Shown here in pieces: positions 1 to 64,000 of a stretch of DNA of 64,000 nt (positions are counted from its first letter, which is position 1; each line of letters starts with the position of its first letter). Made by a program: the position numbers and the translations under genes. Origin of the DNA: Vandammella animalimorsus (GTDB taxonomy: Bacteria > Pseudomonadota > Gammaproteobacteria > Burkholderiales > Burkholderiaceae_C); NCBI RefSeq assembly GCF_002285265.1, contig NZ_NSJB01000002.1, positions 248,001 through 312,000 on the forward strand, read 5' to 3'. A model generated the notes under the pieces. It searched no databases. It was not told where the DNA came from and worked only from the letters and a program-made list of their open reading frames with translations.

Positions 1-94
1 CTTGCCCACGGTCACTTGCTGACCGTTGCGGGGGCAGCCAGGGATTCGCACCCTGTTCCCGTTTAACCGGCGCGCTCACGCGCGCCGGCACCTG
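1..94 (-). promoter_or_regulatory. Cobalamin (B12) riboswitch, cut by the left window edge
   Basis: Read on the minus strand, this stretch has the conserved core of cobalamin aptamers in order: GGTGCC, a GC-rich stem, TTAAACGGGAA, GGGTGCGAATCCC, GGCTGCCCCCGCAAC and a GGTCAGC hairpin. The 3' part of the aptamer and the controlled gene lie beyond position 1, to the left. In this family, adenosylcobalamin binding usually turns off B12 uptake (btuB-like) or biosynthesis genes. No such aptamer was seen in front of the cob genes at the other end of the window. Confidence 0.92.
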
Positions 95-233
95 CTGGAT
101 TTGCCCTGCCATGCAGGGCGGGCGCGAGTATAGCCGCAGCGCCTGCTTGGCCCAGCCGCGCGCGCCCTATGAAACGCGGCCAGGGCCTGCTCAAAATCTT
201 GGCTCAAGCCGCGCAAAGGCTGTGAACAGACCC

Positions 234-1202
234 TCAGAACTGCGCCAGCAGGTCGGACCAATCGGCCCGGCGGCCGGCATTGAGAAAGCGCTGCGGGTCT
301 TGCTGCTGGCCGTTGTGCAGCACCTCGAAATGCAGGTGCGCGCCGGTGGAGCGCCCGGTGCTGCCGACCTCGGCGATGGTCTCGCCACGGCGCACCACGT
401 CGCCGCGCTGCGCCAGCAATTTGGAGGCGTGGGCATAGCGGGTCACCAGGCCGTTGCCGTGGTCGATCTCCAGCAGGTTGCCGTAGGCGTGGTGGTATTC
501 GTGCGTGATGACGATGCCGCCTGCGGCGGCCAGGATCGGCGTGCCGGTCGGGGCCTGGAAATCCAGCCCCATGTGCTGGGCCTTGCGCCCGTTGAAGGGG
601 TCGATGCGCAGGCCAAAGCCCGAGCCCACCACGCGCCCGGGCACCGGCGCCTGGGTGGGGATCATGCGCTGGGCCAGATAGCGGGAAAAGAGCTGCGCCT
701 CCACCGCCGTGAGGAAATCGGCCTGCGCCGTCAGGCGGGTGTCGAGCAGCTGCAGCAGCTGGCGCAGCTCCTGGGCCTGCAGCGGCACATCGCCCACCAG
801 CGGGCCGCCCGCGCCGCCATCGAAAGCGCCCAGCAGCGCCGCCGGCTCGGCCGGCCCAGGCGCGGGCAGGCCGGCCAAGTCGGCCACGCGCTCGGACAGC
901 CCCTGCAACTGCAGCAGCCTGGCCTGCATCTGGCCCAGCTGGCGCGCCATGTCGTCGATGTTCTGGCGCATCAGCGCCCGCTCGGCGGCAAAGGCCTCGC
1001 TGGCCTGGCTGGCCACGCCGAGGAAGCGGTCGATGCTGCCGGCCTGCTCGCGCCAGCTGCCTTTGTGCAGCTGATGCTGCAGCAGCAACAGGCCCGCAGC
1101 CCCGGCCAGCAGCAACGCGGCCAGGCCCAGCGCCAGCGCGGTCAGCGAGAAATTCAGGCAGTAGCTGCGCCGCAAACGGGCGTCGGTAATAATCAATTGC
1201 AT
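234..1202 (-). CDS. M23 family metallopeptidase (LytM/peptidoglycan endopeptidase), membrane-anchored
   Basis: The protein has 322 aa. One N-terminal membrane segment (about residues 15-42) is followed by a helical, probably coiled-coil stretch (about 45-115) and a C-terminal M23 domain (about 185-300). Zinc and catalytic residues are visible as HMGLD (H210, D214) and HLH (H289, H291), so it is predicted to be an active cross-link endopeptidase acting in the periplasm. The start at MQLIITD is preferred over an upstream ATG because the membrane segment then sits at the usual position. In related bacteria this gene lies between a DUF721 gene and secA. Here DUF721 is divergent on the right and a B12 riboswitch replaces secA on the left. 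Confidence 0.88.
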   Translation of the reverse strand: MQLIITDARLRRSYCLNFSLTALALGLAALLLAGAAGLLLLQHQLHKGSWREQAGSIDRFLGVASQASEAFAAERALMRQNIDDMARQLGQMQARLLQLQGLSERVADLAGLPAPGPAEPAALLGAFDGGAGGPLVGDVPLQAQELRQLLQLLDTRLTAQADFLTAVEAQLFSRYLAQRMIPTQAPVPGRVVGSGFGLRIDPFNGRKAQHMGLDFQAPTGTPILAAAGGIVITHEYHHAYGNLLEIDHGNGLVTRYAHASKLLAQRGDVVRRGETIAEVGSTGRSTGAHLHFEVLHNGQQQDPQRFLNAGRRADWSDLLAQF

Positions 1203-1300
1203 GGGTGCAAACCGCCAAAAAACAAGCCGAGCCAAGCCGCAGCGCCTGGCTGCGGCGCGCCTGCCCGGCAAGCAAGGAAATTACGAAAACGGGGGCGGCC

Positions 1301-1726
1301 ATGCCTGAGCAGACCGCCCGCCCAGGGCCTCGCGCCCTGCCCCCCCGGCATGAAGCCCAGGCCGCAGGCCAGCGCGTGGCGGGCACGCACATTGGCGCCC
1401 TGGTGCAGCGCTCACCGCTGCTGGCGCAATTGACGCAGCAGGCCGAGCTGTCACGTCGCCTGCTGCAATGCATTGCGCCCCATCTGCCCGCGCCGCTGCG
1501 CGCCGCCGTGCAGGCGGGGCCGGTGCTGGGCCAGGAATGGTGCCTGATTGTGCCAAACCCGGCCGCCGCCGCCAAATTGCGCCACCTCAGCCCGCTGTTG
1601 CTCGACGCGCTGGCCCAGCCAGGGCCAGCCTTGCAGGAGGGCATGCCCCGCATCGAGAAAATCCGCGTGCGCGTCAGCAAATTGCCCGCACCCGATGCGG
1701 CCGCCGGGCCTGGGCAGCCGGTGTGA
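1301..1726 (+). CDS. DUF721 (DciA-like) protein
   Basis: The protein has 141 aa. The core, with SPLLAQLTQQAEL near the N-terminus and the later stretch WCLIVPNPAAAAKLRHL, matches the DUF721 fold. DciA members of this fold help load the replicative helicase. The start chosen at MPEQTARP leaves out a low-complexity upstream extension that could start at 1205. The gene is divergent from the M23 gene and its end almost touches the end of recC (8 bp apart, convergent). The helicase-loading role is family knowledge only, because betaproteobacterial members are poorly studied. Confidence 0.75.
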   Translation: MPEQTARPGPRALPPRHEAQAAGQRVAGTHIGALVQRSPLLAQLTQQAELSRRLLQCIAPHLPAPLRAAVQAGPVLGQEWCLIVPNPAAAAKLRHLSPLLLDALAQPGPALQEGMPRIEKIRVRVSKLPAPDAAAGPGQPV

Positions 1727-1734
1727 ACAGGTTC

Positions 1735-4700
1735 TCAGGCAGAGCTTTCTGCGCCCTGCTCCTCTTGCGCCCAGTGCACTTGCACGTATTGCTCCAGCCA
1801 ATCATGCAGCGGCTGCAGCCATTGCCTGGCCCAGCTTTCAAAGGCGCCGCTGGCCTGCAGCGCGGCAAAGTCGGGCCAGACGCGGGCCAGGGCCGGCTGG
1901 CGTTGGGCCGAGCCGGTGCGCTGGTGGCCGCCGTCGTAGGCCTGGCGGGCGGCGCTGCGCGCGGCGCGCTGGGCTTCGGGCTCGGGCGCTGACTGGCTTT
2001 GGGCCTTGTGCAGCGCATTCCACCAGGCCAGGGCGGTATCGAAATCCAGCGGCAGGGGCTGCGGCCCCGCCAGGGCTTGCGCGGCCATGGCCAGCACGTC
2101 GTTCAGCCAGGCCTGGGCCTGGCCGGCGGGGATGGGGGCGATGTCCAGCACGCCATCCAGCGCCAGCACCCGCATGGCCGGGCCGCGCCCGCCTGCCTTG
2201 GCATCGGTTGAATCGCCTGGGGCGCTCGCGCCGGGCGCATCGGGCGCACAGGCGGCCAACAGGCACGATTGCAGCCAGGGCCGCAGCAGGAGGTGCAGGA
2301 GCAGGTCGCCCGATGAGGTTTGCAGCTGGCCGGGCTGCACGTGCAGCACCAGCGCATCGCCAGCGGCATTGCGGCGCCAGGGCGGTGCCCAGTCCTCGAT
2401 CCAGGGCTGCTGCTGCGGCTGTGCTGGCCCGGCTGGCTCGGGCGGCCAGCGCAGGCGCGGCGCCGGGGTCTGGGCCTGGGGCCAGTCGCGCACGCTGGCT
2501 TGCCAGGCCTGCAGCAGCCATTGCCATTGCGCCAGCCATTGCTGTTGCAGTTGCTCGGCCCAGGCGCCCAGCGGCATGTCGCCCTGGCGCTGGATGCGCT
2601 CCAACTCGTGCAGCAGCGCCTGCTGCAGTGCCTCGGGCTGGGGGGGCGGGGCCTGCTCGATCAGGGGCCGCAGCCGCTGCAGCAGGTGCTCGAAGATGTG
2701 CCAGCGCTGCAGGCCGTCGATGGCCAGCGGCTCGCAATCGTCGGCCCGTTCGTCCAGCGGCGCAAAGCGGGTTTGCAGCCGGATGGCAAACCACTGCGGC
2801 ACGGGGTGTCGCCAGATGGCCGCCAGCTCGGCCACCGACCAGGGGCGCGCAGTGACTGCCGGCGTGGCGACCGGCGCTGTGATCGGCGCTGTAGTCGGCG
2901 CAGCAGGCGGGCCGCCCTGGGCTTGCAGCAGGCGCAGGCCCAGGTCCTCGGCCTGCGGCTGCGCTGCGGGCTGGGGGTGCCATTCCCAGGCCCAGCTGGG
3001 CAGCGGCTGATCGGCCTGGGCCTGGGACTGGGGCTGAGGCTGGTCTTGCGCCTGGCTGGGGGGTGGCTGCAGAAAGTAGCGCGGGTTGAAGGGCTGCAGC
3101 GGGTGTTCGGTGGTGCGCTCGGCCACGGCCTGGGCGCTCCAGCGGGCGCTGAGGTAGTCGCGCAGCTGCGCCACCAGCACCGAGGGCGGGCGCGGGGTGT
3201 TGTCGCGCACGCTTTTGCCGACCCAGCTGATGAGCAGTTGCTGGCGCGCCGAGAGCAGCGCCTCCAGCATGAGCTGGCGATCGTCCTGCGTGCGGCTGCG
3301 GTCGCCCGGGCGCTGCTGGCCGGGCAGGCGCATCAGGTCCATGGCGTTGGGCGTGGCGCGGCGCGGGTACACGCCTTCGTCCATGCCCAGCAGGCAGACG
3401 ATGCGAAACGGGATGGCGCGCATGGGCAGCAGGGTGCAGAAGGTCACGCCGCCGGCGTGAAAGCGCTGCTGCGGCTCGGGCCCCTGCAGCCGCGCCAGCC
3501 AGGCGTGGCGCGCCACGGGCAGCGCCAGCGGCTGTTCGCAGCCGGCCTGCAGGCAGGCGTCCAGCCATTGCTGCAGCGCCTGCTCCAGCAGTTGCAGCGC
3601 GGCCTGGTCGGCTTCGCTGGCGGGCTGGAAGAAGTCGGCCAGCAGCGCGCGCCAGCGCTGGCCCCATTGCAGCGGCGTGGCGCTGTGGCCCAGTTCATGC
3701 TGCCAGTGCTGCAGGCGCTGCACCAGATGGGCCAGCGCGCCCACGTGGCCGGCGGCCAGGCCGCCGATTTCCTCATAGGGCGCAAGGCCCCCCCAGCCTT
3801 GCTGGCTGGCATAGCCCAGCAGCATGCGCTGCAGGCCAAACCAGGCGCTGTTTTGCACGCCCATGTGCGCCAGCCCGAGCTGCTGGCGGTGTGCCCCGTC
3901 CAGCCCCCAGCGGATGCCGCTGCCCTGCATCCAGGCCTGCAGCGTGGCCACGCCTTCATCGTCCAGGCCCAGACGCTGCGCCACGGCCGGCACGGCCAGC
4001 AGGTCGCTGAGCTGCGACAGGCTCGCGCGCTGCTGCGGCAGTTGCGACAGCCACTCTACGGCCTGCACCAGCGGGCTGACGGCCTGCGCGCCCAGGTCGG
4101 CAATGGCAAAGGGGATGTGGCGCGCATCCTGCGGGCCGTATTGGCCGAATACGGCGCGGATCAGGGGCGCGTACTGGGCGATGTCGGGCACCATGACGAC
4201 GATCTCGCGCGGCGCCACGGGCGGTTGGCCCTGGCCGGCGGCATCCGGCACATCGCCCGGTGCCGCGCCGCCGGGCAGCATGAGTTCGAGCAAATGGGTG
4301 TGCAGGGCCTCCAGCTCGCGCACCGGGCTGTGCGCGATCTGAAAGCAGATGCTGCGGTCCTGCGGCGCCAGCGCCGCAGTGCGCAGCGGCTCGCTCAATG
4401 GCAGCAGGTCGCGGATGTGCTCTTGCACCTGGCGCAGCATGCTGGGGGCGGCTTCTGTGCCAACCTCTGCTCCAACCTCTGCGCCAGCTTCGGTATCGGC
4501 CTCGGTGTCGTAGAGGTCGATGCGCGGCAGGCCCTGGCCCTGCTGCTGCGCCAGGGCCTGCTGTTCGTAGTGTTCGAGCAGGCGCACGAAATCGCGCACC
4601 TGCCGGCCCCAGGTGGTCAGCAACGGGTTGGCATGGGCGTGCATGGCGCTGAGCTCAATGGCCGCCAGTTGCTGCTCTGGCCTGCGCTGGTCTGCCCTCT

Positions 4701-5682
4701 GGCGCAGCAGGCGGGCAAACAGCTCGCGCCCTGGCACGGCATCGCTCCAGTACATCTGGCAGGGGTTGGGCACGGCCAGCAGCACCTGGGCATGCCGGCC
4801 CAGGGCGGTGAGCAGCTCCAGCACTGGCACATGCAGGTGCGATGCGCCAAAGAGCATGATGCGGCGCGGCAGCGGCTGGGCCGGGCTGCCCTGCGCCAAT
4901 TGCGCCAGCGCGCGCTGGTGCAGGCGCGGGCGGATGACCTGCTGCTGGGCCGCATCCAGGCTGTGCAGCAGCGCGTGCCACAGCGCTGCTTGCCAACGCT
5001 GCGCGGGCGGCAGCGGCTGCTGGGCCTGGCCGCCCAGGAAGGGGGCCAGCTGCTCGCGCCCCTGGGCCCAGTCCTGCAGCCAATCGGGCCGGTAGACCTG
5101 GTACTGGTCGAACAAATCGGCAATGCGCAAGGCCAGCTGGTACAGCGCGTGCTGGGCCAGCTCCGGCGCGGGCGGCGCGGCAAGGCCACCATCGTCGCCC
5201 TCCTGCGCCTGGCCGGCCAGCGCCCGCTGCGCGGCCTGCAGGCTTTGGCGCAGCGGCTGCCAGATCGGCTCGTCGGCGGGCTCGGCAAGGGGTTCGGCGG
5301 GGGGCTCGGCATGCGGCGCGCACGCCTGGCCCAGCAGCGCCGGCAGGATGCGCATCAGCCGCCAGAGCATGTCGGCCTTGTCCAGCGGCGTGTGCTGCGG
5401 CACCTGCTGCGGGCCCAGGATGCGCCGGTACATGCGCCAGGCAAAGCGGCTGGGCAGCTCCATCTGCACGGCGGCGCTGATGCCCAGCTCGCGCGCCAGC
5501 GCCATCTTCAGCCATTCGCCCATGCCCTGGCTTTGCACCAGCACCACCTCCTGCTCCAGCGCCTGCAGCGGATGCTGGCGCATCCAGGCCGCCAGGGCCT
5601 GGGCCAGCGCCTCGGTGCGGTTGCTGTGCAGGCTGACGATGCCGGGGGCGATGGGTGCGGTGGAGTCGGAGCTTTGGAGCAC
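1735..5682 (-). CDS. recC: Exodeoxyribonuclease V subunit gamma (RecC)
   Basis: The protein has 1315 aa and starts at GTG. The N-terminal block (LHSNRTEALAQAL, then VQSQGMGEWLKMALARELGI) is the RecC signature, and further family blocks include VMVPDIAQYAPLIRAVFG and CLLGMDEGVYPR. RecC is the Chi-recognition and scaffold subunit of RecBCD, which resects double-strand breaks in the cytoplasm. It is longer than E. coli RecC (about 1120 aa) because of low-complexity Gln/Ala/Pro insertions, for example around residues 870-930. recB and recD usually follow directly but are absent here. The next gene to the left is the convergent DUF721 gene. Confidence 0.93.
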   Translation of the reverse strand: MLQSSDSTAPIAPGIVSLHSNRTEALAQALAAWMRQHPLQALEQEVVLVQSQGMGEWLKMALARELGISAAVQMELPSRFAWRMYRRILGPQQVPQHTPLDKADMLWRLMRILPALLGQACAPHAEPPAEPLAEPADEPIWQPLRQSLQAAQRALAGQAQEGDDGGLAAPPAPELAQHALYQLALRIADLFDQYQVYRPDWLQDWAQGREQLAPFLGGQAQQPLPPAQRWQAALWHALLHSLDAAQQQVIRPRLHQRALAQLAQGSPAQPLPRRIMLFGASHLHVPVLELLTALGRHAQVLLAVPNPCQMYWSDAVPGRELFARLLRQRADQRRPEQQLAAIELSAMHAHANPLLTTWGRQVRDFVRLLEHYEQQALAQQQGQGLPRIDLYDTEADTEAGAEVGAEVGTEAAPSMLRQVQEHIRDLLPLSEPLRTAALAPQDRSICFQIAHSPVRELEALHTHLLELMLPGGAAPGDVPDAAGQGQPPVAPREIVVMVPDIAQYAPLIRAVFGQYGPQDARHIPFAIADLGAQAVSPLVQAVEWLSQLPQQRASLSQLSDLLAVPAVAQRLGLDDEGVATLQAWMQGSGIRWGLDGAHRQQLGLAHMGVQNSAWFGLQRMLLGYASQQGWGGLAPYEEIGGLAAGHVGALAHLVQRLQHWQHELGHSATPLQWGQRWRALLADFFQPASEADQAALQLLEQALQQWLDACLQAGCEQPLALPVARHAWLARLQGPEPQQRFHAGGVTFCTLLPMRAIPFRIVCLLGMDEGVYPRRATPNAMDLMRLPGQQRPGDRSRTQDDRQLMLEALLSARQQLLISWVGKSVRDNTPRPPSVLVAQLRDYLSARWSAQAVAERTTEHPLQPFNPRYFLQPPPSQAQDQPQPQSQAQADQPLPSWAWEWHPQPAAQPQAEDLGLRLLQAQGGPPAAPTTAPITAPVATPAVTARPWSVAELAAIWRHPVPQWFAIRLQTRFAPLDERADDCEPLAIDGLQRWHIFEHLLQRLRPLIEQAPPPQPEALQQALLHELERIQRQGDMPLGAWAEQLQQQWLAQWQWLLQAWQASVRDWPQAQTPAPRLRWPPEPAGPAQPQQQPWIEDWAPPWRRNAAGDALVLHVQPGQLQTSSGDLLLHLLLRPWLQSCLLAACAPDAPGASAPGDSTDAKAGGRGPAMRVLALDGVLDIAPIPAGQAQAWLNDVLAMAAQALAGPQPLPLDFDTALAWWNALHKAQSQSAPEPEAQRAARSAARQAYDGGHQRTGSAQRQPALARVWPDFAALQASGAFESWARQWLQPLHDWLEQYVQVHWAQEEQGAESSA

Positions 5683-5885
5683 GGGCAGGCGGGGCAGGAA
5701 GAGGGCCGTCGGGGCAATGGGCGCGAATGATGGGCGCGAATATATCGGGGAACGGCCTGGCCGCGCGGCATGGCCTTCAGACCCAGCGCTGCCGCCCCCG
5801 TGGGCGGGCGGTGCGGGCCGCTATCATGGCGGCCCTTTGCGTGTGCCGCACCTGCGGCCACGCCTTTGTTGCCAAAACCTGCCCC

Positions 5886-7928
5886 ATGTCTGCTGGACTC
5901 AATCTTGCCCAAACCCAGGCCGTGCACCACATCCACGGGCCTTCGCTGGTGCTGGCCGGCGCGGGCTCGGGCAAGACGCGCGTCATCACGCACAAGATCG
6001 CCCACCTGATCCAAAGCGGGCTGGCGCCCAGCCGCATTGCCGCCATCACCTTCACCAACAAGGCCGCCGCCGAGATGCGCGAGCGCGCCCGTGGCCTGAT
6101 CGGCAAGGCCGCGCGCGAGGTGCTGATCTGCACCTTCCACGCGCTGGGCGTGCGCATGGTGCGCGAGGACGGCGCGCTGCTGGGGCTCAAGCCGCAGTTC
6201 AGCATCCTCGACAGCGACGACGTGCTGTCCATCCTCAAGGAATGCGGCGGCACCACCGACAGCGCGCTGGCGCGCCAGTGGCAATGGACCATCAGCCGCT
6301 GGAAGAACGAGGGCCTGAACGCCGAGCAGGCCCAGCAGGCCGCGCAGGACGAGGCCGAGAAAGTGGCCGCCGCCGTCATGGCGCGCTACCAGGAGCGCCT
6401 GAGCGCCTACCAGAGCGTGGACTTTGACGACCTGGTGGGCCTGCCGCTGGCGCTGCTGCGCCAGCACCCGCAAGTGCGCGAGAAATGGCAGACGCGCCTG
6501 GGCCACGTGCTGGTGGACGAATACCAGGACACCAACGCCACGCAGTACGAGCTGCTCAAGCTGCTGGTGGGCCAGCGCGGGCACTTCACCGCCGTGGGCG
6601 ACGACGACCAGTCCATCTACGGCTGGCGCGGCGCCACGCTGGAGAATCTGAAGAAACTGCCGGTGGACTTTCCCGCGCTGTGCGTCATCAAGCTGGAGCA
6701 GAACTACCGCTCCACCAGCGCCATCCTGCGCGCGGCCAACCACGTCATCGGCCCCAACCCCAAGCTGTTTCCCAAGACGCTGTACTCCGAGCTGGGCGAG
6801 GGCGAACCCGTGCGCGTGATCGACTGCGACTCCGAGGAGCACGAGGCCGAGCGCATCGTCGCGCGGCTGCAAAGCCTGCGCGCGGCCAACCCCCTGCCCG
6901 AGTGGCGCGACTTCGCCATCCTCTACCGCGCCAACCACCAGGCCAAGCCGCTGGAGAAGGCGCTGCGCAAGGCCAGCATCCCCTACAAGGTCTCGGGCGG
7001 CACCAGCTTTTTCGACCGCGCCGAAATCAAGGACCTGTGCGCCTGGTTCCGGCTCTGGAGCAACGAGGACGACGACCCGGCCTTCGTGCGCGCCATCACC
7101 GCGCCGCGCCGCGGCATCGGCCACCAAAGCCTGGCGCAGCTGGGCGAGTTCGCCGGGCAGATCAAGACCAGCCTGCACGAGGCGCTGTTCAACCCCATGC
7201 TGCCCGCGCGCATCAGCGCGCGCGCGCTGGGCGGCCTGCAGGAGTTCGGCCGCCAGCTCGGCGAGCTGCAATACCGCGCGCGCCACGCCGTCGGGCGCGA
7301 GGCCGCGCGCCAGTTCCTGCGCGACTGGCTGGAGGAAATCCGCTTCGAGAACTACCTGCTGGACCAATCCGACACCCCCGCCGCCGCCGCCAGCCGCTGG
7401 GCCAATGTGCAGGAATTTTGCGACTGGATGGCCCAGCGCGCCGGCGGCGAGCTGGACGCGCCGGACATGGCCAGCGGCGCTGGCGGCCTGGCCAGCCCGG
7501 CCAAAAGCCTGCTCGAAGTGGCCCAGACCATCGCCCTGCTCTCGACCCTGACCGAGCAGGAAAAGGAGCAAAACGTCGTCACCCTCTCCACGCTGCACGC
7601 CGCCAAGGGCCTGGAGTGGCCGCACGTGGTCATGGCCGGCGTCAACGAAGGCGTGCTGCCCTTCCAGCAAGGCGAGGACAGCCCCGCCGACCCGCGCCGC
7701 CTGGAAGAAGAGCGCCGCCTGATGTACGTGGGCATCACCCGCGCGCAGCGCACCCTGGCCGTGAGCTGGGCGCGGCGGCGCAAGAAAGGGCGCGACTGGG
7801 TGCCCGCCCAGCCCAGCCGCTTCATCGCCGAGATGCAGCTCGAGCCCGGCACCGCCCGCGAAGACCCGCGCGCCAAGCTGCGCGCGCTGCGCGAGGAGTT
7901 CGCCCGCAAGGCTGCCGCCCCCAAGTAA
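5886..7928 (+). CDS. rep: ATP-dependent DNA helicase, Rep/UvrD superfamily 1 (Rep-like)
   Basis: The protein has 680 aa. The SF1A motifs are all present: Walker A AGAGSGKT (about 24-31), [15 protein letters not shown] (motif II), [13 protein letters not shown] (motif III), QNYRS (motif IV), [10 protein letters not shown] (motif V) and VGITRAQR (motif VI). Size and motif spelling fit Rep, a 3'-5' helicase that clears proteins ahead of replication forks, better than UvrD. The start MSAGLNLAQ is the usual Rep start. An upstream in-frame ATG at 5826 would add a cysteine-rich 20-residue extension and is considered less likely. The gene is divergent from recC. Confidence 0.9.
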
Positions 7929-7982
7929 GCGGCCGATCTGCCCTCGCGCAGAGACCGCAAACAGCTTCCTACAATCGCGCCC

Positions 7983-8867
7983 ATGCCGCCCGCCGCCCCG
8001 CCATCGCCCGCCACCACAGCTACGCCAAGCACCAACGCCAGCCGCATCTGGGCCCTGGTGCCCAGCGCCGGCATCGGCCAGCGCGCCAGCGCCGGCGCCC
8101 CGGGCCAGACGCCACATGCCGCGCCGCAGGCCAAGCAATACCGCCGCCTGCTGGGCCAAAGCCTGCTGGCGCACACGCTGCAGGCCCTGCTGCAGGTGCC
8201 CGCCATCGAGCGCATTGCCGTGGTCATCGCGCCGGGCGATACGCAGTTTGAGCAACTGTCCGAGCACGCCCTGCCGCGCGTGCAGGCCCATGCCGTGGGC
8301 GGCGCCAGCCGCGCCGAATCGGTGCGCAACGGCCTGGCCGTGCTGCAACAGGCCTACGGCGCGCAGCCGCAGGACTGGGTGCTGGTGCACGATGCGGCGC
8401 GCTGCCTGCTCACGCCCGCGCTGGTGCAGCGCCTGCTCGATGCCTGCCTGGGCGATGCCGTCGGCGGCCTGCTGGCCCTGCCGCTGCCCGATACCCTCAA
8501 GCAACAGGCCCAGGCGCCAGCCGACATGGCCCAGGCCGGCGCAGCGCGCAGCGCGCAGACCGTGCCGCGCAGCGGCAAATGGCTGGCGCAGACGCCGCAG
8601 CTGTTTCGCCTGCAACTGCTCGGCCAGGCGCTGGCGCGCCCCGATCTGGACGCCATCACCGACGAGGCCAGCGCCATCGAGGCCCTGGGCCAGCAGCCGC
8701 TGCTGGTGCCCTCCAGCGCGCACAACATCAAGATCACCTACCCCGAGGACTTTGCCCTGGCCGAGGCCCTGCTGCGCGCGCGCCAGCAAGAGCAGGCCGG
8801 CCCCGCCGCGATCACAGCGACCACAACGATCGCCGCGCCCGCCGCACCCGCCGCCGTGCAGCCCTAG
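7983..8867 (+). CDS. ispD: 2-C-methyl-D-erythritol 4-phosphate cytidylyltransferase
   Basis: The protein has 294 aa and catalyses the CTP-dependent third step of the MEP isoprenoid pathway. The nucleotide-binding loop is a variant ([11 protein letters not shown]), followed by [33 protein letters not shown] and the C-terminal [14 protein letters not shown], all typical of IspD. Compared with the usual length (about 230 aa) it carries an Ala/Thr-rich N-terminal tail of about 25 residues, an insertion after the P-loop and an Ala-rich C-terminal tail. ispF follows 37 bp downstream on the same strand, the common ispDF pair. Confidence 0.95.
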
Positions 8868-8904
8868 CCGCCCAAGCCGTCAGCCAGCCCCCCGCACCCT
8901 GCCC

Positions 8905-9486
8905 ATGAACGCCCCATCCACGCCCACCGCCAGCCCCGCCAACAGCGCCGACAACACCAACGCCGCCAACGCCACGCCTGCGCCCTTGCCGCCGGCCCTG
9001 CCCGCCTTGCGCATCGGCCAGGGCTGGGACACCCACGCCCTGGTGCCGGGCCGCGCGCTGATCCTCGGCGGCGTGCCCATCGCCCACAGCAAGGGCCTGC
9101 TGGGCCACTCCGACGCGGACGTGCTGCTGCACGCGCTGACCGACGCGCTGCTGGGCGGCGCGGGCCTGGGCGACATCGGCCGGCACTTCCCGGACACCGA
9201 CCCGGCCTTCCGCGGCGCGGACTCGACCGTGTTGCTGCAAGAGGCCTACCGCCGCGTGCAGCAGCAGGGCTGGCGCATCGTCAACATCGACAGCACCATC
9301 ATCGCCCAGGCCCCCAAGCTGGCGCCGCACATCGAGGCCATGCGCCAGCACATCGCCGCCGCGCTGGGCCTGCAGGCGGCGCAGGTCAACATCAAGGCCA
9401 AGACGGCCGAGAAGCTCGGCCCCGTGGGCCAGGGCCAGGCCATGCAGGCCCAGGCGGTGGTGCTGCTGGCCGCGGCGGCGGCCTGA
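8905..9486 (+). CDS. ispF: 2-C-methyl-D-erythritol 2,4-cyclodiphosphate synthase
   Basis: The protein has 193 aa. Metal ligands are seen in [12 protein letters not shown] (D and H) and in [19 protein letters not shown]. The C-terminal [17 protein letters not shown]-type block (here [15 protein letters not shown]) binds the CMP moiety. It follows ispD in the MEP pathway. The first 35 residues or so are an Ala/Asn/Pro-rich extension not found in most family members. An ATG internal to this tail is not available, so the first ATG is kept. Confidence 0.95.
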
Positions 9487-9518
9487 AGCGGGCAGCGGGC
9501 ACCGAAGGCGCTGTCATC

Positions 9519-10436
9519 ATGCTCGGCCACATTGCCCCGGTCTTTCTCATCCTGGCGCTGGGCGTGCTGCTGCGGCGGCTGCCGCAAACGCCGGCGGCGC
9601 TGTTTCCGGCGCTGGAGTGGTTCAGCTTTTACGTGGCCTTCCCGGCGCTGCTGCTATTGCGCACCGCACAGCTGGAGCTGCACTGGCAGGCCGTGCAACA
9701 GCTGGCGCTGCTGGTGCTGGGCCCCAGCGCGCTGGTGCTGCTGCTGTGCCTGCTGGGCCTGCGCCTGGCGCGGCAACTGCCCGATGCGGCGCGCTCCTCG
9801 GTGGTGCAGGGCGCCATCCGGCCCAGCACCTATTTCGGCCTGGCGGTGGCGGGCTTCGTCTTCCCGGCCGATGTGGCCGCGCTGGTGATGCTGGCGCTGG
9901 CCATCGCGCTGCCCGCCGTGAATGTGGTGGCCATCGTCGCGCTGACCTGGTGGAGCGGGCAGCGCACCACGGCCCGGCGCATTGCCGCCGGCCTGCTGCG
10001 CAACCCCATCATCCTGGCCACGCTGGCCGGCCTGCTCTACAACGCCGGCGGCTGGCCACTGCCACAGGCAGCGGCCCAGACCTTGCTGTTTCTGGGCAAT
10101 GCCGCCATGGCGCTGGGGCTGGTGTGCGTGGGCGGCGGGCTGGACTTTCGCCTGCAGGGCGCACGGCCCTGGGCCGTGGCCAGCACCAACATGGCCAAGC
10201 TGCTGGCGCTGCCGGCCATCACCTGGCTGGCCTGCCAGGCCCTGCAGGCCAGCGCCGCCAGCACACTGGCGGCGTGCTTTTACGCGGCGCTGCCCACGGC
10301 CCCCAATGCCTACATCATGGCGCGGCAAATGGGCGGCGATGCGCGCCTGATGGCCACGCTCATCACCACGCAAACCCTGCTGGCCCTGATCAGCCTGCCG
10401 CTGTGGCTGGCCTGGCTGCAGGGCCCCGGCCAGTGA
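9519..10436 (+). CDS. AEC family transporter (auxin efflux carrier-like permease)
   Basis: The protein has 305 aa and about ten hydrophobic membrane segments arranged as two repeats of five. Family features include the N-terminal LGHIAPVFLILALGVLLRR, RPSTYFGLAVAG in the first half, LLRNPIILATLAGLLYNAGG, and ALPTAPNAYIMARQMGGDARLMATLITTQT near the end. Bacterial AEC carriers move dicarboxylates such as malate or malonate across the inner membrane. The substrate here cannot be read from the sequence. It lies 32 bp after ispF and may be co-transcribed. Confidence 0.88.
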   Translation: MLGHIAPVFLILALGVLLRRLPQTPAALFPALEWFSFYVAFPALLLLRTAQLELHWQAVQQLALLVLGPSALVLLLCLLGLRLARQLPDAARSSVVQGAIRPSTYFGLAVAGFVFPADVAALVMLALAIALPAVNVVAIVALTWWSGQRTTARRIAAGLLRNPIILATLAGLLYNAGGWPLPQAAAQTLLFLGNAAMALGLVCVGGGLDFRLQGARPWAVASTNMAKLLALPAITWLACQALQASAASTLAACFYAALPTAPNAYIMARQMGGDARLMATLITTQTLLALISLPLWLAWLQGPGQ

Positions 10437-10508
10437 TAAGCTGGCCCGCCCACGGCCCTGGCATTGCGCCCTGGCCGTCACTTGATGGATTGACGGAGAA
10501 CCGCACCC

Positions 10509-10835
10509 ATGTACCGTTTCATTGCCCGCTCCAGCGCCCCGCTGCAGTATCTGGACGCCGATGCCAAGCGCCTGCTGAAGATCATCGGCAAGGACGATGC
10601 CGCCACCGGCATCATCACGCTGGCGCAGATCCCCGCCGCCCAGCAGGCCATCGAGCGCGCCATCGCCCAGGAGGAAGCCGCCGGCAGCGACGCGCCCCAG
10701 GCCGAGCAGGCAGCGCCCGCGCCCGATGACGAGCAGCCGCAAGACCGCGTGGCGCTGCGCCACCGCGCCCTGCCGCTGCTGCAACTGCTGGCCGCCGCCG
10801 CCAGCGCGCAAGAGGATGTGATCTGGGAGCATTGA
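10509..10835 (+). CDS. DUF1840 domain-containing protein
   Basis: The protein has 108 aa and no signal peptide or membrane segment. It shows the DUF1840 pattern: an N-terminal MYRFIARSSAPLQYLDADAKRLLKIIGKD-type block (first residues MYRFIARSSAP), a GIITLAQIPAAQQAIERAI helix, and a C-terminal block with VALRHRALPLLQLL ending in a Trp motif (VIWEH). The family is of unknown function and largely restricted to Betaproteobacteria. TTGACGGAGAACC upstream offers a plausible ribosome binding site. Confidence 0.8.
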   Translation: MYRFIARSSAPLQYLDADAKRLLKIIGKDDAATGIITLAQIPAAQQAIERAIAQEEAAGSDAPQAEQAAPAPDDEQPQDRVALRHRALPLLQLLAAAASAQEDVIWEH

Positions 10836-10897
10836 GCGTCTGCGCACGCCCCGCGCCTGTGCCCCCCACGCTTGTGCGGGGGATACGATCCACAAGC

Positions 10898-12226
10898 TCA
10901 GGCCGCCGCCGCTGCGGCCTGCAGGCTGACCACGTACAGCCTGCGCTTGGCCCGGGTGGCGGCGATGTAGAGGCGCCGCTGGCGGTCCTCCATGCCTTCC
11001 TGGTTGGCCGGCACCTCGCCCGAATCGACGATCACCACCAGCTCGAACTCCAGCCCGGCACAGGCCTGCAGGCTCATGAGCTTGACCGTATCGGCCGCTG
11101 GGTCGAACTCGCCCGTGCCGCGGCGCATCTGGTGCGGGATGTGCTGGTAGCGCAGCGCGCCGTGGCACACATCGAGCTGGAAGCGGTTGTCGCACAGCAC
11201 CGCCATCTGCCCCCAGGCGATGCCCGCCTCGCGGCGCGCCTGCAGCAGCAGCTCGGCCGCCTTGCGCCCCTGGGCGCGCAGGCTGGGGGCCGGGAACAAC
11301 AGCACCGAATCGCCCGAGCGCCCGCTGCTGCGCGGCTTCAGGCGCGGAATGCCCTGCGGCCCGGCCTCAATGGGCGCGGCCAGCGTGCCGGCCATGTGCA
11401 GCGCGGCATTGAAAATGGGCTCGGGGTTGCGCTGGTTCAGCGTCAGCTGCTGCACCTGGCGCGCCTCGATGCCATGCAGGTGCAGCTGCACCAGCCCGGT
11501 GCGCTTGCGCTTGAGGATGCTTTGCGTGTCGTCGAAATACAGCACCAGGTGATTGGTCGCCGGCGTGGGCAGATGCGTGAGCACGCTCAGCCAGCTGGCC
11601 GGAAAATCGTGCGCCTCATCGACCAGCACCGCCGCATACTGCCCAGCCGGAATGGCGCCATTGGAGAGCGCGCGCAGCACGCGCTCGACGATGTTCTTGA
11701 TCTGCGCCGAGGCCGGCATGCTGCGCGGCGGCAGCTCCAGGTGATAGGCAATCAGCTGCTCGCGGCACCAGCGGTGGAAATGCCGCACCACCACCTGCTG
11801 CGGCGACAGGCCCTGGCGCATGAGCTCATACTGCAGCCAGACTGCCAGCGGCTCGTTGTAGCACAGCACCAGGATCGGCTCATGGATGCCACGCGCCGCG
11901 TACTGCTGCACCAGATAGCCCAGGTGGGCGCGCAACATGCTGGTCTTGCCCGAGCCGGCCACGCCATGCACGATGTGGTGGCCCGCATCCGGGCCGCTGG
12001 CATCGGGCATGTCCTGCAGCAGCGACGGGCTTTGCGATGCGAGCGAATCCAGCGCCGCGCCGGCATGCTGCCTGCGCGGCGCCTGCGCCTTGCGCAACCA
12101 GGCAGGCAGCAAGGCCAGCGGGCCGGGGCGCGGCAGCCTGGCCATCGCCCGCCCCAGCAAGGACACGGGCCCTTTGGACACGGGCCCTTGGCCGTCCTCA
12201 TCATCGGGCGGAGAAACCGGTGTCAT
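10898..12226 (-). CDS. Small superfamily 1 (UvrD-like) helicase/ATPase
   Basis: The protein has 442 aa. It contains Walker A HGVAGSGKTSML, a motif Ia-like LVLCYNEPLAVWL, Walker B AAVLVDEAHDF, a motif III-like LVLYFDDTQSI, LTLNQRNPEPIFNAA, KLMSLQACAGLEFELVVI (motif V) and YIAATRAKRRLYVV (motif VI). The 1B and 2B subdomains found in Rep and UvrD seem to be missing, so it is much shorter than processive helicases and resembles the compact UvrD-like ATPases of Burkholderiales genomes whose function is unknown. The start MTPVSPPDDEDG is preferred. An in-frame ATG 45 bp upstream is possible. Confidence 0.78.
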   Translation of the reverse strand: MTPVSPPDDEDGQGPVSKGPVSLLGRAMARLPRPGPLALLPAWLRKAQAPRRQHAGAALDSLASQSPSLLQDMPDASGPDAGHHIVHGVAGSGKTSMLRAHLGYLVQQYAARGIHEPILVLCYNEPLAVWLQYELMRQGLSPQQVVVRHFHRWCREQLIAYHLELPPRSMPASAQIKNIVERVLRALSNGAIPAGQYAAVLVDEAHDFPASWLSVLTHLPTPATNHLVLYFDDTQSILKRKRTGLVQLHLHGIEARQVQQLTLNQRNPEPIFNAALHMAGTLAAPIEAGPQGIPRLKPRSSGRSGDSVLLFPAPSLRAQGRKAAELLLQARREAGIAWGQMAVLCDNRFQLDVCHGALRYQHIPHQMRRGTGEFDPAADTVKLMSLQACAGLEFELVVIVDSGEVPANQEGMEDRQRRLYIAATRAKRRLYVVSLQAAAAAA

Positions 12227-12456
12227 GGCCAGAGTCGAACAAAGTGCGTGGGGACAAACGAAAAGCGGCACAAGCGCCGCAATGTGAGTGGGGGAGTTCG
12301 CAAACGGTGCAAAGCCCAGGGCCTGCGTATTTTATGGAAGCGATGCCAGGCCAGGCATGGCCCGTGCGCGGCTGGCCCTACCCATGCCAGGGGCTGCCCC
12401 CTTGACGCGCAGCGCCGCAGCCGCATTCAGTGCACCCACACCGCCGCACAGGCAAA

Positions 12457-12487
12457 GAAAAAGCCCACATGCGTGGCATGTGGGCTT
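12457..12487 (-). terminator. Rho-independent terminator of tRNA-Thr
   Basis: A perfect 12-bp stem (12461-12472 with 12476-12487) with a GTG loop is followed, on the minus strand, by TTTTTCTTT. It lies 7 bp downstream of the tRNA-Thr gene. Confidence 0.85.
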
Positions 12488-12493
12488 GTGGTT

Positions 12494-12569
12494 TGGTGCC
12501 GGTTGTCGGATTCGAACTGACGACCTACCGCTTACAAGGCGGGTGCTCTACCAGCTGAGCTAAACCGGC
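12494..12569 (-). tRNA. tRNA-Thr (anticodon TGT)
   Basis: Read on the minus strand, the acceptor arm GCCGGTT pairs with AACCGGC, followed by discriminator A and an encoded CCA. The D arm is GCTCAGCTGGTAGAGC and the anticodon loop CTTGTAA gives TGT. The T arm GTCAG-TTCGAAT-CCGAC carries the same single A-C mismatch I recall from E. coli tRNA-Thr(TGT). Confidence 0.97.
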
Positions 12570-12629
12570 CAAGCGCGCATTGTAGCGTGCTTTTTTGCGC
12601 AGCTGGCCACGCCGCCGCCTGCCGCCGGA

Positions 12630-13577
12630 TCAGCGCCGGCGGCGTTTGCTTTGCTGGCGTTGCTGCTCGGCCTGTTCCTTGCGCAGCTGGCGCTCGGCGT
12701 CCAGGCGCTCGCCCGTGGCCTGCCAGGCTTGGAATTCGGCGGGCGTCTCGATGGTCACGCGGCCGATGGCGCCGCTGCGAAAGTCCTGCAGGATGATTTC
12801 GGCCGTTTTCTGCGCGTTGACGCGCCCGCCGGGCAGCAAGGCGCCGCGCTGGCGGCCGATGGCCTCCAACAGCGCGTGGTCGGGCAGCTGGGCCAGCGCA
12901 TCGGCGCTGGGCGCAACGGCGTAGCGCGCCAGCAGCAGCGCGGCGTAATGGCGTTGCAGGTAGGCCAGCAGCTCCAGCGCCACCAGCTCATCGTCAAAGG
13001 CGTTGCGCCCAATGGAGCCGGCCGCCGCCAGGTTGTAGCCGCTTTGCGCCACGATGATGCGCGGCCACAGCACGCCAGGGGTGTCGAACAGGTAAAAGCC
13101 GTCTTGCAGGGCAAAGCGCTGCTCGCGCCGCGTCACGCCCGGCTCGTTGGCGGCCTTGGCCGCGCGCTTGCCCACCATGGTGTTGATGAGCGTGGATTTG
13201 CCCACGTTGGGGATGCCGCAAATCAGCACGCGCATGGGCTTGTCCATGCTGCCGCGCCCAGGCGCCAGCGCCTGGCAGGCCTCAATCAGCGCGCGCGCCG
13301 GCGCGCTGTGGTGGCTGTCCATGGCCACGGCGCGGGTCTGCTGTTGCTGGCCATACCACTGCAGCCATTGCTGCGTGCGCTCAGGGTCGGCCAGGTCGGC
13401 CTTGTTGAGCACTTTGAGGTTGGGCTTGTGCTGCAGCAGCTCGCGCAGCATGGGGTTGGCGCTGGAGGCCGGCAGCCGCGCATCGACCATCTCGATGACC
13501 ACGTCGATGGTCTTGACCCGCTCGCCAATGGCCTTACGGGTCAGGTGCATGTGGCCGGGAAACCATTGGATGCTCAT
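12630..13577 (-). CDS. ylqF: Ribosome biogenesis GTPase, YlqF/RbgA type (circularly permuted)
   Basis: The protein has 315 aa. The G motifs appear in the permuted order typical of the YlqF/YawG family: G4 first (LNKADLADP, about residue 57), then G1 GIPNVGKSTLIN (about 117), a G2-type Thr in GVTRR, and G3 DTPGVLWPR. The N-terminus starts with the family signature IQWFPGHMHLTRKAI. RbgA-type proteins assist late assembly of the 50S subunit. The C-terminal tail is rich in Gln and Arg and may contact RNA. The start six codons inside the longest frame matches the family's MSIQWFPGHM. Confidence 0.9.
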   Translation of the reverse strand: MSIQWFPGHMHLTRKAIGERVKTIDVVIEMVDARLPASSANPMLRELLQHKPNLKVLNKADLADPERTQQWLQWYGQQQQTRAVAMDSHHSAPARALIEACQALAPGRGSMDKPMRVLICGIPNVGKSTLINTMVGKRAAKAANEPGVTRREQRFALQDGFYLFDTPGVLWPRIIVAQSGYNLAAAGSIGRNAFDDELVALELLAYLQRHYAALLLARYAVAPSADALAQLPDHALLEAIGRQRGALLPGGRVNAQKTAEIILQDFRSGAIGRVTIETPAEFQAWQATGERLDAERQLRKEQAEQQRQQSKRRRR

Positions 13578-13625
13578 GGGCGCTCGCTGCTGCAACAGGT
13601 GGTGTGGGGTGGACGGCGCGCGGGC

Positions 13626-14543
13626 TCAATGCCGCGCCGCGCGCGCCGCCAGGGCCTTCTGCACTTCCACCTCGCCTTGCTCATGGCCGCCGCTGGGCAC
13701 GCGCTCGCCGGCGCGCTCGAGCACCTGCGCCAGGCGCTGGGCCAGCTGGCTATCCACGTCCTCGCCCAGGCCGAGGTGGATGCCCTGCGTGAGGGTGATG
13801 TGCGCCGCCTCGAAGCTGCCTGCGCCGGCGCACAGGATGGCGCGCGTGGGCGCATCCTCGTGCGCCAGCACCAGCATGGCCGGCACCACGGCCTCGGGGC
13901 TGAGCTGGGCCAGCACGTCCTCGGGCAGCAGGCCGGCCGTCATGCGCGTGGCTGCCGTGGGCGCCAGCGCATTGACCCGGATGCCGTGCTTGGCCCCTTC
14001 CAGCGCCAGGGTTTGCATCAGCCCGACTTGCGCCAGCTTGGCCGCGCCGTAGTTGGACTGGCCGAAGTTGCCATACAGCCCGGTGGAGGAGGTCGTCATC
14101 ACGATGCGACCATATTGCTGCGCCACCATGTGCGGCCAGACGGCCTTGGCGCAGTGCACCGCGCCCATCAAATGCACGTCCAGCACCAGCCGGAAGTCGG
14201 CCAGGTCCATCTTGGCAAAGGTCTTGTCGCGCAAAATGCCGGCGTTGTTGACCAGCACATCGACACGGCCCCAGGCCTGCATGGCCTGCTCCACCATGGC
14301 CTGCACGGCCTCGAAATCCGTCACGGAGGCGCCATTGGCCAGCGCCTGCCCGCCTGCGGCGACGATCTCATCGACCACCTGCTGCGCGGCCGAGCCGCTG
14401 CCGCCCACGCCATGCACGTCACCGCCCAGGTCGTTGACCAGCACCTTGGCGCCACGCCGCGCCAGCGCCAGCGCATGCGCACGCCCCAGGCCGCCACCCG
14501 CGCCCGTCACAATCGCCACGCGCCCTGCAAAATCCAATGCCAT
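13626..14543 (-). CDS. SDR family NAD(P)-dependent oxidoreductase (MFE-2 / 3-hydroxyacyl-CoA dehydrogenase-like)
   Basis: The protein has 305 aa. The Rossmann nucleotide-binding motif is VTGAGGGLGRAHALALA, followed by NNAG (VNNAGILRDKTF) and the catalytic Ser-Tyr-Lys set in TSSTGLYGNFGQSNYGAAK. The spelling of the N-terminal half (VNDLGGDVHGVGGSG, then ILRDKTFAKM) closely resembles the (3R)-hydroxyacyl-CoA dehydrogenase domain of peroxisomal MFE-2 proteins. A role in fatty acid or steroid side-chain beta-oxidation is therefore plausible but not proven by context. The C-terminal 70 residues are less conserved. Confidence 0.85.
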   Translation of the reverse strand: MALDFAGRVAIVTGAGGGLGRAHALALARRGAKVLVNDLGGDVHGVGGSGSAAQQVVDEIVAAGGQALANGASVTDFEAVQAMVEQAMQAWGRVDVLVNNAGILRDKTFAKMDLADFRLVLDVHLMGAVHCAKAVWPHMVAQQYGRIVMTTSSTGLYGNFGQSNYGAAKLAQVGLMQTLALEGAKHGIRVNALAPTAATRMTAGLLPEDVLAQLSPEAVVPAMLVLAHEDAPTRAILCAGAGSFEAAHITLTQGIHLGLGEDVDSQLAQRLAQVLERAGERVPSGGHEQGEVEVQKALAARAARH

Positions 14544-14671
14544 TGCTGTTCCTTCGTCCGTATCATTCAGCGCCTGAGTGCCTGAAATTCAGTGCCTGAG
14601 CGCCAGAGAGGCCTGCTCAAAGGCCCTGAATCAAAACGGGCGCGATCATACCCACAACCACTGCCATTGCC

Positions 14672-15568
14672 ATGTCCGACCACGCCGCTGCGCCCCCGCC
14701 CGAAGACGCCCCTGCCGCCATCCTGCCTGCGGCCAGCATGATCGTGCTGCGCCCCGGGCCTGGCGGCGGTTTCGAGGTGCTGCTGACCGAGCGCGCCGCC
14801 GGGGTGCGCAACTTTGCCGGCGCGCTGGTGTTCCCCGGCGGCAAGGTGGAGCCGGGCGACGAGGCCATTGCCGAGCACAGCGGCTTTGCCGCGCACTGGC
14901 CCGAACTGGCGCCGCGCCTGCCGGGCGGCGACCGCGATGCCACGCACATCGCCCGGCTGTACGGCGCGGCACTGCGCGAGACGCTGGAGGAAGTGGGCCT
15001 GCTGCACACCCCGGCGGCCCAGCCTGCCAGCGCCCAGGCCGTGGCCAGCGCCCGCCAGGCCCTGGCCCAGGGCATGGCCTGGCGCGAGGCGCTGGCGCAG
15101 CACGGCCTGCAGGCCTGCGTGCGGGATCTGCAGCCGCTCTCGCGTTGGATCACTCCCACCACGCCCAACATGAGCCTCAAGCGCTTTGACACCTGGTTTT
15201 TCATCGCCGAGCTGATGCCCGGCCAAAGCCCCGAAGCCGATGGCCACGAGGCCCAGAGCCTGCACTGGGCCACGCCGGGCGATTTTCTGCAGCGCCACCA
15301 GCGGCGTGAAATCCTGCTGGCCCCGCCGCAGATCATGACCCTGGCCCACCTGGGCCGCTTTGCCAGCGCGGCCGATCTGCTGGCCTATGCGCGGGCGCAA
15401 ACGCCTTATTGCATCGCCCCCGTCAGCGTGGACGAGGCCGGCCAGCGCATGATCTGCCTGCCGGGCGACCCGCTGCACCCCCAGCGGCAGCGCCAAATGC
15501 CCGGCACCACCCGCCTGGTGCTGCGGGGCCGGCATTTTGAGCCGCTGAGCGAATTCGACGTGGCCTGA
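14672..15568 (+). CDS. Nudix hydrolase, NUDT7/NUDT19-like
   Basis: The protein has 298 aa. The Nudix box is interrupted: VFPGGKVEPGDE precedes a loop of about 35 residues before AALRETLEEVGLL supplies the catalytic REtLEEvG part. The N-terminal VLRPGPGGGFEVLLTERAAGVRNFAGALVFPGG and the later ITPTTPNMSLKRFDTWFFIAELMPGQ are typical of the larger Nudix proteins related to coenzyme A pyrophosphatases. Such enzymes hydrolyse CoA or acyl-CoA diphosphate bonds. The divergent neighbour is an acyl-CoA type SDR, which fits but does not prove a CoA substrate. Confidence 0.82.
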   Translation: MSDHAAAPPPEDAPAAILPAASMIVLRPGPGGGFEVLLTERAAGVRNFAGALVFPGGKVEPGDEAIAEHSGFAAHWPELAPRLPGGDRDATHIARLYGAALRETLEEVGLLHTPAAQPASAQAVASARQALAQGMAWREALAQHGLQACVRDLQPLSRWITPTTPNMSLKRFDTWFFIAELMPGQSPEADGHEAQSLHWATPGDFLQRHQRREILLAPPQIMTLAHLGRFASAADLLAYARAQTPYCIAPVSVDEAGQRMICLPGDPLHPQRQRQMPGTTRLVLRGRHFEPLSEFDVA

Positions 15569-15623
15569 GCCGCACAGCCCTTGCGGCGCGCAGTGGTTCT
15601 TCGGCTTGGCCTGTGGCGTCAGG

Positions 15624-16040
15624 CTAGGGCAGGTCAGGGGCATCGGCCGCCGCCGCGCCGCCATCCTGCCGATCCAGCACGTCGATGGCCGCGCGCAGGC
15701 GCTGCCAGGCCAGGGTTTGCTGCTCATGCAAGGCATTCCACAGCGTGTCCTCGGCCATCACGCTGTGCTCGCCCGGCGTTTCCAGCCGCAAGCTGGCGCC
15801 GCCCTCCATGGCGTTGACGCCGCGCATGTAGTCGCCGTTGAAATAAAAATCCGCCAGCGCCCGCATGATCTGCTCGCCGCGTTGCCAATCGGCCTGCGCC
15901 GCCTGCAGCCGCGGCAGCAGCTGCGTCCATTCACGAAACAGGGCTTGCGCCTGGTCGATGCGCGCCTGCAGCGCGCTGAGCTCGGCAGCGTCAAGGCCGC
16001 CGGGCAAATGGGACAAGCGGGGCGAGGGGATGTCGGTCAT
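15624..16040 (-). CDS. DUF4298-like small protein
   Basis: The protein has 138 aa, is soluble and mostly helical. The middle (LQARIDQAQALFREW, then GEQIMRALADFYFNGDYMRGVNAMEGG, then HSVMAEDTLWNALHEQQTLA) fits the DUF4298 pattern of a two-helix region, a short acidic patch and a conserved S-x-x-AED-x-L segment. Function is unknown. The start MTDIPSPRL is chosen because the upstream 11 residues would run into the terminator region of the neighbouring tRNA gene. Confidence 0.6.
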   Translation of the reverse strand: MTDIPSPRLSHLPGGLDAAELSALQARIDQAQALFREWTQLLPRLQAAQADWQRGEQIMRALADFYFNGDYMRGVNAMEGGASLRLETPGEHSVMAEDTLWNALHEQQTLAWQRLRAAIDVLDRQDGGAAAADAPDLP

Positions 16041-16169
16041 GGCAGTTTCGGCAAAGGCTGTGGCCCCGGGCATTGCCCGAGTGCAGGGCGGCAGCGATCA
16101 GGCCGCACTTGGGCGCTGAATGTACACGGCGCAACGCGCCCCCGCGCGGCCCCCCCGGCCCGATCAGGC

Positions 16170-16204
16170 AAAAAAAAAGCCCACCGCAATGCATGCGGTG
16201 GGCT
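16170..16204 (-). terminator. Rho-independent terminator of tRNA-Arg
   Basis: The inverted repeat GCCCACCGCA / TGCGGTGGGC is followed, on the minus strand, by nine T residues. It lies 10 bp downstream of the tRNA-Arg gene and is organised like the terminator of tRNA-Thr. Confidence 0.88.
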
Positions 16205-16214
16205 GCACCATGGC

Positions 16215-16290
16215 TGGCGCGGCTGGCGGGGATCGAACCCACGACCCTTGGCTTCGGAGGCCAATACTCTATCCACTGAGCTACAGCCGC
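16215..16290 (-). tRNA. tRNA-Arg (anticodon CCG)
   Basis: On the minus strand, GCGGCTG pairs with CAGCCGC, followed by discriminator G and an encoded CCA. The D arm is GCTCAGTGGATAGAGT. The anticodon stem TTGGC/GCCAA encloses CTCCGAA, giving anticodon CCG. The T loop is GTTCGATCC. Confidence 0.97.
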
Positions 16291-16462
16291 ACGGGCATTT
16301 TTGACAATGCCACGCTTGTGCTTCTCCTCCTGCGAGGGGGTGAGATGCTCTTTTGACAAAAGCATCCCGGGAGGTTGAAAGCGCTTCTCTGCAAAGCGGG
16401 CGATTATGGCACGACTGGCGCGCAGCGCCGCCTGTGCCAGCGCCCGCGCCAGGCAGGCCGAA

Positions 16463-16488
16463 TATAATGATTGGTTGTTATTGATAAC
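16463..16488 (+). promoter_or_regulatory. Putative promoter with Zur-like operator before the ZIP transporter
   Basis: A consensus -10 box TATAAT (16463-16468) is followed 8 bp later by the perfect palindrome GTTAT-TG-ATAAC (16477-16488), so the palindrome would cover the transcription start. Its core resembles the GTTAT-N-ATAAC heart of proteobacterial Zur boxes. No good -35 box was seen. The ribosome binding site of the ZIP gene follows 15 bp later. Control by zinc through Zur is an inference. Confidence 0.5.
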
Positions 16489-16517
16489 CTTCTGTTGCTG
16501 GCCAGGAGGCAGGCTGC

Positions 16518-17582
16518 ATGCAGCCCCGCCCCTTCGCGGCCGCGCGCAGCGACACACTCTCAGCCTGGCCTGCTATGACATTGGGACAGATTTTGCTGGC
16601 CACGCTGTTGGCTGGCGTGGGCAGCGTATGGCTTGCGGCCCTGTTGATCCGGCTGGGCGTCATGGCCCAGGGCGCGCGCGTACAAGGCCACCATTTGCTG
16701 AGTTTTGCCGCCGGCTCGCTGCTGGCCACGGCCTTCGTGCATCTGCTGCCCGAGGCCATGGAAAGCCCATCGGCCGATTTGCACACCTTGTTCACGGTAC
16801 TGCTGCTCGGGCTGGTGGCATTCTTCCTGCTGGACAAGGCCGAGCTCTGGCACCACGGGCACGAGCACCACGCCCACGCCGGGCACCACACCGGGCACCA
16901 CGCCGGGCATGAGGCCCACCCCCCCCATTCTTCGCATTCGCATCCACACCCGCCGCCCGGGGCCGCACGCCAGCGCCAGCCCGGCGGCTGGTCGATCCTG
17001 GCTGGCGACAGCGTGCATTGCTTTGGCGATGGGGTGCTGATCGCCTCGGCCTTTCTGGTCGATTGGCGCGTGGGCCTGCTGGCGGCCTTTTCGGTGCTGG
17101 CGCACGAGGTGCCGCACCACATTGGCGATCTGATCGTGCTGGCCGAGCACAGCGAAGGCCCGGCGGCGCAGCGCCAGCAGGCCGCGCGCACCAAGGTCTC
17201 CGTCGCCGGCGCCATGACGGCCCTGGGCGGCCTGCTGGGCTATTGGCTGCTGGGGCAGCTCGATGCGCAATGGCTGCCCTATCTGCTGGTGGTGGCGGCC
17301 AGCAGCTTCATTTACGTGGCCCTGGCCGATCTGGTGCCGCAATTGCAGCTGCAGCTGACGGCGCGGCAGACGACGCTGCAGGTCAGCTGGCTGCTGGCGG
17401 GCATGCTGCTGGTGGCCGTGGTCAGCCACGTGCTGCATGCCGGGCATGAGCATGGCGCACATGGCCGACACGATCACGCCGGCCACCGCCACGCGCACGA
17501 AGAGCCGCCCGCCGAGCTGGGCAGCTTTCGCCAGCACCCGCTGCACCTCGATCGCCTGCGCCCGCCGCCGGGCTCGAAGTAG
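16518..17582 (+). CDS. ZIP family metal transporter
   Basis: The protein has 354 aa and about eight membrane segments. The ZIP signature is clear: HLLPEAME in TM2, a long His-rich cytoplasmic loop (about residues 112-150, clusters such as HHGHEHHAHAGHH), DSVHCFGDGVLIASAF in TM4 and LAHEVPHHIGDLIVL in TM5. A second His-rich cluster follows near the C-terminus (about 310-335). ZIP proteins import zinc, iron or manganese into the cytoplasm. AGGAGG at 16504-16509 stands 8 nt before this ATG and decides for it, although the more usual MTLGQILL start (16575) is also possible. Confidence 0.9.
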   Translation: MQPRPFAAARSDTLSAWPAMTLGQILLATLLAGVGSVWLAALLIRLGVMAQGARVQGHHLLSFAAGSLLATAFVHLLPEAMESPSADLHTLFTVLLLGLVAFFLLDKAELWHHGHEHHAHAGHHTGHHAGHEAHPPHSSHSHPHPPPGAARQRQPGGWSILAGDSVHCFGDGVLIASAFLVDWRVGLLAAFSVLAHEVPHHIGDLIVLAEHSEGPAAQRQQAARTKVSVAGAMTALGGLLGYWLLGQLDAQWLPYLLVVAASSFIYVALADLVPQLQLQLTARQTTLQVSWLLAGMLLVAVVSHVLHAGHEHGAHGRHDHAGHRHAHEEPPAELGSFRQHPLHLDRLRPPPGSK

Positions 17583-17595
17583 GCCAAGCGGGTAG

Positions 17596-18687
<1,092 letters not shown>

Positions 18688-18739
18688 CTGGGCCTTCTGA
18701 ACGACTGCGCTTTTTGATCCACCCCGCCAGCGCCCCGCC

Positions 18740-20023
18740 ATGAACGACCACAGCACGCACGAACTCATGCAGACCATCGGCGCCCAGGCGCGCCGCGCCA
18801 GCGCCCGCATGGCCACCGCCAGCGCCCGCGACAAGGCCCTGGCCCTGCAGACCCTGGCCGACCTGCTGCGCCAGCAGGCGCCGGCCCTGCTGGCGGCCAA
18901 CGAGCAGGACGTGCAGCGCGCGCGCGGCAACGGCCTGGCCGGGCCGCTGCTCGATCGCCTGACGCTCAGCGACAGCATCATCGCCACGGCCGCGCAGGGC
19001 TGCGAGCAACTGGCGGCCATGCCCGAGCTGATCGGCGAGATCACCGGCCTGCGCCAACAGCCCAGCGGCATCCGCGTGGGTCAGATGCGCGTGCCCCTGG
19101 GCGTGTTCGGCATGATTTATGAAAGCCGCCCCAACGTCACCATCGAGGCCGCCAGCCTGGCCATCAAAAGCGGCAATGCCTGCATTCTGCGCGGCGGCTC
19201 CGAGGCCATCGACTCCAACAAGGCCCTGGCCGCGCTGGTGCGCCAGGCCCTGGCTGCCGCCGGCCTGCCCGAGGACGGCGTGCAGCTGGTGCCCACCACG
19301 GACCGCGCCGCCGTGGGCGCGCTCATCACCATGGCGCAGTTCGTCGACGTCATCATCCCGCGCGGCGGTCGGGGTCTGATCGAGCGCATCAGCGCCGAGG
19401 CGCGCGTGCCGGTCATCAAGCACCTGGACGGCATCTGCCACACCTACGTCGATGACCCCTGCGACATCGAGCAGGCCGTGCGCGTGGCCGACAACGCCAA
19501 GACGCAGAAATACAGCCCCTGCAACGCCACCGAAACCCTGCTGGTGGCGCGCGGCGTGGCGCAGGAGTTTCTGCCGCGCATCGCCGCCGTCTATGCCGCC
19601 AAGGGCGTGCAAATGCGCGTCACGCCCGAGGCCGAGCCCCTGGTGCGGCAGGCCGCGCCGGCGGCCCAGGTGGCGCCGGCCAGCGAGGCCGACTGGCGCA
19701 CCGAGCACCTGGCGCCCATCATCGGCATCAAGATCGTCGCCGGGCTGGACGAGGCCATCGCCCACATCAACGAATACGGCAGCCACCACACCGACGCCAT
19801 CCTCACGCGCGACCATGTGCACGCGCAGCGCTTTCTGCGCGAGGTCGATTCGGCCAGCGTCATCGTCAACGCCAGCACGCGCTTTGCCGATGGCTTCGAG
19901 TTCGGCCTGGGCGCCGAAATCGGCATCAGCACCGACAAATTCCACGCCCGCGGCCCGGTCGGCGTCGAGGGGCTGACCTCGCTCAAATACGTGGTGCTGG
20001 GCGCTGGCGAAATCCGCCAGTAG
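18740..20023 (+). CDS. proA: Glutamate-5-semialdehyde dehydrogenase (gamma-glutamyl phosphate reductase)
   Basis: The protein has 427 aa of the aldehyde dehydrogenase superfamily and catalyses the second step of proline synthesis, NADPH-dependent reduction of gamma-glutamyl phosphate. Family blocks include [23 protein letters not shown] (first part [15 protein letters not shown]), [27 protein letters not shown], the catalytic Cys region [13 protein letters not shown], and [25 protein letters not shown] (core NASTRFADG). The length is typical. It starts 52 bp after nrdF on the same strand. Confidence 0.96.
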
Positions 20024-20117
20024 CCGCCCGCCAACCCGCCAACCGACCTGTGCCAGGGGTCGCCACGCCAGCCGCGGCGGCCCCGGCGAGGCGCCTCACA
20101 GGTTCTAAAATTCGCCC

Positions 20118-21800
20118 ATGCTGAAAATCAAACAAGAACTGCTGGCCGGCCTGGCCCAGGCACTGGCCGAGCTGGCGCCGGACGCGGCCGTCCAACCCAG
20201 CTTCGAACAACCCCGCCAGCCCGAGCACGGCGACCTGGCCATCACCGCGGCCATGCAACTGGCCAAACCCCTGAAGCAAAACCCGCGCGCCCTGGGCGAG
20301 CAGCTCAAGGCCGCGCTGCAGGCCCAGCCGGCCTACCAGCAATGGGTCGAGAGCCTGGAGCTGGCCGGGCCGGGCTTTCTGAACCTGCGCCTGAAGCCTG
20401 CGGCCAAGCAAGCCATCGTGCGCGAAGTGCTGGAAGCTGGCGATGCCTTTGGCCTGCAGCCTGCAGCGGCCGGCCAGGCCGAGAAAGTCGTGGTCGAATT
20501 CGTCAGCGCCAACCCCACCGGCCCGCTGCATGTGGGCCACGGCCGCCAGGCAGCGCTGGGCGATGCCATTTGCAACCTGCTGGCCAGCCAGGGTTGGGAC
20601 GTCACGCGCGAGTTCTATTACAACGACGCCGGCGTGCAGATCGACACCCTGACCCAGAGCGTGCAACTGCGCGCCCAGGGCATCAAGCCGGGCGACGCCG
20701 CCTGGCCCGAAGCCGCCTACAACGGCGACTACATCCAGGACATCGCCGACGACTTTCTGGCCCAAAAAACCGTCCGCGCCGACGACCGCGAATTCACCGC
20801 CAACGGCAACCCGCAGGACGCGGGCAACGTGCGCCAGTTCGCCGTGGCCTATCTGCGCAACGAGCAGGACAAGGACTTGCAGGCCTTCCGCCTGAAGTTC
20901 GACCACTACTACCTGGAAAGCAGCCTGTACGCCGACGGCCGCGTGGCGCGCACCGTGCAGCGCCTGATCGACCAAGGCCACACCTATGAAGAAGGCGGCG
21001 CGCTGTGGCTGCGCACCACCGATTTCGGTGACGACAAAGACCGCGTCATGCGCAAGCAGGACGGCGGCTACACCTACTTCGTGCCCGACGTGGCCTACCA
21101 CCAGGCCAAGTGGGAGCGCGGTTTCAGCAAAGCCATCAACATCCAGGGCACCGACCACCACGGCACCATCGCCCGCGTGCGCGCCGGCCTGCAAGGGCTA
21201 GAGGCCGGTATCCCCAAAGGCTACCCCGACTACGTGCTGCACACCATGGTGCGCGTGGTGCGCGGTGGCGAGGAGGTCAAGATCAGCAAGCGCGCCGGCA
21301 GCTACGTCACGCTGCGCGACCTGATCGAGTGGACCAGCGCCGATGCCGTGCGCTTCTTCCTGCTCAGCCGCAAGCCCGACACCGAATACACCTTCGACGT
21401 CGACCTGGCCGTGCAGCAAAACAACGACAACCCGGTGTACTACGTGCAGTACGCGCACGCGCGCATCTGCTCCGTGCTGCAGGCCTGGGGCGGCGACGCG
21501 GCCACGCTGGCCCAGGCCGATCTGGCCCCGCTGGACACCCCAGCTGCCCAGGCGCTGATGCTGCAGCTGGCCAAATACCCCGACATGCTCACCTCCGCCG
21601 CGCGCGGCTTTGCGCCGCACGACGTCAGCTTCTACCTGCGCGAGCTGGCCGCCAGCTACCACAGCTACTACGACGCCGAGCGCATCCTGGTCGATGACCA
21701 AGCAGTTAAACTGGCCCGCCTGGCGCTGATCGCCGCCACCGCCCAAGTGCTGCGCAACGGCCTGGGCATGCTGGGCGTAAGCGCCCCGCAGCGCATGTGA
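20118..21800 (+). CDS. argS: Arginine--tRNA ligase
   Basis: The protein has 560 aa and is a class I aminoacyl-tRNA synthetase. The N-terminal additional domain (about 1-110) is followed by the HIGH-equivalent block [21 protein letters not shown]. The KMSK-equivalent is [15 protein letters not shown]. The DALR-type anticodon-binding C-terminus includes [13 protein letters not shown] and ends with [13 protein letters not shown], a common ArgS ending. It lies 94 bp downstream of proA. Confidence 0.97.
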
Positions 21801-21862
21801 TTCAGCCCATGTGATTTAGGGCCCACCTGACACACAACGGCGTCAACTCCACTTGCACAGCT

Positions 21863-22585
21863 ATGGCTATGGCAAACACCCCCCTGCGGCACGGCGGCCG
21901 CACCCCACAGCGCGGCGGCACCATCGCCGGGATCCTCATCGGCCTGCTCATCGGCTTTGCCATCGCCATTGCCGTGGCGCTGATGGTCTCGAAAATGCCG
22001 GTGCCCTTCATCAACACCCAGGCCAACACCCGCCCCTCCTCGCTGGACGCGACCGAGCAGGAACGCAACCGCAGCTGGAACCCCAACGCCTCGCTGGCCG
22101 GCAGCCGCCCCAGCGGCGGCAGCTCGCCGCCAACGCAGGCCCCATCGCGCACCCTGCCCCCGCCACCGCGCGAGGAAATCAAACCCCCGGTGGAGCCAGA
22201 GCCGCCCTCTGAAGTCGTGGCCGTCGCCCCCGTGGCCCAGCCCGGCGCCGACCCCCTGGGCGAACTGGCCGCCCGCGTCGGCAGCCGCCCAGCCCCGGCC
22301 ACAGCACAGCCCGCGCCAGCGCCTGCCACGGCTGCCCCTGCGGCAGACAGCTACCAATACTTCGTACAGGCTGGCGCATTCCGCGCCCAGGCCGACGCCG
22401 ACGCCCAACGCGCCCGCCTGGCCATGAACGGCTGGGACGCGCGCATCACCAGCCGCGAAAGCCAGGGCCAGACCATCTACCGCGTGCGCGTAGGCCCCTT
22501 CGGCAAAAGCCAGGACGCCGCCAACATCAAGCGCCAATTCGACCAACAAGGCATCGACGCCGCCGTAGTGCGCCAGCCGCGTTGA
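21863..22585 (+). CDS. SPOR domain-containing membrane protein (FtsN-like topology)
   Basis: The protein has 240 aa. A short cytoplasmic N-terminus and one membrane helix (about 22-45, GTIAGILIGLLIGFAIAIAV) lead into a Pro/Ala-rich linker (50-155). A C-terminal SPOR domain follows (about 158-236: YQYFVQAGAFRAQADADAQRARL, then YRVRVGPFGKSQDAANIKRQF). SPOR domains bind denuded glycan strands at the division septum. The position directly after argS is common in Burkholderiales. The second ATG, two codons later, is an equally good start. Confidence 0.88.
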   Translation: MAMANTPLRHGGRTPQRGGTIAGILIGLLIGFAIAIAVALMVSKMPVPFINTQANTRPSSLDATEQERNRSWNPNASLAGSRPSGGSSPPTQAPSRTLPPPPREEIKPPVEPEPPSEVVAVAPVAQPGADPLGELAARVGSRPAPATAQPAPAPATAAPAADSYQYFVQAGAFRAQADADAQRARLAMNGWDARITSRESQGQTIYRVRVGPFGKSQDAANIKRQFDQQGIDAAVVRQPR

Positions 22586-22677
22586 AGGCCCTGATTCAAC
22601 GTCTCGGCACAAGCTATAACGCGAGCGGGCTCTGCTGTGCTTGGTATCGGCTTACCTGCGCGCCAGCGGCCCGCGCT

Positions 22678-23589
22678 TCAGCCATGCGCCGCATCCGGCT
22701 GGCCTGCGCCTTGCACGATGCGCGCAAACCACTCCTCCAGCGTGAACACGCGCTGCACGTCCACCAGCTCGCCCCCGGCCTGCGCAATGCCATCGAGCAA
22801 CTGCGGCACCTGGCTCTTGCCCACTTGCGCCTGCCAGATGCCGGGGCCGCTGGCAACAAAGCCCTCCAGCGGGCGCTCGCCGCTGTAGCGCACCACCATG
22901 TCGCCGTGGGTCAGCAACTCCGTCATGGGGGTGTCCGCCCGCAGGCGGCCCTGGTGAATCAGCAAAATGCGGCTGGCCAGCCGCTCCACGTCGTTGAGGA
23001 TGTGCGAGCAAAAGAACAGCGTGCCGCCGCGCTGGCGGTAGGCGTTCACCTCATCGGCCACCAGCTTGCGGCCCACCGGGTCCAGGCCCGACATGGGCTC
23101 GTCCAGCACCAGCAGGCGCGGCTCCAGCGCCAGCGCGTGCGCCAGCGCGGTGCGCTGCGTCATGCCTTTGGAGAGGTTGCGCACCCGCTTGTGCGCCGCG
23201 TAGCCAATGCCCATGCGCTCGAGCCACTGCATGGCGCGCGCCTGGGCGGCCGCGCCGCGCAGGCCCAGGTGAATGCCCAGGCCCATGCTCACCACCTCCA
23301 GCGGGGTCAGGTAGTCGTACAGATACGGGTTTTCCGGCACGTAGCCCACGCCCCGGCGCGCGCGCTCGTCGGCGGCCGGGCGGCCCATGAGCGTGATGCG
23401 GCCCTGGTCGGGGCGCAGCATGCCCATCAGCATCTTCATGCTGGTGCTCTTGCCCGCTCCGTTGGGGCCGACGAAGCCAATGGCCTCGCCAGGCTGCACG
23501 GCAAAGCCGATGTCCTGCACCGCCTGCACGGGCCGACCCTTGAGCCGGAAGCTCTTGCTCACGCCATCGAACTCAACCAGTGCGCTCAC
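22678..23589 (-). CDS. ABC-2 type transporter ATP-binding protein (PilH-like by context)
   Basis: The protein has 303 aa and starts at GTG. Motifs: Walker A GPNGAGKST, Q-loop region VGYVPENPYLYDYL, signature LSKGMTQR, Walker B LLVLDEPMSGLDPVG and the switch His in FCSHILNDVE. The C-terminal 80 residues are the regulatory extension of CcmA/drug-exporter type ATPases. The GTGA start overlaps the stop of the preceding gene, and with that gene and the permease it forms a tightly coupled three-gene operon. The pilin genes just upstream and the permease / single-pass protein / ATPase gene set recall Myxococcus pilG-pilH-pilI, an ABC exporter needed for type IV pili. Confidence 0.85.
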   Translation of the reverse strand: MSALVEFDGVSKSFRLKGRPVQAVQDIGFAVQPGEAIGFVGPNGAGKSTSMKMLMGMLRPDQGRITLMGRPAADERARRGVGYVPENPYLYDYLTPLEVVSMGLGIHLGLRGAAAQARAMQWLERMGIGYAAHKRVRNLSKGMTQRTALAHALALEPRLLVLDEPMSGLDPVGRKLVADEVNAYRQRGGTLFFCSHILNDVERLASRILLIHQGRLRADTPMTELLTHGDMVVRYSGERPLEGFVASGPGIWQAQVGKSQVPQLLDGIAQAGGELVDVQRVFTLEEWFARIVQGAGQPDAAHG

Positions 23590-24449
23590 TTCTTGTCCTC
23601 CCCGCCGTTCTTCATGCCGGCTGCCCCATGCGCGGCGCCTGCCAGTTGCGGCACGCCTTGCGCATCCAGTTCATAGCCCATGCCCAGCGGATCGCGCGGC
23701 AGGGCCGTCAGCAAGCCCCCGCCTAGCAGCTGTTCCAGCTGCGCAGGCGGCATGCCATGCCGCTGGCGGTAGGCGCTGACCGCCTGCCGCAAGGCCTGCA
23801 GGCCACGCAGGCGCTCAATGCGTGCGTCCATCAGGCGCAGGCTGCGCTCGTCGCTGGTGATGGTTTTGAGCCGCTCAATCATCTCAATGCCCTGCGCCGG
23901 GTCGTCCCCGCGCTCCAGCCACTTGGCCGCCATGGCACGCAGGGCCGAGGCGTTGGGTTCGCCTGTACGAAGGGCCGCGCGCTCGGCCCACTGCGCGGCC
24001 TGGGCGTAGTCACGCTCGAAATAGCTGGTGTTGAAGGCATAGAAAAACGCCGGCCACATGTCCCAGGGCCGGGCATCGGCCGCGCGGCGCAGCACCACTT
24101 GCGCTTGTTCCGTGTAACCCTGCCAGGGCAGCAGCGCGGCGGCCATGTAGTAGTTGTCTTCATGGCGCGGGTTCATCAACGAAGCATCTTCGGCCAGCGC
24201 GGCCTGCACGCGCAGTGTTTCGTGGTCGGTCACTTCAGTGCCCACAGTGATGCTGCGTATCACGGCCAAGTCGGCCGCCAGGTGGCGGTCGCCCCCGGCT
24301 TGCAGCACTTGCAGCAGCACGGGCATGCGCACGCGCAGGCCTTCGGCCATTTGCGCGCGGGGCCGAGCCTCCAGCTGGCGCAGGGCCAACGCGTACACCG
24401 CCACGGCCAGCGCGGCCACGGCCAGCGTCATCCAGCGGCGTCGGCTCAT
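23586..24449 (-). CDS. Single-pass membrane protein with helical (TPR-like) domain, partner of the ABC exporter
   Basis: The protein has 287 aa. It starts MSRRRWMTLAVAALAVAV, giving one N-terminal membrane segment (about 7-23). The rest is a mainly helical soluble region with TPR-like phrasing (EDNYYMAAALLPWQGYTEQAQVVLRRAADARP-type repeats, core PWQGYTEQAQVVLRRAAD). The C-terminus has a PxxLxxLLGGGLLxALPxDPLGxGY pattern (LGGGLLTALPRDPLGMGY), as in proteins linked to pilin maturation loci. The ATGA start overlaps the permease stop. I do not recognise a named family with certainty. By topology and place it could be the PilG-like component. Confidence 0.65.
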   Translation of the reverse strand: MSRRRWMTLAVAALAVAVYALALRQLEARPRAQMAEGLRVRMPVLLQVLQAGGDRHLAADLAVIRSITVGTEVTDHETLRVQAALAEDASLMNPRHEDNYYMAAALLPWQGYTEQAQVVLRRAADARPWDMWPAFFYAFNTSYFERDYAQAAQWAERAALRTGEPNASALRAMAAKWLERGDDPAQGIEMIERLKTITSDERSLRLMDARIERLRGLQALRQAVSAYRQRHGMPPAQLEQLLGGGLLTALPRDPLGMGYELDAQGVPQLAGAAHGAAGMKNGGEDKK

Positions 24450-25249
24450 AGCAGCTCGCGCCGCGCCAGCTTTCGGCCGGCCAAGGCCAGCAGGGCAGCG
24501 CCATAGGCGGCGGCCATCAGCACGGCCCAGCCAATCATCGGCCAGTCGGGCGGCAGGCCGTACAGGGCCAGGTCTCGCCAGTCCAGGCGCGACAAATCGG
24601 GCAGCACCCACTTGCCAGCTTGAATCACCGGCAGCAGCCAGCGTACTTGGTCAGGGTCGGCGTTTTGTGAGTGCAGCAGAAAATCCAGCGTGATGCCCAG
24701 CGAGCGCGCCGCCAGCGCGAACAGGCAGCCCATGATGAGCGGCAGAAAAGGCGTGGTCGATAGGCTGCACAGCCACAGCGCGAACGCAGTGATGACCAGC
24801 AAATCCAGCCACAGCCCCGCCAACGTCAGCACGTAGGGCCAGCCCAGGGCCACAGGCGTGGGTTGCGCATAGGTGCTCGGCAGCACGTGCATCACCACAC
24901 CCAACGCACCGCCTAGAATCAGCACGCCCAGCGCCAGCAGCGCGGCCACGGCAGCAAAGCGGCTGAGCAGGTAGGCCTCGCGCGAGATGGGGTAGGCCAG
25001 CACGAAGTACAGCGACTTGCGCTCCATGTCCTTGCCCAGCAGCTCCTGCACCCAGAACAAGGCCATCAGCATCAGCACCAGGCGCGTGCCGGACAGGCCC
25101 ACGTCCAGCGCCACCGTGGCGGGTTGGCGGGCCGAGAAATTGGCCGCCAGCCATGCAGCCAGCAGCACCAGCGCGGCCATCACCAGCAGCCAGCGCACAC
25201 TGTGTGCACGCATGCCCGACAGCCAAGCAGAGTAAACAAGTTTCCACAT
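24446..25249 (-). CDS. ABC-2 type transporter permease (PilI-like by context)
   Basis: The protein has 267 aa and six predicted membrane helices. The phrase ALFWVQELLGKDMERKSLYFVLAYPISREAYLLSRF (core ELLGKDMERKSLYFVLAYP) is typical of ABC-2 permeases, where a cytoplasmic loop touches the ATPase. It is the first gene of the three-gene exporter operon, 133 bp downstream of the second short pilin. No Shine-Dalgarno sequence stands before the ATG. The substrate is unknown. Proximity to pilins suggests a role in pilus biogenesis. Confidence 0.8.
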   Translation of the reverse strand: MWKLVYSAWLSGMRAHSVRWLLVMAALVLLAAWLAANFSARQPATVALDVGLSGTRLVLMLMALFWVQELLGKDMERKSLYFVLAYPISREAYLLSRFAAVAALLALGVLILGGALGVVMHVLPSTYAQPTPVALGWPYVLTLAGLWLDLLVITAFALWLCSLSTTPFLPLIMGCLFALAARSLGITLDFLLHSQNADPDQVRWLLPVIQAGKWVLPDLSRLDWRDLALYGLPPDWPMIGWAVLMAAAYGAALLALAGRKLARRELL

Positions 25250-25382
25250 AGAGTTAAATTATGCGTGGGAAACACGTTCACGACACGCCGCACAAACTAC
25301 AGCACCGCGTCTACACGGCAGGCGTTTGAAGCACACGCCTGACAAGGTTGCAGGCTATTCGGCACAGTTTCCGCTGCGAGCC

Positions 25383-25565
25383 TTATTTGACTGCATTGGC
25401 TGAGGCCAACGTCAGAAAGGCGCGGGCATCGGATGTTGCCACACGATCGGCTGCCTTGCGCTGGTACTCGCTGTACTGCGGAATGGCAATGGCCGCCAAA
25501 ATACCAATGATGGCCACCACGACCATCAGCTCGATCAGGGTAAAGCCGCTTTGTTGCACTCGCAT
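25383..25565 (-). CDS. Second short type IV pilin (stem-only prepilin)
   Basis: The protein has 60 aa. The class III leader MRVQQSG is followed by the cleavage site G|F and the N-terminal pilin helix [20 protein letters not shown], including E5 of the mature protein. The mature part is only 53 residues and ends after the helix (SANAVK), without the globular C-terminal domain of normal pilins (about 140-160 aa). Y24, Y27 and F43 are conserved with the other short pilin. No Shine-Dalgarno sequence precedes this ATG. A TTG at 25607 would give a 21-residue leader. The gene lies beyond the terminator at 25804-25830, so it needs its own promoter or read-through. Confidence 0.75.
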
Positions 25566-25803
25566 GGCGAAAACTTTCGTATCGGTGGTCGTAGAGATAA
25601 CAAACAAGGAAGGCGCAAACTACTAGCGTTTCGCACTCAGAAGCAGCGCACCCACCCTCTGCCTAGCCCGCACACAGCCTAAGAGAATAGCAATCTGTAG
25701 ACTCCGCGCAGTCGGGCTACAGCAACCAAATCAGCGAACGACTAGTCAGAAGCCGCTGTGGCTGACACCCAATAAGAACACAACAATCTGCTCAGGCATT
25801 TGC

Positions 25804-25830
25804 AAAAAAACGCACCCCTTACGGGGTGCG
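25804..25830 (-). terminator. Rho-independent terminator after the secreted pilin-partner gene
   Basis: The stem CGCACCCC / GGGGTGCG with a four-base loop is followed, on the minus strand, by seven T residues. It closes the first pilin transcript and separates it from the second short pilin. Confidence 0.85.
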
Positions 25831-25880
25831 CTAGCCTTAAAAACACCCCCGGCTTGAAGCCCGGGACGCAAGCGGCGTGA

Positions 25881-26261
25881 TCAACGACCGCAGGCGTTAG
25901 GTTTTGTCATGTCAGGGTCAGCCGTGGTGGGCGCGGTGGTGCCTGTGGTAGGGTCACCACACTGAGCCACACGACCGCCTTCGCTAAAACCGGTGTAGTT
26001 GTTGCGCCCCTTCTTGTTGGAAGTAGCCACTGCCACGGCCGTGTCGGTCTGAATCCACTTCAAGTGGACGTTGGCAGACACCGGCGATTCGAAGCCACTT
26101 TGCATGTAGCAAGTGCTATCAGCAGCAGGCTTAGCGTAAACATGCTTGTCACCGTTTGCGCCAGCCTCAGTTGCGCCGCTTCCCACTGCGCAATCAGCAA
26201 AAGCACCCATGGAGAAAGCGGAAGCCACAGCAGCCAAGGCGAGTTTAGTAGTGAGTTTCAT
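25881..26261 (-). CDS. Small secreted four-cysteine protein, candidate pilin head (PilA-C-like)
   Basis: The protein has 126 aa. The Sec signal peptide MKLTTKLALAAVASAFSMGAFA is predicted to be cut before DC, leaving about 104 residues. The mature part has four cysteines (near its start, STCYM, AQCGD and NACGR), enough for two disulfides. The last pair encloses a short Thr/Pro-rich loop at the very C-terminus, like the D-loop of type IV pilins. The gene stands 46 bp downstream of a stem-only pilin, with AAGGAA as ribosome binding site, and is followed by a terminator. By analogy with Geobacter PilA-N/PilA-C I infer that it supplies the missing globular domain. No sequence family is recognised. 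Confidence 0.7.
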   Translation of the reverse strand: MKLTTKLALAAVASAFSMGAFADCAVGSGATEAGANGDKHVYAKPAADSTCYMQSGFESPVSANVHLKWIQTDTAVAVATSNKKGRNNYTGFSEGGRVAQCGDPTTGTTAPTTADPDMTKPNACGR

Positions 26262-26307
26262 GGTAAAGATTCCTTTTCAATGATCAACGAGAAGAGTGGC
26301 AGACCGA

Positions 26308-26493
26308 TTACTTATTAGAGTTGGCCATAGCCGAGGTCAGGAAGTTCTTAGCGTCAGCTTGCGCTGCGCGATCATGACCCTTCTTCTGATACTCGCTGTA
26401 TTGGGGAATGGCGATAGCAGCCAGAATACCAATGATGGCAACCACGACCATCAGTTCGATCAGAGTAAAACCCTTTTGCAGAGATGCTTTCAT
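26308..26493 (-). CDS. Short type IV pilin (stem-only prepilin, PilA-N-like)
   Basis: The protein has 61 aa. Leader MKASLQKG, prepilin peptidase site G|F, then [20 protein letters not shown] with E5. The mature length is 53 residues with Y24, Y27 and F43, ending SAMANSNK just after the helix. Geobacter sulfurreducens PilA-N is similarly short (about 61 residues mature). AGGAGC stands 10 nt before the ATG. A consensus sigma-54 promoter lies about 60 bp upstream. The gene is co-transcribed with the secreted four-cysteine protein. It should be an inner-membrane prepilin that forms the filament core. The assembly genes pilB, pilC and pilD are not in the window. Confidence 0.88.
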
Positions 26494-26551
26494 ATATCTT
26501 GCTCCTATGGAAAACTGAATATTGAACCCCTCGTTCAACGCCGATGATGGA

Positions 26552-26567
26552 TGCAAGCGGCGTGCCA
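26552..26567 (-). promoter_or_regulatory. Sigma-54 (RpoN) promoter of the short pilin
   Basis: On the minus strand this reads TGGCACGCCGCTTGCA, a full match to the -24/-12 consensus TGGCACG-N4-TTGCW. Transcription would start about 12 bp after the GC of the -12 element, about 45-50 bp before the pilin ATG. Sigma-54 promoters activated by PilR are the rule for major pilin genes. Confidence 0.88.
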
Positions 26568-26708
26568 GGGTGTGGCACCCCAGGGAAAGCCCTGATTTGT
26601 CAGTTTTCTGTCAGAGCATTGACACATGTGGCAAGGGTTGCTTGCAATTTGTGTCGCTCGCTGACGATTTGAGCTGGCGAGACAAATTTTGTCGGTTTGT
26701 AGATGAGA

Positions 26709-26742
26709 AAAAGCGGCATGCCTGATCTGACATGCCGCTTTC
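26709..26742 (-). terminator. Rho-independent terminator after the FHA gene
   Basis: The stem AAAGCGGCATG / CATGCCGCTTT has a ten-base loop and is followed, on the minus strand, by a T-rich stretch (TTTTTCTC). It lies about 100 bp beyond the FHA stop codon. Confidence 0.7.
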
Positions 26743-26838
26743 TGATAGGTGGGATATATATGGATATGGCGAGTAGGGGGCTGTAGATGTCAATCTCGCT
26801 GCCTCGGCCTGGCAGAGCGTTGTGGGTTCAGGGTGAGT

Positions 26839-27510
26839 TCAAGATGCCGGAGGCAGCAAACGGAACACCATCTCAATGGCAGCCATGCGGATGCGGTCGC
26901 CGTCCTTGAGCTGGATGGGCTTGTTGGCGCCAATGGGCTGGTCGTTGACGAAGGCTTCTTGCGCGCCTTCGAGCTTGGTCAGGGTGTAGTGGTTGGGCCG
27001 GTGCGTGAAGGACAGCACGCCCACGGCGGGCGAACCGATGGTGGTGACGATTTTGTTGAGCATCAGGCGGCGGCCGGCGTTGACGCCAGTGGCGATGTCG
27101 ATGGCCGCTGGCAGGCTGCGCGCTATGAGGGCCGATGCGGGCTGGGTTTCCTCGAAGTGGTTGGCCGTCAGCGTGGGGGTGATGCTCTGGCCCGTGCCCC
27201 AGCTGTCTTCCATCTGCAGTTGCACGCTGATGCGGTAGGGGCCGATGACGATGCGGTCACCCAACTGCAGATCCTGGCGCACCTTGGCAGTGATGGGGTC
27301 GCCATTGACGTAGGTGCCGTTGGTGCTGCCCACGTCCTCGATGTCCAGTTGCGCGCCATTGATGCGCACGATGGCGTGCTTGCCACTGACGGTGGAGTCT
27401 TCCAGCACCAGGTCGTTGTGCTGGCGGCGGCCGATGTGTGTCAGCGGGGCGACCAGGGCGTGCTCTCGCATCACCTGGTCTTCCTTGGTGACGATGAGCT
27501 TGTAGGCCAT
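26839..27510 (-). CDS. Protein with two FHA domains
   Basis: The protein has 223 aa and is cytoplasmic. FHA domain 1 (about 15-95) shows the phosphothreonine-binding set: HIGRRQHNDLVLEDSTVSGKHAIV (core IGRRQHNDLVL, SGKHA) and GSTNGTYVNG. Domain 2 (about 145-220) keeps the fold (IGSPAVGVLSF, FVNDQPIGANKPIQLKDGDRI) but lacks the Arg and Ser-x-x-His residues, so it is probably not a phosphopeptide binder. FHA proteins read Ser/Thr phosphorylation, but no kinase is nearby. The start MAYKLIV is the common FHA-protein start. A GTG ten codons upstream, preceded by GAGG, is an alternative. Confidence 0.82.
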   Translation of the reverse strand: MAYKLIVTKEDQVMREHALVAPLTHIGRRQHNDLVLEDSTVSGKHAIVRINGAQLDIEDVGSTNGTYVNGDPITAKVRQDLQLGDRIVIGPYRISVQLQMEDSWGTGQSITPTLTANHFEETQPASALIARSLPAAIDIATGVNAGRRLMLNKIVTTIGSPAVGVLSFTHRPNHYTLTKLEGAQEAFVNDQPIGANKPIQLKDGDRIRMAAIEMVFRLLPPAS

Positions 27511-27964
27511 GGGGGAGAGCGCAGAGGTAAGCCGTTTCACACGTGGGCCTCGTAATCAAAGAGAGAGGATTGCAACCGCATGCCACCGGATAAAGCGGGT
27601 GCCGCTGCAGCGGGCCTGCACCTTGGGTGTCGGTACCAGCCATGTAGCTGCATCATAGCGGAAGTTGCTCGCTTGCTGTTTTCTGCATAAGCCAAAAAGC
27701 CTTGCTGGATAAGGGCTTGCGCGCATTTTGCGGGTGCACATGTTGCTTTCGTGCCGAAGGTTCTGGGTGCTGCAGCGACAATTCAAGAAACATTTGATTG
27801 ATATTTACCCGATTCAAATCTGGGGGCATTGATGCCGCGTCTGGGCATATAGACATGCAAACTGACCAAAAAATTAGCTCATTTTCAGGATCGCTCCTCT
27901 ACACTGGCGAGCCATTGGCACACACCCATTTTTGTTTCGTCCGTTTACGCAAAGGAATCACACC
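27511..27964. other. 454-bp intergenic region between the FHA gene and recA
   Basis: No gene is supported here. It must hold the recA promoter (a TACACT -10-like box at 27900-27905) and, on the minus strand, the FHA promoter. A degenerate LexA-type site, CTGG-N8-ACAT, is seen at 27841-27856. It deviates from CTGT-N8-ACAG at the outer position of each half. Confidence 0.4.
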
Positions 27965-29037
<1,073 letters not shown>

Positions 29038-29038
<1 letters not shown>

Positions 29039-29742
29039 TGCCCAAGCCCACGACGCGGCGCGCCACGCAAGGCCCAGCGGCCCAGCCCAGGCCCGTGGCC
29101 GACTGGCTGCACCAGGCCGAGCCCGACGCGCGTGCGCCGCAGTCGCCTGAGGCCGCAGCGCCGCAGCGCACCGCACGCAACGCAAGCGCAGCCAACGCCG
29201 AAGCCAGGCCTGCCATGGCCCAGGCCGCGCCCGCCGAAGCCAGCCCCACAGACGGCCGAGCCAAACGGCGCACTGCGCCGTCGCTGGGCGCACGCGCCTT
29301 GCGCGCCCTGGCGCGGCGCGAATACGGCACGCAAGAGCTGCGCCGCAAGCTGGCCCCCCATGCCGAGCACGCCGCAGAGCTCGATGCGCTGCTGCAATCG
29401 CTGCAGGCCAAGGGTTTGCTCAGCGATGCGCGCGCGGCGGCCTCCATGGCGCGGCAAAAGGCATCGCGCTATGGCAGCGCCCGCATTCAGCGCGATCTGC
29501 TGGCCAAGGGCCTGGAGCGGGAGCTGGTGCAAAGCACGCTGGCGGATTTGCAACAGGATGAATGGCAGCGCGCGCAGGCCATCTGGCAGGCCAGATTCGG
29601 CGCACAGGACATGAGCGCGCTGGATGCGCCGCAGCGCCAGAAGCTGCGCGCCAAGCAGGCCCGCTTCATGCTGGCGCGGGGTTTTCCCATGGACATGGTG
29701 CGCAAGCTGCTGGATCGGCACGATTCAGGCCAGTTCCAATAG
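29038..29742 (+). CDS. recX: Regulatory protein RecX
   Basis: The protein has 234 aa. The RecX domain occupies about residues 83-234 and is made of three-helix repeats: RALRALARREYGTQELRRKL, LLSDARAAASMARQKASRYGSARIQRDLLAKGL (core SRYGSARIQRDLLAKGL) and KQARFMLARGFPMDMVRKLL. It binds along RecA filaments and limits their activity. The first 80 residues or so are an Ala/Pro-rich extension absent from most RecX proteins. It overlaps the recA stop codon by 1 bp. Confidence 0.93.
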
Positions 29743-29835
29743 CCACTGCCGTACACTGCGCAGCAGCCGCTGCGAGAAGGTCTGCACGAATCGCAGCGGC
29801 CGACTTCAACACAACTTGCACCGAGGGGACTTTCC

Positions 29836-30150
29836 ATGCGCACTCGCCTTTTTCCCATCGCCCTGGCATTGGCCGCGGCCGCTGCTGCCACTGCCTGCGG
29901 CGAAAAAAATGCCATGCCCGCAGAATGCCAGGCCTATCTGGACAAAACCCAGGCCTGCATGGGCAAGCTCGGCAATGACCCGCAACTGGCCGCGATGCAA
30001 AAGCAACTGCAGCAGCAAATGGAAGAGCAGAAAAAACAGCTCAATGAAGAGCTCAAGAAGATGAGCAAGAAGGAGCTGGAGAACATGCGCCAGTCCTGCC
30101 AACAGCTCAACAGCCAGCTCAGCACCATGTTCAACCAGCTCGGTTGCTGA
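29836..30150 (+). CDS. Small putative lipoprotein, DUF5339-like
   Basis: The protein has 104 aa. The signal peptide ends in ATAC-G, an acceptable but not ideal lipobox, so it may be a lipoprotein. The mature part is a highly charged helix (QKQLQQQMEEQKKQLNEELKKM) bracketed by cysteine pairs (AECQAYLDKTQAC at the start, RQSCQQL and LGC at the end), which suggests a disulfide-pinned helical hairpin. This resembles DUF5339 proteins of unknown function in the periplasm. GAGGGG precedes the ATG and a strong terminator follows. Confidence 0.7.
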   Translation: MRTRLFPIALALAAAAAATACGEKNAMPAECQAYLDKTQACMGKLGNDPQLAAMQKQLQQQMEEQKKQLNEELKKMSKKELENMRQSCQQLNSQLSTMFNQLGC

Positions 30151-30212
30151 GAACCTGCCCTGAGCACCTGCCCTGAAAACCCGTTCTGGGCACGTCAGAC
30201 CCACACAAACCC

Positions 30213-30247
30213 AAGCCCGGCATGAACGCGATGCCGGGCTTTTTTTC
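30213..30247 (+). terminator. Rho-independent terminator after the small lipoprotein gene
   Basis: AAGCCCGGCAT / ATGCCGGGCTT with a seven-base loop is followed by a run of T residues. It lies between the convergent lipoprotein gene and the exosortase-associated gene. Confidence 0.88.
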
Positions 30248-30262
30248 AGGGCCAGCGCCTGC

Positions 30263-31084
30263 TCACGCCCTCGGCGCGGTAAAGCGCTGCACGATGACTT
30301 CGTTGAAGAAGCGTCGATCCAGCCACAGCCAGACCAGAATCGGCACCAGGGTGGGCACGATCAGGGTGCCCAGCTGGAAGCCGTACACAATGGCCTCGAC
30401 CTGCCAGGGGCTCACGCGCAGCAGTGCGTAGTCGATCTGCGCGGCCACGATGATCTCCTTGAGGATGTAGAACACCACCGTGAAGGCCTGGAACGGCAAC
30501 AGCAGGCAATAGCCCGCCAGGGCCTTGCGCCACAGCCCGGGCTGGCGCGCGGCCAGCAGCAAAGCCAGAAAAATGGCCAGGCCATAGGCATAGCGCGAGG
30601 GGTCGGCCTCCAGCAAAACCTGCGCGTGGCGGCCCTGCGATTCGGGCACAGGCACGGCAATGCCGGTCTCCACCAGCACATGCCCTGCCCCGCCATCGCC
30701 TTGCTCGGCCTGGGCATGGCCGATGACCTGCGCCTTGCTCACCCAGACCGGCGCGCCCAGCTCCAGGGCCGTGGCGGCCATGAGGCTGACGGGGTAGGAC
30801 GTCCAGGGTTTGACGAACATCCACACGGCGATGAGCACGGCCATCCAGGCAAATGCCTTGGCCGCAAACACGGGCATGCGCACCGGCTTGCTGCGCACCG
30901 CTGGCTGGGCCGCAGGCGGCGCAATTGCAGGCGCCGGCGCGACTGCCGCAGCGGGCGCTGGCGGCCGGGCCGGGCGCGCCGAGCGCTCGGGCAAGGTGGC
31001 TGCCGAGGAGGTGGAAATCTGCGTGGCCGCTGGCGCTGACGCAGCGGCCGCTGGCGGGGGCGGGGGTGTGGTGGTCTCAGGCAT
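30263..31084 (-). CDS. Exosortase H-associated membrane protein
   Basis: The protein has 273 aa. An Ala/Pro-rich N-terminus (1-75) leads into four membrane helices (about 83-105, 175-190, 200-226 and 238-262). Between TM1 and TM2 lies an extracytoplasmic region of about 70 residues. Its start overlaps the xrtH stop by 8 bp, and partner membrane proteins of this kind are known next to exosortase H. The precise role in sorting IPTL-CTERM proteins is unknown. Confidence 0.72.
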   Translation of the reverse strand: MPETTTPPPPPAAAASAPAATQISTSSAATLPERSARPARPPAPAAAVAPAPAIAPPAAQPAVRSKPVRMPVFAAKAFAWMAVLIAVWMFVKPWTSYPVSLMAATALELGAPVWVSKAQVIGHAQAEQGDGGAGHVLVETGIAVPVPESQGRHAQVLLEADPSRYAYGLAIFLALLLAARQPGLWRKALAGYCLLLPFQAFTVVFYILKEIIVAAQIDYALLRVSPWQVEAIVYGFQLGTLIVPTLVPILVWLWLDRRFFNEVIVQRFTAPRA

Positions 31085-31637
31085 GGACGAGCTCACCGGG
31101 GTTGCCGCCGCCGCCCGGCGGCGGGGTGGTGCTGCCCACGTCATCGCCGGCATCATCCGCCGGGCGCTGCAGGCTGCGCACCCACAGCAGCCAGACGATG
31201 AGCACGTCGATCATGATCAGCGCCTGCCACAGGTACTCGTGCGCGAACTTGAACACCGCCTCATCCCACTGCCCCAGGTAGAACAGGCTGATGACGCGCA
31301 CCACATTGACCGCCTGAACGGCCACAAAGCCCAGCACGATGCCCACCAGCTTGGCGCGCCAGCTCGAAGGGTAGGCCATGATGGCGGAGAACAGCACGAT
31401 GCAGGCCTCAACGCCGTTGCAGCCAGGCTCGATGGAAACGCCAAAGCCTGTGCTGGGGTTCCACAGCACCTTGCCGGAGGCCATGGCGGTGGCGTCGAAG
31501 GTCGTGACCAGGTAGGCGCACATCTGCGCCAGCAGCGAAGTCCAGGGCAAAACCACGGTCTGCTGCACGCTGTTGAGCATGTTCAGGCCGAACAGCAACA
31601 GCTGCAACAGGACGAAGATCAAAAAGAAACGCTTCAT
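31077..31637 (-). CDS. xrtH: Exosortase H (IPTLxxWG-CTERM sorting enzyme)
   Basis: The protein has 186 aa and about five membrane helices. The exosortase catalytic triad is present: C73 in EPGCNGVEA, R114 in NVVRVISLFYLG and H133 in FKFAHEYLW. Small size and the spelling around the Cys fit exosortase H rather than EpsH-like exosortases. It is predicted to cleave C-terminal IPTL-CTERM anchors at the inner membrane and pass the protein to the outer surface. The C-terminus is a Gly/Pro-rich tail. No IPTL-CTERM substrate is encoded in the window. Confidence 0.85.
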   Translation of the reverse strand: MKRFFLIFVLLQLLLFGLNMLNSVQQTVVLPWTSLLAQMCAYLVTTFDATAMASGKVLWNPSTGFGVSIEPGCNGVEACIVLFSAIMAYPSSWRAKLVGIVLGFVAVQAVNVVRVISLFYLGQWDEAVFKFAHEYLWQALIMIDVLIVWLLWVRSLQRPADDAGDDVGSTTPPPGGGGNPGELVHA

Positions 31638-31757
31638 GGTGTGAGGGCTGCGCCACTGGCTGCCTGCCAGCGGGCGGAGATTGCGGCAAAAAGAGCGCCG
31701 CCATCCTAGCGCAAGATGCCGGGCCAGGCCATCAGGCCCGGCCCCATGCCTGCCAAT

Positions 31758-31781
31758 GAAAAACCGGCCCAGGGGCCGGTT
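31758..31781 (-). terminator. Rho-independent terminator after the RRM gene
   Basis: The stem ACCGGCCC / GGGGCCGGT-type hairpin is followed, on the minus strand, by TTTTT. It lies about 60 bp beyond the RRM gene stop. Confidence 0.75.
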
Positions 31782-31843
31782 GGTTCAGCGGGGCCGAGGC
31801 GATCAATCCATGACCTTCTCGACTACCCCTTAACTACTTCGAT

Positions 31844-32197
31844 TCAATAGCCGCCGTCCTGGCTGCCGCCACGCGGGCCGTTGCCGTAGGGGCTGCGCAG
31901 GCCGCCTTCGCGGCGATTGCCGCCAAAGCCATTGCGCGGCGGGCGCGGCTCCAGCGGGCGGGCCTCATTGACAACCACGCTGCGCCCGCCCATGGATTGG
32001 CCATTCATGGCGTTGATGGCGGCCTGGGCTTCGGCGTCGCTGCCCATTTCCACAAAGCCAAAGCCTTTGGAGCGGCCTGTGTCGCGCTCCATCATCACCT
32101 TGGCGCTGACGACTGTGCCGTATGGGCTGAAAGTCTGCTCGAGCTCCTCATCGCGAACAGAATACGGCAGATTGCCAACGTAAAGCTTGTTGCCCAT
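31844..32197 (-). CDS. RNA-binding protein with one RRM domain
   Basis: The protein has 117 aa. The RRM spans about residues 3-80 with RNP2 LYVGNL and RNP1 KGFGFVEM. The C-terminal tail is rich in Gly, Arg, Asn and Pro (NGFGGNRREGG), as in cyanobacterial Rbp and plant GRP-like proteins. Such small RRM proteins in Burkholderiales are thought to be cold-inducible RNA chaperones. AAGGAG stands 7 nt before the ATG and decides the start. The upstream region up to metX is long and may contain a leader. Confidence 0.9.
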   Translation of the reverse strand: MGNKLYVGNLPYSVRDEELEQTFSPYGTVVSAKVMMERDTGRSKGFGFVEMGSDAEAQAAINAMNGQSMGGRSVVVNEARPLEPRPPRNGFGGNRREGGLRSPYGNGPRGGSQDGGY

Positions 32198-32538
32198 TAC
32201 GGACTCCTTCAAAAGATTTTCTCAAGCGATGGGGCCCCGGAGCCGCATGAGCGAACATCTCTTGAACTGCGCACGAAACCATCAAACACCGCATACCGAT
32301 TCAGGCTTTGCAGCCCGCAGCCATTATCACTGACAAACACTTGAAAGCCCCTGGCCGCGGCACTGCACCAATCAGGAAAAACACTGCTTTTTCGCGCTTG
32401 CAGCGGGTTTTTTGGTAACCATGCGTATCCACGGCGGCCAGTTAAAAATTGATTGCCAATTGCCGCTGCGATCGGCGCAGTCAATGCGCCTGCGATTTCA
32501 CCGCGCGCCGCAGCCTGGCGGGCAGGTGCAAAGCTGCT

Positions 32539-32544
32539 ATAGTC
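32539..32544 (+). promoter_or_regulatory. Likely -10 element of the metX transcript
   Basis: TATAGT lies 7 bp before the first base of the riboswitch P1 region, so a transcript would begin almost exactly at the aptamer. No clear -35 box was seen. Confidence 0.4.
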
Positions 32545-32551
32545 GCCCTTC

Positions 32552-32608
32552 GATGCGCTGATTTGCAACGCTTGCGGGCGCTTTACAAATACTGCTAAAG
32601 ACATGGCC
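32552..32608 (+). promoter_or_regulatory. SAM-II (SAM-alpha) riboswitch before metX
   Basis: The conserved SAM-II blocks occur in order: GCGCTGATTTG, CTTGC, GCGC, ACAAAT and GCTAAAG. P1 is GCGC 32555-32558 with GCGC 32578-32581. The downstream segment 32620-32627 (AGCGCATC) is fully complementary to 32552-32559 and could break P1 when SAM is absent. A terminator follows before the metX ATG. SAM-II elements normally repress methionine genes when SAM is plentiful. The P2 pseudoknot is not obvious by eye, and that is the main doubt. Confidence 0.82.
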
Positions 32609-32635
32609 CGTGCAATGTGAGCGCATCCCAACGAC

Positions 32636-32672
32636 AGCCGGCTTGTTTTTAGCAAGCCGGCTTTTTGTTTTC
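32636..32672 (+). terminator. Intrinsic terminator in the metX leader
   Basis: A perfect 10-bp stem AGCCGGCTTG / CAAGCCGGCT with a seven-base loop is followed by TTTTTGTTTTC, ending 8 nt before the metX ATG. It leaves no room for a Shine-Dalgarno sequence. Its position after the SAM-II aptamer suggests riboswitch-controlled transcription termination. Confidence 0.88.
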
Positions 32673-32679
32673 TTGCACC

Positions 32680-33822
32680 ATGACCTTCATCGCCCAGCCG
32701 CAGTCCATGGCGTTTGCCCGGCCGCTGCCGCTCCAGAGCGGGCAGCGCCTGGAGCGCTACACCCTGGCTTATGAGACCTACGGCCAGCTCAACGCCCAGC
32801 GCAGCAATGCGGTGCTGATCTGCCATGCGCTCAATGCCTCGCACCATGTGGCGGGCATGTATGAGGGCCAGCCCAAGAGCGCGGGCTGGTGGGACAACAT
32901 GATCGGCCCGGGCAAGCCCGTCGATACCAACCGCTTTTTCGTCATCGGCATCAACAACCTGGGCTCGTGCTTTGGCTCAACCGGGCCGATGCACACCAAC
33001 CCGGCCACGGGCAAGGCCTGGGGCGCGGATTTTCCCGTCGTCACGGTGGAGGACTGGGTCGATGCACAGGCGCGCCTGCTCGACGCGCTGGGCATCGAGC
33101 AGCTGGCCGCCGTCATGGGCGGCAGCCTGGGGGGCATGCAGGCGCTGTCGTGGACGCTGCAATACCCGCAGCGCATGCGCCACGCGGTGGTGATTGCCAG
33201 CGCGCCGAACCTGACGGCCGAGAACATCGCCTTCAACGAGGTGGCGCGCCGCGCCATCGTCACCGACCCGGACTTCCACGGCGGGCATTTCTACGAGCAC
33301 GGCGTCGTGCCGCGGCGCGGGCTGCGCATTGCGCGCATGGTCGGGCACATCACCTATCTGTCCGACGACGTGATGAACCAGAAATTCGGCCGCCAGCTGC
33401 GCGATGGGCTGGACGTGCGCTACAGCACGCAGGACATCGAGTTCCAGATCGAGAGCTACCTGCGCCACCAGGCCGACAAGTTCAGCGAATACTTTGACGC
33501 CAACACCTATTTGCTCATCACCCGCGCGCTGGACTATTTCGATCCGGCGCGCGCCTTCGATGGCCAGCTCAGCGCCGCGCTGGCGCGCGCGCAGGCCAAG
33601 TTTCTGGTCATCAGCTTCACCACCGACTGGCGCTTTTCGCCAGCGCGCAGCCGCGAGATCGTGCAGGCCCTGCTGGACAACCAGCGCGACGTGAGCTACG
33701 CCAAGATCAACGCGCCGCACGGCCACGACGCCTTTTTGCTCGACGATGCGCGCTACCACAGCCTGGTGGCGGCCTATTTCAACCGCATCGCCGGCGAGCT
33801 CGCGCAGGAGGGGCAGCCATGA
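32680..33822 (+). CDS. metX: Homoserine O-acyltransferase MetX
   Basis: The protein has 380 aa with an alpha/beta hydrolase fold. Nucleophile elbow [11 protein letters not shown] (S149), catalytic Asp in [10 protein letters not shown] and His in [10 protein letters not shown]. It acylates homoserine for sulfhydrylation-based methionine synthesis. Whether it uses acetyl- or succinyl-CoA cannot be settled by eye. The 5' leader carries a SAM-II riboswitch and a terminator. The stop overlaps the start of metW (ATGA), the classic metXW pair. Confidence 0.95.
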
Positions 33823-34400
33823 GCGACAACCACACCATGGCCGCCATTGCCGCGCTGGTGCCGGCCGGCTCGCGCGTGCTGGACCTGGGCTGCGGCGACG
33901 GCGCGCTGCTCGAATACCTGCAGAAAGAGCGCGGCTGCAGCGGCTACGGCGTCGAACTCGACGACGCCAAGCTGCTGGCCTGCGCGCGCCGCGGCGTGAA
34001 TGTGCTGCAGATGAACCTGGATCGCGGCCTGTCCATCTTCGCCGACGACAGCTTCGACGTGGTGCTGCAGATCGACACCTTCCAGCACCTGCACAATGCC
34101 GAGACCATGCTGCAGGAGACCGTGCGCGTGGGCCGCGCCGGCATCATCGCCTTCCCCAACTTCGCGCACTGGGCCAACCGCCTCTCGGTGCTGCGCGGGC
34201 GCATGCCGGTGACGCGGCGCATGCCCTACCAGTGGTACGACACGCCCAACATCCGCGTGGGCACGTTCAAGGATTTCGAGATCCTGGCGCGCAAGCACCA
34301 GCTGCGCATCCGCGACGCCTTCGGCCTGCGCGCCGGCCAGCCGGTGCGCACGCTGGTCAACCTGCGCGCCACCACCGCCGTGTTCCACCTGGAACGCTGA
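33819..34400 (+). CDS. metW: Methionine biosynthesis protein MetW
   Basis: The protein has 193 aa. The methyltransferase-like Rossmann fold has SAM-binding motif [15 protein letters not shown], followed by GVELD and QMNLDRGL. The family block [34 protein letters not shown] (core [12 protein letters not shown]) is characteristic. MetW acts with MetX, probably activating the acyltransferase. It is translationally coupled to metX. Confidence 0.95.
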
Positions 34401-34440
34401 ATGCGCCCGCACCGGGCCGCACAAGACCCAGCCAACGCCC

Positions 34441-35307
34441 ATGCCCCGCCTGGCCGCCAATCTGAGCTTTCTGTACCAGGAACTGCCCTTCGAGGCGCGC
34501 CTGGCCGCTGCCGCGCAGGATGGCTTTGGCGGGGTGGAGTTTTTGTCCCCCTACGAATGGGAGCCCGGCTGGCTGGCCGAGCAACTGCGCGCGCATGGGC
34601 TGCAGCAGGTGCTGTTCAACGCCCCGGCCGGCGGCGGCACACTGGCGGCGGTGCGCAGCGCCTGGGCCGAAGGCTGGCGCGGCACGGCCAGCCTGCCGGG
34701 CGCGCAGCGCCAGTTCGAATACGGCATCGAGCTGGCGCTGGACTACGCCCAGGCGCTGGGCTGCAGCCGCATCCACGTCATGTCCGGCGCGCACCCGGCC
34801 CAGCTCGCGCATGGCGGCAGCCTGCGCCAGCAATGGCTGCGCCGGCTGGGCTGGGCCGCCGAGCGCGCCGCCAGGCGGCACAGCCCCGGCGCGGCGCCCA
34901 TCGTGCTGCTGATCGAGGCCATCAACCAGCAGGACATGCCCGGCTACTGGCTGCACACCCAGCAGCAGGCGCTGGCGGCGCTGCAAGAGATCGGCCACCC
35001 CCACCTGGGCCTGCAGCTGGACCTCTACCACTGCCAGATGACCGAGGGCGATGCCCAGGCCCAGCTGCTGCGCGGCCTGGGCAGCGGCCTGCTGCGCCAT
35101 GTGCAAATCGCCGCCGTGCCCGGCCGCTGCGAGCCCGATGCCGGCGCCGTCGACGGGCCGGCGCTGCTGCGCCAGCTCGACGCCGCGGGCTACGGCGGCT
35201 GGGTCGGGCTGGAATACCGCCCGCGCAGCAGCACGCGCGCCGGGCTGGGCTGGGCCGCGCCGTGGCTGCGGCCCGGCGGCAGCGGCGCAGCGGGGCCGCA
35301 GCCATGA
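34441..35307 (+). CDS. Hydroxypyruvate isomerase family protein (TIM barrel)
   Basis: The protein has 288 aa. The N-terminus AANLSFLYQELPFEARLAAAAQDGFGGVEFLSPYEW (core GFGGVEFLSPYEW) and the metal-binding blocks IEAINQQDMPGYWL, LQLDLYHCQMTEGD, HVQIAAVPGRCEPDAG and GWVGLEYRP are typical of the Hyi/OtnI branch of the xylose isomerase-like barrel. Family members interconvert hydroxypyruvate and tartronate semialdehyde or related oxo-acids. No other glyoxylate genes are adjacent, so the physiological substrate is open. Its stop overlaps the next start (ATGA). Confidence 0.88.
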   Translation: MPRLAANLSFLYQELPFEARLAAAAQDGFGGVEFLSPYEWEPGWLAEQLRAHGLQQVLFNAPAGGGTLAAVRSAWAEGWRGTASLPGAQRQFEYGIELALDYAQALGCSRIHVMSGAHPAQLAHGGSLRQQWLRRLGWAAERAARRHSPGAAPIVLLIEAINQQDMPGYWLHTQQQALAALQEIGHPHLGLQLDLYHCQMTEGDAQAQLLRGLGSGLLRHVQIAAVPGRCEPDAGAVDGPALLRQLDAAGYGGWVGLEYRPRSSTRAGLGWAAPWLRPGGSGAAGPQP

Positions 35308-36365
35308 CGGCAGGGCGCGCCAGGCCCGCACCGCCGGGGCCACCAACGCCCGCCGCGCCGCGCATGCCTGCGGCGCCTGCGGCCTCGCACGCCATGCAGG
35401 TCGAGCTGGTGGCAGTGCTGGTGGCCGTGGCCGACGGCCAGCCGCGCATCATGACCACCGGGCACGGCCAGTCGCTGCCCTGCGGGCCATTCACCGTCAC
35501 GCACCGCTCGCTGCAACAGGGCATGCGCGCCTGGATCGAATCCGAAACCCTGCACCCCATCGGCTACATCGAGCAGCTCTACACCTTTGCCGACCTGGGC
35601 CGACTGCAGGCCCAGGCCGACGCGGCCAGCGGCATGGCCGCCGCCGCGCCCGATGCCCGGCACGTGGCCATCAGCTACCTGGGGCTGACGCGCGAGCTGG
35701 CCACGCAGGCCGGCTCGCTCAACGCCGCGGCCGAGCACGCCGCCTGGCGCAACTGGTACGACTACTTCCCCTGGGAGGACTGCCGCAGCGAGTGGGCGCT
35801 GGCGCTGCAGCAGCGCATCGCCGCCGCGCTGCATGCCTGGTGCGCCAGCGCGCCCGATGGCCCCGCGCGGCAGGCGCGCCAGCAGCGCGTGGACAGCGCC
35901 TTTGGCCTGGGGCCCATGCCGTGGAACGAGGATTTCGTGCTGCAACGCTACGAGTTGCTCTACGAGGCCGGCCTGGTGGCCGAGGCGCAGCGCAGCAGCC
36001 TGGTGCAGGCCGACTCCGCGCCGCTGCCGGGCCTGGCGATGCGCTTTGACCACCGGCGCATTCTGGCCACCGGCATGGCGCGGCTGCGCGCCAAGCTCAA
36101 GTACCGGCCCGTGGTGTTCGAGCTCATGCCCGAGCACTTCACGCTGCTGCAACTGCAGCAGGCGGCCGAGGCCATCACCGGCCGCTGGCTGCACAAGCAG
36201 AACTTCCGCCGCCTGGTCGAGCAGCAGCAACTGATTGAGGAAACCGGCGCCATGGCGCTGGGCCATGCCGGGCGGCCGGCCAAGCTGTTTCGCTTCCGCA
36301 GCGGCGTCACGCTCGAGCGCGCCATTGCGGGCACCAAGCTGCCCGTGGCCTCCGGCCTGCCCTGA
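35304..36365 (+). CDS. Nudix-domain transcriptional regulator, NrtR-like
   Basis: The protein has 353 aa. After a Pro/Ala-rich N-terminus (1-30), a Nudix-like domain (about 31-220) contains GYIEQLYTFADLGR and HVAISYLGLTRE, the phrases of NrtR-type and related regulators, but no intact catalytic Nudix box GX5EX7REUXEEXGU. The C-terminal region (about 265-345) is a winged helix (FTLLQLQQAAEAITGRWLHKQNFRRL, core LHKQNFRRLVEQQQ). NrtR proteins use a dead Nudix domain to sense ADP-ribose and control NAD metabolism. Coupling to a hyi-type gene is unusual. Shorter starts at 35364 or 35394 are possible. Confidence 0.75.
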   Translation: MTAGRARPAPPGPPTPAAPRMPAAPAASHAMQVELVAVLVAVADGQPRIMTTGHGQSLPCGPFTVTHRSLQQGMRAWIESETLHPIGYIEQLYTFADLGRLQAQADAASGMAAAAPDARHVAISYLGLTRELATQAGSLNAAAEHAAWRNWYDYFPWEDCRSEWALALQQRIAAALHAWCASAPDGPARQARQQRVDSAFGLGPMPWNEDFVLQRYELLYEAGLVAEAQRSSLVQADSAPLPGLAMRFDHRRILATGMARLRAKLKYRPVVFELMPEHFTLLQLQQAAEAITGRWLHKQNFRRLVEQQQLIEETGAMALGHAGRPAKLFRFRSGVTLERAIAGTKLPVASGLP

Positions 36366-36389
36366 GCGCCTGCCAGGCCCGTCAGTCCA

Positions 36390-37910
36390 TCAGGCCGGCA
36401 GCGGGCTGGCCGCGTCGAGTTGGTGCGGCTTTTCCTTGGTGTCGGCGATGAACTGCGGCATCAGCGAGCCCACGACCATCGCCACGGCCGCGCCGACCAC
36501 GCCCGCCAGCTGCTGGGGCACCAGCTCGCCAAAGGCCGCCAGGGCGGCGATCAGGGCATTGGCGCCCCAGGTCTCGGGGTAGCTGGCCGCCAGCAGGCCC
36601 GACAGCGCAATCGCCCCCCAGACCAGGATGCCGAATACCACCGACAGCACCGCCCCCTGCGTGGTGGCGCGCTGCCAGTACAGGCCAAAGACCAGCGGCA
36701 CGAAAGCGCCCACCAGCGGCAGCTGGTAGGCCTCGGCCACCAGCTCGTAAATGGACTTGCCCTCCATGGTCAGCGCATAGACCAGCACCATGACGGTGAA
36801 CACCGGCACGCTCAGGCGCATGGCCTTGAGGGTTTGCGCATCGCTCATGCCCGGCTTGATGTTGCGCAGGATGTTTTCCACGAAAGTGGTCGAAGGCGCC
36901 AGCAGCGTGGAGGCCGTGGTCGAGGTAATGGCCGAGAGCAGCGCGCCAAAGAACGCCACCTGCAGCAGCATCGGCATGTGCTCAAGCACCAGCGTGGGCA
37001 GCACGTACTGCACGTCCTTGTCGATGATGGCCTGCACATTGGGAAGAATCAGCACCGCCGCCGTGGCGATGAACATGGGCACGAAGCCGAAGACGATGTA
37101 GAAAGTGCCGCCGATGATGGGCCCGCGCACGGCCGCATCGGCATTGTTGGCGGCCATGACGCGCTGGAACACGTCCTGCTGCGGAATGGAGCCCAGCATC
37201 ATGGTGATGAGCGAGGCAATGAAGAACAGCCAGCCGCGCCCGTCGCCCCAATCGGGGAACATCTTGAACTTGCCCTCGCTGGCGGCGTAGTCGATCACGC
37301 GCGCTGCGCCGCCGGCCAGATCGGCGGCGTACCAGGCCACGGCCAGCAGGCCCAGCACGATGACGATCATCTGGATGGTGTCGGTCAGCGCCACCGACCA
37401 CATGCCGCCGTACATGGTGTAGACCAGCACCACGGCTGTGCCAATCACCATGCCCCAGAAGAAGCTGATCGCGCCCGCCGAGAGCATGTTGAACACCAGC
37501 CCCAGCGCCGTGATCTGCGCCGCCACCCAGCCCAGATAGCTGAAGATGATGATCAGCGAGCACACCACCTCGATGCCCTTGCCGAAACGCTGGCGGTAGT
37601 AATCGGCCAGCGTCAGCAGGGTTTTCTGGTAGAGCTTGCGGGCGAAGAACATGCCCACCAGCACCAGGCACAGGCCGGCGCCGAACGGGTCTTTCACCAC
37701 GGCGGCCAGGCCGCCATCGACGAACTCGGCCGACACGCCCAGCACCAGCTCCGAGCCGAACCAGGTGGCAAAGGTCACGATGGCCACCATGCTCAGGGGC
37801 AGGTGGCGCCCGGCCAGGGCGTAATCCGTGGTGTTGTTCACGCGCCGCGCCGCCCACAGGCCGATGCCGACCGAGACCAGCAGATACAGGACGATGAAGG
37901 TGATCAGCAT
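36390..37910 (-). CDS. Sodium:solute symporter family protein
   Basis: The protein has 506 aa and about 13 membrane helices of the SSS/LeuT fold. Family features are ARRVNNTTDYALAGRHLPL near the N-terminus, FATWFGSELVLGVSAEF, and the sodium-binding TM8 region ALLSAITSTTASTLLAPSTTF. The substrate may be a carboxylate, amino acid or similar solute and cannot be assigned. The 5' leader region carries a striking 14-bp perfect inverted repeat (38088-38117). Confidence 0.85.
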   Translation of the reverse strand: MLITFIVLYLLVSVGIGLWAARRVNNTTDYALAGRHLPLSMVAIVTFATWFGSELVLGVSAEFVDGGLAAVVKDPFGAGLCLVLVGMFFARKLYQKTLLTLADYYRQRFGKGIEVVCSLIIIFSYLGWVAAQITALGLVFNMLSAGAISFFWGMVIGTAVVLVYTMYGGMWSVALTDTIQMIVIVLGLLAVAWYAADLAGGAARVIDYAASEGKFKMFPDWGDGRGWLFFIASLITMMLGSIPQQDVFQRVMAANNADAAVRGPIIGGTFYIVFGFVPMFIATAAVLILPNVQAIIDKDVQYVLPTLVLEHMPMLLQVAFFGALLSAITSTTASTLLAPSTTFVENILRNIKPGMSDAQTLKAMRLSVPVFTVMVLVYALTMEGKSIYELVAEAYQLPLVGAFVPLVFGLYWQRATTQGAVLSVVFGILVWGAIALSGLLAASYPETWGANALIAALAAFGELVPQQLAGVVGAAVAMVVGSLMPQFIADTKEKPHQLDAASPLPA

Positions 37911-38087
37911 GGCGCAGCACTCCCAGGCGATTCACGAACCTGCGCGGCAGCGCCACCCAACGGCGACCGCGCAAGACAGCAAAAAGGCCGGCTGCGCCCT
38001 CTGACCCGCCCCTTATGGCGCCGGCCCAGCCGCCCCGACCATCCCCACCCATCCCTGCCCGGCCCTGCGCCTGGCAGGGATGGAATA

Positions 38088-38117
38088 CTGCGCACGGGCC
38101 GCTCGGCCCGTGCGCAG
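38088..38117. repeat. Perfect 14-bp inverted repeat with a 2-bp centre
   Basis: CTGCGCACGGGCCG - CT - CGGCCCGTGCGCAG. It stands in the 353-bp divergent region between the symporter gene (minus) and the ornithine cyclodeaminase-family gene (plus). No T run follows on either strand, so it is not a standard terminator. It could be an operator or a cruciform/leader hairpin. Confidence 0.8.
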
Positions 38118-38263
38118 AGGGCGGCATTATCGAGCAATTTGTTTATTTGGCGCAGACAAAAATTCACCTTGGGCAGGCCGGGCCGCACGGCCCAAGGCCC
38201 AACCAAGCCAAAGACAGGTTCGGTTCTAATGACAAGCCATCACTGAACCACCGGAAAACCGCC

Positions 38264-39211
38264 ATGCACATCTTCACCGCCGAAGCCACCGCCGCCGCCC
38301 TGCCCTTTGAACAGCTGGTGCCCGCGCTGCGCGCGGCCTTTTGTGGGCCGATCACCGTGCCGCAGCGCCACATCCACCCCATCGGCGAGCCGGCCCAGGG
38401 CACGACGCTGATCATGCCCGCCTGGGATCTGCAGGCCGGCTTCATGGGCATCAAGATCGTCAACGTCTTCCCCGCCAACGCCCAGCGCGGCCTGCCCGGG
38501 CTGCACGCCAATTACCTGCTCTACGACGCCCACACCGGCGTGCCGCTGGCGCTGATGGATGGCGATGTCATCACCGCGCGGCGCACGGCAGCGGCAGCGG
38601 CGCTGGGCGCGGCCTTTCTGGCGCGCGAGGACGCCGCGCACCTGCTGGTGCTGGGCGCGGGCCGCGTGGCCAGCATGCTGCCGGCAGCCTTTGCCGCCGT
38701 GCGCCCGATTGCCCGCGTCAGCGTCTGGAACCACCGCCCCGAGGGCGCGCAGCGCCTGGCCGCGCAGTGGCGCGAGCAGGGCTGGGACGCCCAGGCCGTG
38801 ACTGAGCTGGCCCAAGCCGTGCCTGCGGCCGACATCGTCAGCTGCGCCACGCTGTCGCAGGCGGCGCTGGTTCAGCCGCAATGGCTGGCGCCGGGCGCAC
38901 ACCTGGACTTGATCGGCAGCTTCACGCCCGCCATGCAAGAGGCCGCACCGGGCTGCCTGGCGCAGGCGCGGGTGTTCGTCGATACCGACGAGGCGCTGCA
39001 AAAAGCCGGCGACCTGCTGCGCGCCATCGAGGCTGGCGTCTGGCGGCGCGAGGCCCTGCAGGGCGATTTGTTCCAGCTCTGCCGCGGCAGCTGCACGGGC
39101 CGCGCCAGCGCCAGCGAGCGCACCGTCTTCAAGGCCGTGGGCAATGCGCTCGAAGACCTGGCCGCCGCGCAGCTGGTCTGGGCGGCGCGACCAGCGGCAA
39201 CCGGCGCGTGA
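38264..39211 (+). CDS. Ornithine cyclodeaminase / mu-crystallin family protein
   Basis: The protein has 315 aa. The family blocks are RAAFCGPITVPQRHIHPI, GIKIVNVFPANAQRGLPG, LMDGDVITARRTAAAAALGA (substrate Arg and Lys region), the Rossmann motif LVLGAGRVASMLPAAFAAV (core LGAGRVASML), and DLIGSFTPAMQEA. Members include ornithine cyclodeaminase, alanine dehydrogenase and delta1-pyrroline-2-carboxylate reductase. The last is a frequent result in Burkholderiales. The NAD(P) fingerprint is GxGxxA in place of GxGxxG. The gene stands alone, divergent from the symporter. Confidence 0.85.
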   Translation: MHIFTAEATAAALPFEQLVPALRAAFCGPITVPQRHIHPIGEPAQGTTLIMPAWDLQAGFMGIKIVNVFPANAQRGLPGLHANYLLYDAHTGVPLALMDGDVITARRTAAAAALGAAFLAREDAAHLLVLGAGRVASMLPAAFAAVRPIARVSVWNHRPEGAQRLAAQWREQGWDAQAVTELAQAVPAADIVSCATLSQAALVQPQWLAPGAHLDLIGSFTPAMQEAAPGCLAQARVFVDTDEALQKAGDLLRAIEAGVWRREALQGDLFQLCRGSCTGRASASERTVFKAVGNALEDLAAAQLVWAARPAATGA

Positions 39212-39244
39212 GCGCCTCGACCGTGGCGGGGCGTCGGCTGCGCC

Positions 39245-40747
39245 TCATCGCCGCCCCTTGCCGCCGCCCAGCAGGCCGCCGAGCACGCCGCGCAGCAGCT
39301 CACGGCCCATGCGGTTGGCCTGCGAGCGCACCGAGGACTTGATGACCGATTGCACCAGGCCATCCTTTTTGCCGCCGCGCGGGCCGGTGCTGCCGAACAG
39401 GAATTCATTGACCATGCCGGCCACGCCGCCGCCTTGCTGGGCCGCGGCCTCGGCGGCCTGCTGGGCCTGCTCGGCGCGCTGCTTGAGCACTTCGTAGGCC
39501 GATTCGCGGTCCACGGCCTGCTCATAGACGCCGGCGACCAGCGATTGCGCCATGAGCTGCTGGCGCTGCGCCGCCGTGATGGGGCCCAGCAGGCTGCCCG
39601 GCGGCACAACGAAGGCGCGCTCGGTGATGCCTGGGCTGCCCTTGGCGTCGAGCAGGCTCACCAGCGCCTCGCCCACGGCCAGCTCGGTGATGGCTTTCTC
39701 GATGTCCAGCCCCGGCTTGGCGCGCATGGTCTGGGCCGTGGCGCGCACGGCCTTTTGATCGCGCGGCGTGAAGGCGCGCAGCGCGTGCTGCACGCGGTTG
39801 CCCAGCTGCGCCAGCACGCTGTCGGGGATGTCGGCCGGGTTTTGCGTCACGAAGTACACGCCCACGCCCTTGGAGCGAATCAGCCGCACCACCAGCTCGA
39901 TGCGCTCGAGCAGCACCTTGGGCGCGTCGTTGAACAGCAGATGCGCCTCGTCGAAGAAGAACACCAGCTTGGGCTTGTCGGCATCGCCCACCTCGGGCAG
40001 GTGCTCGAACAGCTCCGAGAGCATCCACAGCAAAAAGGTCGCATACAGGCGCGGCGCGTTCATCAGCTGCTCGGCCGCCAGAACGTTCACGTAGCCATGG
40101 CCGTTGGCATCGGTCTGCATGAAGTCGGCAATGTCCAGCATGGGCTCGCCGAAGAACTGGTCGGCGCCCTGCTCCTCGATCTGCAGCAGCGCGCGCTGGA
40201 TGGCACCCACGCTGGCGGCGCTGATATTGCCGTAAGTGGTGCGGTACTGCGCGGCGTTGTCGCTGACGTGCTGCAGCATGGCGCGCAGGTCCTTCAAATC
40301 CAGCAGCAGCAAGCCGGCCTCGTCGGCCACGCGAAAGGCAATGCTCAAAATGCCGCTTTGCGTCTCGTTCAGGCCCAACATGCGCGCCAGCAACAGCGGC
40401 CCCATGTCCGAGATCGTCGCCCGCACCGGGTGGCCGCTGCGGCCGAACACGTCCCAGAACATCACGGGCGCGGCCTGGGGCTGGGGCGGCGCAATGCCGC
40501 GCTGCGCCAGGATGGCGGCCATTTTCTCGCCCACCTGGCCCGGCTGGCTGATGCCCGACAGATCGCCTTTGACATCGGCCATGAACACCGGCACGCCGAT
40601 TTGCGAGAACTGCTCGGCCAGCGCCTGCAGCGTGACGGTCTTGCCCGTGCCCGTGGCGCCGGTGATCAGGCCATGGCGGTTGGCCAGTGCAGGCAGCAGC
40701 AGGCAGTCGGTCTGGGCATTCTTGGCAATCAAGAGCGGCTCGCTCAT
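39245..40747 (-). CDS. DUF853 / HerA-type helicase-like ATPase (YjgR family)
   Basis: The protein has 500 aa. Walker [25 protein letters not shown], Walker [13 protein letters not shown], and sensor region [33 protein letters not shown] (core [12 protein letters not shown]) define the DUF853 group of the HerA/FtsK ATPase clade. The C-terminus is Gln/Gly-rich and ends with repeated [11 protein letters not shown]-like sequence. The E. coli homologue YjgR has no firmly known function. A longer frame extends upstream, but [10 protein letters not shown] matches the family start. Confidence 0.88.
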
Positions 40748-40957
40748 GCGGTACTCCAACAGTGGATGGAAAGGGCCGGCCAATTGTATGTATGCAGGCC
40801 TGGCGCAAGGTGCAACAGAAAAAAACCAGCCTGCGCAACCCTTTGCAGCGCGCTTGAACGTATAAAGCCGGATCGAGCAGGTCTTGGCAGGCCCAGAGCG
40901 TCTGGAATGCCTGCCGACGATGCCTTTTGACCAACAACCCCTAAGGAGTGAGACACC

Positions 40958-42421
40958 ATGCCTACCCCCACCACATCGCACCTCACACGGCTGGGCCTGC
41001 CGGCCTGCATGCTGGGCCTGGCCGTCAGCGCCGCCGCTGCGCCAGCCGATGAAATCCAGAGCACGGCGCAAGAGCGCGAGTCGCTGGCCGTGACGATTTA
41101 CAACGATGCGCTGGCGCTGGTGCGCGACACGCGGCGCGTCACGCTCGCCCAGGGCAGCAACCGCGTGGCGCTGCGCGAGGTCTCAGCCAAGATCATGCCG
41201 GAGACGGCCAGCCTGCGCGCCAGCGATGGCAGCGCGCTGGCGCTGCTGGAGCAGAACTTCGACTACGACCTGCTCAGCGACCAATCGCTGCTGAACAAGT
41301 ACATCGGGCGCAGCGTGCAGGTCATCCGCACCCATCCGGCCACGGGGCAGGAGCAGCGCGAGAGCGCCACCGTGCTGTCCAACAACGGCATGCCCGTGCT
41401 GCAGTACGCCGACCGGGTCGAGACCGGCCTGCCGGCCAACGCCCGCCTGGCCTTCGACGGCGTGCCCGCGCAGCTGCGTGACCAGCCCACGCTGGTGCTG
41501 ACGCTGCAGGCGCCGCAGGCCGGCGCGCAGCTGCTGGATCTGTCCTACCTCACGCAGGGCATTGGCTGGCGGGCCGACTACGTGGCCACGCTGTCGCACG
41601 ATGAGAACAGCCTGGGCCTATCGGGCTGGGTGACGCTGGACAACCAAAGTGGCGTGGCCTACGAGAACGCGCAGCTGCAACTGGTGGCCGGCGACGTGGG
41701 CCGCGCGCCGCCCGAGCGGTACCGCGCCAAGAACCTGGAGATGATGGCAGCGCCAGTCATGGCCGCCCCCGCGCCGATGCAGCAGGAGGCCCTGTTCGAA
41801 TACCACCTCTACACCCTGCCGCGCCCGACGACGATTGCCAGCCAGCAGACCAAGCAGGTCGCGCTGCTTTCGGCCAACGGCGTACCGCTGCGCAAGGAAT
41901 ACCGCCTGCAGGGCGAGCCGCACTGGTACTCGGTGCATGGCAGCGACACCCACTACAGCCCCGAGCTGGGCGAGCCGCGCAAGGTGGATGTGTTCGTCGA
42001 GTTCGACAACAAGGGCGGCGAGCTGGGCGTGCCCCTGCCCAAGGGCGTGGTGCGCGTGTACAAGGCCGACAGCAAGGGCCGCGCGCTGTTCATCGGCGAG
42101 GACCGCATCGACCACAAGGCCAAGGACGAGCAGGTGCGCCTGAAGCTGGGCAGCGCCTTCGACCTGAACGGCACCTGGAAGCGCCTGTCGGTGGACAAGC
42201 TCAGCGACAAGCTCTACGAAATCCGCGTGCAGATCGAGCTGCGCAACGCCAAGGAAGTGCCAGCCACCATCAAGGTGGTCGAGCCCATCGGCGGCCACTG
42301 GACCATGCAAAAGGAAAGCCACCCGCACAGCAAGGCCGCAAGCGGCCTGGCGCAATGGAACGTGGAGGTGCCCGCCGGCGGCAAGACGGTGCTGGACTAC
42401 ACCGTGCGCATGCAGTACTGA
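40958..42421 (+). CDS. DUF4139 domain-containing exported protein
   Basis: The protein has 487 aa. A signal peptide (about 1-28, cut after SAAAA) precedes a mostly beta-strand protein. The DUF4139 region (about 190-485) includes [43 protein letters not shown] (core [19 protein letters not shown]), [15 protein letters not shown] and a C-terminal [12 protein letters not shown]. Predicted location is the periplasm or outer membrane. Function is unknown. AAGGAG at 10 nt before the ATG supports the start. Confidence 0.85.
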
Positions 42422-42550
42422 TGCGCCTGGATGGGCGCGCCCCGCGCCGGCCACTGCGGCCGGGGTCGTTAGGGCGGCGTGTTCTGCTCGAACGTCGACA
42501 AATCCAAAACCTGGCCGCTGACTGGCATCGCCATCTCGCAGGTCGCTCTC

Positions 42551-42668
42551 GTCATGCCCGCGAAGGCGGGCATCCAGCGCCACCCTTGCGCATGAGAAGG
42601 GAATTGGCAAACGGCAGGGCCGCCCCTGTCGGCGTCGCAACTGGACACCCGCCTTCGCGGGTGTGGCG
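42551..42668. repeat. REP doublet (BIME-like inverted pair)
   Basis: Two REP-type hairpins stand in opposite orientation. The left one, TGCCCGC-GAAG-GCGGGCA, is at 42555-42572. The right one, CACCCGC-CTTC-GCGGGTG, is at 42646-42663. Aligned as inverted repeats, they share about 32 bp, starting with CTCTCG and ending with TCCAG. The differences inside the stems are compensated on both sides. The pair sits between convergent genes, the usual REP location. The rest of the 307-bp gap holds no gene. Confidence 0.8.
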
Positions 42669-42728
42669 AGAGAAGGCGGCGCTTGCAGGAAATGTCTGCA
42701 TGAGAATCAAAACCGCCCTAGCAGGCTC

Positions 42729-43112
42729 TTACAGAATGTCCAGCAGCGCCTCCACCGGCCTGGCCAGGCGCGTGCCCTTGGCGGTGACGACGAAGGGGCG
42801 GTTGAGCAGCACCGGGTGCGCGGCCATGGCGTCGAGCAGCGCCGCGTCATCGGCCTGGGCCAGTTGCAGCTCTTCATACAGCGCCTCCTTGGTGCGCACG
42901 GCTTCGCGCACCGTCAGGCCGCTGGCGGCAATCAGCTGCGCCAGTTGCGGGCGCGTCAGCGGGGTCTTGAGGTATTCCACCACCTGCGGCTGCAGGCCAT
43001 GCGCCTGCAGCATCTCCAGCGCCTTGCGCGAGGTGCTGCAGCGGCTGTTGTGGTAGATGGTGGCCGCAGCGGCGGCGCTGGCGTTGGTGTCGGGAGTTGG
43101 GGTCGTCGTCAT
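42729..43112 (-). CDS. arsC: ArsC/Spx family thioredoxin-fold reductase (arsenate reductase-like)
   Basis: The protein has 127 aa. The ArsC motif IYHNSRCSTSRKALEML contains the redox Cys followed by SRK, and the later block PVLLNRPFVVTAKGTRLARP carries the arsenate-binding Arg residues (R in LNRPFV and RLARP). The family reduces arsenate with glutathione/glutaredoxin. Many chromosomal copies like this one, away from ars genes, have unproven substrates. It is 8 bp downstream of marC on the same strand. Confidence 0.85.
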   Translation of the reverse strand: MTTTPTPDTNASAAAAATIYHNSRCSTSRKALEMLQAHGLQPQVVEYLKTPLTRPQLAQLIAASGLTVREAVRTKEALYEELQLAQADDAALLDAMAAHPVLLNRPFVVTAKGTRLARPVEALLDIL

Positions 43113-43120
43113 GGGCAAGC

Positions 43121-43879
43121 TCAATACAGGGAATCCACCGCACTGGGCGGCCTGCCGGGCGCTGCGGGCTGCGCAATCGGCCCCAGCGGGGTGACGCCGG
43201 TGCGGATGGCGTCGCTCAGCAGGCTGCCTGCGCCATCCCAGAAGATCTGCACCCCCAGGCACAGCAGGATGAAGGCCGAGAGGCGCAAGAACACCACGGT
43301 GCCCGTCTCGCCCAGCAGGCGCAGCAAATACTCCGCGTAGCGGTAGCTCAGGAAGATCAGCATGGCGATGCCCGCCAGGCCCAGCACCGCGCCGGCCGTG
43401 CGCACGGCCGCCAGCGCGATGGACGGCGAGGCCAGGCTGACCCCGACGGTGATCGCCGCAGAGATGGTGCCCGGCCCGCAGGTGATGGGAAACGAGAGCG
43501 GGAAAAACGCCTGCGAGCGCACCATCTCGGGCGTGTAGTTCTCGGCGATCTTGGCCGCGCGGGGCGACTCGGCGCTGTTGGTGGTCAACAGCCGCCAGCC
43601 GATGTTGGTCACGATCAGGCCGCCGGCCGTGCGCACGATGTCCAGCGAGATGCCGAACACGTCCAGCACCAGCGAGCCCAGCAGCGTGGCGCCCACCATC
43701 AGCAAGAAGACGTTGCGGGCAATGCGGCGCGCCAGCTCCTGGCGCATCTTGTCGGAGGCGCCTTCGGTCAGCGACAGAAAGATCGGCGCCGTGCTGGTCG
43801 GGTTGGCAATGGGCAGCAGCGTGGCCAGCGCCAGCAAGGCGCTGGTGCCAAAGGCAACGAGATAGCTGGCAATGTCCAT
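43121..43879 (-). CDS. MarC family integral membrane protein (NAAT)
   Basis: The protein has 252 aa and six membrane helices of the MarC fold. Key phrases: TLLPIANPTSTAPIFLSLTEG, FFPLSFPITCGPGTISAAITVG (core PLSFPITCGPGTI) and FILLCLGVQIFWDG. The E. coli YhgN/MarC group has no firmly established substrate, despite the old name (multiple antibiotic resistance). The C-terminal 25 residues are a Pro/Ala tail. The arsC-like gene follows and both may be one transcript. Confidence 0.88.
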   Translation of the reverse strand: MDIASYLVAFGTSALLALATLLPIANPTSTAPIFLSLTEGASDKMRQELARRIARNVFLLMVGATLLGSLVLDVFGISLDIVRTAGGLIVTNIGWRLLTTNSAESPRAAKIAENYTPEMVRSQAFFPLSFPITCGPGTISAAITVGVSLASPSIALAAVRTAGAVLGLAGIAMLIFLSYRYAEYLLRLLGETGTVVFLRLSAFILLCLGVQIFWDGAGSLLSDAIRTGVTPLGPIAQPAAPGRPPSAVDSLY

Positions 43880-43931
43880 GGCGAAAACGTGCGGGGGCGT
43901 TCGGCTGCGGCGGCGGCAAGAGGCCGGCGGA

Positions 43932-44846
43932 TCAGGCCAGCCCCAGCATCAGCTTGAGGTTTTGCACCGCCGCGCCGCTGGCGCCCTTGCCCAGGTTGTC
44001 CAGCCGCGCCACGCACACGGCCTGGCGGTGCTGCGGGTTGCCGAACACGCGGATTTCCAGCCGGTTCGTGTCCTTCAGCGCCAGGGCGTCGAGCTTGCCG
44101 CTGTCGGTGGCCGGCTCGGCCGTGACCCATTCGCTGCCCGCGTAGTGCGCGGCGTAGATTTCGGCCAGGCGCTCGGGCGTGGGCTGGCCGGGCAGCATGT
44201 CCAGGTGCAGCGGCAACTCCACCAGCATGCCTTGCGGGAAGTTGGCCACGGCGGGCATGAAGATGGGCCGGCGCGTGAGGCGGCCGTATTGCATGATTTC
44301 CGGGATGTGCTTGTGCGCCAGGCCCAGCGCGTACAGCTCATAGGCGGGGGCCTGGCCGGCCTCGTAGGCTTCGATCATCTGGCGGCCGCCGCCGCTGTAG
44401 CCGCTGACGGCGGGCAGGGCCACGGGGTGGCCGGGCGGCAGCACGCCGGCCTCCACCAGCGGGCGCAGCAGCGCGATGGCGCCGGTGGCGTAGCAGCCGG
44501 GGTTGGCCACGCGCTGGGCCTGCTGCACGGCGGCGCGCTGCGCCGGCGACAGTTCCGGGAAGCCGTAGGTCCAGCCCTCGGCCACGCGGTGCGCGGTGCT
44601 GGCGTCGATGATGCGCGGCTTGTGGCCGGGCAGCGCGTCGATCATGGCCACGGATTCGCGCGCCGCGTCGTCGTGCAGGCACAGGATGACCAGATCCACC
44701 CCGGCCATGATGGCGCGCTTGGCCTCGGGGTCCTTGCGCAGCGCCGGGTCGATGCTGACCAGCTCCACGCCCGCCATGCCCTGCAGGCGCTCGCGGATTT
44801 GCAGGCCGGTGGTGCCGGCCTCGCCATCGATGAAGATCTTGGCCAT
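43932..44846 (-). CDS. argC: N-acetyl-gamma-glutamyl-phosphate reductase, type 2
   Basis: The protein has 304 aa. The start [17 protein letters not shown] (NADP-binding), [17 protein letters not shown], the catalytic Cys in [18 protein letters not shown] and [17 protein letters not shown] define the shorter type 2 ArgC. It catalyses the third step of arginine synthesis. It is isolated from other arg genes except argS, which is 22 kb away. AGAGAGGAAAAG just upstream of the ATG provides a ribosome binding site. Confidence 0.95.
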
Positions 44847-45266
44847 GGGCTTTTCCTCTCTTTTTGAACAGGCCCTGGGGGAAGGGCCGCCGGGGTGAAC
44901 AAGGGCGGCATGGCGCCATGCCATGGCCCGCCACAATGCCCCAGGTACACAAAAACACAGCGCCGCCCAATTGGCGGGCGCAGGCCCGGCCAATGGCCCC
45001 GGCTCTGCGTTGCGCGCCCGCCAGCGGGCGGCGTACAATGCGCGCGCCCGGCGCTCATGCCCGGCCGGCACAGCCTCTGGCTGCTGCGCATCGGGCGGGC
45101 ATGATACATGAGCATGTTGCACATTGGCGCTCTGCTGCGCACATGCTTTTTCGCCACTCCCATCCCCGGCACTTGCTGGTCGGCCTGGCTGGGCCGCGGC
45201 GGGGTGCAGCATGGCTGCTGCGCACTGGCCGCATTCTTTCCACCTCCCCTCCCTAAGAGATCTCTC
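44847..45266. other. 420-bp divergent region between argC and sucC
   Basis: It contains no supported gene. A likely sucC promoter is TTGCGC (45010-45015), an 18-bp spacer and TACAAT (45034-45039). This would give a leader of about 220 nt before sucC. The first part of the leader (45041-45110) is GC-rich and can fold, but no known riboswitch was recognised. Confidence 0.5.
45010..45039 (+). promoter_or_regulatory. Likely sigma-70 promoter of sucCD
   Basis: TTGCGC (45010-45015) and TACAAT (45034-45039) are separated by 18 bp. This would start the sucCD transcript about 220 bp before the sucC ATG. Confidence 0.45.
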
Positions 45267-46430
<1,164 letters not shown>

Positions 46431-46439
46431 GGAATTGCC

Positions 46440-47333
46440 ATGTCGATCTACATCAACAAAGACACCAAAGTCATCACCCAGGGCATCACCGGCAAGACCG
46501 GCCAGTTCCACACCGAAAAGTGCATCGAGTACGCCAACGGCAAGAACTGCTTCGTCGCCGGCGTGAACCCCAAGAAGGCCGGCGAGAAGATTTTTGACGT
46601 GCCCATCTACGCCTCCGTCAAGGAAGCGGCCAAGGAAACCGGCGCCACCGTGAGCGTGATCTACGTGCCGCCCGCCGGCGCGGCCGCCGCCATTTGGGAA
46701 GCCGTGGAAGCCGACCTGGACCTGGCCATCTGCATCACCGAAGGCATCCCCGTCAAGGACATGCTGGAAGTGCGCAACCGCATGAAGGCCAAGGAGGCCG
46801 CTGGCGGCAAGAAAACCCTGCTGCTGGGCCCCAACTGCCCCGGCCTGATCACGCCCGACGAGATCAAGATCGGCATCATGCCCGGCCACATCCACAAGAA
46901 AGGCCGCGTGGGCGTGGTCTCGCGCTCGGGCACGCTGACCTATGAAGCCGTGGCGCAGCTCACCGAGCTGGGCATCGGCCAGTCCAGCGCCGTGGGCATT
47001 GGCGGCGACCCGATCAACGGCCTGAAGCACATCGACGTGATGAAAGCCTTCAACGACGATCCGGATACCGACGCCGTGATCATGATTGGCGAGATCGGCG
47101 GCCCCGACGAAGCCGAAGCCGCCCGCTGGTGCAAGGAGCACATGAAAAAGCCCGTGGTCGGCTTCATCGCTGGCGTGACCGCCCCTCCGGGCAAGCGCAT
47201 GGGCCACGCCGGCGCGCTGATCTCCGGCGGCGAGGACACGGCCGAGGCCAAGCTGGCCGTGATGGAAGAGTGCGGCTTCAAGGTCACGCGCAACCCATCG
47301 GAAATGGGCAAGCTGCTCAAGAGCCTGCTCTAA
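46440..47333 (+). CDS. sucD: Succinate--CoA ligase (ADP-forming) alpha subunit
   Basis: The protein has 297 aa. CoA-binding Rossmann part with [17 protein letters not shown] and [13 protein letters not shown], then [23 protein letters not shown], and the phosphohistidine loop [14 protein letters not shown]. The length equals the family norm. It is co-transcribed with sucC and followed by a terminator. Confidence 0.97.
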
Positions 47334-47384
47334 CACCCGCTCAAGCCATGCCGCCTGCCGACACGCTGGCGGCATGGCACGCAC

Positions 47385-47426
47385 AAAAAAAACCTGCACA
47401 GACCCAGGCCTGCGCAGGTTTTTTTG
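47385..47426 (+). terminator. Rho-independent terminator after sucCD
   Basis: AAAACCTGC / GCAGGTTTT with a long internal loop is followed by a T run. It is placed about 55 bp beyond the sucD stop. Confidence 0.8.
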
Positions 47427-47523
47427 TGGGCTCGCATGAAATTTGGCCATCGCGCCCGGCAAGCACAAAAAAAGATGGTATAGTGCGCGCTTGCCTTGAG
47501 GGGCACAGGATTTCAAATGCTTT

Positions 47524-47598
47524 GGGCGGTTAGCTCAGCGGTAGAGCACTGCCTTCACACGGCAGGGGTCACTGGTTCGAACCCAGTATCGCCCACCA
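47524..47598 (+). tRNA. tRNA-Val (anticodon CAC)
   Basis: GGGCGGT pairs with ATCGCCC, followed by discriminator A and an encoded CCA. The D arm is GCTCAGCGGTAGAGC. The anticodon stem CTGCC/GGCAG encloses TTCACAC, giving anticodon CAC. T loop GTTCGAACC. Confidence 0.97.
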
Positions 47599-47604
47599 AA
47601 GCCC

Positions 47605-47638
47605 AAAGGGGTTGGACGAAAGTCCAACCCCTTTTTTA
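47605..47638 (+). terminator. Rho-independent terminator after tRNA-Val
   Basis: The perfect stem AAAGGGGTTGGAC / GTCCAACCCCTTT with a GAAA tetraloop is followed by further T residues, 6 bp after the tRNA end. Confidence 0.92.
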
Positions 47639-47776
47639 TTGCCTTTGCCGCGAGCAGGACAGACTTGCCCCTTCAAAAACCGTGCGGTGCAAAGCAGCGC
47701 CCGTTGGGCTGCCCTGCCCTCGGGCGCATGACGGCGGGATTGGGCGGGCATTCAAGCCCGCCGCGCCGGCTACTTA

Positions 47777-49396
47777 TTACGTGCGCTTCCCAGCCGTGCG
47801 GGCCTTGCTGCGCGGCGCTGCGGGTTTCTTGCCGGCCTTGCTGGTCTGGTCGCCCGGCGATGCGGGCTTGCGCTGCGGCGCGGCCTGGGTCGTCTGGGGC
47901 GTGGTGGCCAGGCCCAGCAGATAGTGCATCAGCAGGCCCACGGGGCGGCCTGTGGCGCCCTTGGCGTTGCCGCTTTTCCAGGCCGTGCCGGCAATGTCCA
48001 GGTGCGCCCAGGGCCAGTCGCCGGCGAACTTTTGCAGGAACTTGGCCGCCGTCACGGCCCCGGCTTCGCGCCCGGCGACGTTGGCCATGTCGGCAAAGGG
48101 GCTCTTGAGGCCCTGGCCGTAGTCGTCGTCCAGCGGCATGCGCCAGCCCAGGTCCTGGGCGGCCTCGCCGGCCTGCAGCAGGGCCTGGGCCAGCGCGTCG
48201 TCGCTGGCGAACACGCCGCTGCGCACGCCGCCCAGCGCGATCACGCAGGCGCCGGTAAGGGTGGCGATGTCGATCACCGCGCTGGGCTTGAAGCGCGCCG
48301 CATAGCTCAGCGCATCGCACAGGATCAGCCGGCCTTCGGCGTCGGTGTTGAGCACCTCGATGGTCTGCCCGCTCATGCTGGTGACCACGTCGCCGGGCTT
48401 GATGGCCTTACCGCCTGGCATGTTCTCGGTGGCCGGCACCAGGCCGACGACGTTGATGCGCGGCTGCAGCCGCGCCAGGGCCTGGAAGACGCCCAGCACG
48501 CTGGCGGCGCCGCACATGTCGAATTTCATTTCGTCCATGCCGGCGGCGGGCTTGATGGAGATGCCGCCGGTGTCGAAGGTCACGCCCTTGCCCACCAGCA
48601 CCACCGGCGGCTGCGTCTTGGGCGCGCCCTGGTAGTGCAGCTCGATGAATTGCGGCGGCTGGGCCGAGCCCTGCGCCACGGCCAGGAAGGCGCCCATCTT
48701 CAGGCGTTCGAGCTCGCGCTGCGCATGCACCCTGACGCTGATGCCCTTGGCCTTGGCCAGCTCGCGCGCGGTCTGCGCCAGGCGCGCGGGCGTGGCGTGG
48801 TTGGCCGGCAGATTGCCCAGCTCGCGCGCCAGCGCGATGCCTGCGGCCACGCCCAGCGCCTGCTCGAACGCGGCCTGGGCGCGCGCCTTGCTGGGCACGC
48901 CGAGCACGATTTTCTGCAGCGGCACTTCAGGCTCGCTGGGCTTGGTCTGGCGGTAGCAGTAGGCCGCCGCGCTCAGGGCCCGCGCCAGGGCCTGCACGGC
49001 GGCATCGTCCTGCGCGGCATCGCCCAGCGCCAGCACCACGGCTTTTTTCACGCCTTTTTGGCGCAGCTGCGCCGCCGCGCCTTCAATGGCCTTGCACAGC
49101 TGCGCGGGCGCGGCCTGGGCCGCGCCCAGCAGCAGGACTTTGCGCGCAGCGACTTGTGCGACACTGTAGAGCGCCAGTTGGCTGCCCACCTTGGCCGGGT
49201 CGAAGTCGCCGCTTTGCTGCGCCTGCTGCAGCAATTGCTCCAGCGCCGCCGCGCCTTCGCCCTCCGCAGTGGCCTGGGTCTTTGGCTTTTGCGGCTGCCC
49301 AGCCTCGGCCTGGGGCACCAGCACCAGCAGCAGGTCGGCCTTTTCCTGGGCTGCGCTTTGCAGGTTCAGGCTCTTCAATTCCAGCGTCATCGCCAT
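47777..49396 (-). CDS. pepA: Leucyl aminopeptidase (M17, PepA)
   Basis: The protein has 539 aa. The C-terminal catalytic domain has the two-metal site: VGKGVTFDTGGISIKP (K, D), MDEMKFDMCGAASVLG, and the signature NTDAEGRLILCDALSYA. The bicarbonate/Arg region is TGACVIALG and IAGTAWKSG follows. It cleaves N-terminal residues from peptides and is often also a DNA-binding protein. The last 45 residues or so (after HYLLGLA) form a Lys/Ala/Pro-rich basic tail that is unusual for the family. The start MAMTLELKSLNLQ follows GGAG. The arrangement divergent from lptFG is conserved in many proteobacteria. Confidence 0.93.
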   Translation of the reverse strand: MAMTLELKSLNLQSAAQEKADLLLVLVPQAEAGQPQKPKTQATAEGEGAAALEQLLQQAQQSGDFDPAKVGSQLALYSVAQVAARKVLLLGAAQAAPAQLCKAIEGAAAQLRQKGVKKAVVLALGDAAQDDAAVQALARALSAAAYCYRQTKPSEPEVPLQKIVLGVPSKARAQAAFEQALGVAAGIALARELGNLPANHATPARLAQTARELAKAKGISVRVHAQRELERLKMGAFLAVAQGSAQPPQFIELHYQGAPKTQPPVVLVGKGVTFDTGGISIKPAAGMDEMKFDMCGAASVLGVFQALARLQPRINVVGLVPATENMPGGKAIKPGDVVTSMSGQTIEVLNTDAEGRLILCDALSYAARFKPSAVIDIATLTGACVIALGGVRSGVFASDDALAQALLQAGEAAQDLGWRMPLDDDYGQGLKSPFADMANVAGREAGAVTAAKFLQKFAGDWPWAHLDIAGTAWKSGNAKGATGRPVGLLMHYLLGLATTPQTTQAAPQRKPASPGDQTSKAGKKPAAPRSKARTAGKRT

Positions 49397-49454
49397 GGCG
49401 TGTCTTTCTCCAATCGTTGCCTTGTTCGAGAGTTTTCTCATTCCGTCCTGAGCC

Positions 49455-50627
49455 ATGCTGTTCGATGCCGCCTTGCGCAAGGATTTGTCGCGCACTTTCC
49501 TGGGGACGCTGACGGTGCTGTTGACCGTGGTCGTCACGCTGATGCTGATCCGCACGCTGGGCCAGGCCAGCAAGGGCTCGGTCAGTCCGTCCGACATTAT
49601 GCTGGTGATGGGCTACACCGTTTTGGGCTACATGCCCATCGTGCTCAGCCTGAGCCTGTTCGTGGCCATCATCGGCACGCTGGCGCGCATGTACCAGGAC
49701 AGCGAGATGGTGATCTGGTTCGCCAGCGGCCAGGGGCTGGCCGGTTTTCTCGCGCCGCTGCTGCGCTTTGCCTGGCCGCTGCTGCTGGCCATTGCCGTGC
49801 TGGCGCTGCTGGGCTGGCCCTGGTCGCAGGCGCGCATCCTGGATTTGCGCCACCAGTTCCAGCAGCGCAGCGATCTGGACCGCATCGCGCCCGGTGAGTT
49901 TCAGATTTCCTCCAGCGGCGAGAGCGTGTTCTTCGTCGATCGCGACAGCAGCTCGCTGGAGCAGGCGCGGCAGATTTTCTTCGCCCAACAGAGCGAGGAG
50001 CACAGCGCCGTGACCACGGCGCGCCACGCCAGCCTGGTGCAAGGCCAGGGCCAGAGCCGCATCGTGCTGGAGACCGGCCAGCGCGCCGAGCAGCTGCGCG
50101 GCCAGCGCCCGGCGCTGCGCGTGGCCGAGTTCGCGCAGTACGAGGCGCTGCTGCAGCGCGACCCGATCGGCACGGCGCAGGCCACGATCCGCTCCACCCC
50201 CACGCTGGAGCTGCTGGCGCGCATCCGCGGCGCGGCCCCGCCCGTCTCGCTGGCCGGGCCCGACGCCCCGCCGCCCAGCGCGCGCGAGGCCCAGCAGCTG
50301 CGCCGCGCCTACACGGCCGAGCTGGTCTGGCGCGCCGGCCTGGTGCTGGCAGCCGTCAACTACGTGCTGCTGGCGCTGGCGCTGACCAGCAGCAACCCGC
50401 GCTCGGGCCGCATGGGCCACATCGTCACGGCGCTGCTGGTGTTCGTGGTCTATTTCAACCTGCTCACGCTGGGGCAGAACTGGGTGGCGCGCGGCAGCGT
50501 GCCCGGCGGCGTCTGGCTGCTGGGGCTGCACGGCGGCGTGCTGCTGATCGGCGCTTTCTGGCTCTGGGCACGCAATGCGCAGTGGTCGGTGCAGCAACTG
50601 TGGCGCCGCCGGGAGGCCCTGGCATGA
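49455..50627 (+). CDS. lptF: LPS export ABC transporter permease LptF
   Basis: The protein has 390 aa of the YjgP/YjgQ family. There are three N-terminal membrane helices, a periplasmic beta-jellyroll region (about 130-290) and three C-terminal helices. Typical starts are LFDAALRKDLSRTFLGTLTVLLTVV and later IALGRMYQDSEMVIWFASG-like text (here ARMYQDSEMVIWFASG). With LptG and LptB it extracts lipopolysaccharide from the inner membrane. It overlaps lptG by 4 bp (ATGA). Confidence 0.93.
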   Translation: MLFDAALRKDLSRTFLGTLTVLLTVVVTLMLIRTLGQASKGSVSPSDIMLVMGYTVLGYMPIVLSLSLFVAIIGTLARMYQDSEMVIWFASGQGLAGFLAPLLRFAWPLLLAIAVLALLGWPWSQARILDLRHQFQQRSDLDRIAPGEFQISSSGESVFFVDRDSSSLEQARQIFFAQQSEEHSAVTTARHASLVQGQGQSRIVLETGQRAEQLRGQRPALRVAEFAQYEALLQRDPIGTAQATIRSTPTLELLARIRGAAPPVSLAGPDAPPPSAREAQQLRRAYTAELVWRAGLVLAAVNYVLLALALTSSNPRSGRMGHIVTALLVFVVYFNLLTLGQNWVARGSVPGGVWLLGLHGGVLLIGAFWLWARNAQWSVQQLWRRREALA

Positions 50628-51775
50628 AGATCGTCACCCGCATGCTGCAAAAGGAAGTCATCGCCACCGTGGCGATGACCACCGCCGCCTTTCTGGCGCT
50701 GCTGCTGTTCTTTGACCTGATCAGCGAAAGCCGCTTCGTCAGCCGCAGCGGCGTGCAAAGCAGCTACGGCATGCTGCAGGCGCTCACGCACATGGCGTTC
50801 TCCGCGCCGATGCACGTCTATGAGCTGCTGCCCATCTGCGTGCTGATCGGCACCGTGTTCGTGATGGCGCGCTACGCCAAGACCTCGCAGTTCACCATCC
50901 TGCGCACCGGCGGCCTGGGGCCGGGCCAGGCGCTGCGCATCCTGCTGGGCGTGGGCCTGCTGTTCACCGTCGTGACCTTCGTCATGGGCGACTACATCGC
51001 CCCCTGGGCCGAGCGCTCGGCGCAGCTGCTGCGCGCGCAGCACCTGGGCGGGCGCATCGTCGCCGGCGGCGGCGCGGGCGCCTGGCTGCGCGAGCGCCAT
51101 GGCGAGGGCTCGCGCATCGTCAGCGTCACCGCGCTGCAGGCCGATGGCCAACAGATGCAGGGCATCCGCATCTTCGAGTTCGCCGCCGATGGCCGCCTCA
51201 GCCGCCAGATCCACGCCGATAGCGCCCAGGTGCGCCCCGGCCTCTGGCAACTGCAGCAGGCGCAGGAGGAAACCCTGCCCGCGCAAACCGGCACGCCGGC
51301 ACTGCAGGCCGATGGCAGCCTGGACGCCACGCTCACCCCCATACAGGTGCAACGGCACGACGAGCTGGCCTGGCCCACCGGCATCACCGGCGCCATGGTC
51401 AACGCCGCCATCCTCAAGTCCGACGGCATGTCCACCATGCAGCTGCTGGACTACGTGCGCCACCTGCGCGCCAACGACCAATCCACCCAGCGCTTTGAGC
51501 TGGAGCTGTGGCGCAAGGTGTTCTACCCGCTGGGCTGCCTGGTGATGGTGGTGCTGGCCCTGCCCTTTGCCTACCTGCACTTTCGCTCCGGCGGCATCGT
51601 CGGCTACATGTTCATCGGCATCCTGGTGGGCATCAGCTACCTGATGCTCAACGTGGTGCTGGGCTACATGGGCAATCTGCGCGGCTGGCCGCCGCTGCCC
51701 ACGGCCGCCGCCCCGGCCGTGGCCTACACCCTGCTGGCGCTGGGGGTGTTCACATGGATGGTGCGCCAGCGCTGA
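50624..51775 (+). CDS. lptG: LPS export ABC transporter permease LptG
   Basis: The protein has 383 aa of the YjgP/YjgQ family. N-terminus [23 protein letters not shown], coupling region [25 protein letters not shown] (core [10 protein letters not shown]), periplasmic domain (about 105-275) and C-terminal helices with the [28 protein letters not shown] block. It partners LptF. Its last 22 bp overlap the start of cobG, so the LPS transport genes and the corrin genes downstream are probably one transcript. Confidence 0.93.
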
Positions 51776-53220
51776 GCTCCCCGCCGGGCGCAGCGGCCGT
51801 GCGCGGCTGGTGCCCGGGCGCCTGGCAGCCCATGGCCAGCGGCGACGGGCTGGTGCTGCGCGTGCGCCCGCCGCTGGGCCGGCTGAGCGCGCGCCAAAGC
51901 CTGCGCCTGGCGCGCCTGGCCCAGGCGCACGGCACGGGCGTGATCGAGCTCTCGCGCCGCGCCAACCTGCAGCTGCGCGGCCTGCAGGCCGCGCGCCACC
52001 CCGCCGTGCTGCGCGCGCTGGCCGCCTCCGGCCTGCTCGATGCCGATGCGCGCCAGGAGCGCCTGCGCAACCTCGTCATCGACCCGCTGTGGCAGCCCGG
52101 CGATGGCCTGCTGGCCATGGCCCAGGCCCTGCAGCAGGCGCTGGCGCACAGCCCCGGCCTGGATGGGCTGCCGGCCAAGTTCGGCTTTGCCATCGGCCAT
52201 GCCACAGTTGGTGACAAGGCCGGCTCGGCCCCGCTGCCGGGCGACCTGCAACTGCTGCGCCTGCCGCCCACGCCCGGCCAACGCGAGGCCACCTGGCAGC
52301 TGCAAATCGACGGCCAGCCCTGGGCGCTGGCCGCGCCCGATGCCGCTGCCGCACTGGCCAGCGCCCTGGCGCTGGCGCAATGGTGCGCAGCCCAGGCCCA
52401 GCAGCGCCGCGCCCAGGGCCAGCACCCCGGCCGCATGGCCGGCCTGCTGGCGCACTGGCAGGCCCGCCACGGCCAGCGCCTGCCGCCCTGGCCGCTGCCG
52501 CCGGCAGTGCAGTTGCCGCCGCCCTCGGCACTGAATACCGCACCAGGCAAGGCACAGGCCAGCGCCCCTTCTGCCCCGCCCGAGGCGGGCTGGCTGCCCG
52601 GCCACGGCCTTTTGCTGGCCGCGCCGCTGGGGCGCATTGACGCGCCGGCGCTGGCGCGCCTGGCCCAGGCCCTGCCCCGGCTGGCGGCCACCGGCGCGAG
52701 TGCGCCCATGCTGCGCATCACCCCCTGGCGCATGCTGCTGATCGAGGCCGCGCAGCCGCCCAGCGCGCACTGGCTGCACCTGGCCGGGCTGGATGACGCC
52801 CGCCACTGGATCGGCCATGCCGACGATGCCCGCCTGCGCGTCTCGGCCTGCGCCGGCGCGCCGGGCTGCCGGCAGGCCCTGGCCCCCACCCAGCCACTGG
52901 CGCTGGCGCTGGCGCCGCAGGTGCCGCCGGGCCGGCACCTGCACGTCAGCGGCTGCGCCAAGGACTGCGCCCGCCCCGGGCAGGCCACGCTCACGCTGCG
53001 CGCCGTGCCCGGCGCAGGCCAGAGCCGCTTTGCCCTGCTGCCCCAGGGGGCCACACAAGCGCCCGGCCAGCCGATGGATGCCGCGGCGCTGCGCGACAAT
53101 AGCGCCCTGTTTTTCCAGCAAGATTTCGAGCCAGGGCCCCCATGCCGCACATCTACGAAACCGACGGCGCCGCCATCTACCGGCAGTCCTTTGCCATCAT
53201 CCGCAGCGAGGCGCAGCTGA
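51754..53220 (+). CDS. cobG: Precorrin-3B synthase CobG
   Basis: The protein has 488 aa of the sulfite/nitrite reductase-like fold. N-terminal family phrase [23 protein letters not shown]. The siroheme/4Fe-4S cysteines are in CAGAPGC (C-x5-C) and [11 protein letters not shown] (C-x3-C). It performs O2-dependent hydroxylation and gamma-lactone formation on precorrin-3A, the defining step of the aerobic B12 route. The middle (about 225-275) is a Pro/Ala/Gln-rich insertion. The gene starts inside lptG (22 bp overlap) and runs 79 bp into cobH, an unusually long overlap. Its last 25 residues look like translated cobH sequence rather than a conserved domain. Confidence 0.9.
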
Positions 53221-53771
53221 GCCGCTTCGACGCCGACGAAGAGCCCGTGGTGGTGCGCATGGTGCACGCCGCCGGCCTGGTCGAGCTGGCCGAGCACGTG
53301 CAGTTCTCCCCCGGCATGGCGCGCGCCGCGCGGCAGGCGCTGCAGGCCGGCGCGCCCATCCTGTGCGATGCGCGCATGGTCAGCGAGGGCATCACGCGCG
53401 CGCGCCTGCCGGCGGTCAACCGCATCGTCTGCACGCTGCACGAGCCCGGCGTGGCCGAGCTGGCCCAGCGCCTGGGCACCACGCGCAGCGCCGCGGCGCT
53501 GGAGCTGTGGCGGCCGCAGCTGGCCGGCGCGGTGGTGGCCATCGGCAATGCGCCCACGGCCTTGTTCCATCTGCTGAACATGCTGCAGCAGCCCGACTGC
53601 CCGCGCCCGGCGGCCATCATCGGCTGCCCGGTGGGCTTCGTCGGTGCGGCCGAATCCAAGCAGGCGCTGCTGCAAGAGCTGCCCGCGCCCGCGCTGGTGG
53701 TGCGCGGCCGGCTGGGCGGCTCGGCCGTCACCGTGGCCGCCATCAACGCCCTGGCCAGCCATGCAGAGTAA
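53142..53771 (+). CDS. cobH: Precorrin-8X methylmutase
   Basis: The protein has 209 aa. Family blocks: [33 protein letters not shown] (active-site His), [27 protein letters not shown] and [18 protein letters not shown]. It moves the methyl group from C-11 to C-12 to make hydrogenobyrinic acid. Its start is within the 3' end of cobG and its stop overlaps cobI by 11 bp. Confidence 0.95.
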
Positions 53772-54528
53772 GCCACTGCCTGCCGCCGCGCCGGGCGTGG
53801 TCTGCGTCGGCCTGGGCCCGGGCGACCCGGAGCTGATGAGCGTCAAGGCCCAGCGCCTGGTGTGCCAGGCCCGGCACGTGGCCTACTTCCGCAAAAAGGG
53901 CCGCCCCGGCCAGGCGCGCCAGATCGTGCAGGGCCTGCTGGCGCCCGGCGTGCAGGAGTACCCGATGGAGTACCCCGTCACCACCGAAATCGCGCTGCAC
54001 AGCCCGGCCTACACGCAGGCACTGGCCAGCTTTTACGACCACTGGTGCCAGCGCCTGGCGCAGCTGGCGCGCGATGCGCAGGTGGTGGTGCTGTGCGAGG
54101 GCGACCCGTTCTTCTACGGCTCCTTCATGCACCTGTACACGCGGCTGCGCGCGCGCGGCGACGTGGCGCTGCAAGTCGTGCCCGGCATCCCCGGCATGGT
54201 GGGCTGCTGGCACGCCACGGGCCAGCCCATGACCTGGGGCGATGACGCCCTGGCCGTGCTGGCCGGCACCCTGCCCGAGGACGAGCTGGCGCGGCGCATG
54301 CACAGCGCCGAGGCGCTGGTGGTGATGAAGGTCGGCCGCAACCTGCCGCGCATCCGCCGCGCGCTGGCGCGCGCCGGCCGCCTGAACGACGCCTGGCTGG
54401 TGCAGCACGGCACCATGGCCAATCAGCAGGTGGCGCGGCTGAGCGAGGTGCCCGGCGACGCCTGCCCCTACTTCGCCATCGTGCTGGTGCACGGCCAGGG
54501 CCGCCGGCCGGAGGCCGCGCCATGCTGA
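53761..54528 (+). CDS. cobI: Precorrin-2 C(20)-methyltransferase
   Basis: The protein has 255 aa of the tetrapyrrole methylase fold. GLGPGDPELMSVKAQRLV is the N-terminal SAM-binding loop, followed by LCEGDPFFYGSFMHLYTRL and VPGIPGMVGCWHATGQP, the spelling of C-20 methylases. It takes precorrin-2 to precorrin-3A with SAM. It is coupled to cobH (11-bp overlap) and cobJ (7-bp overlap). Confidence 0.95.
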   Translation: MQSKPLPAAAPGVVCVGLGPGDPELMSVKAQRLVCQARHVAYFRKKGRPGQARQIVQGLLAPGVQEYPMEYPVTTEIALHSPAYTQALASFYDHWCQRLAQLARDAQVVVLCEGDPFFYGSFMHLYTRLRARGDVALQVVPGIPGMVGCWHATGQPMTWGDDALAVLAGTLPEDELARRMHSAEALVVMKVGRNLPRIRRALARAGRLNDAWLVQHGTMANQQVARLSEVPGDACPYFAIVLVHGQGRRPEAAPC

Positions 54529-55421
54529 ACAACGCCAACGCCAACGCCAACGCCAACACCGGCAACGGCGCGGCAGCCGCTGCGGCGGGCCGCCTGTACA
54601 TCGTCGGCCTGGGCCCGGGCGATGCCGCCCACGCCACGGGCGCGGCGCTGCAGGCGCTGCAGGCCGCCAGCGACGTGCTGGGCTACCAGCCCTATGTAGC
54701 GCGGGCGCGCCAGCTGCTGCAGGCCAGGCCCGGCGCGCAGGAGCCGGCCTGGCACGCCAGCGACAACCGCGAAGAGTTGGCCCGCGCGCGCCACGCGCTG
54801 GCGCTGGCCGCGCAGGGGCGGCAGGTGGCCGTGGTGTCCTCGGGCGATCCGGGCGTGTTCGCCATGGCCGCGGCGGTGTTCGAGGCCATCGAATGCGCCG
54901 CCGCGCCCGAGCGCGCGCAGTGGCTGGCGCTGCACATCGAGGTGCTGCCCGGCATCACCGCCATGCTGGCCGCCGCCGCGCGCGCCGGCGCGCCGCTGGG
55001 CCACGATTTTTGCTGCATCAACCTGTCGGACAACCTCAAGCCCTGGGCCGTGATCGAGCAGCGCGTGCGCCTGGCATTGCAGGCGGACTTCGCGCTGGCG
55101 CTGTACAACCCGCGCTCGCGCAGCCGCCCCGAAGGCTTTGTGCGGCTGCTGCAGCTGCTGCGCGCGCACTGCGAGCCCGAGCGCCTGCTGATCTTCGCGC
55201 GCGCTGTGTGCACGCCCGATGAGCAATTGCTGTGCTGCCCATTGCAGCAGGCCGAGCCGGAGATGGCCGACATGCGCACCGTGGTGCTGGTGGGCAATAG
55301 CCTCACGCGCCGCATCGGCACAGCGCAGCGGCACTGGATCTACACGCCGCGCCACTACCCAGGCGCGCCCGACTCGACCGCCGATCAGCCCCCCGCCCCA
55401 GTCGCAGGCAGCGCGCCATGA
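54522..55421 (+). CDS. cobJ: Precorrin-3B C(17)-methyltransferase
   Basis: The protein has 299 aa of the tetrapyrrole methylase fold: YIVGLGPGDAAHATGAALQAL, VVSSGDPGVFAMAAAVFEAIE, EVLPGITAMLAAAARAGAPLGHDFCCINLSD (core GHDFCCINLSD) and ALYNPRSRSRP are typical of CobJ/CbiH. It methylates C-17 and triggers ring contraction. A short Asn-Ala repeat (NANANANANTGN) from an AACGCC hexamer run opens the protein. The final 12 codons overlap antisense cobK by 37 bp. Confidence 0.94.
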   Translation: MLNNANANANANTGNGAAAAAAGRLYIVGLGPGDAAHATGAALQALQAASDVLGYQPYVARARQLLQARPGAQEPAWHASDNREELARARHALALAAQGRQVAVVSSGDPGVFAMAAAVFEAIECAAAPERAQWLALHIEVLPGITAMLAAAARAGAPLGHDFCCINLSDNLKPWAVIEQRVRLALQADFALALYNPRSRSRPEGFVRLLQLLRAHCEPERLLIFARAVCTPDEQLLCCPLQQAEPEMADMRTVVLVGNSLTRRIGTAQRHWIYTPRHYPGAPDSTADQPPAPVAGSAP

Positions 55422-56149
55422 GCCAGCCAGTGCAGCACCGCCTCCACCCGCTCGGTGCGCGCGCGCTCGGGCAGTGCCGGGCGCTGCACCATCACCACCG
55501 GCAGGCCCAGCGCGCGCGCCGCATCGAGCTTGCCGCGCGTGGCATCGCCGCCGGCGTTCTTGGCCACCACCCAGCCGATGCCGTGCGCGCGCAGCAGCTG
55601 CACATCCTGCTCGGCGCTGAACGGCCCGCGCCCCAGCACCACCTGGGTGTGCGGCAGCGGCAGACTGCCCGGCTGCGGGGCATCGACCAGGCGCAGCAAA
55701 TAAAAATGCTGCGGCTTGGCCGCAAAGGCCGCCAGCTGCTTGCGGCCAATGGCCAGGAAGACACGCGCGGCCGCGGCGGGCAGGGCCTGCGCGGCGGCGG
55801 CCATGTCCGGCACCTCGATCCAGGCATCGCCCGGCTGCGGCCGCCAGGGCGCGCGCTCCAGCGCCAGCAGCGGCGTGCCCGTGGCGGCGCAGGCCGCGCA
55901 GGCATTGCGGCTCATCTGCGCGGCGAATGGGTGCGTGGCATCGACCACATGGCTGATGCCCTGGGCGCGGATGAATTGCGCCAGCCCCTCTGGCCCGCCA
56001 AAGCCGCCGCAGCGCGTGGGCAGCGGCTGGGCCAGCGGCGCGCGCGTGGCGCCCGCGTAAGAAAACAGCGCCGCAATGCCGCTGGCGTGCAGCCGCTGCG
56101 CCAGCGCACTGGCGCCGCTGGTGCCGCCCAGCAGGAGCACATGCATCAT
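55385..56149 (-). CDS. cobK: Precorrin-6A reductase
   Basis: The protein has 254 aa. N-terminal HVLLLGGTSGASALAQRL, VDATHPFAAQMSRNA, LLALERAPW, LAIGRKQLAAF, and the C-terminal GIGWVVAKNAGGDATRGKLDAARALGLPVVMVQRP (core VAKNAGGDATRGKL) fit CobK/CbiJ. It reduces precorrin-6A with NADPH. It is on the opposite strand to all other cob genes. Its 3' end overlaps cobJ by 37 bp, and its start codon shares the palindrome CATG (56147-56150) with the start codon of cobL. Confidence 0.93.
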   Translation of the reverse strand: MMHVLLLGGTSGASALAQRLHASGIAALFSYAGATRAPLAQPLPTRCGGFGGPEGLAQFIRAQGISHVVDATHPFAAQMSRNACAACAATGTPLLALERAPWRPQPGDAWIEVPDMAAAAQALPAAAARVFLAIGRKQLAAFAAKPQHFYLLRLVDAPQPGSLPLPHTQVVLGRGPFSAEQDVQLLRAHGIGWVVAKNAGGDATRGKLDAARALGLPVVMVQRPALPERARTERVEAVLHWLAHGALPATGAGG

Positions 56150-57395
56150 GGCCGATTCCATTGACTCTCCTTGGTTGACTTTGGTGGGCCTGCACGAGGA
56201 CGGCCTGCCAGGCCTGTGCCCGGCCGCGCAACAGGCGCTGGCCCAGGCCCAGACCGTCTTTGGCGCGCCGCGCCACCTCGCACTGGCCCAGGTGGCGCTG
56301 CAGCCGGCCGGGCGCGGCCGGCCCTGGCCCGTGCCCTTCGCCCTCGACGAGCTGCTGGCGCTGCGCGGCCGGCAACAAGTCGTGGCGCTGGTCTCGGGCG
56401 ACCCATTCTGGTTCGGCGCCGGCGGCAGCCTGGCCGAGCACCTGGCGCCGCACGAATGGCGCAGCCTGGGCCAAAGCCCGACATTTTCGCTGGTGGCCGC
56501 GCAGCTGGGCTGGCGACTGGAGCACACCGATTGCCTGGGCCTGCACGCCAGCGCGCACCAGCAACTGCTGCCGCTGCTGGCGCCGGGCCGCCAATGCATT
56601 GCGCTGCTGCGCGACGGCGCGGCGGCGCTGGCGCTGGCGCAATGGCTGCAGGCCGAGGGCTGGGGCGCCAGCCCCTACTGGGTGCTGCAAGCCCTGGGCG
56701 GGCCCCAGGCGCGCTGCCGCCACTGGCCTGCGGCGCAGCAGGCCATCGCCGCCCTGCAGGCCGAGCCGGCCCAGGCCCCGGTGGCCGTGGCGCTACGCGC
56801 CACCGGCGGCCGCGCCCTGCCCGCCGCGCCCGGCCGCAGTGAGGACTGGTTCGCCCACGACGGCCAGATCAGCAAGGCCCCGGTGCGCGCGCTGACGCTG
56901 GCCGCGCTGGCGCCGGTGCGCGGCGCGCACCTGTGGGACATCGGCGGCGGCTCGGGCGCGGTGGCGGTGGAGTGGTGCCTGGCCGGCGGCAGCGCCACCA
57001 GCATCGAGGCCCTGCCCGCGCGTGCGGCCAACATCCGCGCCAATGCCCAGCGCTTTGGCCTGCAGCAGCGCCTGCAGGTGCTGCAGGGCAAGGCGCCCGA
57101 TGCCCTGCAGCCGCAGGACGGCGCGCCGCCCTTGCCCACGCCGCAGGCGGTGTTCGTTGGCGGGGGCTTCGATGCCGCGCTGTTCGCCTGGCTGCAGGCG
57201 CAGCTGCCGCCCAGCTGCCGCCTGGTGGTCAACGCCGTGACGCTGCAGACCCAGGCCCTGCTGACGCAGCTGCACGGCCAGCACGGCGGGCAATTGCTGA
57301 AAATCGACATCGCCAGCGCCGCCCCGCTGGGGCGCATGCACGGCTGGCAGGCCGCGCGCACGCTGCTGCAATGGTGCTGGCAGCGCGGCGGCTGA
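56148..57395 (+). CDS. cobL: Precorrin-6Y C(5,15)-methyltransferase (decarboxylating), CobL (CbiE-CbiT fusion)
   Basis: The protein has 415 aa. The CbiE-like tetrapyrrole methylase half (about 1-215) has VALVSGDPFWFGAGGSLAEHL and FSLVAAQLGW. The CbiT-like half (about 225-415) opens with DWFAHDGQISKAPVRALTLAAL and has the SAM motif LWDIGGGSGAVAVEWCL. It methylates C-5 and C-15 and decarboxylates the acetate side chain. The start is head-to-head with cobK. The first half has a somewhat altered N-terminal loop (TLVGLHEDGLPGL), as usual in CobL. Confidence 0.95.
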   Translation: MADSIDSPWLTLVGLHEDGLPGLCPAAQQALAQAQTVFGAPRHLALAQVALQPAGRGRPWPVPFALDELLALRGRQQVVALVSGDPFWFGAGGSLAEHLAPHEWRSLGQSPTFSLVAAQLGWRLEHTDCLGLHASAHQQLLPLLAPGRQCIALLRDGAAALALAQWLQAEGWGASPYWVLQALGGPQARCRHWPAAQQAIAALQAEPAQAPVAVALRATGGRALPAAPGRSEDWFAHDGQISKAPVRALTLAALAPVRGAHLWDIGGGSGAVAVEWCLAGGSATSIEALPARAANIRANAQRFGLQQRLQVLQGKAPDALQPQDGAPPLPTPQAVFVGGGFDAALFAWLQAQLPPSCRLVVNAVTLQTQALLTQLHGQHGGQLLKIDIASAAPLGRMHGWQAARTLLQWCWQRGG

Positions 57396-57415
57396 ACCTC
57401 TCGATCAAGGCGCCA

Positions 57416-58567
57416 TCACAGCAGCGCGCTGGGCTTTTCGCCGCGCTCGTAGACCACGTGGGCGCGGCCGACGATCAGCGGGTCGAGCTTGCCGATTTGC
57501 TCCAGGCTCTTGCCGGTGTAGGGCAGCTTGTGCAGCACGTAGCGCATGGCGTTCAGGCGCGCGCGCTTTTTGCAGTCGCTCTTGACCACTGTCCAGGGGC
57601 TGTCGGCGGTGTCGGTCTCGAAGAACATGGCTTCCTTGGCGCGGGTGTAGTCGTTCCACTTGTCCAGGCTGGCCTTGTCGATGGGGCTGAGCTTCCACTG
57701 CTTGAGCGGGTGGCCCTCGCGCTCCTTGAAGCGGCGGCGCTGCTCGGCCTGGCTGACGCTGAACCAGAACTTGATCAGGTGCACGCCGCTGCTGACCAGA
57801 TGGCGCTCGAACTCGGGCGCCTGGCGCATGAAGTCCTGGTATTCCTTCTCGCTGCAAAAGCCCATGACGCGCTCGACGCCGGCGCGGTTGTACCAGCTGC
57901 GGTCAAACAGCACGATCTCGCCAGCGGTGGGCAGGTGCTGCACGTAGCGCTGGAAGTACCACTGGCCGCGCTCGGTGTCGGTGGGCTTTTCCAGCGCCAC
58001 CACGCGCGCGCCGCGCGGGTTGAGGTGCTCCATGAAGCGCTTGATGGTGCCGCCCTTGCCGGCGGCGTCGCGGCCTTCGAACAGGATGACCACGCGCTGG
58101 CCGGTTTCCTTGACCCAGGCCTGCAGCTTGAGCAGCTCGACCTGCAGCTTGAACTTTTCCTTCTCGTAGACGCTGCGGCGCAGCAGGTTCTTGTAGGGGT
58201 AGGCGCCATCGCGCCAGCCTGCGGAGAGCTCCTCATCCGGGTTGGGCCTGTCGCTCGCGCCCTTGCCGCTCTTGGCCAGCAGGGCCTTGCGCAGGGCCTC
58301 GCGGTCGTCCTGCGAGGCGCCGTCAATCAGTGCGCGCAGCGCATGGGCGCGCTGCTCGTTGGGGGCGCTGCCGCCGATGATGGTGGCAGCGGCCTCGGCC
58401 AGCTCGACATGGCGCGCCTGCGCGGCCTTGCCGGCCACGTGCTCTGCCGTGGCCTTGCGGCTGCTGGTGGGGGCCACGTCGCCCAGGCTGGCCTTGCGGG
58501 CGGCGGGTTTCTTGTTGGGGCGGGTCGCGGTGCGCTGGGCCGCAGCGGCTTTGGAGGTCTCGGCCAT
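57416..58567 (-). CDS. ppk2: Polyphosphate kinase 2 (PPK2 family)
   Basis: The protein has 383 aa. A basic Ala/Lys-rich N-terminal region (1-110) precedes the PPK2 domain (about 125-370): Walker A FEGRDAAGKGGTIKRF, lid KPTDTERGQWYFQRYVQHLP (core TERGQWYFQRYVQ), and Walker B LFDRSWYNRAGVERVMGFC (core DRSWYNRAG). PPK2 enzymes use polyphosphate to phosphorylate nucleotides. The domain spelling fits class I (GDP/ADP to GTP/ATP). It interrupts the cob region on the minus strand, convergent with cobL (20 bp apart). Confidence 0.93.
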   Translation of the reverse strand: MAETSKAAAAQRTATRPNKKPAARKASLGDVAPTSSRKATAEHVAGKAAQARHVELAEAAATIIGGSAPNEQRAHALRALIDGASQDDREALRKALLAKSGKGASDRPNPDEELSAGWRDGAYPYKNLLRRSVYEKEKFKLQVELLKLQAWVKETGQRVVILFEGRDAAGKGGTIKRFMEHLNPRGARVVALEKPTDTERGQWYFQRYVQHLPTAGEIVLFDRSWYNRAGVERVMGFCSEKEYQDFMRQAPEFERHLVSSGVHLIKFWFSVSQAEQRRRFKEREGHPLKQWKLSPIDKASLDKWNDYTRAKEAMFFETDTADSPWTVVKSDCKKRARLNAMRYVLHKLPYTGKSLEQIGKLDPLIVGRAHVVYERGEKPSALL

Positions 58568-58707
58568 GGAAACTGCTCTCGGAGTAGGTAATGAAATGGA
58601 TGGAAACGGCGTGGTGAAGGCGGCGGCACACGCAGGCACGCGGGCAGCGCCAACGCGCATTATCCCGCCGCCCAGGGCTTGGCAAGGCCTGCCCTGGCTG
58701 TGGCGGA

Positions 58708-59433
58708 TCAAACGAAGTGCTGGGTGCCCAGGGCCTGCGGCCCTGGCTGCGGCGCGGGCAGCGCATCCAGATGCGCCACGTCGCCCCAGGCCAGCAGGCG
58801 CAGGCCCTGGGGCGTGCACAGCAGGCGGTGGATGGAGGTGTTTTCGATGCTCCAGCTGCGCGCGGCCTGCAGATCCAGCCCGGTGGCCTGGCGGTACAGC
58901 ACATCGAGCACCCCGCCATGCGTGACCAGCGCGATGTGCTGGCCGGCATGGGCGGCGGCCAGGCGGGCGACGCAGGCCCAGGCGCGCTGTGCGAACTGGC
59001 GCAGCGATTCGCCCTGCGGTGGCTGGTAGTCGGGCTCGCGGCTCTGGAAGGCGCGGGCGCGCTGCGGGTCTTGCGCGCAGATTTGCGCCACGCTCAGGCC
59101 TTGCAGCTGGCCAAAGCAGCGCTCGCGCAGGCCGGCCTCGGCCTGCAGCGGTTTGCCCAGCCGCGCCTGCAGGGCCTGGGCCGTCTGCCAGGCGCGCGCC
59201 AGATCGCTGCTGTAGATGCAGGCGATGTCGGTCTCATCGGCCAGCGCCTGCGCCATGGCCTGTGCCTGGCGCAGGCCATGGGCGTTGAGTGCGATGTCGA
59301 TGTGGCCCTGGATGCGCCCGTCCTGGTTCCAGGCCGTCTGGCCGTGGCGGATCAAGGTCAGGCGGGTGCCGCGCTGCCCGCCGGGCAAGTCAAAATCATC
59401 GGCGGCAGCGCTGGCCTGCTCGGGCGCGGTCAC
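58708..59433 (-). CDS. Histidine phosphatase family protein (phosphoglycerate mutase-like; possibly CobC)
   Basis: The protein has 241 aa and starts at GTG. The RHG motif LTLIRHGQTAWN, a second catalytic part IYSSDLARAWQTA, ERCFGQLQGLS and VTHGGVLDVLYRQATG are those of the GpmB/CobC branch. Substrates range from phosphoglycerate to alpha-ribazole phosphate. The place between two blocks of cobalamin genes makes alpha-ribazole phosphatase worth testing, but the operon mates (DUF4136 lipoprotein and ttcA) give no support. The start overlaps the DUF4136 stop (GTGA). Confidence 0.85.
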   Translation of the reverse strand: MTAPEQASAAADDFDLPGGQRGTRLTLIRHGQTAWNQDGRIQGHIDIALNAHGLRQAQAMAQALADETDIACIYSSDLARAWQTAQALQARLGKPLQAEAGLRERCFGQLQGLSVAQICAQDPQRARAFQSREPDYQPPQGESLRQFAQRAWACVARLAAAHAGQHIALVTHGGVLDVLYRQATGLDLQAARSWSIENTSIHRLLCTPQGLRLLAWGDVAHLDALPAPQPGPQALGTQHFV

Positions 59434-60089
59434 GGCGCCAGCTCGCGGCGGATGCGGCGCGGCCCTTGGGGCGGCGTGGGAAAGCCATCGAGCGCGGCAT
59501 CGAACAGCGAGCGGAAGATGGCCTCGTCGTCGCGCCAGATGTCGTCGTAGCGCGCGCTGCTTTCATAGACCACGCGGCCCTGGGCATCACGCAGCAGCAG
59601 GCGCACTTCGCGCAGGTAGAGCGTGGGCGGGCGCTCGCGCCAGCTGCCGTAGTAGCCATGGCCGCCCCACAGCGGGCCGGGCCACCAGCCCCAGGGGTCG
59701 GGCCAGGCCGGGCCGTAGTGGGGCCAGTCGGGCAGGTAGCGCTGCGATTGCGCGCCCAGCTCCAGGCGCAGCGCACCGTGTGCGTCGTCGCGCTGCAGGC
59801 CCACACGCGCCAGCGCCTCTGTGGCCTGGCGCTCGATCATGCGGCGGTAGGGGGTGTCCTGCTGCTGCGAGGGCAGGCGCTCGATGCGGTAGCTGGCCGG
59901 CTGGGGCATGGCCGCCAGCGTGGAATAGGCGCGCACTTGCTGATCGATCACGCGCGTGCTGGCGCAGCCGCCCAGCGCCAGGGCGGCCGCTGCCAGCACG
60001 GCCGCAGCCAGTGCTGCGCCGGCGCGCCGGGGGGCCGCCGGGGCGGGGCGGCGCAAGGGGTGTTCCGTACGAAGATTCAAGAAGAACAT
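59430..60089 (-). CDS. DUF4136 lipoprotein
   Basis: The protein has 219 aa. The signal peptide ends with lipobox LGGC (about residues 39-42), so it should be anchored to a membrane after lipidation. The DUF4136 pattern is seen in [25 protein letters not shown] (core [10 protein letters not shown]) and [18 protein letters not shown] Trp/Gly/Pro-rich stretch ([19 protein letters not shown]) follows in the middle. Function unknown. It overlaps ttcA by 13 bp and the phosphatase by 4 bp, giving a tight operon. Confidence 0.85.
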
Positions 60090-61063
60090 GCCGTCCAGGC
60101 CTCCGCATGGGGCGCCGCTGGGGCTGCAGGGGCGACGCTGACGCGGATGCCCAGCGTGTCGCCCGCGGCCGCAGGGGCAAAGGATTCGGTGAAGGTGTCG
60201 GGGTCAAAAGCGATGTCGCCCTCGGGGCTGGCCACGCCGGTGGCCCTGGCATGGCGGAAGTCGTGCAGCTTGGGGTCCATCATGTGCGTGGTCACGACGT
60301 GCTGCATGGCGCGGAACATGCTCTCCAGGCGGCCGGGGTATTGCCGATCCCAGTCGCGCAGCATGTCGCCCACGATCTGGCGCTGCAGGTTGTCCTGGCT
60401 GCCGCAGAGGTTGCAGGGGATGATGGGGAACTGCTGGTACTCGGCCCACTGGCGCGTGTCTTTTTCCGGGATGTAGGCCAGCGGGCGGATCACCACGTGC
60501 TTGCCATCGTCGCTGACCAGCTTGGGCGGCATGCCCTTCATGCGCCCGCCGAAGAACATGTTCAGCATCAGCGTCTGCAGGATGTCGTCGCGGTGGTGGC
60601 CCAGCGCGATCTTGGTGCAGCCCAGGCGCTCGGCCACGCTGTAGAGGATGGCGCGGCGCAGACGGCTGCACAGGCCGCAGGTGGTCTTGCCCTCGGGGAT
60701 GACGCGCTTGACCACGCTGTAGGTGTCCTGCGTCTCGATGTGGAAATCCACCCCCTGGGCGCGCAGGTACTCGGGCAGCACGTGGTCGGGAAAGCCCGGC
60801 TGCTTCTGGTCCAGGTTCACGGCCACCAGCGAAAAGCGCACCGGCGCGCGCTTTTGCAGGCGGCGCAGGATGTCCAGCAGGGTGTAGCTGTCCTTGCCGC
60901 CGGACATGCAGACCATGACCTTGTCGCCCTCCTCGATCATGTTGAAGTCCAGGATGGCGCGGCCCACCTCGCGGCACAGGCGCTTTTCCAGCTTGATGGC
61001 TTCGCGCCGCGCCTTGTCGGCGGCCTTGGCGCTGCTCACGGGTTGTTCGGCAATCGTGTTCAT
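60077..61063 (-). CDS. ttcA: tRNA 2-thiocytidine(32) synthetase TtcA
   Basis: The protein has 328 aa. PP-loop [15 protein letters not shown], [4Fe-4S] cysteines in [11 protein letters not shown] and [13 protein letters not shown], and [11 protein letters not shown] mark TtcA. It thiolates C32 of some tRNAs using ATP and an iron-sulfur cluster. The start MNTIAEQPV is chosen over an upstream ATG. The C-terminal 20 residues are an Ala/Pro tail overlapping the next gene. Confidence 0.95.
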
Positions 61064-61187
61064 GGGGGCGGTGCGCAAATGAAAGCGCCACCTGGGCGGC
61101 GGCAATGCGCCGATTCTACCCAGAGCGCACTGAAAGGCCTGCCCCTTGGGTCTGCCCAGCGGCTGGGCAGACGGTTTCAGAGCCTGT

Positions 61188-61493
61188 TCAGAAGTTCACC
61201 GACATGGCCGGAATGTCCACCTTGATGGCCGGCTTGCCCAGCGCCGCGATGGTGGCGGCGGCAAAGCGCTCGCTCCAGGTCTTGTCGCGCAGCAAGGAGG
61301 CGCCGGCCGTGGCGGCAATGGCCAGCACCTTGTCGGCAATCAGCACCTTGCCGCTGGCGCGCATGGGCTCACAGTCGAGCTCGACGAACTGCGCGTCCAG
61401 CCACTGCCGCGCCTCCTGGGGCGAAAGCTCCTGATGCGCCGGCAGGCGGAACTCCTGGCCAGCGGCCAAAACGACGTTGACTTCTCTTTGCAC
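61188..61493 (-). CDS. Conserved hypothetical protein, GTG start
   Basis: The protein has 101 aa, is soluble and has no signal peptide. The GTG is preceded by GGAG at a good distance (AAAGGAGACAGACT), which decides the start. Phrases such as [29 protein letters not shown] (core [16 protein letters not shown]) and [20 protein letters not shown] look like a compact alpha/beta protein. I do not recognise a family. It lies 124 bp upstream of ttcA in the same direction. Confidence 0.65.
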
Positions 61494-61730
61494 AGTCTGT
61501 CTCCTTTCATGGGTGGCAGCGCGCCGCAGCGGCGGCGCTGAACAAACTGCCAAGTGTAGGCGAGCTTGGCTGCCGTGCAGCACTGGCGCAGACCGGGGAA
61601 AACCCATAGCGCCCCATGCCCCGCGCGCCACCGCAGGCAACGCCCCGCGATGGTCCCGCGCTGGCCGCAGCGCGCCGCCACAGGGCCTACACTGCGCGCT
61701 CTGCCGCACCGCCCGCTGCCCCCATTCGCG

Positions 61731-62189
61731 ATGACGCCCGCCCCCTGCCCCCCCGATGCCGCCCCGACCCGCCTGGCGCTGGGCATTGGCCTGCGCGCCG
61801 GCGCCCAGGCCGCGGCCCTGCATGCGCTGTGGCAGCAGGCGCAGGCGCTGCTGCCCGCGCTCACGCCCGCTGCCGTGCAGGCCGTGGCGGCGCTGCCGCA
61901 CCGGGTGGCGCACCCGGCGCTGGCGCAATGGCTGGCCGAGTGCGGCCTGGGCCGGGCGCACACCGTGGCCGTGCCGCCCCAGATGCTGGCGGCCCAGCCC
62001 ACGCACACGGCCTCGCCGCAATCGCTGGCGCGCTATGGCTGCGGCAGCGTGGCCGAGGCCTGCGCGCTGTGGGCCGCCGCCAGCGCAGGAGGCCACGCCA
62101 GCCTGCTGCTGCCGCGCCTGGTGGCCGCCTGCGGCAGCGCCACCCTGGCCGTGGCCACCCCATCGAGCTTGCAAGGACTTTGCCCATGA
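61731..62189 (+). CDS. cobE: CobE / CbiG C-terminal-type cobalamin biosynthesis protein
   Basis: The protein has 152 aa. [21 protein letters not shown] at the N-terminus and [15 protein letters not shown] near the C-terminus are the two signatures of the CbiG C-terminal domain, known as CobE in aerobic producers. The role of CobE is not settled. It is translationally coupled to cobM (ATGA overlap) and opens the second cob cluster. Confidence 0.85.
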
Positions 62190-63004
62190 CCGTGCATTTC
62201 ATCGGCGCCGGCCCCGGCGCTGCCGACCTGATCACCGTGCGCGGGCGCGAGCTGCTGGCGCGCTGCCCGGTGTGCCTGTATGCCGGCTCGCTGGTGCCCG
62301 GCGCGCTGCTGGCGCACTGCCCGCCGGGCGCGCGCATCGTCAACACCGCGCCGCTGAGCCTGGATGAGATCGTCGCCGAGATGGCCGCCGCCCACGCCCG
62401 CGGGCAGGACGTGGCGCGCCTGCACTCGGGCGATCTGTCCGTCTGGTCGGCCATGGGCGAGCAGCTGCGCCGCCTGCGCGCGCTGGGCATCGACTACAGC
62501 CTCACCCCCGGCGTGCCGGCCTTTGCCGCCGCCGCCGCCGCACTGCAGGCCGAGCTGACCCTGCCCGGCCTGTGCCAGTCGGTGGTGCTCACGCGCACCC
62601 CTGGCCGCGCCAGCGCCATGCCCGAGGGCGAGCGCCTGGCCGCCTTTGCCGCCACGGGCGCGGTGCTGGCCATCCACCTGTCCATCCACGTGGCGCAGCA
62701 GGTGCAGGACGAACTGCTGCCGCACTACGGCGCCGACTGCCCGGCGGCCATCGTCTGGCGCGCCAGCTGGCCGGACGAGACCATCGTGCGCAGCACCGTC
62801 GGCCAGCTGGCGCAGGCCGTGGCCAGCCACATGGAGCGCACTGCGCTGATCCTGGTCGGGCGCAGCCTGCAGGCCGAGCACTTTGCCGAAAGCCGCCTGT
62901 ACGCCGCCGACTACGACCGCCGCTACCGCCCGGTGGGCGATGCGCCGCGCTTTGCGCACGACGCGCAGGCGCTGGACACGGCCACCGACCGCCCCCGCCG
63001 CTGA
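62186..63004 (+). CDS. cobM: Precorrin-4 C(11)-methyltransferase
   Basis: The protein has 272 aa of the tetrapyrrole methylase fold: [69 protein letters not shown] and [17 protein letters not shown] are standard for CobM/CbiF. It methylates C-11 of precorrin-4. It overlaps cobE by 4 bp and cobF follows 22 bp later. Confidence 0.96.
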
Positions 63005-63026
63005 ACTGCCGCACGGAGCAACGTCC

Positions 63027-63869
63027 ATGACCGCCCAAACCGCCCCACCCCAGCCCATGGACCTGCCCGCGCTGGAGCTGACGCTCATCGGCATCGGCAC
63101 CGGCAACCCCGGGCACCTGACGCGCCAGGCCGAGGCGGCCATGCGCGCGGCCGATCTGATCCTGTTGCCGCACAAGGGCCAGGACAAGGCCGAGCTGGCC
63201 GCCGTGCGCCAGGCGCTGTGCGATGCCGTGCTCGGCGCCGATGCCGCCCGGGCCTGCATCGCCGGCTTCGACATGCCGCTGCGCCGCAGCGAGGGCGGCG
63301 ATTACCTGAACCAGGTCGATGAGTGGCATGCCGCCATCACCCAACGCTGGCAGGCGGCCATTGCCCAGGCGCTGGCGCGGCAGCCGGCGCTGCGCCAGGC
63401 CAAGGCCGCGCTGCAGGTGGCGCTGCTGGTCTGGGGCGATCCGGCGCTGTACGACAGCACTCTGCGCATTGCCGCGCGGCTGCGCCCTGCGCCGCAGCGC
63501 GTGCAGGTCGTGGCCGGCATCACCGCCATGCAGGCGCTGACGGCCGCGCACGCGCTGGCGCTCAACGACATCGGCCAGCCTTTTCTGGTCACCACCGGGC
63601 GGCAATTGCGCGAGCACGGCTGGCCCCAGGGCGTGGACACGCTGGTGGTGATGCTCGATGGCCAGTGCAGTTTCGAGGCCTTGCCCGCCGAGCTGGCGCA
63701 GCAGCTGCACATCTGGTGGGGCGCCTACCTGGGCATGCCCCAGCAATTGCTCGACAGCGGCCCGCTGCCCCAGGCCGGGCCGCGCATCGTGCAAACCCGC
63801 GCCGCCGCACGGGCGCAGCACGGCTGGATCATGGACACCTATCTGCTGCGCCGCCAGCCGCAGGGCTGA
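63027..63869 (+). CDS. cobF: Precorrin-6A synthase (deacetylating)
   Basis: The protein has 280 aa of the tetrapyrrole methylase fold. LTLIGIGTGNPGHLTRQAEAAMRAADLILLPHKG (core IGTGNPGHLTRQA), LLVWGDPALYDSTLRIA, VVAGITAMQALTAAHALALNDIGQP (core GITAMQALTAAH) and WMDTYLLRR-like ending (WIMDTYLLRR) identify CobF. It methylates C-1 with loss of acetate, a step specific to the aerobic pathway. ACGGAG precedes the ATG. A strong terminator follows. Confidence 0.95.
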   Translation: MTAQTAPPQPMDLPALELTLIGIGTGNPGHLTRQAEAAMRAADLILLPHKGQDKAELAAVRQALCDAVLGADAARACIAGFDMPLRRSEGGDYLNQVDEWHAAITQRWQAAIAQALARQPALRQAKAALQVALLVWGDPALYDSTLRIAARLRPAPQRVQVVAGITAMQALTAAHALALNDIGQPFLVTTGRQLREHGWPQGVDTLVVMLDGQCSFEALPAELAQQLHIWWGAYLGMPQQLLDSGPLPQAGPRIVQTRAAARAQHGWIMDTYLLRRQPQG

Positions 63870-63905
63870 GCGCCCGTCCGGCTGCAAAGGCCCGCCCCAA
63901 CGCAA

Positions 63906-63944
63906 CAGCGGCCCATGGCTTTGCGCCATGGGCCGCTGGTTTTT
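63906..63944 (+). terminator. Rho-independent terminator after cobF
   Basis: A perfect 13-bp stem CAGCGGCCCATGG / CCATGGGCCGCTG with a seven-base loop is followed by GTTTTT. It closes the cobE-M-F transcript. Confidence 0.88.
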
Positions 63945-64000
63945 CATGCCGGGCGGCGGGCCTTTTGCTCAGGCCTTTGCACAGGCCCTTGACAAGCCCT

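Follow-up and report, generated by a model that had tools for sequence, protein, structure and literature searches.

In the stretch of Vandammella animalimorsus DNA analysed here (NZ_NSJB01000002.1, positions 248,001-312,000 of the forward strand; in the following "the window", 64,000 nt), a block of leftward-reading genes combines elements of a type IV pilin locus with an ABC transport operon. A sequence-only reading had proposed this arrangement beforehand, and every element was confirmed at its claimed place. The order, 5' to 3', is a sigma-54 site, a first stem-only pilin (stem 1), a secreted four-cysteine protein (the candidate head), a terminator, a second stem-only pilin (stem 2) and the genes of a permease, a single-pass protein and an ATPase:

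26839..27540, minus strand: FHA-domain gene, outside the cassette; marker of the pilA locus and next upstream gene in 7 genus members
26553..26567, minus strand: sigma-54 type (-24/-12) promoter element of the stem 1 gene, TGGCACGCCGCTTGC, starting 74 bp 5' of the ATG
26408..26412, minus strand: end of DNA similarity to the full-length pilA of the close relative G007, at about pilin codon 28
26308..26493, minus strand: stem-only type IV pilin 1 (PilA-N-like), 61 aa, 53 aa mature; N_methyl PF07963, E 2.8e-10
25881..26261, minus strand: putative secreted head subunit (PilA-C-like), 126 aa, 104 aa past the Sec signal, 4 Cys
25809..25832, minus strand: intrinsic terminator 3' of the head gene, 10-pair hairpin plus T tract
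25383..25565, minus strand: second stem-only pilin, without head, 60 aa, 53 aa mature; PF07963, E 1.5e-10
24446..25249, minus strand: ABC-2 type permease; weak ABC2_membrane matches (E 2e-5, slightly under the Pfam cut-off), 97% identical in L018
23586..24449, minus strand: single-pass protein in the PilG position, its large domain probably periplasmic; family A3
22678..23589, minus strand: ABC ATPase (PilH position); PF00005, E 6.5e-32; GTG start overlapping the preceding stop

This sigma-54 pattern was present within 250 bp upstream in 26 of 50 stem pilins tested, stem 1 among them, compared with 1.1% of 20,000 random 250-bp windows. The terminator hairpin, with its 10 pairs, ranks highest among 11 sites found, where shuffles predict 4.6 sites. 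A dip in GC content against the flanks had also been described; it holds for stem 1 (0.48), the head (0.57) and stem 2 (0.56), not for the ABC genes (0.66-0.70), and the neighbouring FHA gene lies at 0.64. Since both full-length pilA genes of the sister species G007 are low in GC as well (0.56, 0.58), the dip by itself is uninformative about transfer and was rejected as evidence for it.

Stem 1 consists of a class III leader and an alpha-1 stem without a globular domain, the chain stopping at mature residue 53, and is 97% identical in L018. Its aromatic count is five if His is counted in. In the PDB, its best matches were "Geopilin domain 1" chains (9egp_A, 7tgg_A, 2m7g/6vk9). The head gene starts 46 bp downstream of stem 1, and its product carries a Sec signal, which was read by eye together with its AFA/D cleavage site. 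While neither a Pfam match nor an NCBIfam match over cut-off was obtained for the head, its family profile found 9egp_B, "Geopilin domain 2", as best match among 177,635 PDB sequences (E 1.2e-4); after removal of the N-terminal 45 residues 9egp_B was matched at E 2e-4, with 6vk9_D (0.66) and 7tgg_a (0.93) further down the list. The one single head sequence tried placed PilA-C third (E 0.62), and a first profile of 12 rows did not find PilA-C in the PDB. From the profile matches, the head family appears to be homologous to Geobacter PilA-C, and the Geobacter analogy thus extends beyond gene order, as PilA-C is the profile's top PDB match. A fold predicted from 12 sequences (mean pLDDT 59, pTM 0.50, four strands at 66-106) would be compatible with a pilin head, yet is too weak to count. 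The head HMM and the A5 alignment exclude three heads as too divergent (L047, L205, L206); two of these, L206 and L047, were afterwards recognised by the HMM when a small set was searched, L047 being missed in the wider stem-head count, and the heads of G006 and G557 fall below the HMM cut-off used and are named heads by position.

The three genes of the ABC operon are coupled through ATGA and GTGA overlaps over 25249-22678, as had been claimed. Compared with the drrA subfamily, the ATPase scores E 4e-50, which is under that subfamily's cut-off. For the middle protein, Pfam gave a match at chance level only, NCBIfam none, and a search of plasmid records none; PDB matches (E 0.002 and 0.008) were rejected as repeat-protein-like chance matches. 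Weak matches to the middle protein family occurred in 100 more of 349 genomes, mostly in open frames of 120-230 aa, and covered, among the matches listed, only the C-terminal third (mostly positions 215-256), which we tentatively take to be a GspG-like C-terminal motif.

When 349 genomes were sampled across the order, stem pilins and full-length middle ABC proteins occurred, among the matches listed, in the same 21 genomes (hypergeometric 4e-34, kinship uncorrected), where stems were counted above a score gap, so that divergent stems under the gap may be missed. A head or head-like ORF adjoins the stem in 21 of 21 stem genomes, 20 by profile and one, G423, by position. BLAST in 100 relatives placed the head family at 8 places in 5 genomes (the own genome included), all 8 immediately preceded by a stem of 53-55 aa, and the order-wide head profile search yielded 30 places in 20/349 genomes, of which 27 lie, by coordinates, directly 3' of a stem and the remaining 3 adjoin such a pair. 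Even where the ABC operon and the pilins lie on separate contigs, as in the drafts G003 and G080, they are still co-present. The gene set therefore recurs in other Burkholderiales as a linked set, and an unlinked distribution, named beforehand as an argument against the reading, was not what we found. Its design extends to seven families of the order and, outside it, to several further gammaproteobacterial families (in the GTDB sense). In the class sample, one of eight PilG-positive genomes (G510) features full-length pilins in place of stems, with no stem-only pilin found near by; the link between the ABC module and the split is thus not strict. When these pilins were compared with the head in search of a fused C-terminal head ("Rosetta stone"), they reached 10.6 bits (attained by 1/1000 shuffles) and 4.0 bits (16/1000) against the head HMM, and hhalign gave the first of them a probability of 0.4%, an ordinary pilin used as control scoring 0.9%.

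Compared with L018, the single comparison genome, the dN/dS of five cassette genes, the ATPase not among them, amounts to ~0.04 for stem 1, ~0.11 for the head, ~0.18 for stem 2, ~0.06 for the permease and ~0.09 for the middle protein. As L018 and G008 are the identical assembly, they count as one witness, not two. These ratios indicate that stem and head are under purifying selection, and, together with the recurrence in many genomes, they indicate that the arrangement is more than chance.

Within the genus, five of ten species carry the split cassette and five a full-length PilA. The FHA gene is the next upstream gene both of the split cassette in four of the five split species (G000, G008, G004, G006) and of the full-length pilA in three of the five others (G007, G001, G002); this linkage is absent in G003, G005 and G009. 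With G007, the DNA shares 88.5% identity over 5.6 kb, stopping at ~26410, and the sliding identity falls from ~0.9 right before 26408 to ~0.33 after it. This comparison of sequences shows that, relative to sister species, the cassette occupies the locus of the full-length pilA; it seems to have been acquired by transfer, for which the support is other than GC. TfpX/TfpZ was found in four of the five full-length species (two under the family cut-off) and in none of the five split species, and thus looks like an alternative to the ABC module; it adjoins the full-length pilA in G007 and G001 and was not found in the full-length species G002. Like the ABC module, TfpX/TfpZ (NF041437) is an accessory beside the major pilin, although of a different protein family.

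Two known systems resemble parts of this locus. Geobacter, which belongs to a different phylum from this bacterium, builds filaments from a short PilA-N plus a separate PilA-C, and Myxococcus needs the ABC exporter PilGHI for its pili. In Geobacter sulfurreducens (GSU1496/GSU1497; 6VK9, 7TGG and the like-named 9EGP) a stem-only pilin is likewise followed by a head gene, and PilA-C has 104 aa (PilA-N 61 aa; parts of PMC11046646), as does the mature head here, while the stem of 61 aa compares with 53 aa. The heads here are too diverged from PilA-C for clear recognition from single sequences, and many loci contain a second, headless stem. In the available parts of PMC5174107 (Shu et al., 2016), full-length-pilin and truncated-pilin species stand side by side in Geobacter, the split being derived there by fission of a full-length gene; the cassette described here, by contrast, stands where relatives have a full-length pilA of unrelated appearance, and seemingly arrived by transfer. 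The same parts mention truncated pilins outside Geobacter, including Candidatus Accumulibacter and Neisseriaceae, and treat the partner gene for Geobacter-type genomes, with neither a head partner nor an ABC module nor a locus swap given there for Betaproteobacteria. The Geobacter filament itself is disputed: PMC9207759, in the part available, calls the PilA-N/PilA-C filament an artefact, while PMC12954529 and PMC11046646, likewise in part, describe PilA-C as an equal-part component of Geobacter T4P. PilG/PilH/PilI of Myxococcus xanthus likewise join an ATPase and a permease to a third protein in association with type IV pilins; in the cassette operon the three genes overlap, and the membrane-anchored third protein is tied to the pilin by the co-occurrence in 21/349 genomes (among the matches listed). 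Unlike the stem-only pilin here, however, Myxococcus PilA is full-length, and the PilG likeness is one of operon position.

These parallels have to be weighed against other explanations. The ABC operon might be an ordinary drug, lipid or glycan exporter that stands beside the pilin genes by accident: ABC transporters are many per genome, PilGHI-like matches occur in almost all bacteria studied in the parts of PMC6060248 available, and the ATPase matches the broad export families drrA, gldA and nodI, each under cut-off. Moreover, two of the inspected clusters contain Wzy_C ligase and glycosyltransferase genes, which makes a glycan role conceivable. Nevertheless, we consider an accidental neighbour unlikely, since the full-length middle protein was restricted to stem-positive genomes (21/349, among the matches listed), co-presence holds with the operon on a separate contig, and the five genus mates that carry a full-length pilA yielded no match to the middle protein. 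Alternatively, stems alone could polymerise, as has been proposed for the Geobacter "e-pili" (pilin-only filaments are defended in PMC9207759, as far as its available part goes), the secreted protein being a co-expressed but separate adhesin or chaperone. Such a filament would suit the surplus of stems (59 stems of 45-60 aa versus 37 head ORFs immediately following one, counted over the examined stretches, the HMM having missed the heads of 2 stems) and the far greater variability of the heads (dN 0.18 versus 0.025 for the stems). That stems polymerise alone is nonetheless quite improbable in view of the head family's match to PilA-C, the equal-part component described for Geobacter in the two sources cited above, and of the presence of a head in every one of the 21 stem-carrying genomes in the order sample (one by position).

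A third explanation takes the stems for minor pilins or for full-length pilins that have decayed or been truncated, with another full-length pilin building the filament. It concerns the pilins encoded in the own genome, a 22-contig draft rated 99.7% complete. A check by name for the type IVa machine, which covered PilB and PilQ, found both, 801 and 500 bits above cut-off, respectively. The genome has 15 other N_methyl proteins: 5 fall, by coordinates, within the T2SS gene groups of contigs C8 and C22, and among the other 10, which were scanned with family libraries, no full-length major pilin was recognised. Two full-length PilE/ComP-like pilins, which by family alone would be classed as minor, are present, as are further minor pilins and two T2SS pseudopilin sets; drafts could also hide a full-length pilA, and G136, the one split genome outside the genus looked at for full-length pilins, carries a full-length pilin ORF next to its split pair. 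On the other side, stem 1 is under strong purifying selection, has a pilin-type promoter and occupies the locus of a full-length pilA, and the stems are the sole major-pilin-like N_methyl proteins recognised. The idea of filaments made only of full-length pilins, also considered beforehand, is weakened by the presence of PilB and PilQ and by the result for the 10 proteins scanned, and we hold decayed stems to be the least probable of these explanations.

The split-pilin reading, in turn, is supported by the match of the head profile to PilA-C, that of the stem to PilA-N and the co-occurrence of stem and middle protein. The block is therefore likely to encode a type IVa pilus subunit made of two chains (a heterodimer), of the kind known from Geobacter PilA-N/PilA-C, plus a dedicated ABC module. 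Its distribution is best read as the horizontal spread of such a Geobacter-type subunit in company with a PilGHI-like ABC module, displacing the ordinary pilA. That stem and head share one filament, their stoichiometry and the step served by the ABC module are what we infer here. The stem would enter the inner membrane and be cut and methylated by PilD, while the head would be exported by Sec and fold in the periplasm, with disulfides where cysteines exist. The head might then dock on the C-terminal half of the stem, and the ordinary T4aP machine of the host could polymerise the stem-head complex. The ABC transporter, with a middle subunit that probably has a large domain in the periplasm, may spend ATP to load, release or quality-check headless stems and may stand in for a TfpX/TfpZ-type accessory of full-length pilins. 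Extra stems without a head are seen repeatedly in relatives. Stem 2, which lacks its own head, is probably a subunit present at a low level or at the end of the filament.

More tentatively, and at somewhat less than even confidence, the major subunits could represent two interchangeable cassettes on a common machine, either a full-length PilA (mostly with TfpX/TfpZ) or a separate stem and head served by a PilGHI-like loader of the ABC type. Species would exchange the whole cassette through recombination at pilA, one of the breakpoints falling among the near-universal codons of alpha-1. Dividing the subunit would permit fast exchange and duplication of heads on a fixed stem, and the ABC module would be a dedicated factor handling headless stems or mating the chains.

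The split pilin was previously known from Geobacter, where it has been argued over as a nanowire; here, the split design alternates with an ordinary pilA inside one genus. The genus consequently offers a natural experiment, in which sister species combine the same pilus machine with different subunit cassettes. This makes the role of the poorly understood PilGHI-type transporter testable, as well as the effect of a split subunit on pilus function, phage susceptibility and surface variation.

The pilin block lies entirely on the minus strand, and the gene layout claimed for it by the sequence-only reading, i.e., a sigma-54 promoter, two stem-only pilins, a secreted protein and an ABC exporter operon, proved accurate. 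Below, stems are short type IV pilins without globular domain and heads their separately secreted partners; in order of transcription, the elements are:

26567-26553, minus strand: sigma-54 type site, the first element
26493-26308, minus strand: stem-only prepilin 1, after the sigma-54 type site
26261-25881, minus strand: Sec-secreted four-cysteine protein (head), after stem 1
25832-25809, minus strand: strong terminator, after the head gene
25565-25383, minus strand: stem-only prepilin 2, after the terminator
25249-24446, minus strand: permease, first gene of the ABC operon; gene ends overlap
24449-23586, minus strand: single-pass protein (middle protein), between permease and ATPase; gene ends overlap
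23589-22678, minus strand: ABC ATPase, last gene of the block; gene ends overlap

The organism is a comamonad. Its closest record with a name is L018, a “Comamonadaceae bacterium” MAG from the same assembly as genus mate G008; L018 has the block, up to the limit of its contig, and the recA-side neighbours in common with the window. Exosortase H (XrtH; 31077-31637, minus strand) and its associated membrane protein (30263-31156, minus strand) are also encoded in the window, some 4 kb away from the pilins, both well above the NCBIfam cut-offs; by eye or DNA match, this pair likewise adjoins the block in L018 and pilA in genus mate G007.

The head protein gave no match in Pfam and none above cut-off in NCBIfam. 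Among 100 relatives, BLAST located its family in five genomes, own included, at eight places, all eight directly preceded by a stem-only pilin, and in 349 genomes of the order a 12-row profile detected it at 30 places, spread over 20 genomes. Of these places, 27 are directly behind a stem (counted from coordinates) and the other three (G150, G188, G307) beside such a pair. Conservation is strongest at F57, S62, V65, G85, G95 and G96 (window protein numbering), and heads contain two to seven cysteines. Searched against 177,635 PDB sequences, a 34-head profile matched 9egp_B, “Geopilin domain 2 protein”, best and over nearly its full length (E 1.2e-4; runner-up an antibody, E 0.075). This entry remained first after trimming the N-terminal 45 residues of the profile (E 2e-4; runner-up an antibody, E 0.018), with the other geopilin domain 2 sequences 6vk9_D (E 0.66) and 7tgg_a (E 0.93) lying among chance matches; the 12-row profile did not find 9egp_B in the PDB, and the one single head tried ranked it only third (E 0.62). 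PilA-N chains are the best PDB matches of the stem, in a region common to all type IV pilins.

In Geobacter pili, PilA-N (61 aa) and PilA-C (104 aa) are described as present in equal parts in the accessible text of the respective reports (PMC12954529; PMC11046646), and the available part of another calls this filament an artefact (PMC9207759). Because the defining features of Geobacter PilA-N/PilA-C, where testable, were found in the window, the block is filed, as judged from its genes, as a variant of this kind. Compared with Geobacter, three features are added here: the ABC module linked to the pilins, additional stems that lack a head, and the exchange with a different pilA at the locus.

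A profile of the middle protein gave full-length matches in 21 of the 349 genomes of the order (E ≤ 4.9e-64), the next match having E 4e-8 and spanning 42 positions. Among the matches listed, stem-only pilins occurred in the same 21 genomes (E ≤ 1.3e-25), which span seven families; below this cut, the next listed match has 1.2e-23 and those listed are longer frames except two at contig ends. The head profile recovers 20 of the 21 genomes, and the last one, G423, has a head-like ORF right behind the stem, which is recognised by the head HMM, but this was built with the G423 head included. The hypergeometric value for co-occurrence of stem and middle protein, 4e-34, is inflated by relatedness; the patchy spread of the middle protein helps the association nonetheless. 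Among 149 relatives, own-family full-length matches were confined to the window's genus, a count leaving out one partial match (4e-4) in another genus. Since ABC operon and pilins lie on different contigs in G003, from the genus sample, and in G080, both drafts, the association is probably more than adjacency.

Weak matches to the C-terminal end of the middle protein (Y..HG..P..L..LL..GLL..LP.DPLG.GY; profile positions 215-256), possibly GspG pseudopilins, occur in a further 100 of the 349 genomes. According to the accessible text of PMC6060248, PilGHI-like matches occur in almost all bacteria studied, and Geobacter and its kin have the T4aP gene arrangement of Myxococcus relatives, pilH being named for some members of that group.

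Within the class, the middle protein was found in 8 of 321 genomes, own included (E up to 1e-15), and in six of the seven others a head-like ORF immediately follows a stem. One of these six heads (from G557) was missed by the head HMM, and three others had been used in building it. The seventh genome, G510, encodes two full-length pilins, the N-terminal part of the first having Geobacter PilA-N as best match, and therefore the ABC module goes with this pilin lineage and not strictly with the split. In G460, one of the six, the permease and middle-protein genes of the ABC operon are separated by a two-gene unit (L203:6185-6846) that by eye resembles an antitoxin and PIN-domain toxin pair.

Within the genus, five of ten species (G000, G003, G004, G006, G008) carry the split cassette of stem, head and ABC genes, and full-length PilA is the best match in G001, G002, G005, G007 and G009. 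In G000, G008, G004 and G006 the split cassette has the same FHA gene as its immediate upstream neighbour, and so does full-length pilA in G007, G001 and G002; best FHA match and pilins are on different contigs in G003, G005 and G009. The FHA protein of G007 is 97% identical to the window's, and the two genomes share 88.5% DNA identity across 5.6 kb, from recA and FHA over the promoter region into the pilin gene, of which the first ~28 codons are included; strong amino-acid conservation of these codons may add to the match. Similarity ends at about 26410, sliding identity being ~0.9 just before and ~0.33 beyond; before that point it also drops at two non-coding places (26842-26738 and around 26527-26483). 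TfpX/TfpZ, whose gene adjoins full-length pilA, occurs in four of the five full-length species (two below the family cut-off) and in none of the five split species. In a tree of 32 middle proteins, G000, G003, G004 and G008 form a separate group (support 99/99), and the protein of G006 clusters with those of G595 and G557, which belong to other orders (support 100/100). This phylogeny suggests that the module of the genus has two or more origins, or a single one plus replacement. Between window and L018, synonymous sites diverge more in stem 1 (0.65) and head (1.63) than in FHA, permease and middle protein (0.25–0.31), suggesting that alleles of pilin and head have been exchanged; stem 1 has a dN/dS of ~0.04 and the head one of 0.11.

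In the own genome, a draft of 99.7% completeness, 17 proteins match N_methyl, two being the window stems. Ten of the other 15 were scanned, namely two ComP-type (PilE-like), two GspH/FimT-like, PilV, two PilW-like (one below cut-off) and three T2SS components, and no ordinary full-length major pilin was recognised among these ten, the ComP-type proteins being classed as minor from family only; the remaining five sit among T2SS genes. PilB and PilQ are present above cut-offs. PilSR/sigma-54 control is a mark of major pilins, and of 50 stem pilins tested, 26 have a -24/-12 site in the 250 bp before them, versus 1.1% of 20,000 random windows.

The stretches examined hold 59 stems versus 37 heads directly behind a stem. 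Many genomes have, alongside a stem-head pair, a second stem without own head and often with divergent leader, like stem 2 (L018, L027-L029, L032, L048-L050, L142, L143, L145, L148-L151, L154, L155, L157, L158). Tandem or dispersed stem-head copies occur in L143 and L144 (G367), L027-L029 (G003), L151 (G157) and L154 (G240). Stems of copied pairs are very similar (dN 0.07, one pair) and heads diverged in some genomes (dN 0.38, 0.23 and 0.09, three pairs), as if heads were diversifying on a fixed stem. In two split-pilin clusters, Wzy_C O-antigen-ligase-like and TPR / glycosyltransferase family 9 proteins are encoded among the pilin and ABC genes (L050:4004-5284, L049:13578-14879, L050:5298-7292, L049:8436-11975), hinting at glycosylated heads or stems there.

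The split pilin of Geobacter is already known, as is the alternation of full-length and truncated pilins between species of that genus, which the accessible part of PMC5174107 attributes to gene fission while listing, in 2016, truncated pilins beyond Geobacter, including Accumulibacter and Neisseriaceae. For Betaproteobacteria, the open-access literature, to the extent its text was available, yielded no description of a partner head, an ABC module or exchange with full-length pilA. Gene content, family matches, co-occurrence and the difference at one locus are established here, and a two-chain subunit of PilA-N/PilA-C type with a dedicated ABC module is, in our view, the likely product. PilD would cleave the stem and Sec export the head, which could then dock onto the stem for assembly of the complex by the pilus machine. 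Because basic residues precede its only clear membrane helix (by eye), the body of the middle protein is probably periplasmic; it may hold stems or heads while ATPase and permease power their release.
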